A model generated the notes under the pieces. That model ran no database searches, was not told the DNA's origin, and was given only the letters and a program-made list of their open reading frames with translations. This document shows positions 1 to 64,000 of a DNA stretch of 64,000 nucleotides, in pieces. Source of the stretch: Hypericibacter terrae (GTDB lineage: Bacteria; Pseudomonadota; Alphaproteobacteria; Dongiales; Dongiaceae); contig NZ_CP042906.1 of assembly GCF_008728855.1 (NCBI RefSeq), positions 620,001 through 684,000 on the forward strand, written 5' to 3'. Every line of letters begins with the position of its first letter. The stretch's first letter is position 1. Both the position numbers and the translations under genes were made by a program.

Positions 1-2
1 TC

Positions 3-662
3 ATCTCGAGCGATGGCGATACGAGCGCAGTCATGCGCCACCATGCCAATGCCATAGAGGCGGCTACGGCGACCAACATCCGGCATATTACCTTCACGAG
101 CATCGTCGATACCGACGAGTTGTCGCCATTCTACTTCTCGCCCGTTTACCGAGACGCGGAGCGCCGGCTAGCGGTCTGCGGACTGCCTTCGACCATCCTC
201 AGATGTGGCCTCTATTCCGACTTTATTCTCGACCATTGGCTTGCGCCGAGCCAGACGTCGGGAGAGCTGGTGCTGCCGACAGAGCAGGGTCGAGTTGCGC
301 CGATCTCGCGTGACGACGTGGCGGCCGCCGTCGCAGCAGTCGCGGCCAAACCCGACAAATCTCGCAGCCCCTACATGATTACGGGACATCGAGCGTTGGG
401 CTTTGACGAGATCGCCGCCTCTTATGGTGAAACGATCGCGAGGCAGATACGCTATCGCCCCTGTTCCATCGACAACTACCTGACGGAGGCGTCGGCGCGT
501 CTCGACGATCCCTGGCCCCACGCTTTCTCCACCTTGTGCGCGTCGATCGCCGAAGGTCGCTACAGTCAGGTCTCCAATGACTTCACGGCCATTACGGGTC
601 GAGAACCAGAGAGCTTTCGAGATTTCCTTCTTAGAGCAACGTTAGCGAATCCAGGAGATTGA
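3..662 (+). CDS. NmrA/SDR-type NAD(P)-binding protein, 5' end outside window
   Basis: C-terminal part of an atypical short-chain dehydrogenase of the NmrA/NAD(P)H-azoreductase type. The reading frame is open from the first complete codon (position 3) and the first ATG at 33 lies inside conserved sequence, so the true start and the N-terminal GxxGxxG cofactor loop are upstream of the window. Visible family features are the segment RHITFTSIVD, the PVYRDAERRL helix, the TILRCGLYSDF strand-turn and the late FDEIA segment, as in NmrA proteins that bind NAD(P) with weak or no catalysis. Such proteins act as redox sensors or quinone/flavin reductases; the substrate cannot be told from this part. The next gene is convergent. 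Confidence 0.75.
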   Translation: MSSDGDTSAVMRHHANAIEAATATNIRHITFTSIVDTDELSPFYFSPVYRDAERRLAVCGLPSTILRCGLYSDFILDHWLAPSQTSGELVLPTEQGRVAPISRDDVAAAVAAVAAKPDKSRSPYMITGHRALGFDEIAASYGETIARQIRYRPCSIDNYLTEASARLDDPWPHAFSTLCASIAEGRYSQVSNDFTAITGREPESFRDFLLRATLANPGD

Positions 663-681
663 ATAATCATAGTCCATCGGT

Positions 682-696
682 TATGCATCATGCATA
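682..696. promoter_or_regulatory. AT-rich palindrome between convergent genes
   Basis: Perfect 7-bp inverted repeat TATGCAT with a single C between the arms. It lies between the convergent SDR and enolase-superfamily genes and has no following T-run, so it does not look like an intrinsic terminator. A protein-binding site is possible; no partner can be named. Confidence 0.3.
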
Positions 697-794
697 GTCG
701 TTATCGATCCCAGGGGGCGTGGCGACGTGGTAACTCGTTTCATTTCGCCGTGACCCGCGGATGCCTCCGGCAATGCAACTTTTGTAGACAGGGC

Positions 795-1913
795 CTAGAC
801 CGCAACCGATAAAGGCTGGCCCAGCACCTTCTCGTCCACCTCGATCCCCAGGCCCTTGCCGCGCGGCGCCGCCATCGAGCCGTCGCGCGTGTCGAAAACC
901 TTGTCGGCGAAACCGGGCCGGGTGTGGCGCGTCGTGACCCAATTGTAGAAATCGCAGGTGTGCTGGCGGACGCCCTCGGGCGTCGACATCATGAGATGCG
1001 CCGTCGCCGCGGTGTTGATCTCGGCGCCGCCGGTATCCTCGATCGTGACGCCGAGCCCGAGTGCTGCGGCCGTGTCGCGGATGAGCTTGGCCTTGGTCAC
1101 GCCGCCGACGCGCGCGACCTTGATGGTGATGCCGTCGATCAGCCGGTCGCTCCAGGCGCGCATGAGGACATTCAGGCTGTCGATGGTCTCGTCCAGCACC
1201 AGCGGCCGGTCGCAATGGCGGCGCACCGCGAGATTGGCCTCGTAGGAGGCGCAAGGCTGCTCCAGCGTGTAATCGAGATCGCGGGTGGCGCGCAGGAACT
1301 CGATCGCCTGCTGCTGGCGCCAGGCGGCATTGGCATCGGCGAAGATGACGGTGCCCGACGGCACGGCATCGAGCACCGCTTCCGTCCGCGCGATGTCGTC
1401 CTTGACCTCGAGCCCGACCTTCACCTGGATCCGGCGATAACCCTCGGCGATGTATTTCTTGGCGCGCGCCGCCATGGCGTCGGGGGCCGCCTGCGGCACC
1501 GAGCGGTAGAGCGCCATGCGCTCGCCGAAGCGCCCGCCCAGCGCTTCCGCGAGCGGAATGCCGGCCTGCCGCGCCTTCAGGTCCCAGCAGGCCATGTCGA
1601 ACGCGGCCTTCACATAAGGATGGCCGTTCAGCAGCAGATCCAGGCGCTCATTGACGAGGTTGGCCTGCGCCGGATCCATGCCGATCAGGGCCGGCGCCAG
1701 CTCCGTCATGCCGGCCCTGGCGCCGCCGAGGAAGGAGGGGTCGTAGAACGAGCCCAGCGGCGCCATCTCGCCCCAGCCGGTCAGGCCCGCGTCGGTCTCG
1801 ATCTTGGCGATGCTGGATTCGAATCCCTCGGCAGAGCGTCCGCCCGAGCAGGTATAGGTGCCGTCGCGAAAGGGCTGGTTCTGGGCAAAAAGCGTGACTC
1901 TCGTGATCTTCAC
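795..1913 (-). CDS. Mandelate racemase/muconate-lactonizing (enolase superfamily) enzyme
   Basis: A 372-aa enolase-superfamily enzyme that would abstract a proton alpha to a carboxylate using Mg2+. The N-terminal capping domain is residues 1-120. The barrel shows Lys165 (QVKVG), metal ligands Asp193 (FADAN), Glu218 (LEQP) and Asp241 (LDET), and a second base Lys265 (TIKVARVGG). Two opposing lysines are typical of epimerases and syn-dehydratases in the proline/hydroxyproline-betaine (HpbD) and cis-3-hydroxyproline dehydratase group. A Rieske oxygenase, a LysR gene and an amino-acid/peptide-type importer lie beside it, which fits catabolism of an N-methylated or cyclic amino acid. The substrate is inferred, not shown. 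It is probably co-transcribed with the LysR gene 63 bp upstream. Confidence 0.85.
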   Translation of the reverse strand: MKITRVTLFAQNQPFRDGTYTCSGGRSAEGFESSIAKIETDAGLTGWGEMAPLGSFYDPSFLGGARAGMTELAPALIGMDPAQANLVNERLDLLLNGHPYVKAAFDMACWDLKARQAGIPLAEALGGRFGERMALYRSVPQAAPDAMAARAKKYIAEGYRRIQVKVGLEVKDDIARTEAVLDAVPSGTVIFADANAAWRQQQAIEFLRATRDLDYTLEQPCASYEANLAVRRHCDRPLVLDETIDSLNVLMRAWSDRLIDGITIKVARVGGVTKAKLIRDTAAALGLGVTIEDTGGAEINTAATAHLMMSTPEGVRQHTCDFYNWVTTRHTRPGFADKVFDTRDGSMAAPRGKGLGIEVDEKVLGQPLSVAV

Positions 1914-1976
1914 AAATCGGCTCCCGGGGATGAAGGCCCGCCTACTTTAATCCAGCCGCCGGCCCTGTCGTGAGGC

Positions 1977-2879
1977 CTAGAGATCGCGCCTGAGCCATTC
2001 GATGAAGGAGAGGACGGTTCGCTTCTGGCTGCGCGAATGCGGGTGAACCGCGCAATAGGCATAGCCCAGGGGCAGCCTCTGCGGGAACGGGGCCAGGAGG
2101 CGACCGTCCGCCAGCTCGTCGCGCGCCAGCAGCCGCTGCCCCAGGGCCACGCCGAAGCCCGACAGCGCGAGATCGATCGCCAGGCTCGACATGCCCACCC
2201 GATGGCCGAGACCCAGTTGGGGCGCGCGTTCGGTGCCGGTCGCGTCGAACCATTCGGCCCAGGTCGGGTAGGAGGCGAAGCTGGCGCCCCAATCGACATG
2301 GATCAGATCCTGGTCCGGGATCGAGCCGGGCACGCCTTCCTGGAAACGGCCGCGCGCCAGGAACGCTGGCGAGCAGAGCGGCAAGACCTCGTCGCGCAGC
2401 AGCGGGATCGTGACCAACTCCGGATAGAGATGCTGCCCATAGCTGATCCGCAGATCGATATGGTGCCGGGTGAAATCCACCGGATCGTCCTCGACCCGGA
2501 TCTCGCAGCGGATGTCCGGCTCCATCGCGAGAAACCCCTCCAGCCGGCGGTTGAGCCACCGCACCGCGACCGAGGGCAGGGTGCTGATCACGAAGCGCGA
2601 GGGCAGGTTGCCCTCGAGCATCCGTTGCGTCATGGCCGAGAGACGGTCGATGACCTCGGCGCTGTCGGCATAGAGCGCCAGGCCGGCATCGGTCAGCTGC
2701 AGCTGGTTGTTGCGGCGAACGAAGAGCCGCTTCGAGAAGAACTCTTCGAGGATCTTGACCTGCTGGCTGATGGCGCCCGGCGTCACACCCAGCTCGCGGG
2801 CCGCGAGGCTGAAGCCGCCATGGCGGGCGCTTGCTTCGAAGGCCTTCACGGCGTTGAGGGGTGGCAGGCGTCGCGTCAT
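1977..2879 (-). CDS. LysR-family transcriptional regulator (GcvA-like)
   Basis: A 300-aa LysR-type regulator. The N-terminal winged helix-turn-helix (residues 5-65; AFEASARHGGFSLAARELGVTP, then GAISQQVKILEE) is followed by a substrate-binding-like effector domain (about 90-295). The opening RRLPPLNAVKAFEA is typical of the GcvA-like subgroup. It is divergent from the Rieske gene, with about 120 bp between starts, and lies upstream of the enolase-superfamily gene on the same strand. The classical LysR arrangement predicts autorepression and inducer-dependent activation of the divergent oxygenase genes. Confidence 0.9.
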   Translation of the reverse strand: MTRRLPPLNAVKAFEASARHGGFSLAARELGVTPGAISQQVKILEEFFSKRLFVRRNNQLQLTDAGLALYADSAEVIDRLSAMTQRMLEGNLPSRFVISTLPSVAVRWLNRRLEGFLAMEPDIRCEIRVEDDPVDFTRHHIDLRISYGQHLYPELVTIPLLRDEVLPLCSPAFLARGRFQEGVPGSIPDQDLIHVDWGASFASYPTWAEWFDATGTERAPQLGLGHRVGMSSLAIDLALSGFGVALGQRLLARDELADGRLLAPFPQRLPLGYAYCAVHPHSRSQKRTVLSFIEWLRRDL

Positions 2880-3002
2880 GGTTATGCGGGGTTTTCGGGT
2901 TCTTATAGAAAATCTAATGGAATATGATTATTTCTGCAATGTAAGCCGAGTTTTTCTGTAGGTATAGTGTCTTCGGCCTTCCACAGGGGCGGTGGACAAG
3001 AG
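2880..3002. promoter_or_regulatory. Divergent LysR/oxygenase promoter region
   Basis: The only AT-rich stretch of this locus, between the divergent LysR and Rieske genes. It carries TTATAGAAAATCTAATGGAA and AATATGATTA segments able to hold LysR boxes (T-N11-A) and promoters for both directions. No single -35/-10 pair is decisive by eye. Confidence 0.45.
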
Positions 3003-4154
3003 ATGGACGACAACGTCATCCGGGAGCTCGGCGAGGCTCTCGATCGCTCGCGAACCCAGCCCTATGACCGGGCCTGGTCGATGCCGCGGGCGTTCTATAC
3101 CGACCCGCGGGTGCTGACCCTCGAGAAGGAACGCTTGTTCCTGCAGGAGTGGGTCTGCATCGGCCGCGCCGAGGAGCTTGCGCAGGCCGGCGACTTCGTC
3201 ACCTTCCAGATCGGCAGTGAGCCGGTCGTCGCCATCCATGGCGACGACGGAACGATCCGCGCCTTCTCCAATGTCTGCCGCCATCGCGGCGCGATCATCG
3301 CCACCGGGCGCGGCAACCAGAGGCGCCTGGTCTGCCCCTATCACCATTGGTCCTACGACAGCCGAGGCCGCCTGGCCGGCGCGCCGGGGATCGGGGAACG
3401 CGCCGATTTCGATCGCCGCGATTGCCGGCTGCCGGAATTCCACTGCACGCTCTGGCTGGGATTTGTGTTCGTGTCCTGCGCCGCCGATCTGCGTCCGCTG
3501 GCACCGCAACTGGCCGGGCTCGAAGTCCTGGTACAGCCTTACCATCTCGAGCAGATGGCGCTCCGTTATCTGGCCGACGAGGTCTGGGACACCAACTGGA
3601 AGTGCCTCGTCGAGAATTTCATGGAGGGCTATCACCTCACGCCGCTCCATCCCGAGACGCTGCATCCGGTCAACCCGACCCGGCTCTGCCGGCACTTCGC
3701 GCCGGGCGATGCCTATTTCGGCTATAACGCCGGCTTCTCGCCGACGCTGCCGCGATCGCAGAAGGGTCATCCGGACCTGACCGACGCCGAGGTCGATAAC
3801 TGCGTCATGTTCGCGGTGCCGCCGGGTCTCGTGGTCGGCTGCGCCGGCGACTACAGCTCCTTCCTCTGCATCCAGCCCGAGGCGACCGACCGCGTGCGCG
3901 TGAAGATGGGGCTCATCTTCTTCGGCCCCGATTGGCCGCAGGACAAGGTCGATTGGGCCATCGACCTGTTCCAGCGCACCATGGCGGAAGACAAGGCGGT
4001 GCTGCTCCGCTTGATGCGCGGCCTGAATTCCCGCCACCATGCCGCGGGGCCGCTGGCGCCCGCCGACCTCGAAGGGCCGGTGCTGGATTTCTATAAGTAT
4101 CTTGGCTCCCGCCTTGCCGCCTCGATGTTACCCACCAGCCCGAGACCGCGATGA
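3003..4154 (+). CDS. Rieske non-heme iron oxygenase, alpha subunit
   Basis: A 383-aa Rieske oxygenase. The [2Fe-2S] ligands are Cys92/His94 (CRHRG) and Cys111/His114 (CPYHHW). The mononuclear iron motif lies in the C-terminal START-like domain, with His211 and His216 (GYHLTPLH) and a bridging acidic residue just before them (ENFMEGYH). Proteins of this shape hydroxylate aromatic rings or demethylate quaternary amines such as glycine betaine, stachydrine and carnitine. No ferredoxin or reductase gene lies alongside, so electrons must come from elsewhere. ATG 3003 is preferred over the in-frame GTG at 2967. The gene overlaps the next by ATGA. Confidence 0.88.
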   Translation: MDDNVIRELGEALDRSRTQPYDRAWSMPRAFYTDPRVLTLEKERLFLQEWVCIGRAEELAQAGDFVTFQIGSEPVVAIHGDDGTIRAFSNVCRHRGAIIATGRGNQRRLVCPYHHWSYDSRGRLAGAPGIGERADFDRRDCRLPEFHCTLWLGFVFVSCAADLRPLAPQLAGLEVLVQPYHLEQMALRYLADEVWDTNWKCLVENFMEGYHLTPLHPETLHPVNPTRLCRHFAPGDAYFGYNAGFSPTLPRSQKGHPDLTDAEVDNCVMFAVPPGLVVGCAGDYSSFLCIQPEATDRVRVKMGLIFFGPDWPQDKVDWAIDLFQRTMAEDKAVLLRLMRGLNSRHHAAGPLAPADLEGPVLDFYKYLGSRLAASMLPTSPRPR

Positions 4155-4939
4155 GAGACCTCCTCGACCTGGAGCGCTATCCGATCGACCGACTGGATTC
4201 GTCCGCCGCCAAGGCCCTCATCGCCCGCTGCCAGGCGGACCTGGACGAGCAGGGCATGTTCGATCTCGAGGACTTCGTGCGCCGTGAGGTGATCGAGGCT
4301 TGCGCCGAGGAGATGCGGCCGCGGATGGATCGCGAATCCTTCACGCACACGCGCAGCCATAATGTCTATTTCCAGAAGGACGTCCCCGGCGTTTCGCCCG
4401 ATCATCCGGCGCTCCGGCAGGTGAATACGACGCACCACACCCTCTGCGGCGATCAGCTCGGCAATTCGACCCTGCGGCGGATCTATGAATGGAAGCCGCT
4501 GGCCGACTTCCTCAGCCGCGCGCTGAAACTGCCGGCGCTGCATGTGATGGACGACCCGCTGGCCCGCATCAATGTCATCGGTTACCGCGCCGGCGAGACG
4601 CTGAACTGGCATTTCGACCGCTCGCAATTCACCACGACGCTGCTGATCCAGGCGCCCGAGGCGGGCGGCGAATTCCAGTATCGCAGCGATCTGCGCTCGG
4701 AAACCGACCGCAACCTCGATGGCGTCGCGCGCGTCCTGCGCGGCGAGGACCCGGCCGTCCGCACCCGCGGCGTGAAGCCGGGCACTCTCAATGTCTTCAA
4801 GGGCAAGAACACGCTGCACCGGATCACCCCGCCGGTTGGCGAGAGGGCACGCTTGATCGCCATCTTCTCCTATTATGAGCGGCCCGGCGTCAGCTTCAGC
4901 GCCGAGGAGCGCCGCGGCTTCTACGGGCGTACCGGCTAG
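4151..4939 (+). CDS. Fe(II)/2-oxoglutarate oxygenase of the HalD/BesD-like family, HxD type
   Basis: A 262-aa protein of the family that contains the amino-acid halogenase BesD. The jelly-roll core (about 135-245) shows the metal site: His154-Phe-Asp156 (NWHFDRSQF) and distal His223 (LHRITPP), with Arg232/Arg234 available for 2-oxoglutarate. BesD-type halogenases replace the acidic ligand by Gly to make room for chloride. Asp156 here predicts a hydroxylase or other oxygenase, not a halogenase. Its start overlaps the stop of the Rieske gene, so the two are translationally coupled and probably act on successive intermediates of one substrate. The substrate is unknown; free amino acids are usual for the family. 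Confidence 0.8.
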   Translation: MRDLLDLERYPIDRLDSSAAKALIARCQADLDEQGMFDLEDFVRREVIEACAEEMRPRMDRESFTHTRSHNVYFQKDVPGVSPDHPALRQVNTTHHTLCGDQLGNSTLRRIYEWKPLADFLSRALKLPALHVMDDPLARINVIGYRAGETLNWHFDRSQFTTTLLIQAPEAGGEFQYRSDLRSETDRNLDGVARVLRGEDPAVRTRGVKPGTLNVFKGKNTLHRITPPVGERARLIAIFSYYERPGVSFSAEERRGFYGRTG

Positions 4940-5225
4940 CCTGGGTTCTGGGCAAGACAATCTGGTTCCCCGGACAGGTATTCCGTCCTGAGGCGGATTT
5001 CGAACGGGCCCGAGCGGGCGGCGCGGGATTCCGGCCCGGATTGGTTTCCGGATGGCAATGTTATTTCTTGTGGGCAGGAACGGAGCGCCTCGCGCTAGGA
5101 TGGCGGAGGGATCTCGGGAGCATTGCCATCGACCGAAACGCGGATGAAGCGGCTCAACCGACCTTCCGCGGCCGGATCGTCTATGTTAACGTGTTGAAAA
5201 CAAACACAGACTGGGAGACTTCAAA
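4940..5225. promoter_or_regulatory. Intergenic region upstream of the peptide/opine importer
   Basis: About 285 bp between the 2OG oxygenase and the substrate-binding-protein gene. The first half is GC-rich with short inverted repeats (for example CAGGTATTCCGTCCTG at 4975-4990). The last 60 bp are AT-rich (GTTAACGTGTTGAAAACAAAC) and end in a good ribosome-binding site (GGGAG, 5213-5217). The operon is therefore likely to have its own promoter here, although read-through from the oxygenases is possible. Confidence 0.4.
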
Positions 5226-6887
5226 ATGGCCAAAGACTATCGCCTGCTCGATCTTTTTCGGCGCAATCGCACCGAACATGAAAACCATCTGATCGACGGA
5301 TTGCTGGACGGCCGGGTCAACCGGCGCGACTTCCTGCGCCATGGCGCGGTGCTCGGCATGTCGGTTCCGCTCCTCGGCGGCATCGCGGCGGCGGCGGGCG
5401 TGGGCGGCTGGCCCAATTTCGCGCGCGCGGCCTCGAGCGGCGGCACGGTCAAGATCGCGATGACGGTTCCGGCCGCCGCGATCGAGCCGGTCAGCGTGGC
5501 CGACAATGGCGGCCTCTGCATGCTGAGCCAGGTGGGCGAGTATCTCTGCGTCGATGGCGCCGATCTGACCTTGCGTCCGGTTCTGGCGAACAGCTGGAAG
5601 CCGAACAAGGACGGCACGGTCTGGACCTTCAAGCTGCGCCAGGGCGTGAAGTTCCATGACGGCTCGCCGATGACGGCGAACGATGTGGTCGCTACCATGG
5701 ACCGGCTGGCCGATCCGGCCAATTCGTCCAACGCGCTCTCGGCGTTCACCGGCTATCTGTCGAAGGGCGGCACCAAGAAGGTCGACTCCTACACCGTCGA
5801 GTTCCATCTCGACGCCGCCAACGGCAACTTTCCCTATCTGGTGTCGTCGGACAACTACAACACCATCATCGTCCCGGCCGACTACAAAGGGGACTTCGAG
5901 GCGCATTTCAACGGCACGGGCCCGTTCAAGCTCGACAAATACACCCCCAAGGTCGGCGCCTCCTTCGTGCGCAATGACGATTATTGGGGGCCCAAGGCGT
6001 TACCCGACCGGCTCGAGTTCACCTTCTACACCGACATCCAGCCGCAGATCCTGGCGCTCCAGGGCGGTCAGGTCCATGTCGTGCAGCAGACGCCCGTGCT
6101 GGCGGCCGTGCCGATCATGAAGGACCCCAAGATCGAGATCATGAGCCTGCCTTCGACCGCGCATCAGCAGGTGCATATGCGCAACGACATGGAGCCCTTC
6201 AAGGACAAGCGCGTCCGCCAGGCGATCGCGCTCTGCCTCGACCGGCCCAAGCTGATCAAGGGCCTGATGCAGGGCCGCGCGCAGATCGGCAATGACAGCC
6301 CGTTCGCGGGAGCCTATCCCTCGACCGACAAGTCGGTGCAGCAGCGCGAGAAGAACATCGCCGAAGCCAAGCAGCTGATGGAAGCGGCCGGCATGAAGAA
6401 GGGTTTCGAGGTCACGCTCACCACCGAGAAATATCTCGAGATTCCCGAATATGCGCAGTTGATCCAGAGCGCCGTGAAGGAGATCAAGGGCAAGATCACG
6501 CTCAAGATCGAGGACCAGGGCGCCTATTACGGCGATGCGGTCTATGGCAAGTCGGATTGGCTCGATTCGACCATGGGCATCACCGACTACGGTCATCGCG
6601 GCGTGCCGAATGTCTTTCTCTCCGCACCGCTGCGCAGCGACGGCACCTGGAACGGGGCGCATTTCAAGAACCCGCAATATGACCAGCTGGTCTCCAGCTA
6701 TATCGCGGCGCTCGACCTGGAATCGCAGCGCCAGGAGGCCGGCAAGATCCAGCGACTGCTGCTCGATGAGACGCCGATCATCTTCAGCTACTTCTACGAC
6801 TATCTGACGGCGATCCGCAAAGGCGTGATCGGCGTTCAGCCGACGGCGATGGGACATCTGTTCCTCAGCCAGACCACCGGCGTCTGA
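5226..6887 (+). CDS. Peptide/opine-type ABC transporter substrate-binding protein
   Basis: A 553-aa solute-binding protein of the DppA/OppA family (SBP_bac_5). A twin-arginine signal (NRRDFLRHG, followed by a hydrophobic Ala/Gly stretch, residues about 34-65) predicts Tat export. The mature part has the family's WTFKLRQGVKFHDG segment and the late NPQYDQLVSSY region. It delivers peptides, opines or modified amino acids to the two membrane proteins encoded next. It is followed at once by a strong hairpin, as expected for an operon that makes more binding protein than permease. The position next to oxygenases suggests it imports their substrate. Confidence 0.92.
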   Translation: MAKDYRLLDLFRRNRTEHENHLIDGLLDGRVNRRDFLRHGAVLGMSVPLLGGIAAAAGVGGWPNFARAASSGGTVKIAMTVPAAAIEPVSVADNGGLCMLSQVGEYLCVDGADLTLRPVLANSWKPNKDGTVWTFKLRQGVKFHDGSPMTANDVVATMDRLADPANSSNALSAFTGYLSKGGTKKVDSYTVEFHLDAANGNFPYLVSSDNYNTIIVPADYKGDFEAHFNGTGPFKLDKYTPKVGASFVRNDDYWGPKALPDRLEFTFYTDIQPQILALQGGQVHVVQQTPVLAAVPIMKDPKIEIMSLPSTAHQQVHMRNDMEPFKDKRVRQAIALCLDRPKLIKGLMQGRAQIGNDSPFAGAYPSTDKSVQQREKNIAEAKQLMEAAGMKKGFEVTLTTEKYLEIPEYAQLIQSAVKEIKGKITLKIEDQGAYYGDAVYGKSDWLDSTMGITDYGHRGVPNVFLSAPLRSDGTWNGAHFKNPQYDQLVSSYIAALDLESQRQEAGKIQRLLLDETPIIFSYFYDYLTAIRKGVIGVQPTAMGHLFLSQTTGV

Positions 6888-6914
6888 GCGGTCCTACGCA
6901 AGTCGATATGCGTT

Positions 6915-6946
6915 CCCCGCGGCTGGCCTGAAAACCAGCCGCGGGG
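6915..6946 (+). terminator. Perfect 12-bp hairpin between binding-protein and permease genes
   Basis: Arms CCCCGCGGCTGG (6915-6926) and CCAGCCGCGGGG (6935-6946) close an 8-base loop. No T-run follows, so partial termination or 3'-end protection of the upstream mRNA is more likely than full termination. It separates the binding-protein gene from the permeases, where differential expression is usual. Confidence 0.7.
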
Positions 6947-6948
6947 TC

Positions 6949-7923
6949 TTGCGATCAGGAGCAAGGGTCATCGCTGGCTTTCTTCTCAAACGCGTCTTGC
7001 TGTCATTGGTCACGCTCTGGGTCCTGAGCGTGATCGTCTTCGCGGGCTCGCAGCTGCTGCCGGGGAATGTCGGGCGGGCGATGCTGGGTCCTCTCGCCGA
7101 CCAGCGCGCGGTCGACAATCTCAATCACGAGCTGGGCGTCGACCGGCCGGTGCTGGTCCAGTATGGCGACTGGATCGTTCATTTCGTGCAGGGCGACATG
7201 GGCCAGTCCTATACCCTGCGCCATCCGGTGACCGGCTTCGTCGTCGATGCGATCAGGAACTCGCTCAAGCTGGCGCTGGTCGCCTTCGTGATGGTCGTGC
7301 CCTTGAGCATCTTCGGCGGCGTCTGGGCCGCGCTTCATGTCGGAAGGCCCATCGACCGCATCATTACCATCTTCGGCCTGTCCTCGACCGTGCTGCCGGA
7401 GTTCGTCTCCGGCATCGTCCTGATCCTGGTCTTTGCCGTCTGGTTGCCATGGCTCCCGATCTCGGCGACCTGGCCCGATGGCGCGGGATTCTTCGAGCAG
7501 ATCTATTATCTGATCCTGCCTTCGATCCCGCTGGTGCTGGTGCTGTTCGGCTATATCGCGCGCATGGCGCGGGCGGGCACGGTCGAGGCGCTCGATTCCG
7601 ACTACACCCGGACCGCGGTCTTGAAGGGGCTGCCCTTCCCGGTGGTGATCTGGCGCCATGTGCTGCGCAACGCGCTGCTGCCGACCATCACGGTCATCGC
7701 CACCCAGACCGGCTATCTGATCGGCGGCCTCGTGGTGGTGGAGACGCTGTTCCATTATCAGGGCATCGGCGGCCTCATCTACACCGCCGCCAAGAGCAAG
7801 GATTTCCCGATGCTCCAGGCGGGCGTGCTCTCGGTCGGCATCGTCTATATGGTGGCGACGCTCACCGCCGACATTCTCTATTCGGTGCTCAATCCCCGGA
7901 TCCGCTATGGGAGCCAGGGATGA
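6949..7923 (+). CDS. ABC transporter permease, DppB-like
   Basis: First membrane subunit of the peptide/opine importer. It has about six transmembrane segments, starting with FLLKRVLLSLVTLWVLSV, and the coupling-helix (EAA) region DYTRTAVLKGLPFPVVIWRH. The length (about 318-324 aa) is normal. The start is unclear. TTG at 6949 abuts the hairpin and has no good Shine-Dalgarno sequence. A clean AGGAG at 6957-6961 instead points to GTC 6967 or ATC 6970, where family proteins begin (M-I-A-G-F-type N termini). The stop overlaps the next start as ATGA. Confidence 0.88.
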   Translation: MRSGARVIAGFLLKRVLLSLVTLWVLSVIVFAGSQLLPGNVGRAMLGPLADQRAVDNLNHELGVDRPVLVQYGDWIVHFVQGDMGQSYTLRHPVTGFVVDAIRNSLKLALVAFVMVVPLSIFGGVWAALHVGRPIDRIITIFGLSSTVLPEFVSGIVLILVFAVWLPWLPISATWPDGAGFFEQIYYLILPSIPLVLVLFGYIARMARAGTVEALDSDYTRTAVLKGLPFPVVIWRHVLRNALLPTITVIATQTGYLIGGLVVVETLFHYQGIGGLIYTAAKSKDFPMLQAGVLSVGIVYMVATLTADILYSVLNPRIRYGSQG

Positions 7924-8813
7924 GCGCCACCACGACAGGCCCCGGCACGACACCCACGGCATCCTCCGCCGGATCGACCCGCCTCCGGGAGTGGGCCGAG
8001 ACCCTGGGGCTCCTGCTGCGCTCGCCGACCTTCCTCGCCGGTGCGCTGATCCTCGGCTTCTGGGTCTTCTGCGCGATCTTCGGCGAGCTGATCGTGCCCT
8101 ACGATCCGCTCGAGACCGATCTGCTGGCGGTGCTGGAGCCGCCTTCGGCCGATCATTGGTTCGGGGCCGACCAGCTCGGCCGCGACGTGTTCTCGCGCGT
8201 GATCGTCGGCTCGCGCGACATCCTGACGATAGCCCCCCTGGCGACGCTCCTGAGCACGATCCTCGGCACGCTGCTGGGTCTGGTGACCGGCTATTTCCGC
8301 GGGCTGGTGGACGACGTGCTGAGCCGCATCATCGACGCGCTGCTGTCGCTGCCGACCGTCCTGATCGGCCTCGTGGCGCTCACCTCGCTCGGCACCTCGA
8401 ACACCACGGTGGTGTTCGTGATCGCCTTCGGCTTCGCGCCGATCATCGCCCGCACCGTGCGCTCGAGCGTGCTGGTGGAGCGCGAGCTCGATTATGTGGC
8501 GGCCGCGCGGCTGCGGCGCGAGAGCAGCCTCTACATCATGCTGGCCGAGATCCTGCCCAACATCCTTCCGCCCATCCTGGTCGAGTTCAACGTCCGGCTC
8601 GGTTACGCGATCTTCACCGTCGCGACCTTGAGCTTCATGGGCTTCGGCATCCAGCCGCCCTCGCCCGACTGGGGCCTAACCATTTCCGACAATTACGGGT
8701 TGGTGGGCGGTGGCTATTGGTGGACCGTGCTCTATGACGCCTTCGCCATCGCCTCGCTGGTGGTCGGCGTGAATCTCATCGCCGATGCCGTTCAGGGAGT
8801 CGTGGATGGCTAG
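7920..8813 (+). CDS. ABC transporter permease, DppC-like
   Basis: A 297-aa second membrane subunit of the importer. It has a short cytoplasmic N terminus, a first membrane helix (TFLAGALILGFWVFCAIFGE), the family's YDPLETDLLAVLEPPSADHWFGAD extracytoplasmic segment, and a coupling region with EREL and DYVAAARL. ATG 7920 overlaps the upstream stop by ATGA, and its own stop overlaps the ATPase start, so the three proteins are translationally coupled and made in similar amounts. Confidence 0.93.
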   Translation: MSATTTGPGTTPTASSAGSTRLREWAETLGLLLRSPTFLAGALILGFWVFCAIFGELIVPYDPLETDLLAVLEPPSADHWFGADQLGRDVFSRVIVGSRDILTIAPLATLLSTILGTLLGLVTGYFRGLVDDVLSRIIDALLSLPTVLIGLVALTSLGTSNTTVVFVIAFGFAPIIARTVRSSVLVERELDYVAAARLRRESSLYIMLAEILPNILPPILVEFNVRLGYAIFTVATLSFMGFGIQPPSPDWGLTISDNYGLVGGGYWWTVLYDAFAIASLVVGVNLIADAVQGVVDG

Positions 8814-10848
8814 CCCCGCCACGGCCAGAGCGGCGGCGAAACCCGCTACGGGTCCCGACGCGCTCGAGGTCGAGAATCTCGATGTCGTCTATCAGGTGCG
8901 CGGCAAGGACCGCCAGGTTTTGAGCGGCTTGAGCTTCCGCATCGGCCGGGGCGAGGCCTATGGCCTCGTCGGCGAATCCGGCTGCGGCAAATCGACGGCG
9001 GCGCTGGCCGCGGTGCGCTACCTGCCGCGCAACGGACGGGTCAGCGGCGGCCGGATCCATGTCGACGGGCGCGATCTCCTCGCCATGGGCTCCGGCGATC
9101 TGCGCAGCCTGCGCGCGAAGTCGGTCTCGATGGTCTATCAAGACCCCGGCCGCGCGCTCAACCCCTCGATCCGGGTCGGCAACCAGCTGGCCGAGGTGTT
9201 CGAGTTCGCAGGGTTGCCGCGCAAGGAATCGCTCGACCGCTCGGTCGCGATGCTGGAGCGCGTGCGCATCGTCGATCCGCGCCGCGTGATGGAGCGCTAT
9301 CCGCACCAGCTTTCCGGCGGCATGCAGCAGCGCGTCTCGATCGCGATGGCGCTGGCCACCAATCCGGCGCTGCTGATCCTGGACGAGCCCACCACGGGTC
9401 TCGATGTCACCGTCGAGGCCGAGGTGCTCGATCTGGTCGAGCAGCTGCGCGGCGAGTTCCGCACCTCGATCCTCTTCATCAGCCATAATCTCGCGGTGGT
9501 CGCGCGCGTCTGCGAGCGCGTCGGCGTGCTCTATGCCGGCAAGCTGGTCGAGGAGGGGCCGACCCAGTCGGTCTTCAACGATCCGCGCCATCCCTATTCG
9601 GTCGGCCTCCTGCGCTGCCTGCCGCGTCGAGGCCGGCGCAAGGACCATGGCCGGCTCGACACCATTCCGGGTTTCCTGCCCTTGCCCGGCAGCGTGCTGC
9701 AGGGCTGCATCTTCGCCGATCGCTGCGGGCTCGCCGACGATCATTGCCGCGCGGTGGAGCCGGCCCTGATCGATCTCGGCGGCCGGGCGAGCCGCTGCCA
9801 TTATCACGACCGCGCGCCCGATCTGCCGCGCGTCATGGCGGCCGACGCGCCGGCCACGGCGAAGCTTCCGGCCGACGCCAAGCCGATCCTCGCCATCCGC
9901 AATCTCTCCAAGACCTTCGAGAGCGGTGGCCACAAGGTGGCGGCGCTGCGCGACGTCAATCTCGATCTGATGCCGGGCGAGACGCTGGGGCTGGTCGGCG
10001 AATCCGGCAGCGGTAAGACCACGCTCGCGCGCCTGCTCCTGGGCCTGACGCCGCCCGACAAGGGCAGCGGCATCACGCTCGACGGCGATGCATTGCCGGC
10101 GGCCCTGGTGGGACGCTCGAGCAAGCAGGTCAAGCAGCTCCAGATCGTATTCCAGAATCCGGATTCGGCGCTCAACCGTTCGCACACCGTGCGGGGGCTG
10201 ATCGGCCGGGCCATCACCAAGCTTGCCGGCATCCGCGGCGGCGACGTGATGGTGCGCCTGCTCGAGCTCACCCGCGTGGTCCGGCTCGCGGACCGCTATC
10301 TGACGGCCAAGCCCCGCCAGCTCTCCGGCGGCCTGAAGCAGCGCGTCGCGATCGCGCGGGCCTTCGCTGGCGATCCGCGCGTCGTGGTCTGCGACGAGCC
10401 GACCTCGGCGCTCGACGTCTCGGTGCAGGCGGCGATTCTCAATTTGCTGGCGGACCTGCAGGCGATGCAGGGCGTCAGCTATGTCTTCATCTCGCACGAT
10501 CTGGGCGTGGTGCGTTACCTGGCCGATCGCATCGCCGTGCTCTATCTCGGCCGGCTGATGCAGGTGGGCACGGCGGAGCGGGTCTTTGCCGGGCCCTACC
10601 ACCCCTATACCGAGGCGCTGCTCTCAGCGATCCCGACCCTCGATGGGCGCCAGCCGGAGCGCATCCGCCTGACGGGCGAAATCCCCAGCGCCATCGACCC
10701 GCCCAAGGGCTGCGTCTTCCACACCCGCTGCCCGCACAAGATCGGCGCCATCTGCGAGGCGCAGGAACCGCCGCTGGCCGAGATCGGCCCCGGCGATTTC
10801 GTCCGCTGCCATATCCCGGCGGCCGAGCTGCCCCGCGCCCAGGCCTAG
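8806..10848 (+). CDS. Fused double ATPase of the peptide/opine ABC importer (DppD-DppF type)
   Basis: A 680-aa protein joining two complete ATPase domains that are separate (DppD and DppF) in many species. The N-terminal half has Walker A GESGCGKST, signature LSGGMQQR, Walker B LLILDEPT and the family's C-terminal oligopeptide domain with Cys residues (GCIFADRCGLADDHC). The C-terminal half repeats the pattern: GESGSGKTT, LSGGLKQR, VVCDEPT and a second Cys-rich tail (GCVFHTRCPHKIGAIC). ATG 8806 is preferred over 8785 because CAGGGAG lies at good spacing. The gene overlaps the upstream permease by 8 bases and ends the operon. Confidence 0.92.
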   Translation: MASPATARAAAKPATGPDALEVENLDVVYQVRGKDRQVLSGLSFRIGRGEAYGLVGESGCGKSTAALAAVRYLPRNGRVSGGRIHVDGRDLLAMGSGDLRSLRAKSVSMVYQDPGRALNPSIRVGNQLAEVFEFAGLPRKESLDRSVAMLERVRIVDPRRVMERYPHQLSGGMQQRVSIAMALATNPALLILDEPTTGLDVTVEAEVLDLVEQLRGEFRTSILFISHNLAVVARVCERVGVLYAGKLVEEGPTQSVFNDPRHPYSVGLLRCLPRRGRRKDHGRLDTIPGFLPLPGSVLQGCIFADRCGLADDHCRAVEPALIDLGGRASRCHYHDRAPDLPRVMAADAPATAKLPADAKPILAIRNLSKTFESGGHKVAALRDVNLDLMPGETLGLVGESGSGKTTLARLLLGLTPPDKGSGITLDGDALPAALVGRSSKQVKQLQIVFQNPDSALNRSHTVRGLIGRAITKLAGIRGGDVMVRLLELTRVVRLADRYLTAKPRQLSGGLKQRVAIARAFAGDPRVVVCDEPTSALDVSVQAAILNLLADLQAMQGVSYVFISHDLGVVRYLADRIAVLYLGRLMQVGTAERVFAGPYHPYTEALLSAIPTLDGRQPERIRLTGEIPSAIDPPKGCVFHTRCPHKIGAICEAQEPPLAEIGPGDFVRCHIPAAELPRAQA

Positions 10849-10993
10849 GGCCAGGTAGACGGGTCCTCGCGGGCCTCGATACGGGCAGGGCGCTCTGCTA
10901 TTCTTCCTGCGGTCGGACGCCCGGTGCCGTTGGCACCCGCCGCTCCGACGGATGCGCCGGATCCTCTCATGCCTCAGCAGGGAAGGCCGCGCC

Positions 10994-12283
10994 ATGAACG
11001 CGCCAGTTCCGTCGAATGAAGCCGCCAGGCTCGAGGCCTTGCGGTCCTACGCCATCCTCGATACCGCGCCAGAGCTCGCCTATGACGAGCTGACCGGGCT
11101 GGCGGCGCAGATCTGCGAATGCCCGGTGGCCGTGATCGGCATGATCGACGAAACGCGCGACTGGAAGAAATCGAAATACGGGCTGCCGCCTGATTTCACC
11201 GGCATGCCGCGCGAGCTGTCGATCTGCTCTTCGACCATCTGCGGCAACGATCTTCTGGTGGTGCCCGACCTGACGGCGGATGCGCGGTTCGCCGACAACC
11301 CCTTCGTCGTCGGGTCGCCGAACCTGCGGGCCTATTGCGGCATGCCGCTGATCAACCCCGAAGGCTATGCGCTGGGCACGCTTTGTGTCGTGGATTTCCA
11401 GCCGCATCAGCTTCGCTTCGAGCAGACCGAGGCGGTCCGCAAACTGGCGCGCCAGGTCGTCAGCCAGCTCGAGCTGCGCCGCGCCATTCGCGAACGCGAA
11501 CGCCAGATGGGCGATCTGGAGATGGCGCGTTCCGAATTGGCTTGCGAGCGGGACCGGTCGGATCGCCTGCTGCACAACATCCTGCCCGATGCGATCGCGC
11601 AGGAGCTGAAGCAGAGCAACAAGGTCGTGCCGAAGTTCTACGAGACGGCGACGGTCATGTTCGCCGATTTCGAGGGTTTCACCAGACTGACCGAACGCCT
11701 GGACCCCAAAGGCCTGATCGACCAGCTCGACCAGTTTTTCTCGGCCTTCGACGATATCGCCCACCGTCATCGGCTGGAAAAGCTCAAGACCATCGGCGAC
11801 GCCTATATGTGCGTCGGCGGCTTGCCCGAGGTCAACCGGAGCCATCCGGTCGATGCCTGCCTCGCGGCCATGGCGATCCTGGACTACATGGCCAGGATGA
11901 ACGCCCAGCGCGAGAAGCTGCGGATGCCGCGATGGGATCTCCGGATCGGGCTGCATACTGGGCCCGTCATGGCCGGTGTCGTCGGACAGCGGAAATTCAT
12001 CTATGACGTCTGGGGCGATGCCGTGAATCTGGCGGCGCGCATGGAATCGGCCGGGCAGGGCGGGCGCATCAATCTTTCCGAGGCGGTCGCCAATCGGGTC
12101 CGCTCGCTGTTCGAGATCGAGGACCGGGGCGCGATCGAGGCCAAGAACAAGGGGCCGGTGCCGATGTTCTTCCTGACCCGGATCAAGCCGGGCCTGGCCC
12201 GGGACGATGCCGGGCGGCTGCCCAACGAGGCCTTCACCCAGGAGGCGGCCAAGCTTTTTCCGGGATACATCGCGCCGGCCTGA
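10994..12283 (+). CDS. GAF-domain class III adenylate cyclase
   Basis: A 429-aa soluble cyclase. An N-terminal GAF domain (about 10-165; SYAILDTAPELAYDELT, then AYCGMPLINPEGYALGTLCV) is joined by a coiled segment rich in Arg/Glu (about 165-205) to a class III catalytic domain (about 215-400). Metal-binding Asp225 (MFADFEGFT) and Asp269 (TIGDAYM) are present. A Lys in LEKLKTIGD and an Asp in IYDVWGDAVNLAARM select adenine, so cAMP is the expected product. The GAF domain should bind a small ligand and gate activity. The gene stands alone, between the importer operon and a repeat-rich gap. Confidence 0.88.
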   Translation: MNAPVPSNEAARLEALRSYAILDTAPELAYDELTGLAAQICECPVAVIGMIDETRDWKKSKYGLPPDFTGMPRELSICSSTICGNDLLVVPDLTADARFADNPFVVGSPNLRAYCGMPLINPEGYALGTLCVVDFQPHQLRFEQTEAVRKLARQVVSQLELRRAIRERERQMGDLEMARSELACERDRSDRLLHNILPDAIAQELKQSNKVVPKFYETATVMFADFEGFTRLTERLDPKGLIDQLDQFFSAFDDIAHRHRLEKLKTIGDAYMCVGGLPEVNRSHPVDACLAAMAILDYMARMNAQREKLRMPRWDLRIGLHTGPVMAGVVGQRKFIYDVWGDAVNLAARMESAGQGGRINLSEAVANRVRSLFEIEDRGAIEAKNKGPVPMFFLTRIKPGLARDDAGRLPNEAFTQEAAKLFPGYIAPA

Positions 12284-12297
12284 ACGCTCTCTTATCA

Positions 12298-12335
12298 CCT
12301 CCCCTCTCGAGGGGGAGGGTCAGGGAGGGGCTGAC
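12298..12335 (+). repeat. GC-rich palindromic repeat, copy 1
   Basis: Imperfect palindrome centred on CTCGAG with C-rich left and G-rich right arms and a tail GTCAGGGAGGGG. It is a member of the dispersed repeat family of this window (core CCCTCCCCTTGCGGGAGGG, tail TAGGGGGAGGGG). It directly follows the cyclase gene and may end its transcript. Confidence 0.6.
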
Positions 12336-12400
12336 ACGGTCGGCGAGGCGGGAGTATGCGGCTCTCGATCGGGGCACATCTCTCATCGAGTCTTCCCCCT

Positions 12401-12573
12401 CCCCCGCGACGCGCAGGAGTGTCCGGGGAAAGTTTTCATGAATCGTATCAAAGTGTTGGCGCATATGGATTAGACGTGATCCGTGGGCGTGCGAGACTTA
12501 GAACAATAAAAATGAGTCGTTTGAATCCCTTGAGTCCGTTCCCCGGACAGTCCTGCGCGACGCGGGGGAGGGG
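12401..12573. repeat. GC-rich palindromic repeat, copy 2, split by a MITE
   Basis: Removing the inserted 142-bp element and one copy of its 9-bp duplication restores a perfect palindrome with 13-bp arms (CCCCTCCCCCGCG) around a single A. The element therefore landed exactly at the apex of a repeat of the same family as copy 1. Confidence 0.65.
12414..12555. mobile_element. 142-bp MITE related to the IS4-family element at 41 kb
   Basis: The ends are 17-bp inverted repeats: left CAGGAGTGTCCGGGGAA and right, read inwards, CAGGACTGTCCGGGGAA (16/17 match). They differ from the ends of the complete IS4-family element at 40981-42268 at only two and one positions. The element is flanked by a perfect 9-bp direct repeat, CGCGACGCG (12405-12413 and 12556-12564), the same duplication length as that IS. 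The interior is AT-richer than its surroundings and has no ORF of note. It is a non-autonomous derivative that the IS transposase could move. Confidence 0.82.
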
Positions 12574-12683
12574 ATATGAAAGCCCGCCCGTACCGGGCTT
12601 GCCATTTCCTCACCGATTCTTGACCCTTGCGCGGCGACCATCCGGGGGCCAAAAGGCCAGGGCGAAGGGGGCAAAGCGTCATC

Positions 12684-14141
12684 ATGCGTCTGGAGGCGAT
12701 CGGGCTCGGCAGCGTCACCGACCTCGTCAGCGGCCATCGCCTGACGGGGGCGGAGCTCTGCGCCGAGGCGCTGCGCCGGGCGGCTCTGCTGGGCGCGTGG
12801 GGCCTGGGGCCGGGCGATGCCACGCTCATCGTCCATGGCGGGACCCCCGATTTCTTCTGCGATCTTTTCGCCGTCTGGCAACGGGGCGCGATCGCGGCCT
12901 GCGCCAATCCGGGCCTCACGCGCGACGAGCTCGCCACCGTCGCGGGGTTCCTCAAACCCAAGGCGATCCTGGCGGCCGAGGGCTTCGCCCATGGCCAAGG
13001 CCTGGCGATTCCCATTCTCGAATTGAAACGCGAGCGAGGGAACACGGAACTCGCATTGCCCGCCGGCCGCTCGGGCGGCGGGCTCGACGATACGGCCTTG
13101 CTGCTCTTCACCTCGGGCACGACCGGCGCGCCCAAGGGCGTCGCGCATAGCTATCGCTCGATCCTGGCGCGCCTCGCGCTCAACCGTGCCCATATCGGTG
13201 CGGCCGATCTCGCGCGCACGCTCTGCGTGCTGCCGACACATTTCGGCCATGGCCTGATCGGCAATTGTCTGACGCCGCTCTTCGCCGGCGGCGACCTCTA
13301 TCTGCATGGGGCGGGCGGCCTCGCCACGGCCGCGGCGCTTCCGCGCCTCATCGACGATCACGCCATCACCTTCATGAGCTCGGTGCCGAGCTTCTGGAAG
13401 ATCGCGCTCAAGGCCGGCAAGGCACCGCGCAGCGGTTCGCTGGCGCGGGTCCATATCGGTTCGGCACCCCTCGGCGCCGACCTCTGGCGCCGGGTGATGG
13501 GCTGGAGCGGCACGGACCGCGTGGTGAACATGTATGGCATCACCGAGACCGCCAACTGGGTCGGCGGCGCCTCGGCGGCGGAGGGCGGGCCCGAGGATGG
13601 CCTCATCGGCCGCCTCTGGGGCGGGCAGGCGGCGATCCTGACGGAAGACGGCCGGCAGGTCGCGCACGGCGAGGGCGAGATCCTGTTGCAGACGCCCAGC
13701 CTCATGCAGGGCTATTGGCAGCGGCCGGACCTGACCAATCCCGTGCTGCGCGAAGGCTGGTTCCATACCGGCGATATCGGCCGGCTCGACGCCTCGGGAT
13801 GCTTGCGCCTGGTCGGACGCCAGAAGGACGAGATCAACCGCGCCGGCATGAAGATCAATCCGGCCGAGATCGATCTCTTCCTCGAGCGTCATCCGCAGGT
13901 GGCCGAAGCCTGCTGTTTCGCCATGGCCGACGACATCTCCGGCGAGGTGGTGGCCGCCGCCGTGCGGACCGTCGATAATGTCGCCCTGGCGCCGGCCGAG
14001 CTGCGGTCATGGTGCCTCGAGCGGATCCGCCGCGAGCTGGTGCCGGAACGCTGGTTCCTGCTGCCGGAGATTCCCAAGACCGACCGTGGCAAGATCAACC
14101 GGACCCATATCCGGATTCACTGCGAAGGACTGAAACGGTGA
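12684..14141 (+). CDS. AMP-dependent acyl/aryl ligase (class I adenylate-forming)
   Basis: A 485-aa ANL-superfamily ligase, shorter than most acyl-CoA synthetases (about 520-650 aa). Core motifs are present: A3 LLFTSGTTGAPKG, A5 MYGITETANW, A7/A8 GWFHTGDIGR and GRQKDEINRAGMKINPAEID, and the A10 catalytic Lys in PKTDRGKINR. It activates a carboxylic acid as acyl-AMP and loads it onto CoA or, given the carrier-protein gene two positions downstream, onto that carrier. ATG 12684 is used because residues before it (from 12627) are low-complexity and not family-like. The next gene overlaps by GTGA. The acid used cannot be predicted. Confidence 0.85.
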   Translation: MRLEAIGLGSVTDLVSGHRLTGAELCAEALRRAALLGAWGLGPGDATLIVHGGTPDFFCDLFAVWQRGAIAACANPGLTRDELATVAGFLKPKAILAAEGFAHGQGLAIPILELKRERGNTELALPAGRSGGGLDDTALLLFTSGTTGAPKGVAHSYRSILARLALNRAHIGAADLARTLCVLPTHFGHGLIGNCLTPLFAGGDLYLHGAGGLATAAALPRLIDDHAITFMSSVPSFWKIALKAGKAPRSGSLARVHIGSAPLGADLWRRVMGWSGTDRVVNMYGITETANWVGGASAAEGGPEDGLIGRLWGGQAAILTEDGRQVAHGEGEILLQTPSLMQGYWQRPDLTNPVLREGWFHTGDIGRLDASGCLRLVGRQKDEINRAGMKINPAEIDLFLERHPQVAEACCFAMADDISGEVVAAAVRTVDNVALAPAELRSWCLERIRRELVPERWFLLPEIPKTDRGKINRTHIRIHCEGLKR

Positions 14142-14875
14142 ACGACAAACCGCAAGCGCAGCCGGCTGGGTCCAAAGCGGCCGGGCCCAAACCGGCCGCA
14201 CCCGCGCCAGCCGCGGCCCCGCCGACGGCGCCGTCAGGACTGCCGCATCCGGGCGTGCCGCTGCCCAACTGGCGTCCCGGGCAGCCGCTTCGCCTGGAGA
14301 CCGAGCATTACATCGTGCGTTCGATGCAGCATCAGGATGTCTGCGACGACTATCTCGCCTGGACCAAGGACGAGGAGATCATGACCGGCGTCAACAGCGC
14401 GCCCGCGACCATGACGATCGACGACATCCACAAATATATCGATCGCTTCAACAACAAGACCTCGTTCCATTTCGGCGTGTTCCTGAAGGGCACGGGCCGG
14501 CTGATCGGCTTCTACTCCTGCTACTGGGAGCGCCGGCATAATCTCGCCAGCACCAATGTGGTGATCGGCGACAAGGCTTACTGGGGCAAGGGCGCCGTGG
14601 TCGAGACGCGCGACGCGATCATCGATTTCATGTTCGGCCGCCTCAAGGTCGGCAAGATCTGGGGCAATCCGATGTGCCGCAACATCCCCTCGGTCTTCAA
14701 TTACAAGGCGCAAGGGTTCCGCTGCGAGGCGGTGCTGAAGCGCCACCGCGTCAGCCCGACCGGCGAGCGCGTCGACCAGTTCATGTTCGGCCTGCTGCCC
14801 GAGGACTGGGCCGCGCACAAAGCCAGGCGCGCGGCCGCCAAGGCCGCCCGCACCGCTCGCAAGCAAGGGACGTGA
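14138..14875 (+). CDS. GNAT-family N-acetyltransferase (RimJ/RimL-like)
   Basis: A 245-aa protein. An Ala/Pro-rich flexible N terminus (residues 1-45) precedes a GNAT acyltransferase domain (about 50-215), with the LRLETEHYIVRSM opening strand, the GRLIGFYSCYWE strand and the acyl-CoA-binding region around GDKAYWGKGAVVETRDAIIDFMF. A basic Ala/Lys/Arg tail follows. GNAT enzymes move acyl groups from CoA or a carrier protein to amines. The position between an acyl ligase and an acyl carrier protein suggests the donor is the acyl-carrier thioester. It starts with GTG, overlapping the ligase stop; the carrier gene follows after 2 bp. Confidence 0.82.
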   Translation: MNDKPQAQPAGSKAAGPKPAAPAPAAAPPTAPSGLPHPGVPLPNWRPGQPLRLETEHYIVRSMQHQDVCDDYLAWTKDEEIMTGVNSAPATMTIDDIHKYIDRFNNKTSFHFGVFLKGTGRLIGFYSCYWERRHNLASTNVVIGDKAYWGKGAVVETRDAIIDFMFGRLKVGKIWGNPMCRNIPSVFNYKAQGFRCEAVLKRHRVSPTGERVDQFMFGLLPEDWAAHKARRAAAKAARTARKQGT

Positions 14876-14877
14876 CC

Positions 14878-15108
14878 ATGGAGACCCGTGCCAAGGCGCT
14901 GCTCGCCAGCGCGCTCGAGATCGACGCGGCCTCCGTGCCCTCCGACGCCTCGATCGCGACGCTCGAAGCCTGGGACAGCCTCGCCCATCTGCGCCTCGTG
15001 CAGGCGCTGGAGAAGGAGCTCGGCCGCGAGCTGCCGGCGGAACATATCTTCGCGATCGCGAGCCTCGCGGATGTGGCCGCGGTGCTCGAGGGAAGGCCGA
15101 TCGGGTGA
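14878..15108 (+). CDS. Acyl carrier protein
   Basis: A 76-aa four-helix carrier protein. The phosphopantetheine site is the Ser in EAWDSLAHLRL (about residue 37), with the usual acidic/hydrophobic helix II after it. It does not have the exact DSL(D)TVE signature of the fatty-acid AcpP, so it is a dedicated carrier for the neighbouring ligase and GNAT. It needs a 4'-phosphopantetheinyl transferase encoded elsewhere. Last gene of the cassette; a palindromic repeat pair begins 16 bp later. Confidence 0.88.
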   Translation: METRAKALLASALEIDAASVPSDASIATLEAWDSLAHLRLVQALEKELGRELPAEHIFAIASLADVAAVLEGRPIG

Positions 15109-15123
15109 GGCGCGTTCTTGTCG

Positions 15124-15209
15124 CCTCTCCCGTCTTCGGGGGAGGGCTAGGGAGGGCGATGCTCCGCGGTCGATATCGCGTCTGCCCCCTCCCCTTGAAG
15201 GGGGAGGGG
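15124..15209. repeat. Pair of GC-rich palindromic repeats, copies 3 and 4
   Basis: Two hairpin-forming members of the dispersed family: 15124-15156 (CTCCCGTCTTCGGGGGAG plus a tail CTAGGGAGGG) and 15185-15209 (CCCCCTCCCCTTGAAGGGGGAGGGG, arms separated by TTGA). They are about 30 bp apart between the convergent acyl-carrier-protein and SDR genes and may end both transcripts. Confidence 0.7.
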
Positions 15210-15225
15210 ACAAGAGGCGGCCCCG

Positions 15226-16119
15226 CTACCTCCGAAGTGCCAGCGCGACGAGCTTCTCGGTCTGTTCGAACGCGGTCTTGACGCTGACCGCGTCGGTCGG
15301 ATCGGAAATCCTGTCGAACGCGGCCGCGATGTTCTCCGGGGTCCGGTCCGCCTCCGGGAAATGCACGCCGACCGTTTCCGTGATCAGGGTGCGCGCGAAG
15401 GTGCCGGCGCCGGCACAGAGCATCACACGGGACGGCGCGTCTGCGGAAACCAGGAACAACAGGCCCGGCGTGATCGATTCGGGCGTCGCCAGCGCGGCAA
15501 TTGCCGCGGGGAACAGGCCTTCCGTCATCCCGGTGGCGGCCGTCGGCAGAAGAATATTGGTCCGGATATTGTGCTTCTCGCCTTCGAGATGAAGCACGTT
15601 CATCAGCCCGACCATGGCCGCCTTCGCGGTTCCATAGTTGGATTGCCCGAAATTTCCATAAAGGCCGGAGGACGACGCCGTCAGGACGATACGGCCATAT
15701 TTCTGCTCGCGCATCCGATCCCACACTGCCTTGGTGCAATGGACGGTCCCCATCACATGCACATCGAGCACGAGGCGGAAATCGGCCAGGTCCATCTTGG
15801 CGAAAGTCTTGTCGCGCAGGATGCCGGCATTGTTGACCAGGATGTCCACCCGGCCCCATCGCGCCAGAACCTGCTCGACCATGGTCTGCACGGAGTCCGG
15901 ATTCGCGACATTGGCGCCGACCGCCATCGACTCGCCGCCGCGGGCGCGGATTTCCGCTGACACCTCCGAGGCCGCGGGCGGTGCGCCGTCGGCGGCAGGA
16001 TCGAAATCGATCAGGGCGACCTTCGCGCCGCGCGCGGCCAGGCCGAGCGCATGGCTCCGGCCCAGCCCACGGCCGGCTCCCGTCACGATCGCGACCTGGC
16101 CGTCCAAGCGAATGTCCAT
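15226..16119 (-). CDS. Short-chain dehydrogenase, 3-hydroxyacyl-CoA dehydrogenase (MFE-2-like)
   Basis: A 297-aa classical SDR. The cofactor loop is TGAGRGLGRS (residues 14-23), Asp38 at the end of beta-2 favours NAD+, and NNAG is followed by the active-site Ser (TASSSGLYG) and the Y-x3-K pair in SNYGTAKAA. Length and motif spacing match the dehydrogenase domain of peroxisomal multifunctional enzyme type 2 (17-beta-HSD4), which oxidises 3-hydroxyacyl-CoA. It is last in the eight-gene operon, 12 bp after the enoyl-CoA hydratase gene, so the hydratase product is its probable substrate. Confidence 0.85.
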   Translation of the reverse strand: MDIRLDGQVAIVTGAGRGLGRSHALGLAARGAKVALIDFDPAADGAPPAASEVSAEIRARGGESMAVGANVANPDSVQTMVEQVLARWGRVDILVNNAGILRDKTFAKMDLADFRLVLDVHVMGTVHCTKAVWDRMREQKYGRIVLTASSSGLYGNFGQSNYGTAKAAMVGLMNVLHLEGEKHNIRTNILLPTAATGMTEGLFPAAIAALATPESITPGLLFLVSADAPSRVMLCAGAGTFARTLITETVGVHFPEADRTPENIAAAFDRISDPTDAVSVKTAFEQTEKLVALALRR

Positions 16120-16131
16120 CGATGCGCTCTT

Positions 16132-16911
16132 CTAGTAGCTGGGTTTCCGCTTCTCGCGAAAGGCCTTGAGACCTTCCGCCAGATCGCGGCTCTCGAGATG
16201 CGTTTGGAAGGCCTCCAGCTCCAGCCGCAGCCCTTCCTTGATGCGGGCCTCGAACGGAGCCCGAGCCAGGGCTTTCATATGCTTCAGCACCTGCGGGCTC
16301 TGCCGGCTGTATTGCTGCGCGATTTCCATCGCCCTGTCGAGCAGCCGGTCGGCGGCGACCACCTCGTTCACCAGTCCCCATTCCTGCAACTTGGCGGCGG
16401 GGAAGAGTTCCGCGCTATAGAGCAGATGCGCCGCCCGGTTGGCGGGCATCTTGACGAACAGGCGAACCGAGGATCCCGCGGCCGGCACGATCGCATATTT
16501 CGCATGGCCGTCGCCGATCATCGCCTGCTCGGACGCCAGCACGACGTCGCAGCAGAGGACGAGCTCCAATCCGCCGGCGACCGCGACGCCATTGACCGCC
16601 GCGATGACGGGGAAGGGCAACTGCTCCACTTTGTTGAGGACCCCTTGATTGTATTTCAGGGTGGCCAGCAGCGATTTCGGATCCTCGTCGAGCTTCTGGC
16701 CGAACTGGAGGAGATCGCCACCGGCCGAGAAGGCCTTGCCGGCGCCCGTGACGATGGCCGCCCTTATGGAGCCATCCGCCGCCAATTCGTCCAGGACCCT
16801 ATCGAGGCCACCGACGGCCTCGTCGGACATGGCGTTCAGCGACGCGGGACGGTTGAGTGTGATGGTGGCGACAGGACCGGAACGGCTCAGGGTGACAGGG
16901 TTCGACGTCAT
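16132..16911 (-). CDS. Enoyl-CoA hydratase/isomerase family protein
   Basis: A 259-aa crotonase-fold protein. Visible are the ITLNRP opening strand, the first oxyanion-hole segment (GAGKAFSAGGDL) and the second (AAVNGVAVAGGLELVLCCDVVLAS). The usual hydratase glutamates near helices 4-5 are only partly recognisable (MIGDGHAKYAIVP), so hydratase, isomerase or hydratase/lyase activity are all possible. It sits between an acyl-CoA synthetase gene and a 3-hydroxyacyl-CoA dehydrogenase gene and should supply the hydration step of a short beta-oxidation-like sequence. Confidence 0.88.
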   Translation of the reverse strand: MTSNPVTLSRSGPVATITLNRPASLNAMSDEAVGGLDRVLDELAADGSIRAAIVTGAGKAFSAGGDLLQFGQKLDEDPKSLLATLKYNQGVLNKVEQLPFPVIAAVNGVAVAGGLELVLCCDVVLASEQAMIGDGHAKYAIVPAAGSSVRLFVKMPANRAAHLLYSAELFPAAKLQEWGLVNEVVAADRLLDRAMEIAQQYSRQSPQVLKHMKALARAPFEARIKEGLRLELEAFQTHLESRDLAEGLKAFREKRKPSY

Positions 16912-16914
16912 GTT

Positions 16915-18809
16915 TCAGGACCGGGCGATGACGGTATAGCGCTGCGGCAACGGCTCCAGCGCATCCTTCAATTTCTGGAGGGAATTGGAGTCGGTTGCCT
17001 GGATCTCGACCCGCACGACGGTGTTCAGCTTCTCGTCCCTGGCGACGGCAACGGTGGGGGTGATCGAGGCGCCGAAGATTTGCTCGGCTTCCATCCGCAC
17101 CTTCTCGATGATGGCACGATCTCTCAGGTCGCCCTTGGTGATCTTTCCGACAGCCGTCATCGGCAGGGCATCGATCAGGAAGACGCGCCGGGGCTTCGCC
17201 GGCGGCTCGGCGACATGCGCCTCCAGATGGCGCTGAAGTTCGCCGGCATCGAGCCGGGCGCCCGGCGCCGCCACCGCGAAGAGAACCGGGACCTCGCCCG
17301 CATAGGCGTCCGGCATCCCGACCGCGGCGCTGATCTGAACGCCGGGAAACTCGTTGGCCACGTCCTCGATATCGGCGGGATTGATGTTGTGGCCGCTGCG
17401 GACGATGAGGTCCTTCTCCCGGCCCGTCAGCACCAGCCTCTGATCCGCGGTCAGATAGCCGACATCGCCGGTGATGAGCCAGCCATCCGGGCTCCAGGCG
17501 CCTTGATTATGCTTGGGGTCGAGGTAGCCGGGAAAGACCTGGGGTCCCTTGACCAGCACCAGGCCGCTCGTCAAAGGCGGGCAGGCCGCGCCGCGATGGC
17601 TGGGATCGAGGCTGGCGATCCGTGTCTGGGCGAAGGGCGCCCGGAATCCGACGCTGCCTTGGAGCGGCGTTCCCCGGCCCGGATTGAAGGCGATCGCCGC
17701 CGCCGTCTCGGTCATGCCGTAGGTTTCGAAGAGCCGGATGCCCGTCTGCTCGACGAAGCGTTCGCTCACGGCCTTGGGGCAGACCGCACCGCCCGTCACG
17801 CCCATCCGAACGGAGGAGATGTCGGCGTCCGCGATCGGCGTGTCCGTGAGCGTCGCGATCGAGGTCGGCACGCCGCCGACGATCGTGATGCGGAAGGCCT
17901 CGACGATCCTCCAATAGCTGCGGACCGCCTCCCGGTCCCTCAGGCCGTAAGGAGAGGGAATGACGATATGGCCGCCGGCGGCCAGGACCGAAAGGCCGCT
18001 GGTGATGGTGCCGCCCACATGGAACAGCGGGAACCCGTCGATCACGGCGTCGGTTTCGTCGAAGCCGTGAACCTGGGCGAAGCTCCAGGCCGCGTGGATC
18101 TGGTTGCCATGGGTCAGGCGCACGAGCTTCGGCCGTCCCGTCGTGCCGCCGGTATGGAAGAGCGCGCAGACCGTCTCCCGCGAGGCCCGCGCCTCGAACT
18201 CCAGCGCATCGTCCCGGTGCCGGCTCGCCATCTCGGCAAAGTCGAGCATAGGCCGGACACCGGCTCCCGCCCGGCCCAGCACCACGACATGGCGGAGCGA
18301 GGTCGTCCGCTCGATGACGGTCTGCGCCTTCTGCCAGATCGCCGCATCGGCATCGGGAGGCGTCAGGACCAGGACGGTGGCGTTCTCCGCGGTCAGCAGG
18401 TCGGCGATGACCTCGGCGTTCAGCAGATAGTTGATCGTGCTGGCGACGCCCGCGATCTGGGCGCCGAGGAGGGTCTCCATCATGCCCTCGACGACGGGCC
18501 CGAGGAACGCGACGGTGCCGCCGTCCTTTCCGCCGGTAAGGCCGCGAAAGAGGTTCGCCGCCCGGACGACGCGCCGATGGAGATCCCGATGCGAGAGGGT
18601 CAGCGAGCGGCCGGCATATCCCCCCGCCGGAATCGTGGTGAGGGCGGGGCGGTCGGGATGCAGCGCCGCCGTCGCGCGCAGCAGGTCGAGCAGCGTGCGA
18701 GCCGGGATCAGCTCGTCATAGGGGAGGGCTTCCAGCGCCTCGATATCCGCGATCGAGAGAACATCGCGGGTCGCCCGCGTCGTCTTCGGGGAGTTCGCGC
18801 CCGGCGACA

Positions 18810-18810
<1 letters not shown>
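16915..18810 (-). CDS. Acyl-CoA synthetase (AMP-binding)
   Basis: A 631-aa long-form acyl-CoA ligase. It carries A3 LFHTGGTTGRPK, A5 ETYGMTETAAA, A7 GWLITGDVGYL, A8 GREKDLIVRSGHNINPADIED and the A10 Lys in TAVGKITKGDLRD. The extra N-terminal 60 residues (PYDELIPARTLLDLLRATA) resemble ligases for bulky side-chain acids rather than acetate. ATG 18810 shares a base with the stop of the ATPase gene before it, so a transporter and an activating enzyme are directly coupled: uptake is probably followed by CoA-trapping. Its stop is 3 bp before the hydratase start. Confidence 0.9.
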
Positions 18811-20302
<1,492 letters not shown>

Positions 20303-20306
<4 letters not shown>

Positions 20307-21397
20307 GGCCTGACCGCCCGCCTGCCGGGTGCAGGCTCCAGCCTGACGACGACGCCATTTCCTCGCGATGCCGCATAGAGGCCGTTGTCGTGCCAGAGCG
20401 CGCCCACGATGCCATGGGTCGCTCCATCGGCGCGGCTCTGGAAGCTCTCGAGGGGAAGGCAGTTCTCGTCCATCCGGACGACCATCCCGAAGGACAGGGT
20501 CGGCGCCCAGGGCTTCAATATGCCCAGATGCTTCACGCCGCCGCCCTGCAGGGGCTCGTAGAAGGACTGGCCGGCCCGATAGGTCGGCGCCACCCAGTAG
20601 CGGGGCTCGACCTCGGCCAGCATCTGCCGCTTGTAGGCGGGCTCGCGCAGAATGAACTCGACGAGCTGGCTGCGCGGCGCGAAGACCGACAGCAGGTAGC
20701 CCTGCCCGCCGTCGCGGGCGATCCGGCCGGGATATCCCGGAAGGTCGCCCAGCGGCACGTCGCGCAGCGTTCCCGTCGATCGGTCCAGGCGGATGACGCG
20801 GTGCCTCCAGCTTTCGGAGACGATCAGCGTCTCCCGGTCGGCGGCGATGCCGGCGGGGAATGCCAGTCGGTCGGCGATCCGGCGGCGCTTTCCCGAAGCG
20901 GGCTCCAGCAGCCAGACGGAGCCCGACGCATTGCGCTCCATGAGATCCCGCTGCCATTCGGAGGGGCCGTTCGATGCCGAGCCGTGGCAGACATAGAGCT
21001 TGTCCTCGGCTCCGGCGATCGCGACCGGGCAGCGCGCTTCGGGCTCGGGGTCGAACCTCGCGCCGTCGAACCGGCCGCCGACGATGCTGACGGCCCCGTT
21101 CTCCAGCCCGACGGCAATGCCGCCTCCCATCTCGCCCAGGCAGGAGACAGCCGCCTCGGCTTTGTGGACCAGCGACCAGGCGCCGCCGGTGTCGAGCCGC
21201 CGGATCTCGTCGGCGCTGGCGACCAGCAGGCCGTCGGGGCCCGCGATGATCGCGCTCGGATGGTCGATGGCGATGCGCTGGGGGGCTTCGTCCAGCTTGC
21301 GGTTCGGCCGGAATGCGCCATCGAGGGCGGGGACCGTGATGGCGCTCTCGCCGCGTCCCAGGACGGCATCCAGGATCCGGGTGAAGCCGAGGTTCAT
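20303..21397 (-). CDS. Strictosidine-synthase-like/SMP-30 beta-propeller protein
   Basis: A 364-aa six-bladed propeller of the SMP-30/strictosidine-synthase superfamily. Blade strands recur (HPSAIIAGPDGLLVASADEIRRL; FPAGIAADRETLIVSESWRHRVIRL; LPGYPGRIARDGG). The VSESWRHRVIRLD and GDLPGYPGRI segments are those of plant strictosidine synthase and mammalian APMAP. No signal peptide is seen, so it is likely cytoplasmic. Enzymes of this fold are metal-dependent lactonases or esterases. A related domain is fused to the permease encoded just upstream. ATG 21397 overlaps the permease stop (ATGA); TTG at 21409 is an alternative start. Confidence 0.82.
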
Positions 21398-23514
21398 CCA
21401 CGCCCCCAATAGGAGGCGGGGCCTGTCCAGCTCGGGTCGAAGCCCTCGAGCGGCAGCCTGCCGATACGGTTGTTGAGGATGCCGCCGATATAGAGATGCC
21501 CCTTATGCTCCCGCATCGAGGTGATCATCGGATGGTTCTCGCCGCCGAGATCCCACATCACGTCCAGGATCGTTCCCTTCTCGTCGAAGCGGATGACGCA
21601 GCCCGTATTGATGTTCGGGAACAGCCACTCGTCGGGCGCCACCCGGCGCGCCATCCGCCGGCGGAAGCCCGGCATCCTCAGCGCCAGATCGAGGGAGGGC
21701 GTGCGCATTCCCACCAGGGCCAGCCAATAGCTGCCGTCCGACGCGCGGTTGATGTTGTCGGGATAGCCGGGGAGGTTGGGGATCACCGGCTCGACCGTGC
21801 CGGCCTTCGGGCCGTCGAAGTAGTAGCGGCTCACCCGGCACCCCCAGGTCTCGGCGAACAGGAAGGAGACGCCGTCATGCGTCATGCAGATCCCGTTCGG
21901 AAAGATCAGGTTGCGCAGCACGGTGCGCGTGGTGTTGCTGTTCGGATCGTAGCAGACGATCCGGCCGTTGCCTCGCGATTCGAGGCAATCTACCGGCCAT
22001 TCATGCATCTCGTAGCGGATCGTCGCTTCGCTGAAGAAGACGCGGCCGTCGGGCGCGATGTCGAGATCGTCGGCCAGCTTCAGGCGCGAATCGTCGATGA
22101 CCGAGAACCGCGTCCGGTTGGTCTCGTCCGTCAGCTTGGCGACCTGGCGGTCCTTGCCGATGCGATAGAGCCCCATGCCGCCGATGCAGCAGAGAAGCGC
22201 GCCATCCTTCGCGAAGGCCATGCCGAGCGGCCGCCCGCCGACATGGGCGAACACTTCCTGGCGCCGATAGTCGGGCGCGAGGAACCGGACGATGTCGCCG
22301 GTGCGGGTGCCGGCATAGATGTGATCCTCCTCGTCGAGGATGACGTCCTCCGGCCCGTCGATCTCGCCCAGCCCGATCGGGGACACGCCGCGCAGCTTGT
22401 CGTTCAGCGCATAAGGCGAGGAGGAATTCCGGGCCGTGCCCAGGGTCGCAGGCAGGCTCTGGTAGGTCGGCGAGACATAGACCTTGGCCAGCACCTTGTG
22501 GCGGTTCTTGAGCCAGCGCACATCGATCGCGACCGCGGCCAGCAGGATCAGCCCCTGAACGAGCGAGCTGGCGCCGCTGGGGACCCCCAGCCGCACGAGC
22601 CCGTTGATCAGGATCATGATGATGATGGCGCCGAACACGGCCTTGGCCACGGAGCCGCGGCCGCCGCCGAGGCTGTTCCCGCCCAGGACCGCCGCGGTCA
22701 GGGCCGTGATCTCCATGCCGAGGCCGGTATCGGAGCCGGCGCCGCCGAGCCTCGCCGCGAACAGGAAGCCCGCGAGCGCCACCAGCGTGCCCGAGGCGAC
22801 ATAGGCGAGACAGATCGTGCGCCGCACCGGGATGCCGACATTGTAAGCGGAGCGGCGCATGCCGCCCACGGCCATGAGCTGCCAGCCGGGCCGGGTCCGG
22901 CTGAGCACGATATGGGTGAGGAGCGCGATCACGATGAAGAGCGCGAAGCTGAACGGGATGTCGAGCACCGTTCCGTCGCCGAGAAAGTCCCACAGATCGG
23001 AATCGATGAATCCCCCGGAGATCCGCACGGCCAGCTGGAGCAGCAGCATGTCCACGACCGCCCGCACGATGATCAGCGTGACCAGCGTCGTCAGGAAGGC
23101 GCGCAGACGCAGATAGCCGACCAGGATGCCGTTCACGAGCCCGACCAGGGCACCGACGGCCAGGGTCAGAATGAACGCGACCCCGAGCGGCAGCTCATAG
23201 ACGTTCAGGAGCGCCAGGGCCGTGATGTTCGCGAGCGCGAAGTTCGAGCCGACACTCAGATCGATGCCGCCCGCCAGCATGACGATCGTCATCGCGATCA
23301 CGACCAGCCCGAACTCCCCCAATTGCCGCGTCAGCGTGGTGAGACCGCCCAGGCTGAAGAAGCCCGGCATCAGATAGCTGAAGCCGGCGACCACGATGAT
23401 CAGGACGAAGAACGGTATGGCGTTGTCGATCCAGCGCTTAGCCAGAATCTCGCCGACGACGTGATCGGGAATCAGCCTGTAACGCCAATAGGTGACGGGC
23501 TCGGCGAGGGACAT
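21394..23514 (-). CDS. CUT2 ABC permease fused to a strictosidine-synthase-like beta-propeller
   Basis: A 706-aa two-part protein. Residues about 1-330 are a complete RbsC/AraH-type permease with many hydrophobic helices, the motif LAGGIDLSVGSNFALANI and the helix-loop GMEITALTAAVLGGNSLGGG. Residues about 350-706 are a beta-propeller with the APMAP/strictosidine-synthase hallmarks ETWGCRVSRYY and NLPGYPDNIN. No stop or frameshift separates them, and the linker (LKNRHKVLAKVYVSPTYQ) is ordinary coding sequence. The permease C terminus is normally cytoplasmic, so the propeller would sit under the channel on the inner face and could hydrolyse cargo on entry. ATG 23514 is preferred; GTG 23550 lacks a ribosome-binding site. 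Confidence 0.88.
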   Translation of the reverse strand: MSLAEPVTYWRYRLIPDHVVGEILAKRWIDNAIPFFVLIIVVAGFSYLMPGFFSLGGLTTLTRQLGEFGLVVIAMTIVMLAGGIDLSVGSNFALANITALALLNVYELPLGVAFILTLAVGALVGLVNGILVGYLRLRAFLTTLVTLIIVRAVVDMLLLQLAVRISGGFIDSDLWDFLGDGTVLDIPFSFALFIVIALLTHIVLSRTRPGWQLMAVGGMRRSAYNVGIPVRRTICLAYVASGTLVALAGFLFAARLGGAGSDTGLGMEITALTAAVLGGNSLGGGRGSVAKAVFGAIIIMILINGLVRLGVPSGASSLVQGLILLAAVAIDVRWLKNRHKVLAKVYVSPTYQSLPATLGTARNSSSPYALNDKLRGVSPIGLGEIDGPEDVILDEEDHIYAGTRTGDIVRFLAPDYRRQEVFAHVGGRPLGMAFAKDGALLCCIGGMGLYRIGKDRQVAKLTDETNRTRFSVIDDSRLKLADDLDIAPDGRVFFSEATIRYEMHEWPVDCLESRGNGRIVCYDPNSNTTRTVLRNLIFPNGICMTHDGVSFLFAETWGCRVSRYYFDGPKAGTVEPVIPNLPGYPDNINRASDGSYWLALVGMRTPSLDLALRMPGFRRRMARRVAPDEWLFPNINTGCVIRFDEKGTILDVMWDLGGENHPMITSMREHKGHLYIGGILNNRIGRLPLEGFDPSWTGPASYWGRG

Positions 23515-23550
23515 ATCGGGCTCGCGATCAATCAAGGGGGCCGCAGGCAC

Positions 23551-23582
23551 CGGCGGGGCCCGCTTGTCGCGGGCTCCCGCCG
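23551..23582 (-). terminator. GC-rich hairpin between binding-protein and fused-permease genes
   Basis: 13-bp stem interrupted by one bulged base: CGGCGGG-GCCCGC pairs with GCGGGC-T-CCCGCCG around a 5-base loop. No T-run follows on the minus strand. As in the peptide/opine operon at 6.9 kb it lies just after the binding-protein gene, which fits mRNA processing or stabilisation to raise binding-protein yield. Confidence 0.65.
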
Positions 23583-23598
23583 GGCGCCACCGGGAAGG

Positions 23599-24594
23599 TT
23601 ACGGCTTGGCCTCGAGCGACCAGCAGGAGCCGGGCTTCATCGTGTCCTTGGTCAGGATGGTGAGCGGGGTGAACAGCGTCGTGTGCGTCTCGCCCGGCTT
23701 CGGCTTGTTCTGCAGCAGGCTCTTGATCATGTCGGCCATGTCGCGCGCCTGGCTCGGCACGTGATAGACGACGACCTCGCTGAAGAGGCCCTTGTCCAGA
23801 TTGTCGCAAGCCGCCTGGTTGCCGCCGCCCTGCGTGATCAGATAGACGTTCTTGCCGGATTCCTTGATGGCGGAGGCGGTTCCGACATCCATCACGTCCC
23901 AGAAGCCGACGGCGCCGCAAAGGTCGGGGTTCTGCTGCAGGGCGGTCGCCATGATGGTGCGGGCCTTGGTGGCATCCCAGTCGGCGGCCTGGTTCGACAC
24001 CACCTTGATCTCGGGATGCTTGGACAGGACGTTGTCGATCCCCTTCATCTGATAGGCGCTCGCCGCGGCCGTCAGCACGCCTTGCGTGATCGAGACCTTC
24101 CCGCTGCCGCCATTGGCCGGCGAGCATTTCTCCACCAGGCGGTTGCCGAGATACTCGCCCATGCCGACATAGTCGGCGCCGATGAAGGCGTCGGTCGAAT
24201 AGCTCGAGCGCATATTGACCTGGACGACATAGATGCCTGCCTGCTCGGCCTTTTTCAGCAGCTTCGCGTAGGACTGGACGTCGGGATTATGCACGACGAT
24301 GACGTCCGGCTTCTCCTCGATCAGCGAGGTGATGGCCTGTGCGCCCGCGTCGGTGCTCCAGTTCGGATCGCGGACCTCGAACTTGATGCCCAGGGGTTCG
24401 AGATACTGGCGCAGGCCGGCGGCCCAGCCCTCGGTCAGGTCGAAGCCCATCGCGACCGGAACATAGGCGACCGTCTTGCCCTTGAACGCGTCGTAATAGG
24501 AGGCACGCGCCGGATCGTCGATACCCTCGGCATGCACCGCGCTGCCGACGAACCCGATCGCTGCCGCCAGCAGCAATGCTTTCATGCGTCTCAT
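23599..24594 (-). CDS. Sugar-type ABC transporter substrate-binding protein (RbsB-like)
   Basis: A 331-aa periplasmic-binding protein of the type I (RbsB) fold. A cleavable signal peptide (MRRMKALLLAAAIGFVGSAVHA, cut before EGIDD) is followed by the two-lobe domain: TVAYVPVAMGFDLTEGW, the hinge region KPDVIVVHNPDVQSY and late ITQGGGNQAACDNL. Members bind sugars, polyols, autoinducer-2 or, in several alphaproteobacteria, aromatic and other acids. Given the CoA ligase in the operon, a carboxylic acid or lactone is plausible. AGGGAG at good spacing supports ATG 24594. Confidence 0.92.
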   Translation of the reverse strand: MRRMKALLLAAAIGFVGSAVHAEGIDDPARASYYDAFKGKTVAYVPVAMGFDLTEGWAAGLRQYLEPLGIKFEVRDPNWSTDAGAQAITSLIEEKPDVIVVHNPDVQSYAKLLKKAEQAGIYVVQVNMRSSYSTDAFIGADYVGMGEYLGNRLVEKCSPANGGSGKVSITQGVLTAAASAYQMKGIDNVLSKHPEIKVVSNQAADWDATKARTIMATALQQNPDLCGAVGFWDVMDVGTASAIKESGKNVYLITQGGGNQAACDNLDKGLFSEVVVYHVPSQARDMADMIKSLLQNKPKPGETHTTLFTPLTILTKDTMKPGSCWSLEAKP

Positions 24595-24642
24595 GGTTTT
24601 TCTCCCTGGTAGAATGCTTATTGGTTGCTTGGTGTCGTCTTG

Positions 24643-25617
24643 TCAGATGTCGCCTTGTTGAGCCGTCTGCTCGTCGCGCGGATTGATGATGGTGTCGGCG
24701 ACGATCGCGGCGAGCAGGATGACGCTCTTGATCACGTTCTGGACGGTGTATTGGATGTTCATGATCGTCATCCCGTTGATCAGGATGCCGATGAGGAGCG
24801 TGCCGACGATGACGTTGCGGATTCCGCCCCGGCCGCCCGAGAGGCCGATCCCGCCCAGCACCACGACCAGGATGATGTCGTAGACGAAGGTCGAGATGGC
24901 GATGCGGGTGTTCATGCTGGCGACCGACGTCACCGTGACGAGCCCGGCGAGAAAACCCACCAGGGCCGAAAGCGCATACTGCATCACGACGATCGGACGC
25001 ACCGGCAGCCCGGTGATCCGCGAGGTCAGCGGATTGTCGCCGATCGCGCGGATGAAGCGGCCCGACTTGACGTAGCGGAGGAACAGGGCGGCGACCGCGC
25101 AGACGAGGGCGAAGACGATCACCGGAATCGGGATGCCTTCGATGTTCCCGGCGCCGATCCAGACGATCGGATGCGCCGCGTCGGGCAGATAGACGACGTC
25201 GAGATCGATGAGGAAGAGCCGGCCGAAGCCGTAGATCAGGATGCCCATCGCCAGCGTGGCGAAAATGGCGGGGATCTCGACATAGGCGATCAGGAACCCG
25301 GTGATGACCCCGAAGACCAGGGACATGCCCAGTCCCAGGGCGAGCCCGCCCGCCAGCGACATGCCGTTCGTGACGAGCTGGAGGGACCAGGCCAGCGACA
25401 TGGCCATGAGGGAAACGAGAGATAGGTCAATACCCCTGCCAATTACGACCAGGGCCATCGCGACGCCGAGGATTCCCAGCACCGAGACGCTGCGAACCAG
25501 CGACAGAAGGTTGTCCGGCGCGGAGAAGCCGGGGAGAAAGGCGGCAAAGGCCGCCAGCAGGACAAGCGCGAACAGAAAGACGATGCGCTCCTGCGTCAGA
25601 TTGGGGACGCGGAACAT
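24643..25617 (-). CDS. Sugar-type (CUT2) ABC transporter permease
   Basis: A 324-aa RbsC-like permease and the first gene of the operon. It has a hydrophobic N terminus (IVFLFALVLLAAFAAFLPGF), the family motif VIGRGIDLSLVSLMAMS and the IILVVVLGGIGLSGGRGG loop. It is presumably the partner of the fused permease at 21.4 kb, giving a heterodimeric channel with one ATPase. ATG 25617 is chosen for the strong GGGGGAGGAG just before it; the frame continues upstream only as non-family sequence. Confidence 0.92.
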   Translation of the reverse strand: MFRVPNLTQERIVFLFALVLLAAFAAFLPGFSAPDNLLSLVRSVSVLGILGVAMALVVIGRGIDLSLVSLMAMSLAWSLQLVTNGMSLAGGLALGLGMSLVFGVITGFLIAYVEIPAIFATLAMGILIYGFGRLFLIDLDVVYLPDAAHPIVWIGAGNIEGIPIPVIVFALVCAVAALFLRYVKSGRFIRAIGDNPLTSRITGLPVRPIVVMQYALSALVGFLAGLVTVTSVASMNTRIAISTFVYDIILVVVLGGIGLSGGRGGIRNVIVGTLLIGILINGMTIMNIQYTVQNVIKSVILLAAIVADTIINPRDEQTAQQGDI

Positions 25618-25913
25618 GGCCACTCCTCCCCCGACGGTTTGTCGGTTTACGGGTCTATGGCGTCTGGCGGCCATTTGCCGTGATCGGCGGAGTAGCACCG
25701 GCCCAAAAGAGGAATCTTGCCCCTGAGCGCAAGATTCTTGCTTGGTTGTGCACTCGAACTTTTTATTGCTGCTCCAAGGGGAAAGGCCAAGAATATGGGG
25801 CTGGGGGGACAAAAAACCTAAAAGAAACCCCCTTAAGTCTGTCGCCTCGATCCTGCCATGGCTATCGGCATCGCTCGGGGAGATGGGCCCTCGACAGACC
25901 AGGGAGGGCTACG
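25618..25913. promoter_or_regulatory. Divergent promoter region of the CUT2 operon and AraC gene
   Basis: 296 bp without a gene. It holds a perfect 9-bp inverted repeat, GAATCTTGC (25712-25720) and GCAAGATTC (25729-25737), spaced by 8 bases and followed at once by a third partial copy (ATTCTTGC). The stretch to 25830 is unusually A/T-rich for the window (CTTTTTATTGCTGC; ACAAAAAACCTAAAAG). The neighbouring AraC protein is the obvious candidate to bind there and control the importer operon. Confidence 0.55.
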
Positions 25914-26867
25914 GTGGATCTGATCTTCTCGACAGAGAGCTTGGTGCGCGCCAAGCGCTACGCCGCGTGGCGCGACGCGATCTGCGACGTGTATGTCCAT
26001 GTCGATGTCCAGGCCGAGGACCCGTCCGACTATGAAGGGTTCATCCGCGAGGCGCAGTTCGGGGCCGTGACGGTGACCGACATCCTGCTGTCGCATCAGC
26101 AGATATCGCGGCGGCGCTCACATCTGGCGAAGCTCGACAAGGATTGCTACTACGTCCAGTTCATCCAGACCGGCAACATCAATGTTCTCCAGTCGGGCGC
26201 CACGCTCTCGACCAATGCCGGAACGGGCGCGCTGTTCTGCGCCTCCGAGCCCTACGATCTTCAGTGCCAGGGCAAGATTCGATCCTATTATCTCGAGATT
26301 CCGCGAGAGGATTTCGCCTCGCGCTTTGCCAAGGATCGGATTCCGCTCTCGGCGACCCTGAGCACCGGCCGGGGCCTGGGCCGGATCGCGGTCGAGTTCT
26401 GCTCGATGCTGGCGTCCCAGGGGGCCTCGCTCGACGCCCCCGTCCGCGCGCGCCTGGGCGACGAGCTGATGGATGTTCTGGCGCTGGCCTTCGATTCGGT
26501 CCAGGGCGAAGAGCCGCTCTCGGACCAGGCCGTGCAGAAGGCACGGCTTCGTTCCGTCAAGGCGTGGATCGAGGATCATCTCTGCGAGCCCGACCTGTCG
26601 CTCGAGGCCATCGCCAAGGGCAACGCGATCTCGTTGCGCTATCTCCACTCGCTCTTCACGCTCGAGGGAACATCCGTCTCCCACTGGGTCTGGAACCGGC
26701 GGCTGGAGTGCAGCTATGACATGCTGCTCAACAGCAACCATGACGCGCACACGCTGACGGAGATTGCCTATCGGGTCGGCTTCAACAGCTCGTCCCATTT
26801 CAGCACCGCGTTCCGCCGCAAGTTCGGCGTAAGGCCGTCCGACGTGAAGCGTGGGAATTCGGTATGA
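25914..26867 (+). CDS. AraC-family transcriptional regulator
   Basis: A 317-aa regulator. The N-terminal half (1-200) is an AraC-binding-like cupin domain with the ISRRRSHLAKLDKDCYYVQFIQTG segment. The C-terminal double helix-turn-helix (about 215-315) has VKAWIEDHLCEPDLSLEAIAKG and LTEIAYRVGFNSSSHFSTAFRRKFGVRPSD, the second being the canonical AraC motif. GTG 25914 is preceded by AGGGAGGG at 6-base spacing; upstream in-frame sequence is not conserved. It is divergent from the importer/CoA operon and probably its activator in response to the imported compound. Confidence 0.9.
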   Translation: MDLIFSTESLVRAKRYAAWRDAICDVYVHVDVQAEDPSDYEGFIREAQFGAVTVTDILLSHQQISRRRSHLAKLDKDCYYVQFIQTGNINVLQSGATLSTNAGTGALFCASEPYDLQCQGKIRSYYLEIPREDFASRFAKDRIPLSATLSTGRGLGRIAVEFCSMLASQGASLDAPVRARLGDELMDVLALAFDSVQGEEPLSDQAVQKARLRSVKAWIEDHLCEPDLSLEAIAKGNAISLRYLHSLFTLEGTSVSHWVWNRRLECSYDMLLNSNHDAHTLTEIAYRVGFNSSSHFSTAFRRKFGVRPSDVKRGNSV

Positions 26868-26906
26868 TCGGCGGTGGCGGAAAGGCGATAGCGGCTGCGC
26901 CATCTA

Positions 26907-26935
26907 ATCCCCTCCCCCCTTGCGGGGGAGGGGAT
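26907..26935. repeat. GC-rich palindromic repeat, copy 5
   Basis: Perfect 12-bp arms (ATCCCCTCCCCC) around CTTGC. It lies between the convergent AraC and DMT-transporter genes and may serve as a bidirectional terminator. It carries the TTGCGGG core of the family. Confidence 0.7.
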
Positions 26936-26945
26936 AGTGAAGGCC

Positions 26946-27869
26946 TCACCCCTCGGCGCGCGCCGCCGTCGCCGTCACCGGTCGCTTCGCCGGCTGGAAC
27001 AGCACCAGCCCCAGGCCCGACAGCACGCAGACCAGCGCGACCACGACGTCGATGCCGATCGCCTCGCCGGTGAGCAGGCTGCTGCTGGCGACGCCGACGA
27101 TGGGAATGGCGAGAACGCTGATCGAGGCGAGCTGCGCTGGGAAGGTGGCGACCACCTTGAAGTAGGCCCACTGGCAGAACAGCATCGCGACCAGGACGGT
27201 GTAGGCCAGCCCCAGCCAGCCGGGCAGATCCACAGTGGCGAAATCATAGCCGCGCTCGAAGATCAGCATGCCGATCGCGATCGGAATGCCGCCCAGAAGG
27301 ACCTGCCAGCCCGTGACGACCACGGTCGGCATCGACCAGCGCCAATATTTGACCCCGACCGTTCCCGCGGCCCAGCAGATCGCGGCGCCGATCATGAGCG
27401 GGACGCCATAGGGCGAGGCCACGACGCTCTCCCATTCGGGAAGGATCAAGGCCGCGATGCCGGCGAGCCCCAGCCCCAGCCCCATCAGATTGCGCCGCGT
27501 CGGGCGCTCGCTTAAGACCGGCCAGGCGATGAGCCCGGCCCAGAGCGGCATGGTGAAGGCGACGATCGAGGCTCGCCCCGCCAGCATCAATTGCAGCCCC
27601 GCGGCCGAAAGCAGATGCCAGGCGGTGATGTTGAAGAAGCTGCAGATCAGGAGCGGCCGGAGCTCGCGCCGGGGAATCCGGAGCGAGGCGCCGCTGGCGG
27701 CCGCAATCGCGAGCAGGCCCGCGCCGCCCAGCACCAGGCAGAGGGTGCGGAAGGTCCAGATCGGAATCTCGGCGAGGGCGATATGCATCGCCGGCCAGTT
27801 GGCGCCCCAGCACAGCGTCAAGGGCACCAGGATCAGCATGCCGTTGCGCCGGGTGAGCGGTGCGCTCAC
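26946..27869 (-). CDS. EamA-family DMT transporter
   Basis: A 307-aa inner-membrane protein with about ten transmembrane segments in two EamA repeats, the first around CWGANWPAMHIALAEIP and the second around GAAICWAAGTVGVKYW. Drug/metabolite transporters of this kind export amino acids or metabolites; the substrate is not predictable. The stop abuts palindromic repeat copy 5. The gene start overlaps the stop of the DUF1289 gene as ATGA, so the two are co-translated. Confidence 0.9.
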   Translation of the reverse strand: MSAPLTRRNGMLILVPLTLCWGANWPAMHIALAEIPIWTFRTLCLVLGGAGLLAIAAASGASLRIPRRELRPLLICSFFNITAWHLLSAAGLQLMLAGRASIVAFTMPLWAGLIAWPVLSERPTRRNLMGLGLGLAGIAALILPEWESVVASPYGVPLMIGAAICWAAGTVGVKYWRWSMPTVVVTGWQVLLGGIPIAIGMLIFERGYDFATVDLPGWLGLAYTVLVAMLFCQWAYFKVVATFPAQLASISVLAIPIVGVASSSLLTGEAIGIDVVVALVCVLSGLGLVLFQPAKRPVTATAARAEG

Positions 27870-28195
27870 GTCGAGCTTTCCGGCGGCGCTTTGTCTCCCG
27901 CTTTCGCGGTCGCGCCATGGCTATGGCCGGAGGCAGCGCCCTGCGCCTGGGCGGGCGATTGCGTCATGCGGCGCTGCTTCAGCTCTTCCAGCATGCGGTG
28001 GCGCTCGGCCGGCGGCGTGATCATCCACTCGCGGATCTCGTCGATGTTGCGAAAGCAGCCGATGCACCAGCCGGTGCGGTCGTCGATGCGGCAGATGCCG
28101 ATGCAGGGGCTCGCGGGCCCTTCGGCCAGCGCCTTCAGCCGTTCGGCACGGCGGCGCTCGCGATCGAGGATGCGGCGGGCCCGAAGGTCATCCAT
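27866..28195 (-). CDS. DUF1289 domain-containing protein
   Basis: A 109-aa protein with the DUF1289 four-cysteine motif: CIGICRIDDRTGWCIGCFRN in the first half, followed by the family's EIREW segment and an arginine-rich basic stretch. A Gly/Ala/Pro-rich tail follows. The spacing C-x3-C-x8-C-x2-C suggests metal binding. The function of the family is not established. It is translationally coupled to the DMT transporter and 18 bp from the ammonia-lyase gene, so these three genes probably form one transcript. Confidence 0.85.
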   Translation of the reverse strand: MDDLRARRILDRERRRAERLKALAEGPASPCIGICRIDDRTGWCIGCFRNIDEIREWMITPPAERHRMLEELKQRRMTQSPAQAQGAASGHSHGATAKAGDKAPPESST

Positions 28196-28213
28196 GGCGC
28201 TGGCGCCTTCCGC

Positions 28214-29449
28214 TCACGCTTCGGCGCGGATTTCGGCGCCGCTTTGGCCGACCAGCCGTTCATAGACCACGGGGTCGGTATCGCCTTCGCTGCCGATGAT
28301 GAGGACGCAGGAGAGCGCCCCCAGCGACAAGGTCTGCGCCGTCTTCGGATCGTTGGCGGCCGCGAACAGGCCCGCCAGGCCGCCGACGCCGGACTCGCCG
28401 CCGACGGTCGGCGGATCGCCGCCGACTCCTTCGGCGAGTGCCCGCATCGCCGAGATCGCCGCGTCGTCGGGCACGGTCATGAAGGCATTGGCGCCGAGAT
28501 CGAGGATCTCCCAGGCCAGGAGCGACACCTCGCCGGCGGCCAGCCCGGCCATGATCGTGTCGAGGTCGCCCTCGATCTTGGTCGGCTTGCCGTTGGCGGC
28601 ACTCTGGAACAGGCAGTCGGCCGCGTCGGGCTCGACCACCACCACCTGCGGCCGCTCGCCGCCGAGCTTCTGCCACAGCAGCGCGGTCGTCGCGGCGGCG
28701 AGGCCGCCGACGCCGCCCTGGATGAAGAGATGCGTCGGCCGCGCTTCCGCCGGAAGCTCGTCGAGCGTCTCGATGCCGATCAGGCCATAGCCTTCCATCA
28801 CCGTCCGCGGCACATCCTTGTAGCCCTCATAGGAGGTGTCGGAGACGATGGTCCAGCCATGGGTCTTGGCGTCGGCCGCCACCCGATGAACCGAATCGTC
28901 GTAATTGCCCTCGATCCGCCGCACCTCGGCGCCGTAATGCGCGATCGCCTCGCAGCGGCCCTCGCTCACCTCGGCATGGATATAGACGATGCAGCGGCAG
29001 CCGAAGAGCTGGGCGCCCCAAGCGACCGAGCGGCCATGATTGCCGTCGGTCGCGGTCGCGACGGTGATGGCGCCGACGATGTCCTTGTGGGCACCGGCCA
29101 TCAGCTCGGCGGAGCTCGGCTCCTTGCCGGTCGCTTCTTTCACCGCCGCGGCCAGGACGCGATAGACCGCATAGGCGCCGCCCAGCGCCTTGAAGCTGCC
29201 GAGCCCGAAACGCGAGCTCTCGTCCTTGTACCAGATGGCGCGCAGGCCCAGTGCTGCGGCCAGTCCCGGCAGAGGCAGCAGGTTGGTCTGCCGATAGCCG
29301 GGCCATCCGCGAATCTCCTGCGCCGCCGCTCGGAAGCCCGCCGGATCGAGGATCGGCAGCAGCGAGGCGGGGTAGGGAGCTTCGGTGGGAAGGGCTCGCG
29401 GGTTCAATTCCACGCGATGGGCGAAAGCGTCCAGTTTCCAGTGACTCAT
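28214..29449 (-). CDS. dpaL: Diaminopropionate ammonia-lyase
   Basis: A 411-aa fold-type II PLP enzyme that converts 2,3-diaminopropionate to pyruvate and two ammonia. The PLP Lys is in SRFGLGSFKALGG. The catalytic/phosphate regions ATDGNHGRSVAWGAQ and the glycine-rich loop IQGGVGGLAAA are present, and length is normal for DpaL (about 400 aa). Similarity to threonine dehydratases is expected, but the DTSYEGYKDVPRTVMEGY segment is DpaL-type. ATG 29449 opens the recognisable protein. It is divergent from the membrane cyclase and upstream of DUF1289/DMT. Together they may handle an unusual amino acid. Confidence 0.85.
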   Translation of the reverse strand: MSHWKLDAFAHRVELNPRALPTEAPYPASLLPILDPAGFRAAAQEIRGWPGYRQTNLLPLPGLAAALGLRAIWYKDESSRFGLGSFKALGGAYAVYRVLAAAVKEATGKEPSSAELMAGAHKDIVGAITVATATDGNHGRSVAWGAQLFGCRCIVYIHAEVSEGRCEAIAHYGAEVRRIEGNYDDSVHRVAADAKTHGWTIVSDTSYEGYKDVPRTVMEGYGLIGIETLDELPAEARPTHLFIQGGVGGLAAATTALLWQKLGGERPQVVVVEPDAADCLFQSAANGKPTKIEGDLDTIMAGLAAGEVSLLAWEILDLGANAFMTVPDDAAISAMRALAEGVGGDPPTVGGESGVGGLAGLFAAANDPKTAQTLSLGALSCVLIIGSEGDTDPVVYERLVGQSGAEIRAEA

Positions 29450-29519
29450 GGTCGCGTCTAATATCACAGTCACGGGGTCGGGAAAACCATCCGCGCCGCG
29501 CTCGAAAGGCAAAAGGCCC

Positions 29520-31250
29520 ATGCAGGCAAAGGATATGGTGCGACGGGTCCGGCTCGTCACCGGCCTGACGCTCTTTGCCTATCTCACGACCCATTACCTC
29601 AATCATGCGGCCGGGCTGATCTCGCTCGATGCGATGGAGGCGGGCCGGGGCCTGTTCCTGCTGCTCTGGCGCAACTGGCCGATGACCCTGCTGCTCTATG
29701 CGGCGATCTTCATCCATCAGGGCCTGGCCTATTGGGCGATCTATCAGCGCCGGTCGCTGCGCATGGCGCCCTGGGAGGCGGCCCAGCTGCTGCTGGGGCT
29801 CGCCGTGCCGCCCTTGATCGTCACCCATGTGATCGGCACGCGGCTGGCCGAGGCCCTTTACGGCACCAACGACAATTACGCCTACCAGCTGCTCGTGACC
29901 TGGCTCTGGCAGCCGAGCGACGGGGTAAAGCAGGCGCTGGTCACGGCTATCGCCTGGGCGCATGGCTGTATCGGTCTTTATTTCTGGCTGCGGCTCAAGC
30001 CCTGGTTCCCGAGGGGCGCGGCCTATCTCTTCGCGGTGGGGCTCCTGCTGCCGGTGCTGGCGCTGCTGGGATTCGTGGAAGGCGGGCGCGAGGTGGCGCG
30101 GCTGGCCGAGGATCCGGACTCGATGGCGGCGGCGAACGCCATCATCCATTTCCCGACGCCCGAGCAGGTCGCCCATCTCTACGGCATTCGCAACGGCCTG
30201 CTGTGGCTCTTCGCCGGTCTTCTGCTGGCCACGCTGGTCGCGCGCTGGTTCCGGGCCTGGTTCATCCGCCATCGCGCGATCCAGGTGACCTATCCCGACG
30301 GGCGCAAGGTGGAGATCCAGCCGGGCACCAGCGTGCTCGAGGCCAGCCGGATCGGCGGCATCCCCCATGCCAGCGTCTGCGGCGGGCGCGGGCGCTGCTC
30401 GACCTGCCGGGTGCGGATTCTCGCGAGCGATGGCGCGCTGCCCGAGCCCGGGCCCGAAGAGCGCCGCGTGCTCGATCGCGTGGCGGCGGGACCCGGCATC
30501 CGGCTCGCCTGCCAGTTGCGGCCGCGCGTGAACGTCTCGGTCCTGCCGATGCTGCCGCCCACCGCCAGCCCGCGCGATTCCCATGCGCGTCCGGGCTATC
30601 TCCAGGGCCATGAGGAGGAGATCGCGATCCTGTTCGCGGATCTGCGCGCCTTCACCCGCTTCGCCGAGCGCAAGCTGCCCTACGACGTGGTGTTCCTGCT
30701 CAACCGCTATTTCCGTGCCATGGGCACGGCGGTCGAGCAGGCCGGCGGCCATCTCGACAAATTCATCGGCGACGGCGTGATGGCGCTGTTCGGGGTTGGC
30801 AGCAATCCCGAGGAAGGCTGCCGTCTCTCGCTCGAGGCGGCCCGGCGCATGGCGGTCAATCTCGACGAGGTCAATCGCGTGCTCGAGCATGACCTGCCCG
30901 AGCCGCTGCGCATCGGGATCGGCATCCATGTGGGCCCGGCGATCGTCGGCGAGATGGGCTATGGCCGCGCCACCTCGATGACCGCCATCGGCGATTCGGT
31001 CAACACGGCAAGCCGGCTCGAAGGTCTGACGAAGGAGTTCGCCTGCCAGCTGGTGATCTCGGCCTCGGTCGCGGAGCTGGCCGGCCTCGAACTACCCGAC
31101 GCGGCGCCCCATGAGATCGCCGTGCGCGGCCGCACCCAGCCGCTGCGCGTGCTCGCGATCGCCGACGCGCGGACCCTGCCGCCCTTCACCGGCCTGACGG
31201 AAAAGGTCCTGCGCCAGCGCGTCCGCGCCGGCGCGATACCGACGGGGTGA
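29520..31250 (+). CDS. Membrane adenylate cyclase with [2Fe-2S] ferredoxin domain (CyaC-like)
   Basis: A 576-aa three-part protein. Residues 1-250 form about six transmembrane helices with well-placed histidines (TTHYLNHAAG, AIFIHQG, VTHVIGTR, AWAHGCIG), like succinate-dehydrogenase-type haem-b anchors. Residues about 255-345 are a plant-type [2Fe-2S] ferredoxin domain with C-x5-C-x2-C (SVCGGRGRCSTC) and a distal Cys (RLACQL). Residues about 360-560 are a class III cyclase (AILFADLRAFTRFAE; DKFIGDGVMALFG; MTAIGDSVNTASRLE). The layout matches Sinorhizobium meliloti CyaC, a redox/quinone-responsive adenylate cyclase with a dihaem membrane anchor. It probably reports respiratory redox state through cAMP. 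Confidence 0.85.
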   Translation: MQAKDMVRRVRLVTGLTLFAYLTTHYLNHAAGLISLDAMEAGRGLFLLLWRNWPMTLLLYAAIFIHQGLAYWAIYQRRSLRMAPWEAAQLLLGLAVPPLIVTHVIGTRLAEALYGTNDNYAYQLLVTWLWQPSDGVKQALVTAIAWAHGCIGLYFWLRLKPWFPRGAAYLFAVGLLLPVLALLGFVEGGREVARLAEDPDSMAAANAIIHFPTPEQVAHLYGIRNGLLWLFAGLLLATLVARWFRAWFIRHRAIQVTYPDGRKVEIQPGTSVLEASRIGGIPHASVCGGRGRCSTCRVRILASDGALPEPGPEERRVLDRVAAGPGIRLACQLRPRVNVSVLPMLPPTASPRDSHARPGYLQGHEEEIAILFADLRAFTRFAERKLPYDVVFLLNRYFRAMGTAVEQAGGHLDKFIGDGVMALFGVGSNPEEGCRLSLEAARRMAVNLDEVNRVLEHDLPEPLRIGIGIHVGPAIVGEMGYGRATSMTAIGDSVNTASRLEGLTKEFACQLVISASVAELAGLELPDAAPHEIAVRGRTQPLRVLAIADARTLPPFTGLTEKVLRQRVRAGAIPTG

Positions 31251-31362
31251 GGGGAAGGCGGATAGTTCGGCGTGCGCGCTTCTAACAAAAAAAGGTCGTG
31301 TTTTTCGCGTCATGCCGGCCTTCGAGCGTGTGAAAGAATCGAGCGAAGCATAGAAGCTCCAA

Positions 31363-31568
31363 GCCCCCTCCCCTTGCGGGAGGGGGTAGGGGGAGGGGTG
31401 ATGCCGGACGAGGTCATTTTAGAAGGTGTCGAGCCAGGTCTGCTCATGTTCGTTCGTTGCCAGCTCAGCCCAAGCCTGTTGCTTTCAGAGCGTTGCTTGA
31501 TCGTAAGTGTGATCGGCATCGCGCCCGTGTCACCCCTCCCCCTACCCCCTCCCGCAAGGGGAGGGGGC
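31363..31568. repeat. Two 38-bp palindromic repeats in perfect inverted orientation, copies 6 and 7
   Basis: The 407-bp gap at 31251-31657 holds no gene but contains this 206-bp structure. Left copy 31363-31400 and right copy 31531-31568 are exact reverse complements over 38 bp; each is itself a hairpin (CCCCCTCCCC-TTG-CGGGAGGGGG) with tail TAGGGGGAGGGG. The 130 bp between them has lower GC and short flanking complementarity (GATGCCG/CGGCATC), so the whole unit can fold into one long cruciform. It resembles a BIME-type REP pair. Confidence 0.8.
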
Positions 31569-31657
31569 GAGAGTATTTCTGACGCCCTCTTACGGCATCA
31601 TTCGATTTCTTCACACGCTCCTTCGCCGGGGTGACAAGCGAGTGGACGGCGCCGCGA

Positions 31658-32200
31658 TCAGCCCTGGATCGACAGCTTGTAGGCGTCGATCTTCGCCTTG
31701 AGCTGGTTGTACTCGTCGCAATTCACGCAGGCGTCCTGCAGCACGGTGAGCCGCTCTTCCGCGCCCGAGAGATTCTTCATATCGAGCAGCAACTCGCCGG
31801 CATTCCGGTTGGCGAGCAGATGCTGGGGCTTCATGCCGATGACCTTCTTGTAGTAGCTCATCGCCTTCCCCAGCTGGTTCTCCTTCTGATAGCAGTAGCC
31901 CAGCTGGGTCAGCGCATCCGCGTCGACCGGATCCATCGCGATCAGCTTGTTGAGGATCAGCATCGCGCCGTCATAGTCGCCGGTCTGGATGCGGGCGAGC
32001 GCCTCGTTGTACTGCTCGTTCCGCGGCGTGATGGTCTCGTTGAGCGAGGAGCCGAGCGTCCCGGTGTTCGGCTTCGCATAGGGATTCGACAGATTGAGAC
32101 CGGGCGCGTTCGGGTCTTGCGCCTGGGCCGACAGAGGCAAGAGGAGGCTGGCGCCCAGCAGGAGGCCGGCGCAGAGGGCGAGGCGAACAAAGGCAAGCAT
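31658..32200 (-). CDS. Exported TPR protein, paralogue 1 of 3
   Basis: A 180-aa protein. It has a signal peptide (LALCAGLLLGASLLLPLSAQAQ), a spacer, and about three tetratricopeptide units (EQYNEALARIQTGDYDGAMLILNKL; ALTQLGYCYQKENQLGKAMSYYKKV; LANRNAGELLLDMKNLSGAEERL). The C terminus has the Cys pair DACVNCDEYNQLKAKIDAYK, also present in the two following paralogues. Such proteins scaffold periplasmic complexes; the partner is unknown. It is the most diverged of the three, with its own long N-terminal spacer. A 206-bp repeat structure lies beyond its 3' end. Confidence 0.82.
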   Translation of the reverse strand: MLAFVRLALCAGLLLGASLLLPLSAQAQDPNAPGLNLSNPYAKPNTGTLGSSLNETITPRNEQYNEALARIQTGDYDGAMLILNKLIAMDPVDADALTQLGYCYQKENQLGKAMSYYKKVIGMKPQHLLANRNAGELLLDMKNLSGAEERLTVLQDACVNCDEYNQLKAKIDAYKLSIQG

Positions 32201-32232
32201 CAGGGCACGCTCGATTCAAAGTGACCGGTGGC

Positions 32233-32733
32233 TCAACTCTGCTGCTTCGCCCTATAGTCCGCAATCTTTTCCTTAAGTTCCGAGAATTCCTCGCAATTTC
32301 CACAGGCTTTCTGCAGCACGGCGAGCCGCTCCTCGGCCTTGGGCAGGTCTTTCATGGTGAGGTAGAGCTCGCCCAGATACTCGTTGGCCCCGACATGCTC
32401 GGGCTGGATGGCCAGGGCCTGAAGATAGTAGTTCAGGGCCCGTTGCTCGTGGCCCAGCTCGCGATGGCTGTAGCCCAGCTCGTTGAGCGCGTCGGTATCC
32501 GCGGGGTTCTTCGCCACCAGCCATTCCAGGATCGGGATGGCGTCGCGGTAGCGCTCCCGGTCGATGAGGTTCTTGGCCGCGGCGTAATCGTCCTGGACGA
32601 CGCTGGGCGTGGGCGAGGTCGCGGCCGAATGGTCGGTGTTCCCGCCGGCGGCCCCGGCGCTGATCGAGGCCAGGGCCGTGGCGGAAGCGAGAACCGGGGC
32701 GGCCAGGAAGGCCATGCGAAGAAATCTGCGCAT
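32233..32733 (-). CDS. Exported TPR protein, paralogue 2 of 3
   Basis: A 166-aa protein. It has a signal peptide (RMAFLAAPVLASATALAS), a short Thr/Ser-rich linker, three TPR units (YAAAKNLIDRERYRDAIPILEWLV; DALNELGYSHRELGHEQRALNYYLQAL; GANEYLGELYLTMKDLPKAEERL) and the C-terminal motif KACGNCEEFSELKEKIADYRAKQQS. It is close to paralogue 3 along its whole length, so the two arose by tandem duplication. ATG 32733 follows GAGGGG at good spacing and is preferred to the in-frame ATG at 32757. Confidence 0.82.
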   Translation of the reverse strand: MRRFLRMAFLAAPVLASATALASISAGAAGGNTDHSAATSPTPSVVQDDYAAAKNLIDRERYRDAIPILEWLVAKNPADTDALNELGYSHRELGHEQRALNYYLQALAIQPEHVGANEYLGELYLTMKDLPKAEERLAVLQKACGNCEEFSELKEKIADYRAKQQS

Positions 32734-32802
32734 CGGTTCACCCCTCTTTCGGATCAAGGGCGCCGGCCGCGGGGGCGGCCGCGCCCGGCTCTGCAGCCGG
32801 GA

Positions 32803-33303
32803 TCAGCTCTGCTGCTTCGCCTTGTAGTCTGCGATCTTCTCCTTCAGCTCGGTGTACTGCTCGCAATTCGTGCAGGCCTTCTCCAGAACGGCGAGGCGTT
32901 CCTCGGCGTGGGGCAGGTCCTTCATCTCGAGATAGAGTTCGCCCAGATATTCGTTGGCGCCGAGATGATTGGGCTCGGTCGAGAGCGCCTTGAGATAGTA
33001 GGTCAGCGCTTTCTGCTGATGGCCGAGCTTGCGATGGCTGAAGCCAAGCTCGTTGAGCGCATCGGCGTCGGCCGGGTTCTTCGCCACCAGTTGATCGAGG
33101 ATCGGGATCGCATCCCGATAGTTGCCCTCGTCGACCAGTTTCTTCGCCGTCACATAATCGGCGGTGACGGCGGGGGAAGTGCTCGAGCTGTCGCTCGAGC
33201 TGCCCATCGACCAGCCGGACGGCGCGGGCAGCGCGATGGCGAGGCCGACCGCGAGCCCGAGCACGGGGCCAGCCGCCAGCGCGATACGAGTGAATTTGTG
33301 CAT
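32803..33303 (-). CDS. Exported TPR protein, paralogue 3 of 3
   Basis: A 166-aa protein and the first gene of the tandem array. It has a signal peptide (RIALAAGPVLGLAVGLAIALPA), a Ser-rich linker and three TPR units (YVTAKKLVDEGNYRDAIPILDQLV and following). The C-terminal Cys pair motif is KACTNCEQYTELKEKIADYKAKQQS. It shares nearly all TPR positions with paralogue 2. GGGAGA lies 9 bases before the ATG. The promoter for the array is presumably in the 197-bp gap up to recX (33304-33500), where nothing else is visible. Confidence 0.82.
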   Translation of the reverse strand: MHKFTRIALAAGPVLGLAVGLAIALPAPSGWSMGSSSDSSSTSPAVTADYVTAKKLVDEGNYRDAIPILDQLVAKNPADADALNELGFSHRKLGHQQKALTYYLKALSTEPNHLGANEYLGELYLEMKDLPHAEERLAVLEKACTNCEQYTELKEKIADYKAKQQS

Positions 33304-33500
33304 CGAAGAGTCTCCCTTGTCGTGACGCGATCCAGTCCAGGTGGGGTGGATTAGCGCCCATTATAATGGGGAAGCGGGGGGCGCGCGCGGCGACGGCCCT
33401 GTCTCACGGGCATGTGATGGCCGGTGATCGGGCGTGGGAAGCCGGATTTCTGTGACAACTGCAGTGGGTTCGTACAAACCTGCTGGGTAGGAGGCCAGTC

Positions 33501-34109
33501 TCACGCCTCGTCCAGCATCGCCAGCAGCGTCTCGGCCGAGCCTGCATCCAGCACGATCCGCGCCGTGCGGTGATCGAAGCCGGCCCGGGCCAGCGCCGCC
33601 AGCTCCTTGCTTGCCAGCGCTTTCAGCTCTTCCCGGCTGCGACGCTTCGGCGTCCGGTAGGGACCGAGGCGCCGCCGCTTCGCGAAGGCGATGGCGGCGC
33701 CCAGCTCGGACCGGGCCCGGCTTCCCGGCAATGCCTCGATGGCGTCGCGGATCAGGGGCGAGGCGACACCGTCGGCGGAGAGCTTGGCCTCGATCCAGCG
33801 GCGCGAACGGCCCTGCCGCGTCAGGCTCTCGGCCCGGGTCGAGGCGTAGCGCCCGTCTTCGAGCAGGCCTTTCGCGGTCAGCTTGGCGATCACCTCGGCG
33901 ATAGTCTTGCGCGCTGCGTCGAGGACATTGCGGTCGGCGGAGCGCCGCCGCACGCGGCGCTCCAGCACCCGCCGCAACCGGGTGGTCGAGGCGGCATAGC
34001 GCGCGAGATAGTCGAGCGCCGCCTCCAGCAGGGCCGCTTCCGTCATCGCTTCCGTCGGGGCTTCGGATGCCTCGGCTTCGGTGGAATCGCTGGAGGAGGA
34101 CAAGGGCAT
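33501..34109 (-). CDS. recX: RecX-family regulatory protein
   Basis: A 202-aa RecX, which binds RecA filaments and limits recombinase activity. Three-helix repeats are visible: LLEAALDYLARYAASTTRLRRVLERRVRRR, the GLLEDGRYASTRAESLTRQGRSRRWIEAKL core and the C-terminal GFDHRTARIVLD. ATG 34109 is chosen because it begins the acidic leader typical of alphaproteobacterial RecX; the longer frame to 34310 is not conserved in character. recA is not adjacent, which is usual in this class. Divergent from the ABC-2 permease pair. Confidence 0.82.
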   Translation of the reverse strand: MPLSSSSDSTEAEASEAPTEAMTEAALLEAALDYLARYAASTTRLRRVLERRVRRRSADRNVLDAARKTIAEVIAKLTAKGLLEDGRYASTRAESLTRQGRSRRWIEAKLSADGVASPLIRDAIEALPGSRARSELGAAIAFAKRRRLGPYRTPKRRSREELKALASKELAALARAGFDHRTARIVLDAGSAETLLAMLDEA

Positions 34110-34329
34110 CTCGCGGCCGGCCGGAGGGGACAGCCCGCCAGCATCGCATGGGACGGCGCCGGCGGCAGCAGACCTTCTGGTGCTGGGAATACCCTTTTCG
34201 ATCCAGGGGTTTAGGCGAGGCCCGGAGGCGTCCACCCATGCAGGAATCCCGGGGCGGTCCTGCCGTGCCGAGGCTTGCTCCGGCACCGGCCGGGGCCTAC
34301 CTTCCCGCACCCTTCATTGATCCTCGTCC

Positions 34330-35163
34330 ATGACCCCTCCCGCGACGTCATCCGCATCTTCGTCCGCCCGTCCCGCCCCCGACGTCCGTCGCTTCGGCCC
34401 GGTCAATTGGGTCGGCCTCTGGACGCTCTATCTCAAGGAGGTGCGCCGCTTCGCGAAGGTCGCGACCCAGACGATCCTGGCGCCGCTGGTCACGACCCTG
34501 CTGTTCTTCGCGATCTTCACCCTGGCGCTCGGCCGCGCGGTCCAGAATGTGGGCGGCGTTTCCTTCCCGGAATTTCTCGGGCCTGGCCTCATCATGATGG
34601 CGATGGTACAGAACGCCTTCGCCAACACCTCCTCCTCGCTGGTGATCGCCAAGATCCAGGGCAACATCGTCGATCTGGTGATGCCGCCCTTGAGCCCGGG
34701 CGAGCTCACCTTCGCGCTCGCCGCGGGCGGGCTCACGCGCGGGATCGCGGTCGGGATCACGGTCGGGATCGTGATCGCGCTGCTGGTGCCGGTGCATGTC
34801 CACGACCTGTTCTTCGTGCTGTTCCATGCCGTGGCGGCCTGCCTGATGCTGTCGCTCCTGGGCATCCTCGGCGGGCTCTGGTCGGAGAAGTTCGACCATA
34901 TCGCGGCCGTGACCAATTTCGTGATCACGCCGCTCTCCTTCCTCTCGGGTGCCTTCTATTCGGCGGAGCGGCTGCCGGGCATCTGGCACACGGTCGCGCA
35001 TTTCAATCCGTTCTTCTACATGATCGACGGATTCCGCTACGGATTCATCGGCCATGCCGACGGGTCGCTGACCGCGGGCCTGATCGTGCTGACGCTCGCC
35101 AATGTCGGGCTCTATGCCCTGATCCACCGGCTGTTCTCGATCGGCTACAAGCTGCGGCCATGA
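34330..35163 (+). CDS. ABC-2 type transporter permease, first of a pair
   Basis: A 277-aa ABC-2 exporter membrane subunit with six helices. The signature region MLSLLGILGGLWSEKFDHIAAVTNFVITPLSFLSGAFYS matches the NodJ/DrrB/CcmB-like class. It overlaps the next permease by ATGA. The two are clear paralogues: both have FGPVNWxGLWxLxxxEVRRFAK-like openings and LVMPPLSPGE/LMPPLSALE segments. No ATPase gene is nearby, so the energising subunit must be encoded elsewhere. Substrate unknown; polysaccharide, lipid or drug export are options. Confidence 0.88.
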   Translation: MTPPATSSASSSARPAPDVRRFGPVNWVGLWTLYLKEVRRFAKVATQTILAPLVTTLLFFAIFTLALGRAVQNVGGVSFPEFLGPGLIMMAMVQNAFANTSSSLVIAKIQGNIVDLVMPPLSPGELTFALAAGGLTRGIAVGITVGIVIALLVPVHVHDLFFVLFHAVAACLMLSLLGILGGLWSEKFDHIAAVTNFVITPLSFLSGAFYSAERLPGIWHTVAHFNPFFYMIDGFRYGFIGHADGSLTAGLIVLTLANVGLYALIHRLFSIGYKLRP

Positions 35164-35978
35164 CCAAGTCGGCGGGCGTTCGGATCGCGGCGCCCCGGGC
35201 CCGGCATTTCGGCCGGGTCAACTGGCTGGGACTCTGGTCGCTGCATCAGCGCGAGTTCGGCCGTTTCGCCAAGGGCTATATCGACAATCTGCTCGGGCCG
35301 GTGGTCACCAGCCTGCTGTTCTTCGCGGTGTTCCGGCTGGCGCTGGGCGGGCAGAGCTGGAATGTCCCCGGCATCTCGCTCGCCGACTTCGTGGCGCCGG
35401 CGCTGATCATGATGGCCGTGGCCGAGCGCGCGCTCTCCTCGACCTCGGCCTCGATCCTCTATGACAAGCATACCGGCGCGCTCTCCGACGTGCTGATGCC
35501 GCCCTTGTCGGCGCTGGAACGGGTGTTGGGCTACGCCTTCGCCGCCACCAGCTCCGGGCTCGTGATCGGCTTCGTGGTGGCGCTCTGCCTGGCGCCTTTC
35601 GCGCATTACGCGCTCACCGGCCTGCCGGCGATCCTGTTCTTCGCGGTCGGCGGCGGGCTGCTGTTCGGGTTCCTCGGCGTGCTGGTGGGCATGTGGTCGA
35701 CGCGCTGGGATCACTACACGGCGGCCCATACCTTCGTCTTCATCCCGACCTCGTTCTTCTCGGGCATGTTCCTGCCGGTGGCCGTGCTGCCGGAGATCGG
35801 GCAGAGGCTGGTGGCGCTCAATCCGTTCTATTACGCGCTCGACGGCGTGCGCGGCGGCCTCACCGGCTGGCGCGAGAGCGATCCGATCCTGGGCGCGGCG
35901 GTGCTGATCGGCTGCAATCTCGTGATCGGCGCCATCGTCTGGCGCCTGATGGCGCGCGGATATCGCGTCAAGCCGTAG
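35160..35978 (+). CDS. ABC-2 type transporter permease, second of a pair
   Basis: A 272-aa paralogue of the preceding protein with the same topology. The ABC-2 signature region is FGFLGVLVGMWSTRWDHYTAAHTFVFIPTSFFSGMFLP. The cytoplasmic N terminus RHFGRVNWLGLWSLHQREFGRFAKGY aligns with that of the first copy. A tandem permease pair suggests a heterodimeric channel. The gene is convergent with the PPK2 gene, 12 bp away. Confidence 0.88.
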   Translation: MTKSAGVRIAAPRARHFGRVNWLGLWSLHQREFGRFAKGYIDNLLGPVVTSLLFFAVFRLALGGQSWNVPGISLADFVAPALIMMAVAERALSSTSASILYDKHTGALSDVLMPPLSALERVLGYAFAATSSGLVIGFVVALCLAPFAHYALTGLPAILFFAVGGGLLFGFLGVLVGMWSTRWDHYTAAHTFVFIPTSFFSGMFLPVAVLPEIGQRLVALNPFYYALDGVRGGLTGWRESDPILGAAVLIGCNLVIGAIVWRLMARGYRVKP

Positions 35979-35990
35979 CGCCCGCGTGCC

Positions 35991-36803
35991 TCAGGGCTTC
36001 AGCGCCCGGCGGCCCTTCTTCGCCTTCCGCACCATCTTGCGGATCGCCCTGGCGAGCTCGGGATCGCAGGGCGGCGGCTTCAGGTCGATGCCATCGCCCA
36101 GGCCCTTGGCGATGATCTCGAGGCCCCGGATGCGCGCCCACCATTTGAAGTCGCTCGCCACCAGATTCCAGGGCGCATGCCGGCTCGAGGTCTTCTCGAA
36201 CATCTCGCCGGTCGCGGCGATATAGGCGTCCCACCGGCTGCGATTGCGCAGGTCGTCGGGGGTCAGCTTCCAGCGCTTGTAGGAGGTCTCCATCCGCTCC
36301 TCGAAGCGGCGGAGCTGCTCCTCGGGCGAGATATGGAGGAAGATCTTGATCACGCGGATCCCGTCGTCGACCAGCATCCGCTCGAACTCGACGATTTCCC
36401 GATAGGCGCGCTTCCACACCGGGGGCTCGATCAGCTTCTCGACTCGTTCGACCCGCACGCGGCCGTACCAGGAACGGTCGAACACGGCGAGCTCGCCGTG
36501 GTCGGGCATGCGGCGCCAGAAACGCTCCAGGTAATGCTCGTTCTGCTCGATCGCGTTCGGCGCGGCGATGGGCCAGATATAGCAGTAGCGGGGATCGAGC
36601 CGGGCGGAGAGGCGGCGGACCAGGCTGCCCTTGCCGGCGGCGTCGGCGCCCTCGAGAACGACGATCCCGCGCCGGCCCTGGCGCAGATAGGCCTGCTGGA
36701 TCTGGAGCAGGGTGGTCTGGACCGCCTTGAGCTTGTCGTCATAGGTCTCCTCGTCGGGCAGCTTGCGGCTGAGATCGGCCTTGGCGAGGTCGGGGATCGG
36801 CAT
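35991..36803 (-). CDS. Polyphosphate kinase 2 family protein
   Basis: A 270-aa PPK2 with the P-loop-kinase fold, which uses polyphosphate to phosphorylate nucleotides. Walker A is GADAAGKGS, Walker B is VFDRSWYGRVRVERVE, and the lid has the basic stretch FEERMETSYKRWKLTPDDLRNRSRW. The single-domain size fits class I/III PPK2. ATG 36803 has GGAGGACC-type pairing sequence upstream; the frame extends to 36896 without conservation. Its promoter lies in the 338-bp gap shared with argD. Confidence 0.9.
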   Translation of the reverse strand: MPIPDLAKADLSRKLPDEETYDDKLKAVQTTLLQIQQAYLRQGRRGIVVLEGADAAGKGSLVRRLSARLDPRYCYIWPIAAPNAIEQNEHYLERFWRRMPDHGELAVFDRSWYGRVRVERVEKLIEPPVWKRAYREIVEFERMLVDDGIRVIKIFLHISPEEQLRRFEERMETSYKRWKLTPDDLRNRSRWDAYIAATGEMFEKTSSRHAPWNLVASDFKWWARIRGLEIIAKGLGDGIDLKPPPCDPELARAIRKMVRKAKKGRRALKP

Positions 36804-36929
36804 GGGAGGACCTTCCGGAAGGGGAACGAGATCGACCAAGCGGTGGCGGCCATGTCGGCCGCCTAGAAGGCTGAGCCACCACGCGAATTTGCGCAAGACA
36901 GGGTTGCATCACGGGCCCGGCCCCTTCGG

Positions 36930-36959
36930 TTGACAGGCCGGGGGCCCCCGCCCGATAGT
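36930..36959 (+). promoter_or_regulatory. Sigma-70-type promoter for argD
   Basis: TTGACA at 36930-36935 and GATAGT at 36954-36959 with 18-bp spacing. Transcription from about 36966 would give a leader of roughly 175 bases before argD, which contains the hairpin at 37094-37117. Confidence 0.55.
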
Positions 36960-37093
36960 CTCAACCCTTCCGCCCTTCCCGCCGGAAAATCCCGGAAAGC
37001 CTTGATGGGGCTGCCCGTTGCCGGGTCTGCCCCAGCCGGGGACGCGTTTTGCTTCGGTCGGGGCGGGCCGATAGAAAGCGATCTGTTCCTTGG

Positions 37094-37117
37094 GGGCCCC
37101 GTCGGGGCCCGGGTTTT
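37094..37117 (+). terminator. Terminator-like hairpin in the argD leader
   Basis: A 7-bp G/C stem, GGGCCCC-GTC-GGGGCCC, followed by GGGTTTT. It lies 25 bases before the argD start and just ahead of the ribosome-binding site AAAAAGGAGG. It could act as an attenuator or simply slow read-through. The 338-bp gap 36804-37141 otherwise shows only the promoter above and GC-rich sequence. Confidence 0.45.
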
Positions 37118-37141
37118 GTCAGAAAAAGGAGGCCACATCCA

Positions 37142-38329
37142 ATGTCCGCGTCGTCTGCCTCTGCGTTGTTGCCGGTTTATGCGCGCGCCGATCTCGCTTT
37201 CGAGCGGGGCGAGGGCGCCTACCTGTTCGGCAACGACGGGCGACGTTACTTGGATTTCGCCTCGGGCATCGCGGTCACGGCGTTGGGCCATGCCCATCCG
37301 CATCTGGTGAGGGCGCTGAAGGATCAGGCCGAGAAGGTCTGGCACACCTCGAATCTGTATCGGATTCCCGAGGGCGAAAGGCTGGCCGACCGGCTGGCGG
37401 CGGCGAGCTTCGCCGACCGCGTCTTCTTCACCAATTCGGGCGCCGAGGCGATCGAATGCGGCATCAAGATGAGCCGCAAATGGCAGGATGATTTCGGCGA
37501 TCCCAAGCGCTATCGCATCATCGCGACCGAGGGCGCCTTCCATGGCCGCACGCTGGCGACGATCGCGGCCGGCGGCCAGGAGAAGCACCTCAAGGGCTTC
37601 GCGCCCACGGTCGAAGGCTTCGATCATGTCGCCTATGGCAATCTGAACGAGCTGCGCAATGCGATCGGGCCGGAGACGGCCGCGGTTCTGGTCGAGCCGG
37701 TGCAGGGCGAGGGCGGCATGCGCGCGGCCTCGATCGAATATCTGAAGGGCTTGCGCCAGGTCTGCGACGAGTTCGGCCTGCTGCTGTTCTTCGACGAGGT
37801 CCAGTGCGGCATGGGCCGGACCGGCAAGCTCTTCGCTCATGAATGGGCGGGGGTGACGCCGGACATCGTGGCCACGGCCAAGGGCATCGGCGGCGGCTTC
37901 CCGATGGGCGCCTGTCTTGCCACGGAGAAAGTGGCCGCGGCCATGACACCCGGGAGCCATGGCTCGACCTTCGGCGGCAATCCGCTCGGCATGGCGGTCG
38001 GCAATGCCGTGCTCGACATCATGCTGGCGGACGGATTCCTGCCCCATGTCGAGGCGATGGGCGCGCTGCTGCAGAAGCGTGTCGCGGCGCTGGTGGCGAA
38101 ATATCCGAAGGTCTTCGAGGAGGTGCGCGGCAAGGGCCTGATGCTGGGCCTGAAATGCCGCGTGCCCAATACCGACATGCAGACCAGGCTGCGCGAGGCG
38201 GGGCTGCTGACGGTCGGTGCCGGCGACAATGTGGTCCGCCTGCTGCCGCCGCTGATCATCGAGGAACGCCATATCGACGAGGCCTTGGCTGTCCTCGACA
38301 AGGTGGCCAAAGCCTGGCCGGAGAACTGA
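37142..38329 (+). CDS. argD: Acetylornithine aminotransferase
   Basis: A 395-aa class III PLP aminotransferase of arginine synthesis; it makes N-acetylornithine from the semialdehyde. Family features: YLDFASGIAVTALGHAHPHLV near the N terminus, FFTNSGAEAIECGIKM for phosphate binding, FDEVQCGMGRTGK, and the PLP Lys in ATAKGIGGGFPMGA. Length is typical. ATG 37142 follows AAAAAGGAGG at ideal distance. It is 3 bp from argF; argD-argF pairing is common in alphaproteobacteria. Confidence 0.96.
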   Translation: MSASSASALLPVYARADLAFERGEGAYLFGNDGRRYLDFASGIAVTALGHAHPHLVRALKDQAEKVWHTSNLYRIPEGERLADRLAAASFADRVFFTNSGAEAIECGIKMSRKWQDDFGDPKRYRIIATEGAFHGRTLATIAAGGQEKHLKGFAPTVEGFDHVAYGNLNELRNAIGPETAAVLVEPVQGEGGMRAASIEYLKGLRQVCDEFGLLLFFDEVQCGMGRTGKLFAHEWAGVTPDIVATAKGIGGGFPMGACLATEKVAAAMTPGSHGSTFGGNPLGMAVGNAVLDIMLADGFLPHVEAMGALLQKRVAALVAKYPKVFEEVRGKGLMLGLKCRVPNTDMQTRLREAGLLTVGAGDNVVRLLPPLIIEERHIDEALAVLDKVAKAWPEN

Positions 38330-38332
38330 GCC

Positions 38333-39265
38333 ATGACCTCCTCTTCGGCCGCGGCCCCGCGGCATTTCCTCGATCTGGACAAGCTCGACACCGCGACGCT
38401 CCGGCGCATCCTCGATGCCGGCCATGCTTGCAAGAAGGGCCAGGTTCCGGGCGGCAAGGAGAAGCCGCTCGCGGGCAAGTCGCTGGCCCTGATCTTCGAG
38501 AAGCCCTCGACGCGCACCCGCGTCTCCTTCGAGCTCGGCATCAAGGAGCTGGGCGGCGAGGCGGTGGTGCTGGAGCGCGACAGCATGCAGCTCGGCCGCG
38601 GCGAGACCGTGGCCGACACCGCGCGCGTGCTCTCGCGCTATGTCGATTGCATCATGGTGCGCACCACCAAGGAGGAGAAGCTCCTGGAGCTGGCGGAGAA
38701 CGCGACGGTGCCGGTCATCAACGGCCTCACCGACCGCACCCATCCCTGCCAGCTCATGGCCGACGTGATGACCTTCGAGGAGCATCGCGGTCCGATCGCC
38801 GGCAAGCGCATCGCCTGGATCGGCGACGGCAACAACATGGCGACCTCCTGGACCCATGCGGCCGTGCGCTTCGGCTTCGAGCTCCGCATCGCCTGTCCGC
38901 CGCAGCTCATGCCGCCGGGCCAGGTGCTGGGCTGGGCCAAGGCCGAGAAAGGCCAGGTCCATGTCACCACCGATCCCAAGGAAGCGGTCAAGGATGCCGA
39001 TTGCATCGTGACCGACGTCTGGGTGTCGATGGGAGACACCGACGCGATGGGACGCCATGTGATGCTGGCCCCCTATCAGGTGACCGAGACGGTGATGGGC
39101 ATGGCCAGGCCCGGCGCCATCTTCATGCATTGCCTGCCCGCCCATCGCGGTGAGGAGGTGACGGCCGGCGTCATCGACGGGGCAAACTCCGTCGTCTGGG
39201 ACGAGGCCGAGAATCGCCTCCACGCCCAGAAGGGGATCCTGCTCTGGTCCCTGGGCGTCATCTGA
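38333..39265 (+). CDS. argF: Ornithine carbamoyltransferase
   Basis: A 310-aa transcarbamylase that forms citrulline from ornithine and carbamoyl phosphate. Carbamoyl-phosphate site: [13 protein letters not shown]. Further motifs are MQLGRGE, the [12 protein letters not shown] segment, the ornithine-binding VWVSMGD and the [13 protein letters not shown] signature. Complete and of normal length. Second gene of the argD-argF-hslO unit. Confidence 0.97.
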
Positions 39266-39294
39266 TCCGAGTCCTGAGTCGAGAACCGAGAGAC

Positions 39295-40215
39295 GTGAGC
39301 GCAATTCCCGATATCGCCGACGATCGCGTCCTTCCGTTCCAGATCGAAGCCAGCGCGCTGCGCGGCCGGATCCTGCGCATGGGGCCGCTGCTGGACGAGG
39401 TCCTGCGGCACCATGCCTATCCGAAACCGGTGGCCGAGCGGCTGGCGGAGATGCTGGCGCTGGCGGCGCTCCTCTCGGGCGCGCTCAAGTTCGAGGGCGT
39501 CTTCACGCTCCAGATCAAGGGCGACGGGCCGGTCAAGCTGATGGTCGCCGACGTCACCAGCGCCGGCCATATGCGGGGCTATGCGCAGTTCGATGCCGGG
39601 GCCGTGGCAGCGCTGGCGTCGGGGCCGACGCCCTCGGTGCCGAAGCTCTTCGGTGCCGGGTATCTGGCGCTCACCGTCGATCAGGGCGTCCATACCGAGC
39701 GCTATCAGGGAATCGTCGAGCTGACGGGATCGACCCTCGCCGAATGCGTCCATGGCTATTTCCGCCAGTCCGAACAGCTCGAGGCGGCGGTCATGGTGGC
39801 GGCCCGCGCCCCCGCCGACGGGGGCAACCAGGGCTGGCGCGCCGGCGCTCTCATGTTGCAGCGCCTGCCCACCAGCGGCACCGAGATGGCGCTCGACGAT
39901 GCCGACGAGGCCTGGCGCCGCGCGCTCATCCTGATGTCGAGCTGCAGCCCGGCCGAGCTGACGTCGACCGCGCTCGCTTCCGAAGACGTTCTCTTCCGCC
40001 TGTTCCATGAGGATGGCGTGCGGGTGTTCCGCGACCATCCGCTCGAGGCCAGATGCCGCTGCTCGCGCGAGCGTGTGGTACGCGTGCTCGAGGCCCTGCC
40101 GCGCCAGGACCTCGACGAGATGAAGGTCGAAGGCGAGGTCGTGGTGACCTGCGAGTTCTGCAGCCGGGTCTATCGCTTCGACGACACCGAGATCGCGGCG
40201 CTGATCAAGGGCTGA
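39295..40215 (+). CDS. hslO: Hsp33-family redox chaperone
   Basis: A 306-aa redox-switched holdase that protects proteins during oxidative stress. The N-terminal domain has HHAYPKPVAERLAEMLALAALL and GYAQFD. The C-terminal zinc switch shows the expected Cys pairs C-x-C (ARCRCSRERV) and C-x2-C (VTCEFCSRVY). GTG at 39295 is the start. It sits 29 bp after argF, an order often seen in alphaproteobacteria. Confidence 0.95.
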   Translation: MSAIPDIADDRVLPFQIEASALRGRILRMGPLLDEVLRHHAYPKPVAERLAEMLALAALLSGALKFEGVFTLQIKGDGPVKLMVADVTSAGHMRGYAQFDAGAVAALASGPTPSVPKLFGAGYLALTVDQGVHTERYQGIVELTGSTLAECVHGYFRQSEQLEAAVMVAARAPADGGNQGWRAGALMLQRLPTSGTEMALDDADEAWRRALILMSSCSPAELTSTALASEDVLFRLFHEDGVRVFRDHPLEARCRCSRERVVRVLEALPRQDLDEMKVEGEVVVTCEFCSRVYRFDDTEIAALIKG

Positions 40216-40250
40216 GACGGGTTGCAATCGATCGGGCTTCGGAGGCCTTG

Positions 40251-40850
40251 ATGAAGCGGTTCTCGACGCAGCGGTTTCTGGGTGTGGTTCTCGTTCTCGC
40301 TGGCGGCCTGCTCGCCGCCTGCGACACGCCGCCCCACCGCGATCCCTTTCCGCAGCTGACCTATGCGCATCTGGGACCGATCAATCTGGACGTGGCGCAG
40401 ATCGCGATCGTCGACGCCTATCAGCCGCCCATGGCCGACCCGCATGTCGAGCAGGATTTCCCGACGCCGCCGGCAGCGGCCGCGCGGCAATGGGCGCAAG
40501 ACCGGCTGAAGGCGGTCGGCAGCGACGGGGTCGCGAAATACACCATCACCGACGGATCGGCGATCGACGTGCCGCTCCCGCGCACCACCGGCCTCGACGG
40601 CATGATCACGCAGGACCAGTCGGACCGCTATGACGTGACCGTCACGGTCCGGCTCGACCTCGAGAACCGCATGGGCAATCACCGTGGCTCGATCACCGCC
40701 ACCGCCAAGCGCAGCGAGACCGCCGCCGAGGACATGACGCTCAACGAGCGCGAGAAGCTCTGGTTCGAGATGACCGACCAGCTGATGAAGCAGCTCAATG
40801 CCGAGCTGGAGAAGCAGATCGGGAGGAATTTGAAGGATTTCGTGCGGTAG
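40251..40850 (+). CDS. Conserved lipoprotein of unknown function
   Basis: A 199-aa predicted lipoprotein: a hydrophobic signal (FLGVVLVLAGGLLAAC) with lipobox LLAAC-D, where Asp after the Cys would favour inner-membrane retention if the E. coli Lol rule applies. The remainder is soluble with FPQLTYAHLGPINLDVAQIAIVDAY and a C-terminal helix-rich region (LNEREKLWFEMTDQLMKQLNAELEKQIGRNL). No catalytic motif is seen. ATG 40251 follows GGAGG at 5-base spacing. Usually seen as a hypothetical protein beside hslO; likely co-transcribed with it. Confidence 0.78.
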   Translation: MKRFSTQRFLGVVLVLAGGLLAACDTPPHRDPFPQLTYAHLGPINLDVAQIAIVDAYQPPMADPHVEQDFPTPPAAAARQWAQDRLKAVGSDGVAKYTITDGSAIDVPLPRTTGLDGMITQDQSDRYDVTVTVRLDLENRMGNHRGSITATAKRSETAAEDMTLNEREKLWFEMTDQLMKQLNAELEKQIGRNLKDFVR

Positions 40851-40855
40851 GAGGA

Positions 40856-40888
40856 CCCCTCCCCTACCCCCTCCCGCAAGGGGAGGGA
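40856..40888 (-). repeat. GC-rich palindromic repeat, copy 8
   Basis: Minus-orientation copy: tail CCCCTCCCCTA then the hairpin CCCCCTCCC-GCAA-GGGGAGGG. It begins 6 bp after the lipoprotein stop and can serve as its terminator. The next copy, about 80 bp on, is the one split by the IS element. Confidence 0.75.
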
Positions 40889-40980
40889 GCGTGAGTGTTT
40901 TTCACCGCTCCCGCATTCTCTTCGCTGCTTTCGCACCACCGCTCCGGTGAATCACGAATTGAACCAGCCCCCTCTCCTTG

Positions 40981-42268
40981 CAGGGCTGTCCGGGGAAACT
41001 CATGCATAACAGAACGCCATCTGGTTGGCTGGGACTTTGGGAGATGGCTTGCTTGGATTGACGGGCGGCGGGCGATCGATACGGTGGAAGGTTTTCCTGG
41101 TAAAGAGCGACTGGCCGACGAGTTCGGCCAGTCGCAGGAGGGGGATTTTCACGCTGTGGAGGCGCGCGCCGATGCGCAGGAGCAGATAGGCGATCATGGC
41201 GGCGAGGACCTGCAGCCGGATGGCATTTTCGTTGTTGCCAAGGAACTTGCGAATATCGAGATGCTGCTTGATCCAGCGGAACAGCAGCTCGATCTGCCAC
41301 CGGGTCTTGTAGAGGGTGGCGATTTCCACGGCCGAGCGGGTCATATCGTTGGTGATGAGGGTGATGACGCCGCCTTTTTCGCGCCGGACCCGGATCCGAC
41401 GCAGCCGGATCGCCAGCTTGGAATCGCCCTTACTGACGAGGCGGACCTCGGCGTCGTCGATGATCCTGAAGCCGTCGCCGACAATCTTCCGGAGCTTGCG
41501 CCGCTTGGTGGCGCGCAAGCGCATGTTGGACTTCGCGCGCGTGACGAAGACCGCCTCGGCGGCGTCGATCTGGCACCACCAACTGTAGCGACAATAGCCT
41601 TTGTCGAAGACATAGGTGGCTCCGGCCTCGATCGGCACGCGCCGGCCCACCTCGATGTCGTTGATGGTGGCCGGCGTGACCTCGACCGAGCAGGGGCGAT
41701 CGGCCTTGGGATCGTAGACGACATGCATCTTCATGCCGCGGATCCGGCCGTTCCAGTCCGCCCAGGCGCAGACCTTGCCCAGCGGAATCGGCGAGGCGTC
41801 GATCAAACGCAGCATCTCGTTCCCTTCCTGGCGAGCCAGCCGATCCACCTCCTGGGAAAGCGTGCCAAACAGCCCCGCAAACACACTCACTGGACGGCGC
41901 GCATTGGCATCCGACAAGGTCGAACGAACCAGCTTCCCGACCCCCAGATGGTAGTGATGCTGGGAGTTGGCGTTGAAACCCGCCTCCACCCCCCGCAGGC
42001 TCTTGGCGTGGCTGAGCTGGGCGTAGATCAGCGCCACCAGATGATCCCAGCTCTTGAAGGATTTGTCGTAGGCATCGCCGTCGTGGCGCTCCACCAGCGT
42101 GCGGAATTGACGCCGATCGATGGGTTTCAGCAGGCTCACGAAGATGCTACCCATGTACTGCATGCCCGGTTCCCTTTCTGAGTCTCGACAACCAGAAAGT
42201 ACCCGGAAAACCTCCGGAAAACCGGGCATGCGCCCGCGACCTATCGACTCATTCCCCGGACAGCCCTG
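40981..42268. mobile_element. Complete IS4-family insertion sequence
   Basis: A 1,288-bp element with perfect 17-bp terminal inverted repeats CAGGGCTGTCCGGGGAA (40981-40997 and, reversed, 42252-42268). A perfect 9-bp target duplication CTCTCCTTG lies outside them (40972-40980 and 42269-42277). One intact transposase gene fills the minus strand. Intact ends, duplication and ORF suggest recent arrival and possible activity. The duplication lies within palindromic repeat copy 9. Confidence 0.93.
41000..42163 (-). CDS. IS4-family transposase
   Basis: A 387-aa DDE transposase. The N-terminal 70 residues (SIFVSLLKPIDRRQFRTLVERHDG) are the DUF4372 domain of this IS4 subgroup. The catalytic core includes IDASPIPLGKV, VFDKGYCRYSWW and the IS4 signature Y-x2-R-x3-E-x6-K, seen as YKTRWQIELLFRWIK. 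ATG 42163 lies inside the IS and has AGGGAA 8 bases upstream; a longer frame runs outside the element and is not real. The stop is 20 bases from the left end. No frameshift. Confidence 0.93.
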   Translation of the reverse strand: MQYMGSIFVSLLKPIDRRQFRTLVERHDGDAYDKSFKSWDHLVALIYAQLSHAKSLRGVEAGFNANSQHHYHLGVGKLVRSTLSDANARRPVSVFAGLFGTLSQEVDRLARQEGNEMLRLIDASPIPLGKVCAWADWNGRIRGMKMHVVYDPKADRPCSVEVTPATINDIEVGRRVPIEAGATYVFDKGYCRYSWWCQIDAAEAVFVTRAKSNMRLRATKRRKLRKIVGDGFRIIDDAEVRLVSKGDSKLAIRLRRIRVRREKGGVITLITNDMTRSAVEIATLYKTRWQIELLFRWIKQHLDIRKFLGNNENAIRLQVLAAMIAYLLLRIGARLHSVKIPLLRLAELVGQSLFTRKTFHRIDRPPPVNPSKPSPKVPANQMAFCYA

Positions 42269-42404
42269 CTCTCCTTGCGGGGAGGGGGTAGGGGGAGGGG
42301 TTGTTTCAGAATGGAGTGGCAATATCGATTGTGGGTCGCGATCGAAGCTTTGAAGTAGAGCGAAGCGATCACGTCGACTTGGAGGGGCCGCCGCTCGGTG
42401 TTGG

Positions 42405-43856
42405 CTACCCCCGCCAATAGGTCCGGCTGAGCAGCACGAGGACCGTGAGGAGCTCGAGGCGGCCGAGCATCATGGCGAGAGACAGCAGCCACTTGGCGCC
42501 GTCATGAAGGCTCGCATAGTTGCCGATGGGCCCGATCTCGGGGGTCAGGCCGGGCCCGACATTGGCGATCGCCTGGGCGACGGCGCTCATCGCTGCCACC
42601 AGATCCATTCCGAACGCGCTGACCGCGATCGAGATCGCGGCAAACGTGGCGATATAGAACACGATGAAGCTCAGGACGGAACGCACCACTTCATCGCTGA
42701 TGGGTAAACCGTTATAGAATGGCAGCGTCACCCGATGAGGGTGGATCATGTGCGCGATCTGCGAACGCGCCACCGCACCGACCACACAGATGCGGAAGAA
42801 CTTGATGCCGCCCGCTGTCGATCCCGTGCAGGCGCCGAGGAACAGCAGCACCATGAACATGACCATCGGCATCGAGCCCCAGACGAGATAGTCCTCCGAG
42901 GCGAATCCCGTCGTGGTGATGATGGAAACGACGTTGAAGCTGGAGCTGCGCAAGGAGTCTCCGAACGCCCTCCCGTTGACCTCCCACTGCCAGAAGGTCA
43001 TGCCGGCGGCGAAGAGCAGGACGCAAAGCAGGTACCAGCGCGTCTGGTCGTCATGCCAGAGCCAGGTAAGATCGCCGCGTGCAGCCCGCGCCAGCAGCAC
43101 GAACGTCATGCCGGCGATCAGCATGAAGAAGGTGAGTATCCATTCGACGGCGGGGCTGTGGAAGTATCCGACCGATGCGTCGTGGGTCGAAAAACCGCCC
43201 GTCGCCAGCGTGGCCATCGCATGGCAGACCGCGTCGAAAGCCGGCATGCCGGCGATCACGAGCGCAACTGCGCAGATCGTGGTGAGAGTCACATAGACCG
43301 AGATCAGTACGCTCGAGACCTGGCTGACCCGCGGACGGATTTTTTCAGATTTGTCCGAAGATTCCATGCGGAAGAGCTGCATCCCGCCCACCCGGAGGAT
43401 CGGGAATATCGTGACCGCGATGACGATGATGCCGATGCCCCCGACCCAATGCAGCAGGGCGCGCCAGAGCAGCACGCCCATGGGCCGGCCGTCCAGATTG
43501 GGCAGGACGGAGGCCCCGGTCGTGGTCAGTCCCGACATGCTCTCGAAATAGGCATCGGTGAAATCGAGTCCTGCCCGCGTCAGCATGAGCGGGAGCGTCG
43601 CGAAGCCTGCCAGTACGATCCAGCTGACGGTCACCAGCAGAAAGCCCTCGCGGGCCCGGAGCTGCGGCGGTTCGGCTTGACGAAATCCCAGCACCATCGC
43701 GGCGCCGGCGACGCCCGTCGAGATCGCCGACAGTGAGAAGGCCCGCCAGTCGGGGTCGCCCGCCAGCGCGTCGATCGCCGCGGGCAGCAGCATGGCGGCG
43801 GCGAGCGCCAGCAGCAGGAAGCCGATGATGAAGAACACCGCGCGGAAATCAGGCAT
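42405..43856 (-). CDS. trkH: TrkH-family potassium uptake protein
   Basis: A 483-aa K+ translocating membrane subunit with four M1-P-M2 repeats. Selectivity-loop regions include SMSGLTTTGASVL, ATGGFSTHDAS, TTTGFASEDYL and, less clearly, IANVGPGLTPEIG. It needs the NAD-binding regulator TrkA, which is not in the window. Upstream (higher coordinates) is folE, 50 bp away on the same strand. The 3' side abuts the IS-split repeat. Confidence 0.93.
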   Translation of the reverse strand: MPDFRAVFFIIGFLLLALAAAMLLPAAIDALAGDPDWRAFSLSAISTGVAGAAMVLGFRQAEPPQLRAREGFLLVTVSWIVLAGFATLPLMLTRAGLDFTDAYFESMSGLTTTGASVLPNLDGRPMGVLLWRALLHWVGGIGIIVIAVTIFPILRVGGMQLFRMESSDKSEKIRPRVSQVSSVLISVYVTLTTICAVALVIAGMPAFDAVCHAMATLATGGFSTHDASVGYFHSPAVEWILTFFMLIAGMTFVLLARAARGDLTWLWHDDQTRWYLLCVLLFAAGMTFWQWEVNGRAFGDSLRSSSFNVVSIITTTGFASEDYLVWGSMPMVMFMVLLFLGACTGSTAGGIKFFRICVVGAVARSQIAHMIHPHRVTLPFYNGLPISDEVVRSVLSFIVFYIATFAAISIAVSAFGMDLVAAMSAVAQAIANVGPGLTPEIGPIGNYASLHDGAKWLLSLAMMLGRLELLTVLVLLSRTYWRG

Positions 43857-43906
43857 GGCGCCCGAGTCGCCCGGTCAATGTCCTGGGCCTGCGTCCCGTC
43901 CTGGGA

Positions 43907-44581
43907 TCAGACATTGACCATGGTCGAAGCGGCCGGGTGGCCGATGATGGCGAGGAACTCGCGCCGGGTGCGGGCATCGGTGCGGAACAGCCCCAGCATG
44001 CGGCTCGTCACCATGCTCATGCCGGGCTTGTGCACGCCGCGCGTCGTCATGCATTGATGGGCCGCGTCGATCACGACCGCCACGCCCTTGGGCTGCAGCA
44101 CCTCGTCGATGGTGTTGGCGATCTGGGCCGTCATCTTCTCCTGGATCTGCAGCCGCTTGCTGTAGATGTCGAGCACCCGGGCCAGCTTGCTGATGCCGAT
44201 GACGCGCTTGTTCGGCAGATAGGCGATGTGGGCGCGCCCGATGATGGGTGCGAGGTGGTGCTCGCAATGCGACTCGAAACGCATGTCGCGCAGGATCACC
44301 ATCTCGTCATAGCCGCCGGTCTCCTCGAAGGTACGCTGCAGCACCTCGACCGGATCCTCGCCATAGCCGCCGAAGAACTCTTCGTAGGCGCGCGTGACGC
44401 GATCGGGCGTGCCGAGCAGCCCTTCGCGCGCCGGATCGTCGCCGGCCCAGCGAATGAGGGTGCGCACCGCCTCCTCCGCTTCTTCGCGCGTCGGCTTCAC
44501 CGGCAGGGCATTGCCGTTCTTTTTGACCAGGCGCGGACGCGGGCCGCCGGCGCGCTCGGGTTTTGCAGGTGGCTTCCTCAT
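43907..44581 (-). CDS. folE: GTP cyclohydrolase I
   Basis: A 224-aa FolE catalysing the first step of tetrahydrofolate synthesis (GTP to dihydroneopterin triphosphate). Zinc and active-site segments are [20 protein letters not shown] (Cys and His ligands) and [15 protein letters not shown] (second Cys). The [17 protein letters not shown] helix is also typical. A basic N-terminal extension of about 35 residues ([14 protein letters not shown]) is common in alphaproteobacteria. Confidence 0.97.
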
Positions 44582-44681
44582 CGCTTTAGATCCTCGTTCG
44601 GGTTCATCGGCGGCCCGCCGGCGCCCGCTGGCGCTTCAGGGTGGAGCTCGCCTGGTCAGGTCGTACGGGCCGGGAACCGAA

Positions 44682-45074
44682 TCAGTTCACTCTTTTGGGC
44701 AGATGCGGGCTGTCCAGCGAGAAGGCCGGAACGGCCACGTCGAATCGCTCGCCGGTCTCGTTCTCCATCTGGTAGGTCCCGACCATGAATCCAGAGGCGG
44801 TCGGCAGCGGCGTACCGCTGGTGTATTCGAAGGATTCGCCGGGCTTGAGCACGGGCTGCTCGCCCACGACTCCGGCCCCGCGAACCTCCTGGACCTTGCC
44901 GCGGGCGTCGGTGATGCGCCAATAGCGCGAGCGCAGCTGCACCGTCTCGGGTCCCTGATTCTCGATGCGGATGTGATAGGCCCAGACGAAGCGCTGCTCG
45001 TCGGGGGCAGACTGGTCGTCGAGATAGGTCGGTTCGACCGTGATGCGGATCGATCGCGTGCTCTGGCTATACAT
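44682..45074 (-). CDS. apaG: ApaG family protein
   Basis: A 130-aa ApaG/DUF525 protein with an immunoglobulin-like fold. The hallmark is [34 protein letters not shown], plus the [17 protein letters not shown] strand. It is linked genetically to cobalt/magnesium handling and Ap4A metabolism in enterobacteria; the biochemical role is unproven. It lies 100 bp upstream of folE on the same strand. Confidence 0.95.
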
Positions 45075-45279
45075 GGGGACCCTCTGATTCGGACTGCCGT
45101 CGGCGACCGGGAACGGCAGCGTCTATGGGCCGTCACTCTGCAGCGCATTCTAGGCGGCAAGCGGGCGATGTCCAGCCAAGCGACCCTTCGCCGCGGCGGC
45201 TTATCCCCAATGTTATCGGGGCGATCCCTTCTCACGGCACCCCCGACGATGGGCCCTCGAGGGACATCACGAATCCCCA

Positions 45280-45314
45280 AAAGAAAGCGGCGCCGGAATT
45301 TCTTCCGGCGCCGC
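45280..45314 (-). terminator. Rho-independent terminator of the OmpA-type gene
   Basis: Perfect 12-bp stem GCGGCGCCGGAA / TTCCGGCGCCGC with a 4-base loop, followed on the minus strand by TTTCTTTT. It lies 31 bp beyond the stop of the OmpA-family gene. Confidence 0.85.
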
Positions 45315-45344
45315 GATCTGAGGGTCGAAACCCCGTCGTCGAGA

Positions 45345-46193
45345 TTACTGCTGGATGATGATCTCGGCGCGACGGTTGGCCTGCTCGCGCACGCCATCGG
45401 CCGTGGGCACTGCAGGATCGGCTTCGCCGCGGCCGGCCGTCGTGATCTGGTCGGCGGCGATGCCACCGGAGATCAGGGCGTCACGGACCGCGTCGGCACG
45501 ACGCAGCGACAAGGCCATGTTGTAGTCTTCCGAACCCGACAGGTCGGTGTAACCGGTCACCGAGATCGGCGGCGTGCCGACCTTGTTGGCGTCGGAGATG
45601 ACCTGCTGGATGACAGTCTGACCATCCGGGCGGATGTTCGACTTGTCGAAGTCGAAGTACACGATGTAGCTGGACGGCATCGCCGGCTCAGCAGCGGCCT
45701 GCTCGGCAGCCGGCTTCATCGCCGCTTCGAGTTCCTCGAGAGCGGAGTAGAAGGCATTGCGGCAAGCTGCGATATGGTCGGGCTGATGGTTCTCTTCGGC
45801 CTGCTCGATCCAGCAGTCGAAGCGGCCCTGCGCGCGCGCCGCCAGGTCGGGGTGCGAATCACGAGCGCCGGATTCGAGCGCGACCATCAAACGGTTGCGG
45901 CCCTCGGCGAGATCGCCAGCCCACTCGGCCGGGATGTCCCAATTGGCCAGTTCTTCGGGCTGCACCACTTCGCCAGCGGCGGCCTTGAGGCCTTTCTGAG
46001 CGAAATAGTCCGCATCCGGCCAGTCATACATCTGGTCGGCTTCGAAAGTGACAATCTGCCGGTATTCCTCGGCCAGAGCCTTCGTGAAGGGCGAGCCCGT
46101 CGCCTCCACTGCTTTCATGGCTTGAATGTTGGTCGTGCACCCGGCCAACAGGCCCATCAGCGCAACAACCCCCAAGGACTTCAAATTCAACAT
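45345..46193 (-). CDS. OmpA-family lipoprotein
   Basis: A 282-aa outer-membrane-anchored protein. It has a lipoprotein signal with lipobox LLAGC (MLNLKSLGVVALMGLLAGC), a helical middle (about 30-160) and a C-terminal OmpA/MotB peptidoglycan-binding domain (about 170-280): SYIVYFDFDKSNIRPDGQ, GYTDLSGSEDYNMALSLRRADAVRDAL and QANRRAEIII. The conserved Asp and Arg that hold diaminopimelate are in GYTDLSG and NRRAE. It is Pal-like but with a longer middle region. It has its own promoter and a strong terminator, suggesting high expression. Confidence 0.9.
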   Translation of the reverse strand: MLNLKSLGVVALMGLLAGCTTNIQAMKAVEATGSPFTKALAEEYRQIVTFEADQMYDWPDADYFAQKGLKAAAGEVVQPEELANWDIPAEWAGDLAEGRNRLMVALESGARDSHPDLAARAQGRFDCWIEQAEENHQPDHIAACRNAFYSALEELEAAMKPAAEQAAAEPAMPSSYIVYFDFDKSNIRPDGQTVIQQVISDANKVGTPPISVTGYTDLSGSEDYNMALSLRRADAVRDALISGGIAADQITTAGRGEADPAVPTADGVREQANRRAEIIIQQ

Positions 46194-46317
46194 CTTTTTA
46201 TCTCCCCAAAACCCGCGGACGGCGTTAGCGCCATACCACGGTAGTGCACCAGCCCCGTGCCCAACCCCCTGGAAGGGCGCCGAACCGGGCTATCCGGCTG
46301 TACCACCACTCAAGCGG

Positions 46318-46346
46318 ATACTAGGGTTGGTACGGTAAATTGTCAA
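46318..46346 (-). promoter_or_regulatory. Sigma-70-type promoter of the OmpA-type gene
   Basis: On the minus strand TTGACA (46346-46341) and TAGTAT (46323-46318) with 17-bp spacing. The predicted leader is about 115 bases. Confidence 0.65.
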
Positions 46347-46390
46347 AGCCAGTGGGTGAAATTGCTGTCTTTCGAGGCTCTTGTGGCCAA

Positions 46391-46411
46391 TTTACCACAG
46401 TCTGTGGTAAA
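46391..46411. promoter_or_regulatory. 21-bp palindromic operator-like site
   Basis: Perfect 10-bp arms TTTACCACAG around one T. It lies 45 bp upstream of the OmpA-gene -35 box, in an otherwise featureless 550-bp gap (46194-46747) that also holds the tRNA promoter. The regulator is unknown. Confidence 0.5.
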
Positions 46412-46701
46412 AATGTAGCGAGCCCCTCAGCTATTCTCATCGTGGCCTGGAGACCCGATTGGCCATGTTCCAGGCGCCCATCGGACCGACCTCTATGCGT
46501 TTCCCGTCAAGCTGCTTTATCGAGGGTTGTATATCCTACGGTTAGGGGCGGCAGCGCCAGCCTCGGAAACCACTCACGGCCTCCGGGCTATCCCGTCGCC
46601 GCGGTCTCCGCCGGGGTAGAACCGGTTTCGCCCGGCCGCTGCTTCTCGCCGATGCTCCGCACAACCGTCGCGGGCAAGGGGCACCTCCCTCTCGGCGATT
46701 C

Positions 46702-46730
46702 TTGTCCGTTTCCACGGCTTTGCCTATAAC
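46702..46730 (+). promoter_or_regulatory. Promoter of tRNA-Gly
   Basis: TTGTCC (46702-46707) and TATAAC (46725-46730) with 17-bp spacing. The mature tRNA begins 17 bases after the -10 box. Confidence 0.55.
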
Positions 46731-46747
46731 GTGGGACTCGGAGCCTC

Positions 46748-46821
46748 GCGGGTGTAGCTCAATGGTAGAGCAGAAGCTTCCCAAGCTTACGACGAGGGTT
46801 CGATTCCCTTCACCCGCTCCA
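46748..46821 (+). tRNA. tRNA-Gly (anticodon CCC)
   Basis: Complete cloverleaf. Acceptor GCGGGTG pairs with CACCCGC. The D arm is GCTC-AATGGTA-GAGC. The anticodon loop TTCCCAA reads CCC. The T arm is AGGGTTCGATTCCCT. The discriminator T and CCA end are encoded (46818-46821). Confidence 0.95.
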
Positions 46822-46926
46822 ATTCCACACAAAATGTTTCCCGAATCAGGCAAGCGTCGCCTCTGATCCAGCCGCTGGACGAGCCTGTTCGCAACGATCG
46901 GCTCCCGATCCCGGCGCGTTCTTCCT

Positions 46927-49900
46927 TCAATGAGCCCCTGGATCGGGTGCGCTGGTGGCGGGAATTTCTGCAGATTCGGCATCGGATCCCGCCGGCTTCT
47001 TCTTCGAGAAGCGCTCGCGGATCACGACGAAGAACATCGGAATCAGGAAGATCGCGAGGAAGGTCGCCGTGATCATGCCGCCGATCACACCGGTTCCGAT
47101 CGCATGCTGGCTGGCGGAGCCCGCGCCGTTGCTGATGGCGAGCGGCAGCACGCCGAGGATGAAGGCCATGGAGGTCATCAGGATCGGCCGCAGCCGCAGG
47201 CGCGCCGCTTCCATGGCGGCGTCGACCGCCGTGCGGCCCTGGCGTTGCAGCTCCTTGGCGAACTCGACGATCAGGATGGCGTTCTTCGCCGACAGGCCGA
47301 CCGTGGTCAGCAGGGCGACCTGGAAATAGACGTCGTTCGACAGGCCCCGGCCCGTCGCCGCCAGCAGCGCGCCGACGATGCCGAGCGGCACCACCATGAT
47401 GACGGAGAAGGGGATCGACCAGCTCTCATAGAGCGCCGCCAGGCTGAGGAACACGACCAGGATGGAGATGCCGTAGAGCATCGGGGCTTGCGAGCCGGCC
47501 TGGCGCTCCTGGAACGAGATGCCGGTCCATTCATGGCCGATGCCGGTCGGCAGTTCGCTCGCGAGCCGCTCCATCTCGTCCATGGCCTCACCTGTGCTGC
47601 GGCCGGCCGCGGTGCTGCCCTGGATCTCCACCGAGGAGACGCCGTTATAGCGCTCAAGCTTGGGCGAGCCCGAGCTCCAGCGGCTGGTGGCGAAGGAGGA
47701 GAAGGGCACCATCGTTCCGTGGATGTTGCGCACATACCAGCGGTTGACGTCCTCCGGGTTCATCCGGAAGGGCGCATCGGCCTGCACATAGACGCGTTTG
47801 ATGCGGTTGTCGGTATCGAGGAAGTTGTTGACGTAGGAGGAGGCCCACGCGATCGAGAAGGTCTGGTCGATCGCGGTCAAGGTCACGCCCAGCGCGCTCG
47901 CCTTCTCTCGGTCGATCTCGACGCTGAACTGCGGCTGATCGTCCAGGCCGTTCGGGCGCACCAGGGCGAGCACAGGGTCCTTGGCGGCCGCCGCCAGGAG
48001 CTGGTTGCGGGCTGCCATCAGCGCGTCATGGCCAAGGCCGGCGATATCCTCGAGCTCGAAATCGAATCCCGCGGCTGTGCCAAGCGCGGGGATCGGCGGT
48101 GGATTGATCGGGATCACCACTGCATATTTATAGGCGGCGAAAGCCTGGGCGATGCGCCGGATGAGGGCCTGCACCTTGTCCTTGTCGGCGGCGCGCTGGC
48201 CCCAGTCCTTGAGGCGCGCGAAGACGAGGCCGGAATTCTGGCCGCGGCCGGCGAAGCTGAAGCCGGCGACCTCGAATGTCGAGGCGACGATGTCCTTCTC
48301 GTGGGTGAAGAGATAGTCGTGAATGTCGTCGAGCACCTTCTGGGTGCGCTCCTGCGTGGTGCCCGGCGGGGTCTGCGCCTGGATCAGCAGGATCCCCTGG
48401 TCCTCGTCCGGCAGGAAGGAGGTCGGCAGCCGCAGGAAGAGGAAGGCCACGCCGCCAAGTAGCAGCAGATAGATGAAGAGCCAGCGCAGGGGGCGCCGGA
48501 TCACCTGTCGCACCCCGCCATGATAGCGCTCGCGGCCGCCGTCGAAGGCGCGGTTGAACCAGCCGAAAAAGCCCCGCTTCTGGATATGGTGGCCTTTGGG
48601 GATCGGCTTGAGGAGGCTCGCGCACAGGGCCGGCGTCAGGGTCAGCGCCACCAGGACCGACAGCACCATGGCGGCGACAATCGTCAGCGAGAACTGGCGG
48701 TAGATCGCGCCGACGGCGCCCCCGGAGAAGGCCATCGGCACGAACACCGCCGAAAGCACCAGCGCCACGCCGATCAGCGCCCCCGTGATCTGGTCCATGG
48801 CCTTGCGCGTAGCGTCGCGCGGCGACAAACCCTCCTCGGCCATCACGCGCTCGACATTCTCCACCACGACGATCGCGTCGTCGACCAGGAGCCCGATGGC
48901 GAGCACGAGCCCGAACATCGAGAGCGTGTTGATCGAGAATCCCACCGCCGACATGATGGCGAAGGTGCCCAGCAGCACCACCGGGACCGCGATTGTCGGG
49001 ATGAAAGTGGCCCGGAAATTCTGCAGGAACAGATACATTACGAGAAACACCAGGCCGATGCCCTCGAGCAGCGTGATCACCACCGCCTGGATGGAGATCC
49101 GCACGAAGGGCGTGGTGTCGTACGGATACTCGGCCTCCAGCCCGTGCGGGAAATAGGCCGAAAGCTGCTGCACCTTCGCCCGCACCGCGGCCGCGGTCTG
49201 GAGCGCATTGGCGCCGGTCGCGAGCTGGACGCCCAGGCCCGCCGCCGGCGAGCCGCTGTATTTGGTGTCCACGATGTAGTTCTCGCCGCCCAGATCGATC
49301 CGCGCCACGTCCTTGATGCGGACCTGGGAACCGTCGGGATTGACCTTGAGCAGCACGTTGCCGAACTGCTCTGGCGTGCGCAGCAGGGTCGCCTCGCTGA
49401 TCGTCGCGGTGAGCATCTGGCCCGGCACCGCGGGCGTGCCGCCCAGCTGTCCAGCCGCCACCTGAACGTTCTGGCCCTCAAGCGCAGTGGTCACATCGAC
49501 GGGTGTCAGATTGACCCGGATCAGTTTGTCGGGATCGAGCCAGATGCGGATGGCATATTGCGTGCCGAACACGTTGACCGTCCCGACGCCGTTGATCCGG
49601 CTCACCGGATCCTGCACATGCGAGACCAGGTAGTTGGCGAGGTCGTACTTGGTCATGCTGTGGTCGGTCGACACGAAGGCCAGCACCATCAGGAAGCCGC
49701 TGCTGGACTTCGTCACGCTGACGCCGGCCTGCTGCACCGCCTGAGGCAGGAGCGGCGTCGCCAGCTGCAGCTTGTTCTGCACCTGGACCTGCGCGATGTC
49801 GGGGTCGGTGCCCGGCGCGAAGGTGAGTGTGATCGTCGCCGTGCCCGAATTATCGCTGTTGGACGAGATGTAGAGCAGGTGATCGAGCCCGTTCATCTGC

Positions 49901-50100
49901 TGCTCGATCACCTGCGTGATCGTGGCCTCGACCGTCGCGGCCGAGGCGCCGGCATAGACCGCGCGGACCTGTACGGAGGGCGGCGCGATGGTCGGATATT
50001 GCTCGACGGGCAGGCCGGTGATGGCCAGTGCGCCCGCCAGCATGAGGACGATGGCGATCACCCAGGCGAAGATCGGGCGATCGATGAAGAATTTCGCCAT
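46927..50100 (-). CDS. RND multidrug efflux transporter (HAE1 family, AcrB-like)
   Basis: A 1,057-aa inner-membrane proton-driven pump. N-terminal [27 protein letters not shown] is the AcrB-type first helix. The transmembrane proton-relay Asp pair is in [25 protein letters not shown]. The duplicated porter domains show [10 protein letters not shown] and the late [18 protein letters not shown] region. Its length is normal for AcrB (about 1,040-1,060). It pairs with the adaptor encoded 15 bp upstream; no outer-membrane channel gene follows, so a shared TolC-like protein is expected. Confidence 0.95.
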
Positions 50101-50115
50101 GGTGCGGGTTACGCT

Positions 50116-51321
50116 CTACTGCGCTTGGGTGGCGCCGGCGGGAGCGGCGGTTGGCGTGGCGGCGGCCGTAGGAGCGGGTGCCGGGGGCAGCTCGACCGGC
50201 TTCACGACCGCGCCCGGTTGTATCTTCTGCAGCCCGGCGACGATGACCCTGTCGCCGGGATTGAGACCGCTTTCGACGATCCAGTTGGGACCTTGCGTGC
50301 GGCTCACCGCGATGGCCCGCACCACGACCTTGTTGTCGGGGTCGACGATCATGACGGTCGGATTGCCCTTGGCATCGCGCGCGACCGCGGCCTCGGGCAC
50401 GAGCAAAGCGTGCTCGTCGATGCCCTCCTGCAGGCGCGCGCGCACGAACATGCCCGGCAGCAGGACCTGGTCGGGGTTCGCAAAGATGGCCCGCAGCTTC
50501 ACGCTGCCGGTGTTCAGGTCGACGGTGATGTCGGTGAATTCGAGCCTGCCGTCCAGCGGATAGAGCGTGCCGTCGTCGAGGATGATCTGGACCTTGACCT
50601 CGTTCGGGCCGGCGGCCTGAAGCTGCCCGTTGGCCAGCTCGCGGCGCATCCGCAGAAGGTCGACCGTCGACTGGGTGACGTCCACATAGATCGGGTCGGT
50701 CTGCTGCACGGTCGCCATCAGGGTGGCGTTGCTCGCCTGCACATAGGCGCCCTGCGTGACCTCGGCCCCGCCGATGGTGCCGGTGATGGGCGAGGTCACG
50801 GCGGTGTAGCCGAGATTGATCTGCGCGGCTTCGACGGCGGCCTTGCCGGCGGCGACGTCCGCGGCGGCCTGCCCGTTGGCCGCGACCGCGTTGTCATACT
50901 GCTGCCTGCTGACGTCGGAGGACGCCACCAGCGCCTTGAAGCGGGCCTCCTGCGCGGCGGTCGAAACGAGATTGGCCTGGGCCCGTTGCAGCATGGCATT
51001 GGCACTGTCGAGCGCCGCCTGGTAGGGCGCCGGGTCGATCTGGTAGAGGCGCTGACCGGCCGTGACGTGTGCGCCCTCCTCGAAGTCGCGGCTTTGGACG
51101 ATGCCGTCGACCCGCGCCCGCACCTGAGCGATCAGAAAGGCCGAGACGCGGCCCGGCAGCTCCGTCGTGATCGCCACGCTTTGCGGCTGCAGCGTGACGA
51201 CGCCGACCTCGAAGGGTGCGGGCGGCGGCGCCGATTGCTTCTTCTCACAAGCCGTCAGGGCCGAAAGCGACAGGAGAGCGACGGCGCAAAGCAGGCTGAG
51301 GCGAAATCGGGCAACGCGCAT
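50116..51321 (-). CDS. RND efflux periplasmic adaptor (membrane-fusion protein)
   Basis: A 401-aa adaptor of the AcrA/MexA type. It has a lipoprotein signal (LSLLCAVALLSLSALTAC-EKK), the lipoyl halves ALDSANAMLQRAQANL and INLGYTAVTSPITGTIGGAEVTQGAYV, and a beta-barrel with GQLQAAGPNEVKVQIILDDG. A Pro/Ala-rich C-terminal tail follows. ATG 51321 gives a proper lipoprotein signal; GTG at 51366 would add 15 residues before it. First gene of the efflux operon, divergent from tetR. Confidence 0.93.
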   Translation of the reverse strand: MRVARFRLSLLCAVALLSLSALTACEKKQSAPPPAPFEVGVVTLQPQSVAITTELPGRVSAFLIAQVRARVDGIVQSRDFEEGAHVTAGQRLYQIDPAPYQAALDSANAMLQRAQANLVSTAAQEARFKALVASSDVSRQQYDNAVAANGQAAADVAAGKAAVEAAQINLGYTAVTSPITGTIGGAEVTQGAYVQASNATLMATVQQTDPIYVDVTQSTVDLLRMRRELANGQLQAAGPNEVKVQIILDDGTLYPLDGRLEFTDITVDLNTGSVKLRAIFANPDQVLLPGMFVRARLQEGIDEHALLVPEAAVARDAKGNPTVMIVDPDNKVVVRAIAVSRTQGPNWIVESGLNPGDRVIVAGLQKIQPGAVVKPVELPPAPAPTAAATPTAAPAGATQAQ

Positions 51322-51529
51322 CAAGGCAACCCCCGTATCAAACCGGCTCTCCGGACAAGGCGGCACGCGCCCTTGTCAGTGGCGGCGGCATTTCCTCGAC
51401 GAACAGATGCTTTTGGATTCAGGCGCCGAAGCCACGGGTGAGAACAGTCGCCATCGTGGGCTCGGGCGCGGAAGCGCGCGACATCGGATCAGTTGCAGCC
51501 GCAAGCGGCTGGATCGAGGGGAAAGGAAA

Positions 51530-51547
51530 CGGTACGGTACCGTACCG
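51530..51547. promoter_or_regulatory. TetR-type operator between efflux operon and repressor
   Basis: Perfect 18-bp palindrome CGGTACGGTACCGTACCG in the divergent intergenic region, 61 bp before the tetR start. Its length, perfect symmetry and place make it the likely binding site of the adjacent TetR protein. Confidence 0.75.
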
Positions 51548-51608
51548 CCAATGGGACGGCAAGCGGGCGAGGGCGTTTATGCCGGGAATCAGGTCTAAAA
51601 ATAGCGTA

Positions 51609-52238
51609 ATGAAATCTCGTCGTGGCGGCCGCCCGAAGGCGGGCGAGCGGTTGCAACGCGAGCGTCACATTCTCGACGTCGCCGGCGAGACCTTTCTCCG
51701 GCTCGGCTTCGACGGAACGACGATGGATGCCGTGGCGGAGCGGGCGCGGATCTCGAAGCGCACGCTCTATGCGCGCTACCGGGACAAGGCGGCGCTGTTC
51801 AATGCCGTGCTGGGCGGGCTCATCGACCATTGGCTCGTGCCGATAGACCGGTTCCAATCCGGGCAAGGCGCGTTGAAGGAGACGCTGCTCACGCTCGCCC
51901 GCTATCTCTCCCTGTTCGCCCTCACTCCGCAGTCCGTCGGCGTGACCCGCATTCTCATCGCCGAATCTGAGCGCCAGCCCGGCTTCGGCCGCATGGCGAT
52001 CGAGAGCGGGAGGCGGCCCGCGTTGCGCGTGATCGCCTCGATTCTGCGGCGCCATCGTGCAGAGCTCCGCCGCGTCGATCTCGACATGGCTGCGGAGCAT
52101 TTCATGAATCTGGTGGTCGACGGCCATCTGCAGCTGGCCTGCCTCGGCGTCCAATCGAGCCGCCGGCAGATCGAGCACAGGGTCCGCACCGCCGTGGACA
52201 TGTTCCTCTCCGGCGTGCGTCGGCGCGGCATGGCCTAG
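51609..52238 (+). CDS. TetR-family repressor of the RND pump
   Basis: A 209-aa regulator. The DNA-binding domain (about 15-65) has HILDVAGETFLRLGFDGTTMDAVAERARISKRTLYARYRDKAALF, a canonical TetR helix-turn-helix. The C-terminal ligand domain belongs to the AcrR-C group, with ARYLSLFALTPQSVGVTRILIAESERQPGF. Divergent from the adaptor gene with a palindromic operator between. It is expected to release DNA on binding a pump substrate. Confidence 0.92.
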   Translation: MKSRRGGRPKAGERLQRERHILDVAGETFLRLGFDGTTMDAVAERARISKRTLYARYRDKAALFNAVLGGLIDHWLVPIDRFQSGQGALKETLLTLARYLSLFALTPQSVGVTRILIAESERQPGFGRMAIESGRRPALRVIASILRRHRAELRRVDLDMAAEHFMNLVVDGHLQLACLGVQSSRRQIEHRVRTAVDMFLSGVRRRGMA

Positions 52239-52392
52239 AGCCGGCCTCCCGTACGCGTCGGTCCCGGGCGATCGCCCGATGGAGCGGCATCGGAGTCATG
52301 GCTGTAACGCTTCGATCACCTTCGGATCGTTCAGCGGCGTCTCGTATGTCGCGCGGCTCACTGCCTTCGCGGGTTGACGCGGGGCCCGCCCT

Positions 52393-53583
52393 CTAGGCGA
52401 TCGTCTCGATTGCGAGCGCGATGCCCTGGCCGCCGCCGATGCAGAGCGTGACGATGCCGCGCTTGAGGCCGTCGCGGCGCATCGAATGAATCAGGCGTGT
52501 GGTGAGCACCGCGCCGGTGGCACCGATCGGATGGCCATGGGCGATGGCGCCACCCTCGACATTGACGATGTCCTCCGGCAGGCCCAGCTCGCGCGTCACG
52601 GCGATGGCGATGGCGGCGAAGGCCTCGTTGATCTCGACCCGATCGAGATCGCCGATACTCCATCCGGCCCGCGTCAGCGCCTGCTTCACGGCGGGGATCG
52701 GCCCCAGTCCGAACATGCCAGGCTCGACCGCCGCGATTCCGTAGGCGGCGAGGCGGGCGACAGGCTCGAGGCGACGCGCCTCCGCCCAGCGCTCTTCCGT
52801 CAGCAGCATGGCGGCGGCACCGCTGTTCAATCCCGGCGCATTGCCCGCGGTGATCGATCCCTCGTCGCGGAACGCGGGCTTCAACGCCGCCAGTTTCTCG
52901 AGTGTGGTCTCCGGCCGATTAGCCTCGTCCGCCTCGAAGAAGGCTGGGCCTTTGCGGTCGCCGGTCGCGACCGGGACAATTTCCGTCTTGAACCTGCCCG
53001 CCCTCTGCGCGGCCGCGAAGCGCTGCTGCGAGCGCAGAGCCCAGCGGTCCTGCGCCTCGCGTCCGATCTGGAACTTCTGCGCCAGATCTTCGGTATGCCA
53101 CCCCGAGGCGCGGTCGGAAAAGGCGTCGTAGAGTCCGTCATGCAGCATGCTGTCGACGAGCTGGCCATCGCCCATGCGATAGCCGCGACGGGCCTGCGGG
53201 ATCAGATAGGGTGCCAGATCCATATTCTCCATGCCGCCGGCGACGGCGCTGTCGATCGCGCCCAACAGGATCTCCTGTGCCACCGAGACGACCGCCTGCG
53301 CGCCCGAGCCACAGACGCGATTGACCGTCATGGCGGGAACCGTCACCGGCAGGCCGCCATGGATCGCCGCCTGGCGGGCGGGGTTCATCTTGGCACCGGC
53401 CTGGATCACCTGGCCCATCGCCACCGTATCGACGGCCCCGGGCTCGAGCCCGGCACGCTGGAGGGTCGCCCTGATCGCGACCGCACCCAGATCGGGTGCC
53501 GGAACGCTCTTGAGGGTGCCGCCGAAGGCACCGATCGCGGTGCGGACAGGGCTCACGAAAACAACCGAGCGGGAGGATCTCAT
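52393..53583 (-). CDS. Acetyl-CoA C-acetyltransferase (thiolase)
   Basis: A 396-aa type II thiolase. The nucleophile Cys is in VNRVCGSGAQAV, the His and second Cys bases are in GAIAHGHPIGATGA and LCIGGGQGIAL, and NEAFA is present. It condenses or cleaves acyl-CoA; biosynthetic or degradative direction cannot be told. GGAGATC precedes ATG 53583. Its promoter has -35 TTGCTT and -10 TATATC with a perfect palindrome exactly in the spacer, the same motif as in the marR-emrAB promoter, so MarR control is likely. Confidence 0.93.
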   Translation of the reverse strand: MRSSRSVVFVSPVRTAIGAFGGTLKSVPAPDLGAVAIRATLQRAGLEPGAVDTVAMGQVIQAGAKMNPARQAAIHGGLPVTVPAMTVNRVCGSGAQAVVSVAQEILLGAIDSAVAGGMENMDLAPYLIPQARRGYRMGDGQLVDSMLHDGLYDAFSDRASGWHTEDLAQKFQIGREAQDRWALRSQQRFAAAQRAGRFKTEIVPVATGDRKGPAFFEADEANRPETTLEKLAALKPAFRDEGSITAGNAPGLNSGAAAMLLTEERWAEARRLEPVARLAAYGIAAVEPGMFGLGPIPAVKQALTRAGWSIGDLDRVEINEAFAAIAIAVTRELGLPEDIVNVEGGAIAHGHPIGATGAVLTTRLIHSMRRDGLKRGIVTLCIGGGQGIALAIETIA

Positions 53584-53627
53584 GGCTGATCTCCTTCGAT
53601 CCAGGTCACGGGCGGGGCGCCACCCCG

Positions 53628-53655
53628 GATATAGGCGCATATGCGCCTAAAGCAA
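53628..53655 (-). promoter_or_regulatory. Thiolase promoter with MarR-type operator
   Basis: Minus-strand -35 TTGCTT (53655-53650) and -10 TATATC (53633-53628) with 16-bp spacing. The spacer is the 18-bp palindrome TAGGCGCATATGCGCCTA (53632-53649), so a bound protein would block RNA polymerase. Confidence 0.7.
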
Positions 53656-53842
53656 GCGCTCATCGCGTGAATCCCCTGACCGGCGGTCGGCCGAGCGCCG
53701 GTTCCAGGGTCGTTTCCTGCTAGATTCCGGCTGGCGCAGCGGCTCGGAATCGTCGCCGATCCGGGTTCGTCGCTGGGCTGTTCGGATCGGAGCCGATGGG
53801 GCGGGCGACCTCGAACGGATCGGGTGGGGCAAAGCCAGGGGC

Positions 53843-56140
53843 ATGAGCGGTCTCGCGCAGATTTCGAAGGCGCTTGCCGGCGTCAGGGGGGTGGCGGCGC
53901 GCATCACCGGCCATCTCGCGGGGACTTCCTGGCCGTCGCTGACGTCCGGCGCCTCGCTCTCGCCGGCGTCGGACGGGGCTGCGCGGTTCCGGCATCTTGG
54001 CCTTTTATGGCTCTTCGGTGGCATCGCGCTTGCCCTCGTCACGTTGCTTTGCTTCACGCTGGGCCTCGACGACGCGACGACGGCCTTTGCCTTCCTCATC
54101 GTCATCGTCCTCCTGTCCTTGATGGACAGCTTCGTCTCGTCGGCGATTTTTTCGATCGTCGCGGTCGGCTGTCTGGACTATTTCTTCATTCCACCGGTCT
54201 TCGCCTTCGAAGTATCGGACACGCAGGATCTCACCGTGCTCGCGGCCTTCCTGATCGCGTCGCTGGCCGTGACAAGCCTCGTGCGGCGGTTGCGCCGCCT
54301 GGATGAACTGAAGCGCGAGCAGGCGCAACTCCTCGATCTCACCAGCGACTCGGTCTTCGTCTGCGATATCGAGGACCGGATCGTCTATTGGAATCGCAGC
54401 GCGGCGGAGCTCTATGGGTGGAGCCGCAGCGAGGCCCTCGGCAAGAACGCACAGCAGCTGTTGCAGGCGGTCTATCCCGCTCCCCTCGGCGAGATCATGG
54501 AATCGCTGTCGCGCACCGGACGCTGGGAGGGGGAACTCCGCCACACGACGCGCGATGGGCGAAAGATCATCACCTCCAGCCGCTGGTCCCTGCAGCGGGA
54601 TGCGCGTGGGCGGCCGATCGGCACGCTCGAAACCAACACCGACATCACCGAGCGCAAACGGGCCGAGGATGCGCTGCGGCAGAGCCAGGCGGCCTATCTG
54701 GCCGAAGCCCAGAAGCTCAGCCACACGGGCAGTTTCGGCTGGAGCGTGGCGACGGGGGAGATCCTCTGGTCGGGCGAGAGCTTCCAGATCTTCGAGTACG
54801 AGCCGGTCGCCAAGGTCTCCCTCGACATGGTGATGAACCGTGTCCATCCGGAGGATGCCGAACTCGTGCGTGAGACGATCGAGCGCGCCGCCAGGCACGG
54901 CGAGGATTTCGATTTCGAGCATCGATTGCTGATGCCCGGCGGCGCGGTCAAGCACGTCCACATCGTCGCTCGCGCCGTGACCGACGAATCCGGGGACACC
55001 GAATTCGTCGGAGCGATGATGGATATCACCACGGCGAAGGAGGCGGAAAACAGGGCACAGCTGATCATCGATACCGTCCCGGGCCTGATCTGGCATGCAC
55101 GCCCCGACGGTTCGTTCGACTTCATCAGCCAGCGCTGGCTGGAATTCGCGGGGCAGACGTCGGTCGAGAGACTGAGCGAGGGCTGGAGCGAGCAGATCCA
55201 CCCCGCCGAGATCGAGCAGGTGCGCGCGCGATGGGCGAGGGCGGTCGCTGAGGTCAAGCCCTTCGAGGTCGAAGCTCGGTTCCGGCGGTTCGACGGCGAG
55301 TATCGCTGGCTGCTGGTTCAGGCCCTTCCCCTGCTCGACAGCTCGGGAAACCTTCTGGGCTGGTACGGGAACGACATCGACATCCATGACCGGAAGCAGA
55401 CAGAGGAGGCATTGCGCCAGGCGCAAGGGGAACTCGCCCATGTCAACCGGGTGACCACGATGGGAGAGCTGACCGCCGCCCTGGCCCACGAGATCAATCA
55501 GCCGATCGGCGCCGCCGTCACCAACGCCGAGAGCTGCCTGAGCTGGCTCGCCGGCGACAATCCGAATATCGAGGAGGCGCGCGCCGCTGCCGGCAACATC
55601 GTGAGGGACGGGATGCGCGCCGCCGAGATCATCACTCGGATCCGCCGGCTCTTCAAGAAAGACACCTCGCTGCGCGAACTGGTCGATGTCAACAACGTCA
55701 TCGGCGAGATGATCGGCATCCTGCGAAACGAAGCGATAAGATACGCGATAGCGATCAGGACGGAGCTGGACGCGGATCTCCCTCCAGTCATGGGCGACCG
55801 CGTGCAGCTGCAGCAGGTGGTGATGAACCTGATGCTCAACAGCATCGACGCGATGAAGACCATGGACGGCAGGCGCATCCTCGATATCCGGTCCCGGCGA
55901 ACGGATGAGGATGAAGTCATGATTTCCGTCAGAGATACCGGCGTGGGATTGCCCCCGCAGCCTGCCGAGCGGATCTTCGATGCGTTCTTTACCACCAAGC
56001 CCGACGGCACCGGCATGGGGCTGTCGATCAGCCGCGCCATCATCGCCGCGCATGGGGGCCGCTTGTGGGCGGCCGACAACGCGCCGCGCGGCGCCATATT
56101 TCACCTGACGGTGCCTGTGGAAGCGGATCCTTCAGGATAA
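53843..56140 (+). CDS. Membrane PAS-domain sensor histidine kinase
   Basis: A 765-aa kinase. Residues about 55-150 form four membrane helices of the DUF4118/KdpD type (LLWLFGGIALALVTLLC; LMDSFVSSAIFSIVAVGCLDYFFIPP). Three PAS domains follow (about 165-275, 285-400, 410-525). The HisKA helix carries His549 in LTAALAHEINQPIGAAV, a FixL-like H-box. The ATPase domain has the N box (LMLNSIDAM), RDTGVGLP and FFTTKPDGTGMGLS. The cognate regulators are probably the two FixJ-like proteins encoded next. The signal is unknown; no haem-binding PAS signature is obvious. Confidence 0.9.
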   Translation: MSGLAQISKALAGVRGVAARITGHLAGTSWPSLTSGASLSPASDGAARFRHLGLLWLFGGIALALVTLLCFTLGLDDATTAFAFLIVIVLLSLMDSFVSSAIFSIVAVGCLDYFFIPPVFAFEVSDTQDLTVLAAFLIASLAVTSLVRRLRRLDELKREQAQLLDLTSDSVFVCDIEDRIVYWNRSAAELYGWSRSEALGKNAQQLLQAVYPAPLGEIMESLSRTGRWEGELRHTTRDGRKIITSSRWSLQRDARGRPIGTLETNTDITERKRAEDALRQSQAAYLAEAQKLSHTGSFGWSVATGEILWSGESFQIFEYEPVAKVSLDMVMNRVHPEDAELVRETIERAARHGEDFDFEHRLLMPGGAVKHVHIVARAVTDESGDTEFVGAMMDITTAKEAENRAQLIIDTVPGLIWHARPDGSFDFISQRWLEFAGQTSVERLSEGWSEQIHPAEIEQVRARWARAVAEVKPFEVEARFRRFDGEYRWLLVQALPLLDSSGNLLGWYGNDIDIHDRKQTEEALRQAQGELAHVNRVTTMGELTAALAHEINQPIGAAVTNAESCLSWLAGDNPNIEEARAAAGNIVRDGMRAAEIITRIRRLFKKDTSLRELVDVNNVIGEMIGILRNEAIRYAIAIRTELDADLPPVMGDRVQLQQVVMNLMLNSIDAMKTMDGRRILDIRSRRTDEDEVMISVRDTGVGLPPQPAERIFDAFFTTKPDGTGMGLSISRAIIAAHGGRLWAADNAPRGAIFHLTVPVEADPSG

Positions 56141-56355
56141 GGCTTCGCTCCCGCGCGGTTCATCTTGGTTAACGCTATCGCTGCAGTTGCGAATGGCAGC
56201 GACCTTTGGTCGCGATGGATCGGGGCGACTTACACCAAGGTACAATATCGAGCGCCCTCTCTTTGTCCGATCCTCCCTGGTCAATGTGTCGGGCGCGGGC
56301 CTTTGTGCGGCGCCAGGCCGGGTCTCAGCAGTAGCCGGCACGGGAAGGTTGGATT

Positions 56356-56760
56356 TTGCCGAACAAGCCCTTGATCTCGATTGTCGACGACGATGAATCG
56401 CTTCGCAAAGCAACAAAGGGGTTGATGAGGGCGCTGGGGTTCCTGGCAGAGACCTTCGCGAGTGCCGAGGAGTTTCTGAAGTTCGATCGCCTGCGCAGCA
56501 CGGACTGTCTGATCGCGGATGTGCAGATGCCTGGAATGAGCGGACTGGAGCTGCACCGGCGCCTGGTCGCGACGGGCGAATCCATCCCGACCATCCTCAT
56601 CACCGCCTATCCCGACGACAGCATGAAGGCGCGCGCCCTCGAGGCCGGCGTCATCTGCTATCTCGCCAAGCCCTTCAGCAAGGATCGCCTCCTGGTTTGC
56701 ATCAATTCCGCCCTTGATCGCGATCAAGCGGAAGGGGACAAGCCCGACGATCCGAAATGA
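56356..56760 (+). CDS. Single-domain response regulator (FixJ-type receiver)
   Basis: A 134-aa stand-alone receiver domain. It has the acidic pocket DDD (11-13), phospho-acceptor Asp55 (LIADVQMPGMSG), Thr/Ala in LITAYPD, and Lys in YLAKPFSKD. No output domain, so it would act as a phosphate relay or sink. TTG 56356 is the start, with GGAAGG upstream; no ATG is nearer. It follows the kinase gene after 215 bp and precedes the FixJ-type regulator. Confidence 0.85.
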   Translation: MPNKPLISIVDDDESLRKATKGLMRALGFLAETFASAEEFLKFDRLRSTDCLIADVQMPGMSGLELHRRLVATGESIPTILITAYPDDSMKARALEAGVICYLAKPFSKDRLLVCINSALDRDQAEGDKPDDPK

Positions 56761-56973
56761 CACCGGCGCCAGTTCGCGTGAGGGCACGCGCTGGACCGGG
56801 ACTCGCAAGCTTGCCAGACTGTTGCCAGTTCTTGTTGCGGATGAGGAGCGACGCGCAGCTGTGACAGAGCGAAGGGTGGCTTCGCCCGCTGGCCGGCCGG
56901 GATCGAACGAGAGCCCCGAACCGCCGTTCGAGAGGCTCCCGAACCCGCCAAGGGGACGAGCCGGGAGCGTTGC

Positions 56974-57600
56974 ATGACGGTGCAGCGAGGCGTCGTCTTC
57001 GTCATCGACGACGATGCCGCCACGCGCGAATCCCTTCAGGGTCTCCTTCGCTCGGTCGGCCTGGAGGTGCACGCGTTCAGCTCGGCCCGCGAGTTTCTCG
57101 AGTTCAAGATGACCGATGCGCCCGGCTGTCTCGTCCTCGATGTACGATTGCCCGGCAAGAGCGGGTTGGATCTCCAGCATGAGCTGTCGAGATCGAACAT
57201 CCATCTTCCGATCATTTTCATCACCGGCTACGGCGATATTCCGATGACGGTACGGGCCATGAAGGCAGGCGCCGTCGAGTTCCTGGCCAAACCCTTCCGC
57301 GGTCAGGATCTGCTGGATGCGGTCTGGCTGGCGCTCGAGAAAAGCCGGGCGTGGCGGCAGGATCGGGCGGCTCTCGCCAGCCTTCGGGAATGCTACGAAT
57401 CCCTGACCGCGCGCGAGCGGGAAGTCATGGCCCTCATCGTCACGGGTCGGCTCAACAAGCAGGTTGCCGCCGAGCTCGATGTGGGCGAGGTCACCGTCAA
57501 GGTTCACCGTGGAAACGTCATGCGCAAGATGCGGGTGAGGTCCCTCGCGGAACTGGTGCGTGTCGCAGACAAGCTCGGTCTTTTCGAGCCGAGGTCGTAG
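56974..57600 (+). CDS. FixJ-family response regulator
   Basis: A 208-aa regulator. The receiver domain (1-125) has Asp56 ([14 protein letters not shown]), ITGYGD and [10 protein letters not shown]. The LuxR/GerE helix-turn-helix (about 140-205) has [43 protein letters not shown]. This is the classical FixJ layout. It is expected to receive phosphate from the PAS kinase encoded 0.8 kb upstream. Target genes are not shown by the sequence. Confidence 0.92.
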
Positions 57601-57740
57601 CGCCGCCCGCGACCGGGTGCTCGGTCCCGGCCAGTCCTTGAGGGGAACGCACGGAGCGCGGCCGAAGGGCGCTGGCGGCTCAGTAAATATTTGAAAATGT
57701 AAGATAAATATCGGCATCCGTCGGGCCGAGCTTCCTTGAC

Positions 57741-57768
57741 TTGACGTGCGCGTATATGCGCCTATATT
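57741..57768 (+). promoter_or_regulatory. Promoter of the marR-emrAB operon
   Basis: -35 TTGACG (57741-57746) and -10 TATATT (57763-57768) with 16-bp spacing. It is overlapped by the MarR-type operator pair. Confidence 0.7.
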
Positions 57769-57782
57769 AAGCGCATATACGC
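57750..57782. promoter_or_regulatory. Paired MarR-type operators
   Basis: GCGTATATGCGC (57750-57761) and its exact reverse complement GCGCATATACGC (57771-57782). One lies between the -35 and -10 boxes and one covers the expected transcription start. The second also has symmetric flanks (TTAAGCG...CGCTTAA). The core GCGCATAT recurs in the thiolase promoter. Confidence 0.75.
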
Positions 57783-57805
57783 TTAAATCATTTGAAGGGG
57801 CGATC

Positions 57806-58276
57806 ATGCTGTCCGCCGAAGGCTTCCCGAGACCCGATCTCTGCCACTGCCTGGCGCTGCGCCAGGCCGCCCGCCATGTGACCCAGTTCTACGACCGGTT
57901 CCTCGTCCCCACGGGCCTGCGCGCCAGTCAGTTCGGGATCCTTGCCAGGCTGCGGCGGCTCGGGCCGATGACGATCAATACACTGGCGAAGGAGCTGGTG
58001 CTGGACCGCACCACGCTCGGCCGCAACATTCTCCCGCTCGAGCGCGAGGGGCTGATCGAGATCAAGCCGAGCCGGACCGACCGCCGCAGCAAGGAACTGC
58101 ATCTGACGGAAGCCGGGCGTGAGCGGCTGCGCGCCGCCGCGAAGGGATGGCTCGAGGCACAGACCCAGTTCGAGGCGACCTTCGGGGGCGAGCAGAGCGC
58201 GGCGCTGCGCGCCAACCTTCATGCGATCAGCGCCCGCGATCTCGGTGTCGGCGACGCCGGCGAGATTGATCTGTGA
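57806..58276 (+). CDS. MarR-family transcriptional regulator
   Basis: A 156-aa winged-helix dimeric repressor. The wHTH is about 45-110: FGILARLRRLGPMTINTLAKELVLDRTTLGRNILPLEREGLIEIKPSRTDRRSKELHLTEAG, with the family's DxR wing (TDRRSK). Cys17 and Cys19-type residues near the N terminus (LCHCLALRQAARHV) could sense oxidants or electrophiles. First gene of an operon with EmrA- and EmrB-like genes. The operators in its own promoter predict autorepression. Confidence 0.92.
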   Translation: MLSAEGFPRPDLCHCLALRQAARHVTQFYDRFLVPTGLRASQFGILARLRRLGPMTINTLAKELVLDRTTLGRNILPLEREGLIEIKPSRTDRRSKELHLTEAGRERLRAAAKGWLEAQTQFEATFGGEQSAALRANLHAISARDLGVGDAGEIDL

Positions 58277-58320
58277 TCTCCCGTTCGAACTCCTAGCCGC
58301 TCTCCCCACGGAGACCCGTC

Positions 58321-59439
58321 ATGAACGCCGTCGTTCTGGACCGGACCCTGGTTTCCCTCCCGCCCAAGGACGCGCTCAAGAAGCGCCTCAGGCGGATTCT
58401 GCCGATCGGCCTCGGACTCGCGATCGCGGTCGGTGCCCTCTGGTATGGCTATGACTGGTGGCGCGCGGGGCGTTTCATCGAGAGCACCGACGATGCCTAT
58501 GTCGGCGGCGACGTGACCGTGATCTCGCCCAAGGTCTCGGGCCTGATCGCCCAGGTCGCCGTCACCGACAACCAGATCGTTCACGCGGGCGACCTGCTGG
58601 TGAAGCTCGACGATCGCGATTATCAGGCGTCCCTGGCCAAGGCCGAGGCCGCGGTCGCGGCCGAGCAGGCGACGCTCGCCAATCTCGACGCGACGCGCCG
58701 GCTGCAGGAGGCGGTCATCGCCCAGATGCAGGCCGACATCGCGGCGACCGATGCCGAGACCGTGCGCGCCCGCGACGATCAGAGCCGCTATCAGAAGCTG
58801 CTGGCGACCGCCGACGCCTCGACCCAGCGCTTCCAGCAGGCCGACGCGACCTACAAGGCCGCGATCGCCAACGGACAGAAGGCGCGCGCGGCCCTCGACG
58901 CCGCCCAGCGCCAGCTCGACGTCATCGACACCCAGAAGCAGCAGGCCCAGGCAGCCCTCGCGCAGGCCGTGGCCGAGCGCGAACTGGCCCGGCTCGATGT
59001 CGGCTATACCGAGCTGCGGGCGCCCATCGACGGCGTCATCGGCAATCGCGCGGCGCGCGACGGCGCCTACGCCACGATCGGCGCGCGGCTCCTGGCGGTC
59101 GTGCCGGCCCACGGCCTCTGGGTCGATGCCAATTTCAAGGAGAGCCAGCTCGCCCGGATGGCGCCGGGGCAGGGAGCCATGGTCGAGGCCGATGTGCTGC
59201 CGGGCCGCCAGTTCCATGGCCATGTGGCGAGCCTGGCGCCGGCGACGGGCGCTTTGTTCAGCGTGCTGCCGCCCGAGAACGCCACCGGCAATTTCACCAA
59301 GATCGTGCAGCGGGTGCCGGTGCGCATCCTGCTCGACGGCGACGCCTCCGAGCTGGGGCTGCTGCGTCCCGGCCTCTCGGTCACGGTCTCGGTCGATCTG
59401 CGGCCGGCCGGCGGAGATGCCCAGAGAGACGCCCCGTGA
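58321..59439 (+). CDS. HlyD-family membrane-fusion protein, EmrA-like
   Basis: A 372-aa adaptor with one N-terminal membrane helix (ILPIGLGLAIAVGALWYGYDWW), split lipoyl motifs (DDAYVGGDVTVISPKVSGLIAQVAV and VGYTELRAPIDGVIGNRAARDGAYA) and a long coiled coil between them (about 100-215). A beta-barrel with LWVDANFKESQLARMAPGQ follows. It links the EmrB-like pump to an outer-membrane channel. Its end overlaps the pump start as GTGA. Confidence 0.93.
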   Translation: MNAVVLDRTLVSLPPKDALKKRLRRILPIGLGLAIAVGALWYGYDWWRAGRFIESTDDAYVGGDVTVISPKVSGLIAQVAVTDNQIVHAGDLLVKLDDRDYQASLAKAEAAVAAEQATLANLDATRRLQEAVIAQMQADIAATDAETVRARDDQSRYQKLLATADASTQRFQQADATYKAAIANGQKARAALDAAQRQLDVIDTQKQQAQAALAQAVAERELARLDVGYTELRAPIDGVIGNRAARDGAYATIGARLLAVVPAHGLWVDANFKESQLARMAPGQGAMVEADVLPGRQFHGHVASLAPATGALFSVLPPENATGNFTKIVQRVPVRILLDGDASELGLLRPGLSVTVSVDLRPAGGDAQRDAP

Positions 59440-61037
59440 GCGCTCTCGCGTCGAGGGCGGCCGACGGATTCTTCACCGATCCGGCGCAGCTCTCGATGCC
59501 GGCAAAGGTCTTCGCCTTCGCCCCCATGTGCGTCGGCTTCTTCATCGCGCTCCTCGACATCCAGATCGTCTCGGCCTCGCTGGCCGACATCGGCGGCGGC
59601 CTTTCCGCCAGCCCCGACGAGGTCTCCTGGGTCCAGATCAGCTATTTGATCGCCGAGATCATCGTGATTCCGCTTTCGGGCTGGCTGTCGCGGGTGATGT
59701 CGACCCGCTGGCTGTTCTGCGTCTCGGCTGTCGGTTTCACGCTGACCAGCCTGCTCTGCGGCTGGGCCTGGAACATCCAGAGCATGATCGTCTTCCGCGC
59801 GGCTCAGGGCTTCCTCGGCGGCTCCATGATCCCGACCGTCTTCACCACCGCCTTCATCTTCTTCGCCGGCCATCAGCGTGTGATCGCGGCGGCCACCGTG
59901 GGCGCGCTCGCCTCGCTGGCGCCGACCCTGGGCCCGACCGTCGGCGGCTGGATCACCGACAGCTATTCCTGGCACTGGTTGTTCTTCGTCAATCTGGTGC
60001 CGGGCATCTTCGTGGCGGTGACGGTCCCGATCCTGGTGCGGATCGACCGGCCCGACTGGTCGCTGCTGCGCGGCGCCGATTATCTCGGCATGGTTCTGAT
60101 GGCGATCTTCCTCGGCTGCGTTGCCTATACGCTGGAGGAAGGCCCGCGCTGGAACTGGCTCGAGGACGACACCATCCGCACCACGGCCTGGACCGCGGGG
60201 ATCTCCGGCCTGCTCTTCGTCTGGCGCAGCTTCGCCTTCGCCAATCCCATCGTCGATCTGCGCGCGCTCAAGAGCCGTAATTTCGCGCTGGGCTGCTTCT
60301 TCTCCTTCGTCACCGGCGTCGGCATCTTCGCGACCATCTATCTGACGCCGATCTTCCTGGCCCATGTCCGGGGCTTCAGCGCCTTCCAGATCGGGCTTGC
60401 CATCTTCTCCACCGGCGTCTTCCAGATCCTGGGGATCCCGATCTATACCTTCTGCGCCCGGCGCATCGACCTGCGCTGGCTGATGATGTTCGGCCTCGGC
60501 TGCTTCGCCATCAGCATGTGGAACTTCACGCCCATCACCCATGACTGGGGCTGGCAGGAGCTGCTGCTGCCGCAGGCCTTCCGCGGCTTCGCCCAGCAGT
60601 TCGCCGTGGCGCCCGCCGTGACCCTGACCCTGGGGGCGCTGGCCCCGAACCGGCTCAAGCTCGCTTCGGGCCTCTTCAATCTGATGCGCAATCTGGGCGG
60701 GGCCATCGGCATCGCGGCCTGCGCCACCATCCTCAACGACCGCACCAACCTGCATTTCCTGCGGCTGGCGGATCACCTGAACGCGACCAACACGGCGCTG
60801 ACCGAGCTGATGACGCGCGTCGGGACGATCTACAGCGACGCGATGGGCGGCGACGCGCTCGCCGGTCAGACCGCGGCCTTCAAGCAGCTCTGGGCCCTCA
60901 CCTGGCGCGAGGCGCAGGTGCAGACCTTCTCCGACGCGTTCTGGATCATCTTCGTCTGCTTCGTCATCGCGACCGCGATGGTGCCGCTGATGCGGAAGGT
61001 CGCGCCGCCCAAGGCGCCGACGGCCGACGCGCATTGA
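59436..61037 (+). CDS. DHA2-family MFS multidrug transporter, EmrB-like
   Basis: A 533-aa 14-helix drug:H+ antiporter. The family motifs are LLDIQIVSASLADIGGGL in helix 1, LSGWLSRVMSTRWLF (motif A region) and GPTVGGWITDSYSWHWLFFVNLVPG (motif C/D). Helices continue to the C terminus near residue 520. GTG 59436 is the start, overlapping the emrA-like stop, so pump and adaptor are made together. Under control of the MarR gene at the head of the operon. Confidence 0.94.
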   Translation: MSALASRAADGFFTDPAQLSMPAKVFAFAPMCVGFFIALLDIQIVSASLADIGGGLSASPDEVSWVQISYLIAEIIVIPLSGWLSRVMSTRWLFCVSAVGFTLTSLLCGWAWNIQSMIVFRAAQGFLGGSMIPTVFTTAFIFFAGHQRVIAAATVGALASLAPTLGPTVGGWITDSYSWHWLFFVNLVPGIFVAVTVPILVRIDRPDWSLLRGADYLGMVLMAIFLGCVAYTLEEGPRWNWLEDDTIRTTAWTAGISGLLFVWRSFAFANPIVDLRALKSRNFALGCFFSFVTGVGIFATIYLTPIFLAHVRGFSAFQIGLAIFSTGVFQILGIPIYTFCARRIDLRWLMMFGLGCFAISMWNFTPITHDWGWQELLLPQAFRGFAQQFAVAPAVTLTLGALAPNRLKLASGLFNLMRNLGGAIGIAACATILNDRTNLHFLRLADHLNATNTALTELMTRVGTIYSDAMGGDALAGQTAAFKQLWALTWREAQVQTFSDAFWIIFVCFVIATAMVPLMRKVAPPKAPTADAH

Positions 61038-61276
61038 GCGGATGACGACGCCGCGGCTCGTATCGCCTCCGGCGGTCGCTATTGTCGTCGGCCGCTTTTC
61101 ATGGACAGCACCGAAGATCTCGATCTCAAGACGCTTCCATGCCCGGTCCTCGGTGGACGTCCGCTCCATCACGCCGTCTGAATTTAGCGTGATCGGCTTG
61201 CAGGGGGACCTCGCCATGCTCACTTCGTGGCGGCGGAGTGCTAGTCTCCGCGCAGACGAGCTCGGGAGGATCCGTC

Positions 61277-61954
61277 ATGAAACATGTCCTGAAGATCGCC
61301 GGCGGTTGCGCCGTGCTGCTGCTGGGCCTGGCCACCAGCCAGATCGTGACTCATGCGACCGCGGGCGTGCCGATTCCCGATCCCGCGGTCGATGCACCGC
61401 TGGCGTCCTCGCCCGGCAAACAGATCGCGGTCCTCGCCGGCGGCTGCTTCTGGGGCATGCAGCTCGTGTTCGAGCATCTCAAGGGCGTCGAGCATGTGAC
61501 GGCCGGCTATTCCGGCGGCGAGGCCTCGACCGCGGAATATGAGGTGGTGAGCTCAGGCACCACAGGCCATGCCGAATCGGTGCGGATCGAGTTCGATCCC
61601 TCGAAGGTCACCTATGGCGAGATCCTCAAGGTCTATTTCTCGGTGGCGCACAACCCGACCGAGCTCAACCGGCAGGGCCCCGATGAGGGCACGCAATACC
61701 GCTCCTCGATCTTCTATGCCGACGCCGAGCAGCAGAAGATCGCCGATGCCTATATCGCCCAGTTGAACGCGGCCGGAAACTATCCGTCGCCGATCGTGAC
61801 GAAGGTGGTGCCGCTCAAGGCCTTCTATCCGGCCGAGGACTATCATCAGGACTACGCCGTGCGTAACCCCTACAACCCCTACATCATGATCAACGACGCG
61901 CCCAAGCTCGAGGATTTCAAAGCCGAGCTGCCGGCGCTCTATGTCGAGAAGTGA
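61277..61954 (+). CDS. msrA: Exported peptide methionine-S-sulfoxide reductase
   Basis: A 225-aa MsrA with an N-terminal signal (LKIAGGCAVLLLGLATSQIVTHA), so it repairs oxidised methionine in periplasmic proteins. The catalytic Cys is in AGGCFWGMQLVFEHLKGV. Further conserved are GYSGGEASTAEYEVVSSGTTGHAESV, the EGTQYRSSIFY region and FYPAEDYHQDY. No C-terminal resolving-Cys cluster is present, so an external reductant is needed. GGGAGGA precedes ATG 61277. Monocistronic. Confidence 0.95.
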   Translation: MKHVLKIAGGCAVLLLGLATSQIVTHATAGVPIPDPAVDAPLASSPGKQIAVLAGGCFWGMQLVFEHLKGVEHVTAGYSGGEASTAEYEVVSSGTTGHAESVRIEFDPSKVTYGEILKVYFSVAHNPTELNRQGPDEGTQYRSSIFYADAEQQKIADAYIAQLNAAGNYPSPIVTKVVPLKAFYPAEDYHQDYAVRNPYNPYIMINDAPKLEDFKAELPALYVEK

Positions 61955-62236
61955 TCTGGCAAGCTATCGACCCAGATCAAGATCGGCAGGTCGGCGCAGT
62001 CGAGGCGCTCGATCTCGGCGGCGACCAGGCAGCGGGCGCCCCTTCACACTCCGAGGTCGCACGTCGCCAAGACATCGACGGGCCGCGTAGCAACAAAGCC
62101 ATCCGCGACGGCCATTGACTCAAGTCAATGGCTTGAGAGTGTCTCTGCGATGATACTGTCGGCGGGCTTCGTAAGGATTCCTTTCACCTCGGGGGAATCC
62201 GCAGGGCCCCTAGGCTGTTTTTGAGGAGCCCCTTGC
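61955..62236. other. Intergenic region with a palindrome and a possible gene remnant
   Basis: 282 bp. The part near 61958-62035 reads on the minus strand as protein-like sequence (ARCLVAAEIERLDCADLPIL) but is bounded by a stop and has no start, so it may be a decayed gene end. At 62111-62132 there is a perfect palindrome, GCCATTGACT and AGTCAATGGC around CA, without a T-run. GAGGAG at 62222-62227 serves the next gene. Confidence 0.4.
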
Positions 62237-62782
62237 ATGAGTGTGATCGTCGTGGTGCGAGCGAGCGATGGACGTTCAACCTGGGTCGGCAGTGACACCC
62301 TGATATGCGGTGGCAATCTCAAACAGGATTATGGACCCAAATGGGTTGTCCACGCGCCATGGGCGATAGGCGTGGCGGGGCATTTGAGGACAGTGAACCT
62401 TATCGAGCAGAACATTGAAGGGCTCACGGGAAGCCTGAAGGGCGCCTATGATTTCGCGTTGCGAGCGCGCGAGATCATGAAATCCGACGGCTATCAGGGC
62501 GAGCCGGACGAACGCGGTCCAGTCGCGCTCGGTGGGACGCTCATTCTCGCCAATTCGGCGGGCGCATGGGTGATCGGGGCGGATTTTTCGATCACAACGG
62601 TCTCCCCAGGGACAGCGTGGGCGGAAGGAAGCGGCCGAGAGATTGCGCTGGGCGCCATCCATGCGCTGCAGTCGCTGGAGACCGTCTTCGCTCCGGACGA
62701 CGTTCTCCGGCGTGCGATCGATGCGGCCATGGCGCTCGATATCAACTGCGGCGGCCATCCTTGGATCCACGAGGTCGCCTGA
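62237..62782 (+). CDS. HslV/proteasome-beta-like Ntn-hydrolase with N-terminal Ser
   Basis: A 181-aa protein with the length and motif order of the HslV peptidase. SVIVVVRASDG aligns with the HslV N terminus (TTIVSVRRNG), VGSD20 with its catalytic Asp17 region, YGPK35 with Lys33, AIGVAG with IAGFAG, and AEGSG (Ser132) with the conserved GSG Ser. LGGTLILANSAGAWVIGAD, ALGAIHAL and the late AIDAAMALDINCGG follow proteasome-fold pattern. Methionine removal would expose Ser2 as nucleophile instead of Thr. No HslU ATPase is adjacent. Peptidase or amidase activity is inferred from the fold; function unknown. GAGGAG lies before ATG 62237. Confidence 0.72.
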   Translation: MSVIVVVRASDGRSTWVGSDTLICGGNLKQDYGPKWVVHAPWAIGVAGHLRTVNLIEQNIEGLTGSLKGAYDFALRAREIMKSDGYQGEPDERGPVALGGTLILANSAGAWVIGADFSITTVSPGTAWAEGSGREIALGAIHALQSLETVFAPDDVLRRAIDAAMALDINCGGHPWIHEVA

Positions 62783-62926
62783 GCATGCGACGGCTATTCG
62801 GCCTCGTGCCGTACGCGATGTCCTCCGGTGCCAACGGTGCGATCCATGTTCACGTTGCCCCGTCGATCTGGTGTGGCTATGCCTCGCCGGATGTTGCTCC
62901 AACTTGCGGCACCGGGTATGTGGGCA

Positions 62927-64000
62927 ATGGTCACGAAACCTGCGCAGTCGCGCACCCTTTCAAGAGAGCCGCACCCGATCCCGCGTGAAGCGCCGGGCCG
63001 TCGCGGCGATCTGGTGACGATCTGCGTGGTGGGTGATGTCATGACCGGCCGTGGCATCGATCAAATTCTTCCTCATCCCGGCAACCCCACCCTCTTCGAG
63101 CCCTATGCCGATTGCGCGGGCGACTATGTGGCGCTGGCGGAAGCGGCCCATGGGCCGATCCCGAAGCCGGTGGATTTTGCCTATGTCTGGGGCGATGCGC
63201 GGACCGAGCTGGAGCGGCGGCAGCCGCAGTGCAGGCTGGTCAACCTCGAAACAGCAGTGACGGCGAGCGCCGAGCCCATGCTCAAGGGCATCAACTACAA
63301 GATGAACCCGGCCAACATGCCCGTCCTCAGCGCCGCCGGGATCGAGGTCTGCGCGCTCGCCAACAATCATGTGCTCGATTGGGGAACATCGGGCCTGATC
63401 GACACATTGGAGAACCTGCACGCGGCTGGGATCCGCACGGCCGGCGCCGGACGCAACCGCGAAGAGGCCGGCGCGCCGGCGATTTATCCGATCCCGGGCG
63501 GCGGACGCCTGCTCGTCTTCGCCTTCGGATCGTCGACCAGCGGCATTCCGCGCAATTGGGCGGCGGCCGCAAACCGACCCGGCGTCAATCTGTTGCCCGA
63601 CCTGTCCCCACGAACCTTGAGCGCCGTCGCGAAACAGCTGCGGACGAAGCAGCGACCGGGCGACATCGTGGTGGCGTCGGTCCATTGGGGCGGCAATTGG
63701 GGTTACGAGATTGGAGCTGAGGAGACCGACTTCGCACACGGGCTGGTCGAGGAGGCCGGCGTCGATCTGGTGCATGGCCATTCCTCGCATCACGTGAAGG
63801 CGATCGAGGTCTACCGGGACCGGCTGATCCTCTATGGCTGCGGAGATTTCCTCGACGATTACGAAGGAATTGTGGGCGAGGAAGGCTATCGCGACGATCT
63901 GGTGCTGCTCTATTTCGTGAGCGTCAGGCCCTCTGACGGCGCGCTGGCCGGACTCGCGATGGTGCCCTTCCAAATCCGCAAGTTCCGTCTCAATCGCGCT
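62927..64000 (+). CDS. CapA-family metallophosphatase-like protein, 3' end outside window
   Basis: The open frame runs to the window end (358 codons seen). It has the CapA/PgsA (YwtB) calcineurin-like fold: VTICVVGDVMTGRGIDQIL for first metal ligands, CRLVNLETAVT, VCALANNHVLDWG, DIVVASVHWGGNWGYE and LVHGHSSHHVKAIEVY, with the metal-binding Asp, Asn and His residues of the family. No signal peptide is evident. Family members take part in poly-gamma-glutamate or polysaccharide synthesis; many are uncharacterised. The start may be ATG 62927, ATG 62891 or GTG 63014, the last being the first conserved residue. Follows the HslV-like gene. Confidence 0.8.
   Translation, partial: MVTKPAQSRTLSREPHPIPREAPGRRGDLVTICVVGDVMTGRGIDQILPHPGNPTLFEPYADCAGDYVALAEAAHGPIPKPVDFAYVWGDARTELERRQPQCRLVNLETAVTASAEPMLKGINYKMNPANMPVLSAAGIEVCALANNHVLDWGTSGLIDTLENLHAAGIRTAGAGRNREEAGAPAIYPIPGGGRLLVFAFGSSTSGIPRNWAAAANRPGVNLLPDLSPRTLSAVAKQLRTKQRPGDIVVASVHWGGNWGYEIGAEETDFAHGLVEEAGVDLVHGHSSHHVKAIEVYRDRLILYGCGDFLDDYEGIVGEEGYRDDLVLLYFVSVRPSDGALAGLAMVPFQIRKFRLNRA

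Follow-up and report, generated by a model that had tools for sequence, protein, structure and literature searches.

At the right-hand end of a 64,000-nt stretch of the Hypericibacter terrae genome (the window), one gene encodes a 181-residue protein with the motif order of HslV and with Ser at the position of the Thr nucleophile. Which kind of proteasome relative does this gene encode, and under which condition might the cell use it? No role has been established for BPH or for the homologues described in 2021; BPH has just a loose link to stress (PMC5777263; this and the other papers are cited from partial text), and the sections of the 2021 survey used here give no genomic context pointing to a specific function for its new families (PMC8665760). 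FixK-type boxes and a defined gain-or-loss cassette would point to low oxygen as a condition to test and to CapA and WYL as candidate partners. A family that has both Ser and Thr nucleophiles is also a natural test of the proteasome preference for threonine.

An earlier note, made from the sequence alone, had taken the protein for an ATPase-independent Ser-type Ntn-hydrolase, possibly of an undescribed family, next to a CapA-type gene. As a whole this interpretation is partly supported. Our preferred reading, held with somewhat more confidence than doubt, is that the product would be a self-compartmentalising Ser-type hydrolase that works without an ATPase and is induced when oxygen is low; its catalysis, assembly and regulation are what we infer.

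The gene and its sequence matches

The gene and the features around it are listed in Table 1. The open reading frame, the HslV motif order and the positions of Ser1, Asp19 and Lys34 were all confirmed in the sequence and by alignment with HslV and BPH (with Met counted, the conserved residues are Ser2, Asp20, Lys35, GVAG 45-48 and GSG 131-133). Upstream of the ATG start codon just four further codons are open (a 185-aa open frame, residues GAPC before M), so that a long N-terminal extension is impossible, and the position of the start codon allows a free N-terminal nucleophile. The genome has one copy of the gene. A chance frame is ruled out by near-full-length relatives at 61% (R-7; stretch L002, the same place as L003 in G006), 51% (G068; L034) and 38% identity (G101; L035, 36-38%) and by the match to PHROG 1040. 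This profile, named 'peptidase HslV family', covers residues 1-173 (E 3.3e-12) and matches the six members of the branch described below at 3e-10 to 4e-14; genomes whose HslV is ordinary, E. coli among them, match it too.

Table 1. Features at the right-hand end of the window (window coordinates)
Feature	Position	Strand	Basis or remark
msrA (methionine sulfoxide reductase), left anchor of the segment	61277..61954	+	601 bp match G001 at 84% DNA identity
Left part of the 6,559-bp segment (61955-68513, past the window end)	61955..64000		Missing at this place in G001
FixK/FNR-type palindrome TTGACTCAAGTCAA	62115..62128		First base 122 nt before ATG; consensus from PMC9104804 (partial text)
Shine-Dalgarno-like GAGGAG	62223..62228	+	8 nt between GAGGAG and ATG; read from the sequence
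Proteasome-like Ntn-hydrolase gene, 181 aa, stop codon included	62237..62782	+	Open reading frame, homology, predicted model, alignment
CapA-type (PGA_cap) gene, on to 64111 beyond the window, start uncertain	62828..64000	+	PGA_cap, E 2.9e-76

Pfam and NCBIfam gave zero matches to the protein up to E 10, and this includes PF00227, the Pfam model for the proteasome-like Ntn-hydrolase superfamily. One of the five members of alignment A1 matched PF00227, at 0.0023, and the curated model seems to miss proteins as divergent as this one. The sole PDB sequence match was BPH 5ovu from Cupriavidus (E 0.0034). A profile made from the window protein, three relatives and the phage protein L036 matched BPH 5ovu at 4.3e-12, BPH 5ovs at 1.6e-7 and HslV 1m4y at 1.5e-5. 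PADLOC had no match to the protein, and neither an Rfam element nor a sigma-70-type promoter was found near the gene.

Predicted fold and active site

The AlphaFold2 model, for which eight sequences were used (the window protein, its R-7 relative and six viral-contig relatives), reached a pLDDT of 81.7 and a pTM of 0.79, and the segment 24-32 was the sole run of at least three residues with pLDDT under 50. The predicted model has the four-layer fold of proteasome subunits, as the proteasome/HslV-type Ntn fold proposed earlier would require. In a Foldseek search of the PDB, Thiobacillus BPH 5ovs and HslV 3ty6 came out on top (both E 1.6e-9), with TM values of 0.72 to 5ovs and 0.76 to BPH 5ovu. 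There were 643 PDB fold matches at E <= 0.001, the best 50 of which were BPH, HslV/ClpQ and 20S subunits; the top viral matches included phage proteins named HslV. We regard the proteasome fold and the membership in the superfamily as close to certain.

In an alignment of 50 proteins, Ser1, Asp19, Lys34, Gly47 and the GSG serine of the window protein fall on the active-site residues of HslV and BPH, so that the equivalents of Thr/Ser1, Asp17, Lys33 and Gly47 are found in the expected columns. Position 1 is Ser in the window protein and in the R-7, G068 and G734 members, and Thr in the G101 member and in L122 from a viral contig. Ser or Thr is thus kept in all six but Ser alone is not (four Ser, two Thr), and the invariant Ser2 that the earlier note had asked about does not exist. 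Lys34, the oxyanion Gly47 and the GSG Ser are present in 6/6 members, the catalytic Asp19 in 5/6 (Asn in G734) and Asp167 in 5/6 (Glu in R-7). The frames of R-7, G068, G101, G734 and L122 are open upstream and their N termini were set by alignment; the G068 and G101 members start with GTG, and the assumed genes in G101 and G734 overlap a same-direction neighbour by 4 nt, consistent with the assumed starts.

A serine nucleophile has been published for BPH, one Anbu and CodW, and Ser1 occurs in all BPHs outside Betaproteobacteria (PMC5777263). Two of the 12 BPH-type rows in our alignment (L055 and L121) also have Ser. The serine nucleophile is not new to the proteasome-like superfamily, and the published cases weaken the claim of novelty that the earlier note attached to it; what is new may be the branch and its setting.

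We propose that a Met aminopeptidase would remove Met1 and free Ser1, whose amino group, together with Lys34 and Asp19, would activate the Ser1 hydroxyl for attack on peptide bonds, with Gly47 forming the presumed oxyanion hole. An active Ser1 hydrolase is likely. Because BPH showed no peptidase activity in vitro (PMC5777263), a good active site is no proof of proteolysis, and the protein could have the proteasome fold and still act as a regulatory protein, a ligase-like enzyme, an amidase or a catalytically silent binding protein. The inertness of BPH on standard substrates (PMC5777263) speaks for this, as do connectase, a ligase with the same fold (PMC8665760), and the G734 member without the catalytic Asp. 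We consider a non-protease rather unlikely, as five of the six members retain the full set of nucleophile, Asp, Lys, oxyanion Gly and GSG Ser. A connectase-like insertion would have no room in the predicted model, where strand 42-48 comes directly behind strand 35-39 (the matching to S3/S4 is ours).

Placement among proteasome homologues

The branch comprises proteins from five bacterial genomes and one phage contig; the G734 (L041) and L122 members are the most distant from the window protein, at 24-26% and 24-28% identity. Its members stood together in three trees, with support of 100/96 (5 rows), 96/90 (6 rows) and 95/83 (5 rows), and apart from 11 or 12 BPH-type, 10 HslV and 4 or 5 AAH-like rows; these trees had no Anbu rows, and CPH, RPC and DPH were not knowingly sampled. 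The third tree held 41 of the 50 rows, the nine long rows L041, L107, L111, L112, L109, L108, L005, L008 and L106 having been dropped. In this tree the branch was kept and joined the AAH-like and phage side, and L121 shifted out of BPH. L121 is a Ser-type BPH-like protein of genome G271, which belongs to the same class as the genome of the window.

Could the branch be a divergent part of a published family, either AAH or a Ser-type BPH? The reported hosts of AAH are alpha-proteobacteria, actinobacteria and phages (PMC8665760), and in hhalign a four-member profile lay at similar distances from BPH (1e-16), the phage set (2.6e-17) and AAH-like proteins (3.4e-14), with HslV at a larger distance (4.8e-8). 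The joining of the AAH-like and phage side without the nine long rows points the same way. Against it, none of the three trees mixed the members with BPH, HslV or AAH-like rows. In addition, all 5/5 aligned rows of AAH-like proxies carry Ser in the oxyanion Gly column and Cys in that of the GSG Ser, where the branch has Gly and Ser in 6/6. These proxies are rhizobial, Paraburkholderia and Streptomyces plasmid proteins and L120, and their AAH label is inferred from host range. We therefore doubt that the branch belongs to a published family. With AAH represented by such host-range proxies, the branch appears separate from each group sampled and may be an undescribed family. The 2021 survey described 22 new families of proteasome homologues, with group I being bacterial and phage-borne, and required at least 10 members per cluster (PMC8665760), so that a small branch could have been omitted from its map. 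As a side observation, a differing oxyanion hole is possible in the AAH-like proteins L102-L105 and L120 (genome G360).

The window protein would be a group-I proteasome homologue, on the HslV/BPH side of the superfamily. It resembles BPH (5ovs, 5ovt and 5ovu), which is also of group I and gives the best PDB sequence match and, with HslV, the best fold match; BPH operons likewise have no ATPase partner gene (PMC5777263). It differs from BPH in its separate branch, as it did not cluster with BPH in any of the three trees, and in the loop after helix 70-83, which has 15 residues, four of them acidic (DGYQGEPDERGPVAL). The same loop has 17 residues and is mostly more acidic in 11 of the 12 BPH-type rows, so that the long acidic pore loop of BPH is shorter and less acidic here. 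By blastp the identity to BPH is about 23-28%, with one 44-residue stretch at 40%. BPH is a tetradecameric double ring. By analogy, the window protein would probably form homo-oligomeric rings with the active sites inside and without a dedicated AAA+ partner, and its substrates would be small, unfolded or specific.

The fold, triad and oxyanion glycine are shared with HslV (ClpQ). The window protein has Ser for the catalytic Thr1 and no adjacent HslU, and the best E value against 10 HslV rows, a small set, was 0.099 in blastp. AAH has in common with the branch its group, an overlapping host range and links to phages, and the AAH-like proxies form their own clade with the differing columns given above. 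PPH is linked to the branch by the PHROG 1040 matches and by the phage setting of two members, but it has about 140 residues and no helix H2 (PMC8665760), in contrast to the 181 residues and helix 70-83 of the window protein; two PPH-like rows were compared. The long C-terminal coiled-coil helix of Anbu is absent from the model, which ends in strand 176-180.

Distribution and phage links

The branch is rare in the genome samples. A search of genome contigs with the window protein gave one relative (L002), and single-protein searches matched 2/17 genomes of the order-level sample and 3/385 of the class-level sample. By profile, branch members were found in 3/385 class-level genomes, the other two of the five matches being one AAH-like and one Ser-type BPH-like protein, and in 2/398 phylum-level genomes. 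In total the two phylum-level profile searches matched 144 and 21 genomes. Of the remaining matches a part was examined, which did not cover many of the weak rows, and this part was placed with BPH or HslV on inspection by eye and on similarity. Viral contigs yielded one branch member (L122/L123) and 22 more distant relatives. The phage collection had one match to the window protein and none to the G101 or L122 proteins, and plasmids had no match to the window or G101 protein.

The G734 member (L041 1462-2031, L093 9212-9784, both on the minus strand) carries Asn where the catalytic Asp would be. Its gene lies between those for an FtsJ-type methyltransferase, with which it shares 4 nt, and IMP dehydrogenase. 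It is possibly a weakened member in a housekeeping operon before the IMP dehydrogenase gene.

Another explanation is that the protein came from a phage, where it served in a head, lysis or takeover module, and afterwards either persisted in the bacterial cassette or was domesticated there, with the bacterial Ser members arising from Thr phage ones. Two of the six members, L122 and G101, lie in phage modules and both have Thr: L122 is flanked by a P22-type portal and, judged by eye, a terminase-like large subunit, and G101 comes immediately behind genes for an M15 peptidase and for a GTA-type holin. Other group I relatives were found in phages, PPH and AAH are reported to be spread by phages (PMC8665760), and the G734 member has a phage-type lysozyme gene (by eye; L093 14594-15472) at a distance of about 5 kb. 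Such an origin is improbable in our view, as no phage genes were recognised by eye around the genes of the window, R-7 or G068, where part of the open reading frames was also library-searched, and as the root of the branch is not fixable, so that the trees give no direction of descent.

The terminase-portal interval of L122/L123 is an unusual place for a proteasome homologue. The group I homologue of the Actinomycetia phage DSL-LC01 (L036 4001-4690) adjoins a WhiB-family regulator; in the sections used here, PMC8665760 found no actinobacterial phage with AAH.

The 6,559-bp segment and neighbouring genes

The preferred reading, an ATPase-independent Ser-type hydrolase, also draws on the genomic setting. 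In the genome of the window, msrA is followed by a segment of 6,559 bp and by the right flank from 68514. In G001, of the same genus, msrA ends at 12930 and the counterpart of 68514 follows from 12940 (coordinates of the G001 stretch), so the segment is absent there. The 12.3 kb upstream of msrA in G001 have no match to the corresponding side of our genome, so that msrA is the only left anchor. Absence refers to the matching place beside msrA; for the window gene and CapA the G001 genome was searched as well, and both had no match. The segment encodes the window protein, CapA (PGA_cap), a WYL protein, a CBS-pair protein, an APH-like kinase (match below Pfam's cut-off), PRPP synthetase and DUF2267, and its GC content is 0.624 vs 0.658 and 0.664 in the flanks. 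We propose that the window gene heads an operon-like pair whose second gene is CapA, and that the pair may belong to a stress cassette with a history of lateral acquisition or of differential loss. BPH operons are said to be stress-linked (PMC5777263).

The CapA neighbour named in the earlier note is real and adjacent in this genome, but the adjacency is conserved in no other member. In R-7 a CapA relative (60%) lies about 6 kb from the homologue on the other strand, and both CapA (60%) and WYL (52%) relatives lie within 7 kb; other R-7 neighbours are a ribosome-hibernation-type protein, a nitroreductase, archease and RtcB. CapA was sought and not found in the G068, G101, G734 and phage stretches. 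Genes for nitroreductase, MBL-fold and BON proteins surround the G068 copy, and most neighbour genes differ between the branch members. A search of the open PMC literature on the gene types of the cassette gave nothing relevant. We had considered the WYL neighbour as a sign of phage defence and dropped the idea, the PADLOC WYL/AbiEii matches being weak.

The lack of a partner ATPase held up: no ATPase gene was found among the neighbours read in this genome, and hslV with an adjacent hslU (the latter by eye) lies elsewhere, in L092. The presence of this pair led us to reject the window gene as an HslV replacement. About 8.6 kb from the homologue, the R-7 stretch includes the terminal part of an FtsH-like gene (L116 1-858, recognised by eye), and the wider R-7 island may include an ATPase.

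FixK/FNR-type boxes

Each operon-like end of the segment has a FixK/FNR-type box in front of it; the second box (TTGATCCGGGTCAA, at 68254) lies before the DUF2267 and PRPP genes. Exact boxes, of the pattern TTGAY-N4-RTCAA, number 2 in the 6,559-bp segment vs 1 in 57,387 bp of flanks (at 56714); with one mismatch allowed, the numbers are 8 and 11. The whole window has 2 boxes vs 0.11 expected, a count reached by 2/100 shuffles, and stretch L039 has 2 vs 0.02 expected, reached by 0/200. The motif was chosen after reading the window, so the R-7 result is independent support. There, 19.9 kb contain 6 exact boxes vs 0.04 expected (L116 positions 962, 6369, 7815, 7944, 10828 and 17495), and 0/200 shuffles reach 6. 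The last of these (17495-17508) precedes the CapA ORF, whose start is at 17444, by about 50 nt. We describe the R-7 cluster as a putative dense low-oxygen regulon island.

Among the six members, the exact box upstream of the gene is confined to the genome of the window. The R-7 homologue has an upstream box with a single mismatch; TTGACCTGCCTCAA, 100 nt before its start, fits the FixK2 consensus TTGA/C-N6-T/GCAA, and a table in PMC9104804 gives the identical 14-letter box for ppsA. A FixK box appears also in PMC3050613. One-mismatch boxes lie at 109 nt in G068 and at 89 nt, inside the upstream coding gene, in G734, where 5.4% and 13.8% of random 250-bp stretches, respectively, do as well; across the loci the chance level is 5 to 14%, and 3% for L122. 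The G068 stretch has no exact box, and the G101 and L122 members have no upstream box.

The Bradyrhizobium genes with FixK2-type motifs include nitroreductase, CBS, MBL-fold and stress proteins (PMC9104804), and several neighbours in our genome, R-7 and G068 are of the same kinds. From these sequence patterns, a FixK/FNR-type activator probably switches on the window gene at low oxygen, and we consider such oxygen control plausible, at slightly better than even chance. A wider and more speculative idea, which we hold with clear reservation, is that the branch is a new subfamily, swinging between Ser and Thr and common to phages and alpha-proteobacteria, which in bacteria would lie within a transferable low-oxygen (FixK/FNR) survival cassette and provide an oxygen-controlled proteasome-type chamber. 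In the open PMC literature, judged by title or the start of the abstract, no paper on the branch or on oxygen control of a proteasome homologue was found; the same literature covers BPH, Anbu, connectase and the 2021 survey (PMC8665760), and a paper on Sphingopyxis under anoxia names HslV, proteasome and FNR (PMC6472365).

At 53843-57600 the window also carries genes for a PAS-type histidine kinase and then for two response regulators, of which the second resembles FixJ by eye. This kinase and its regulators might feed the FixK-type boxes nearby.
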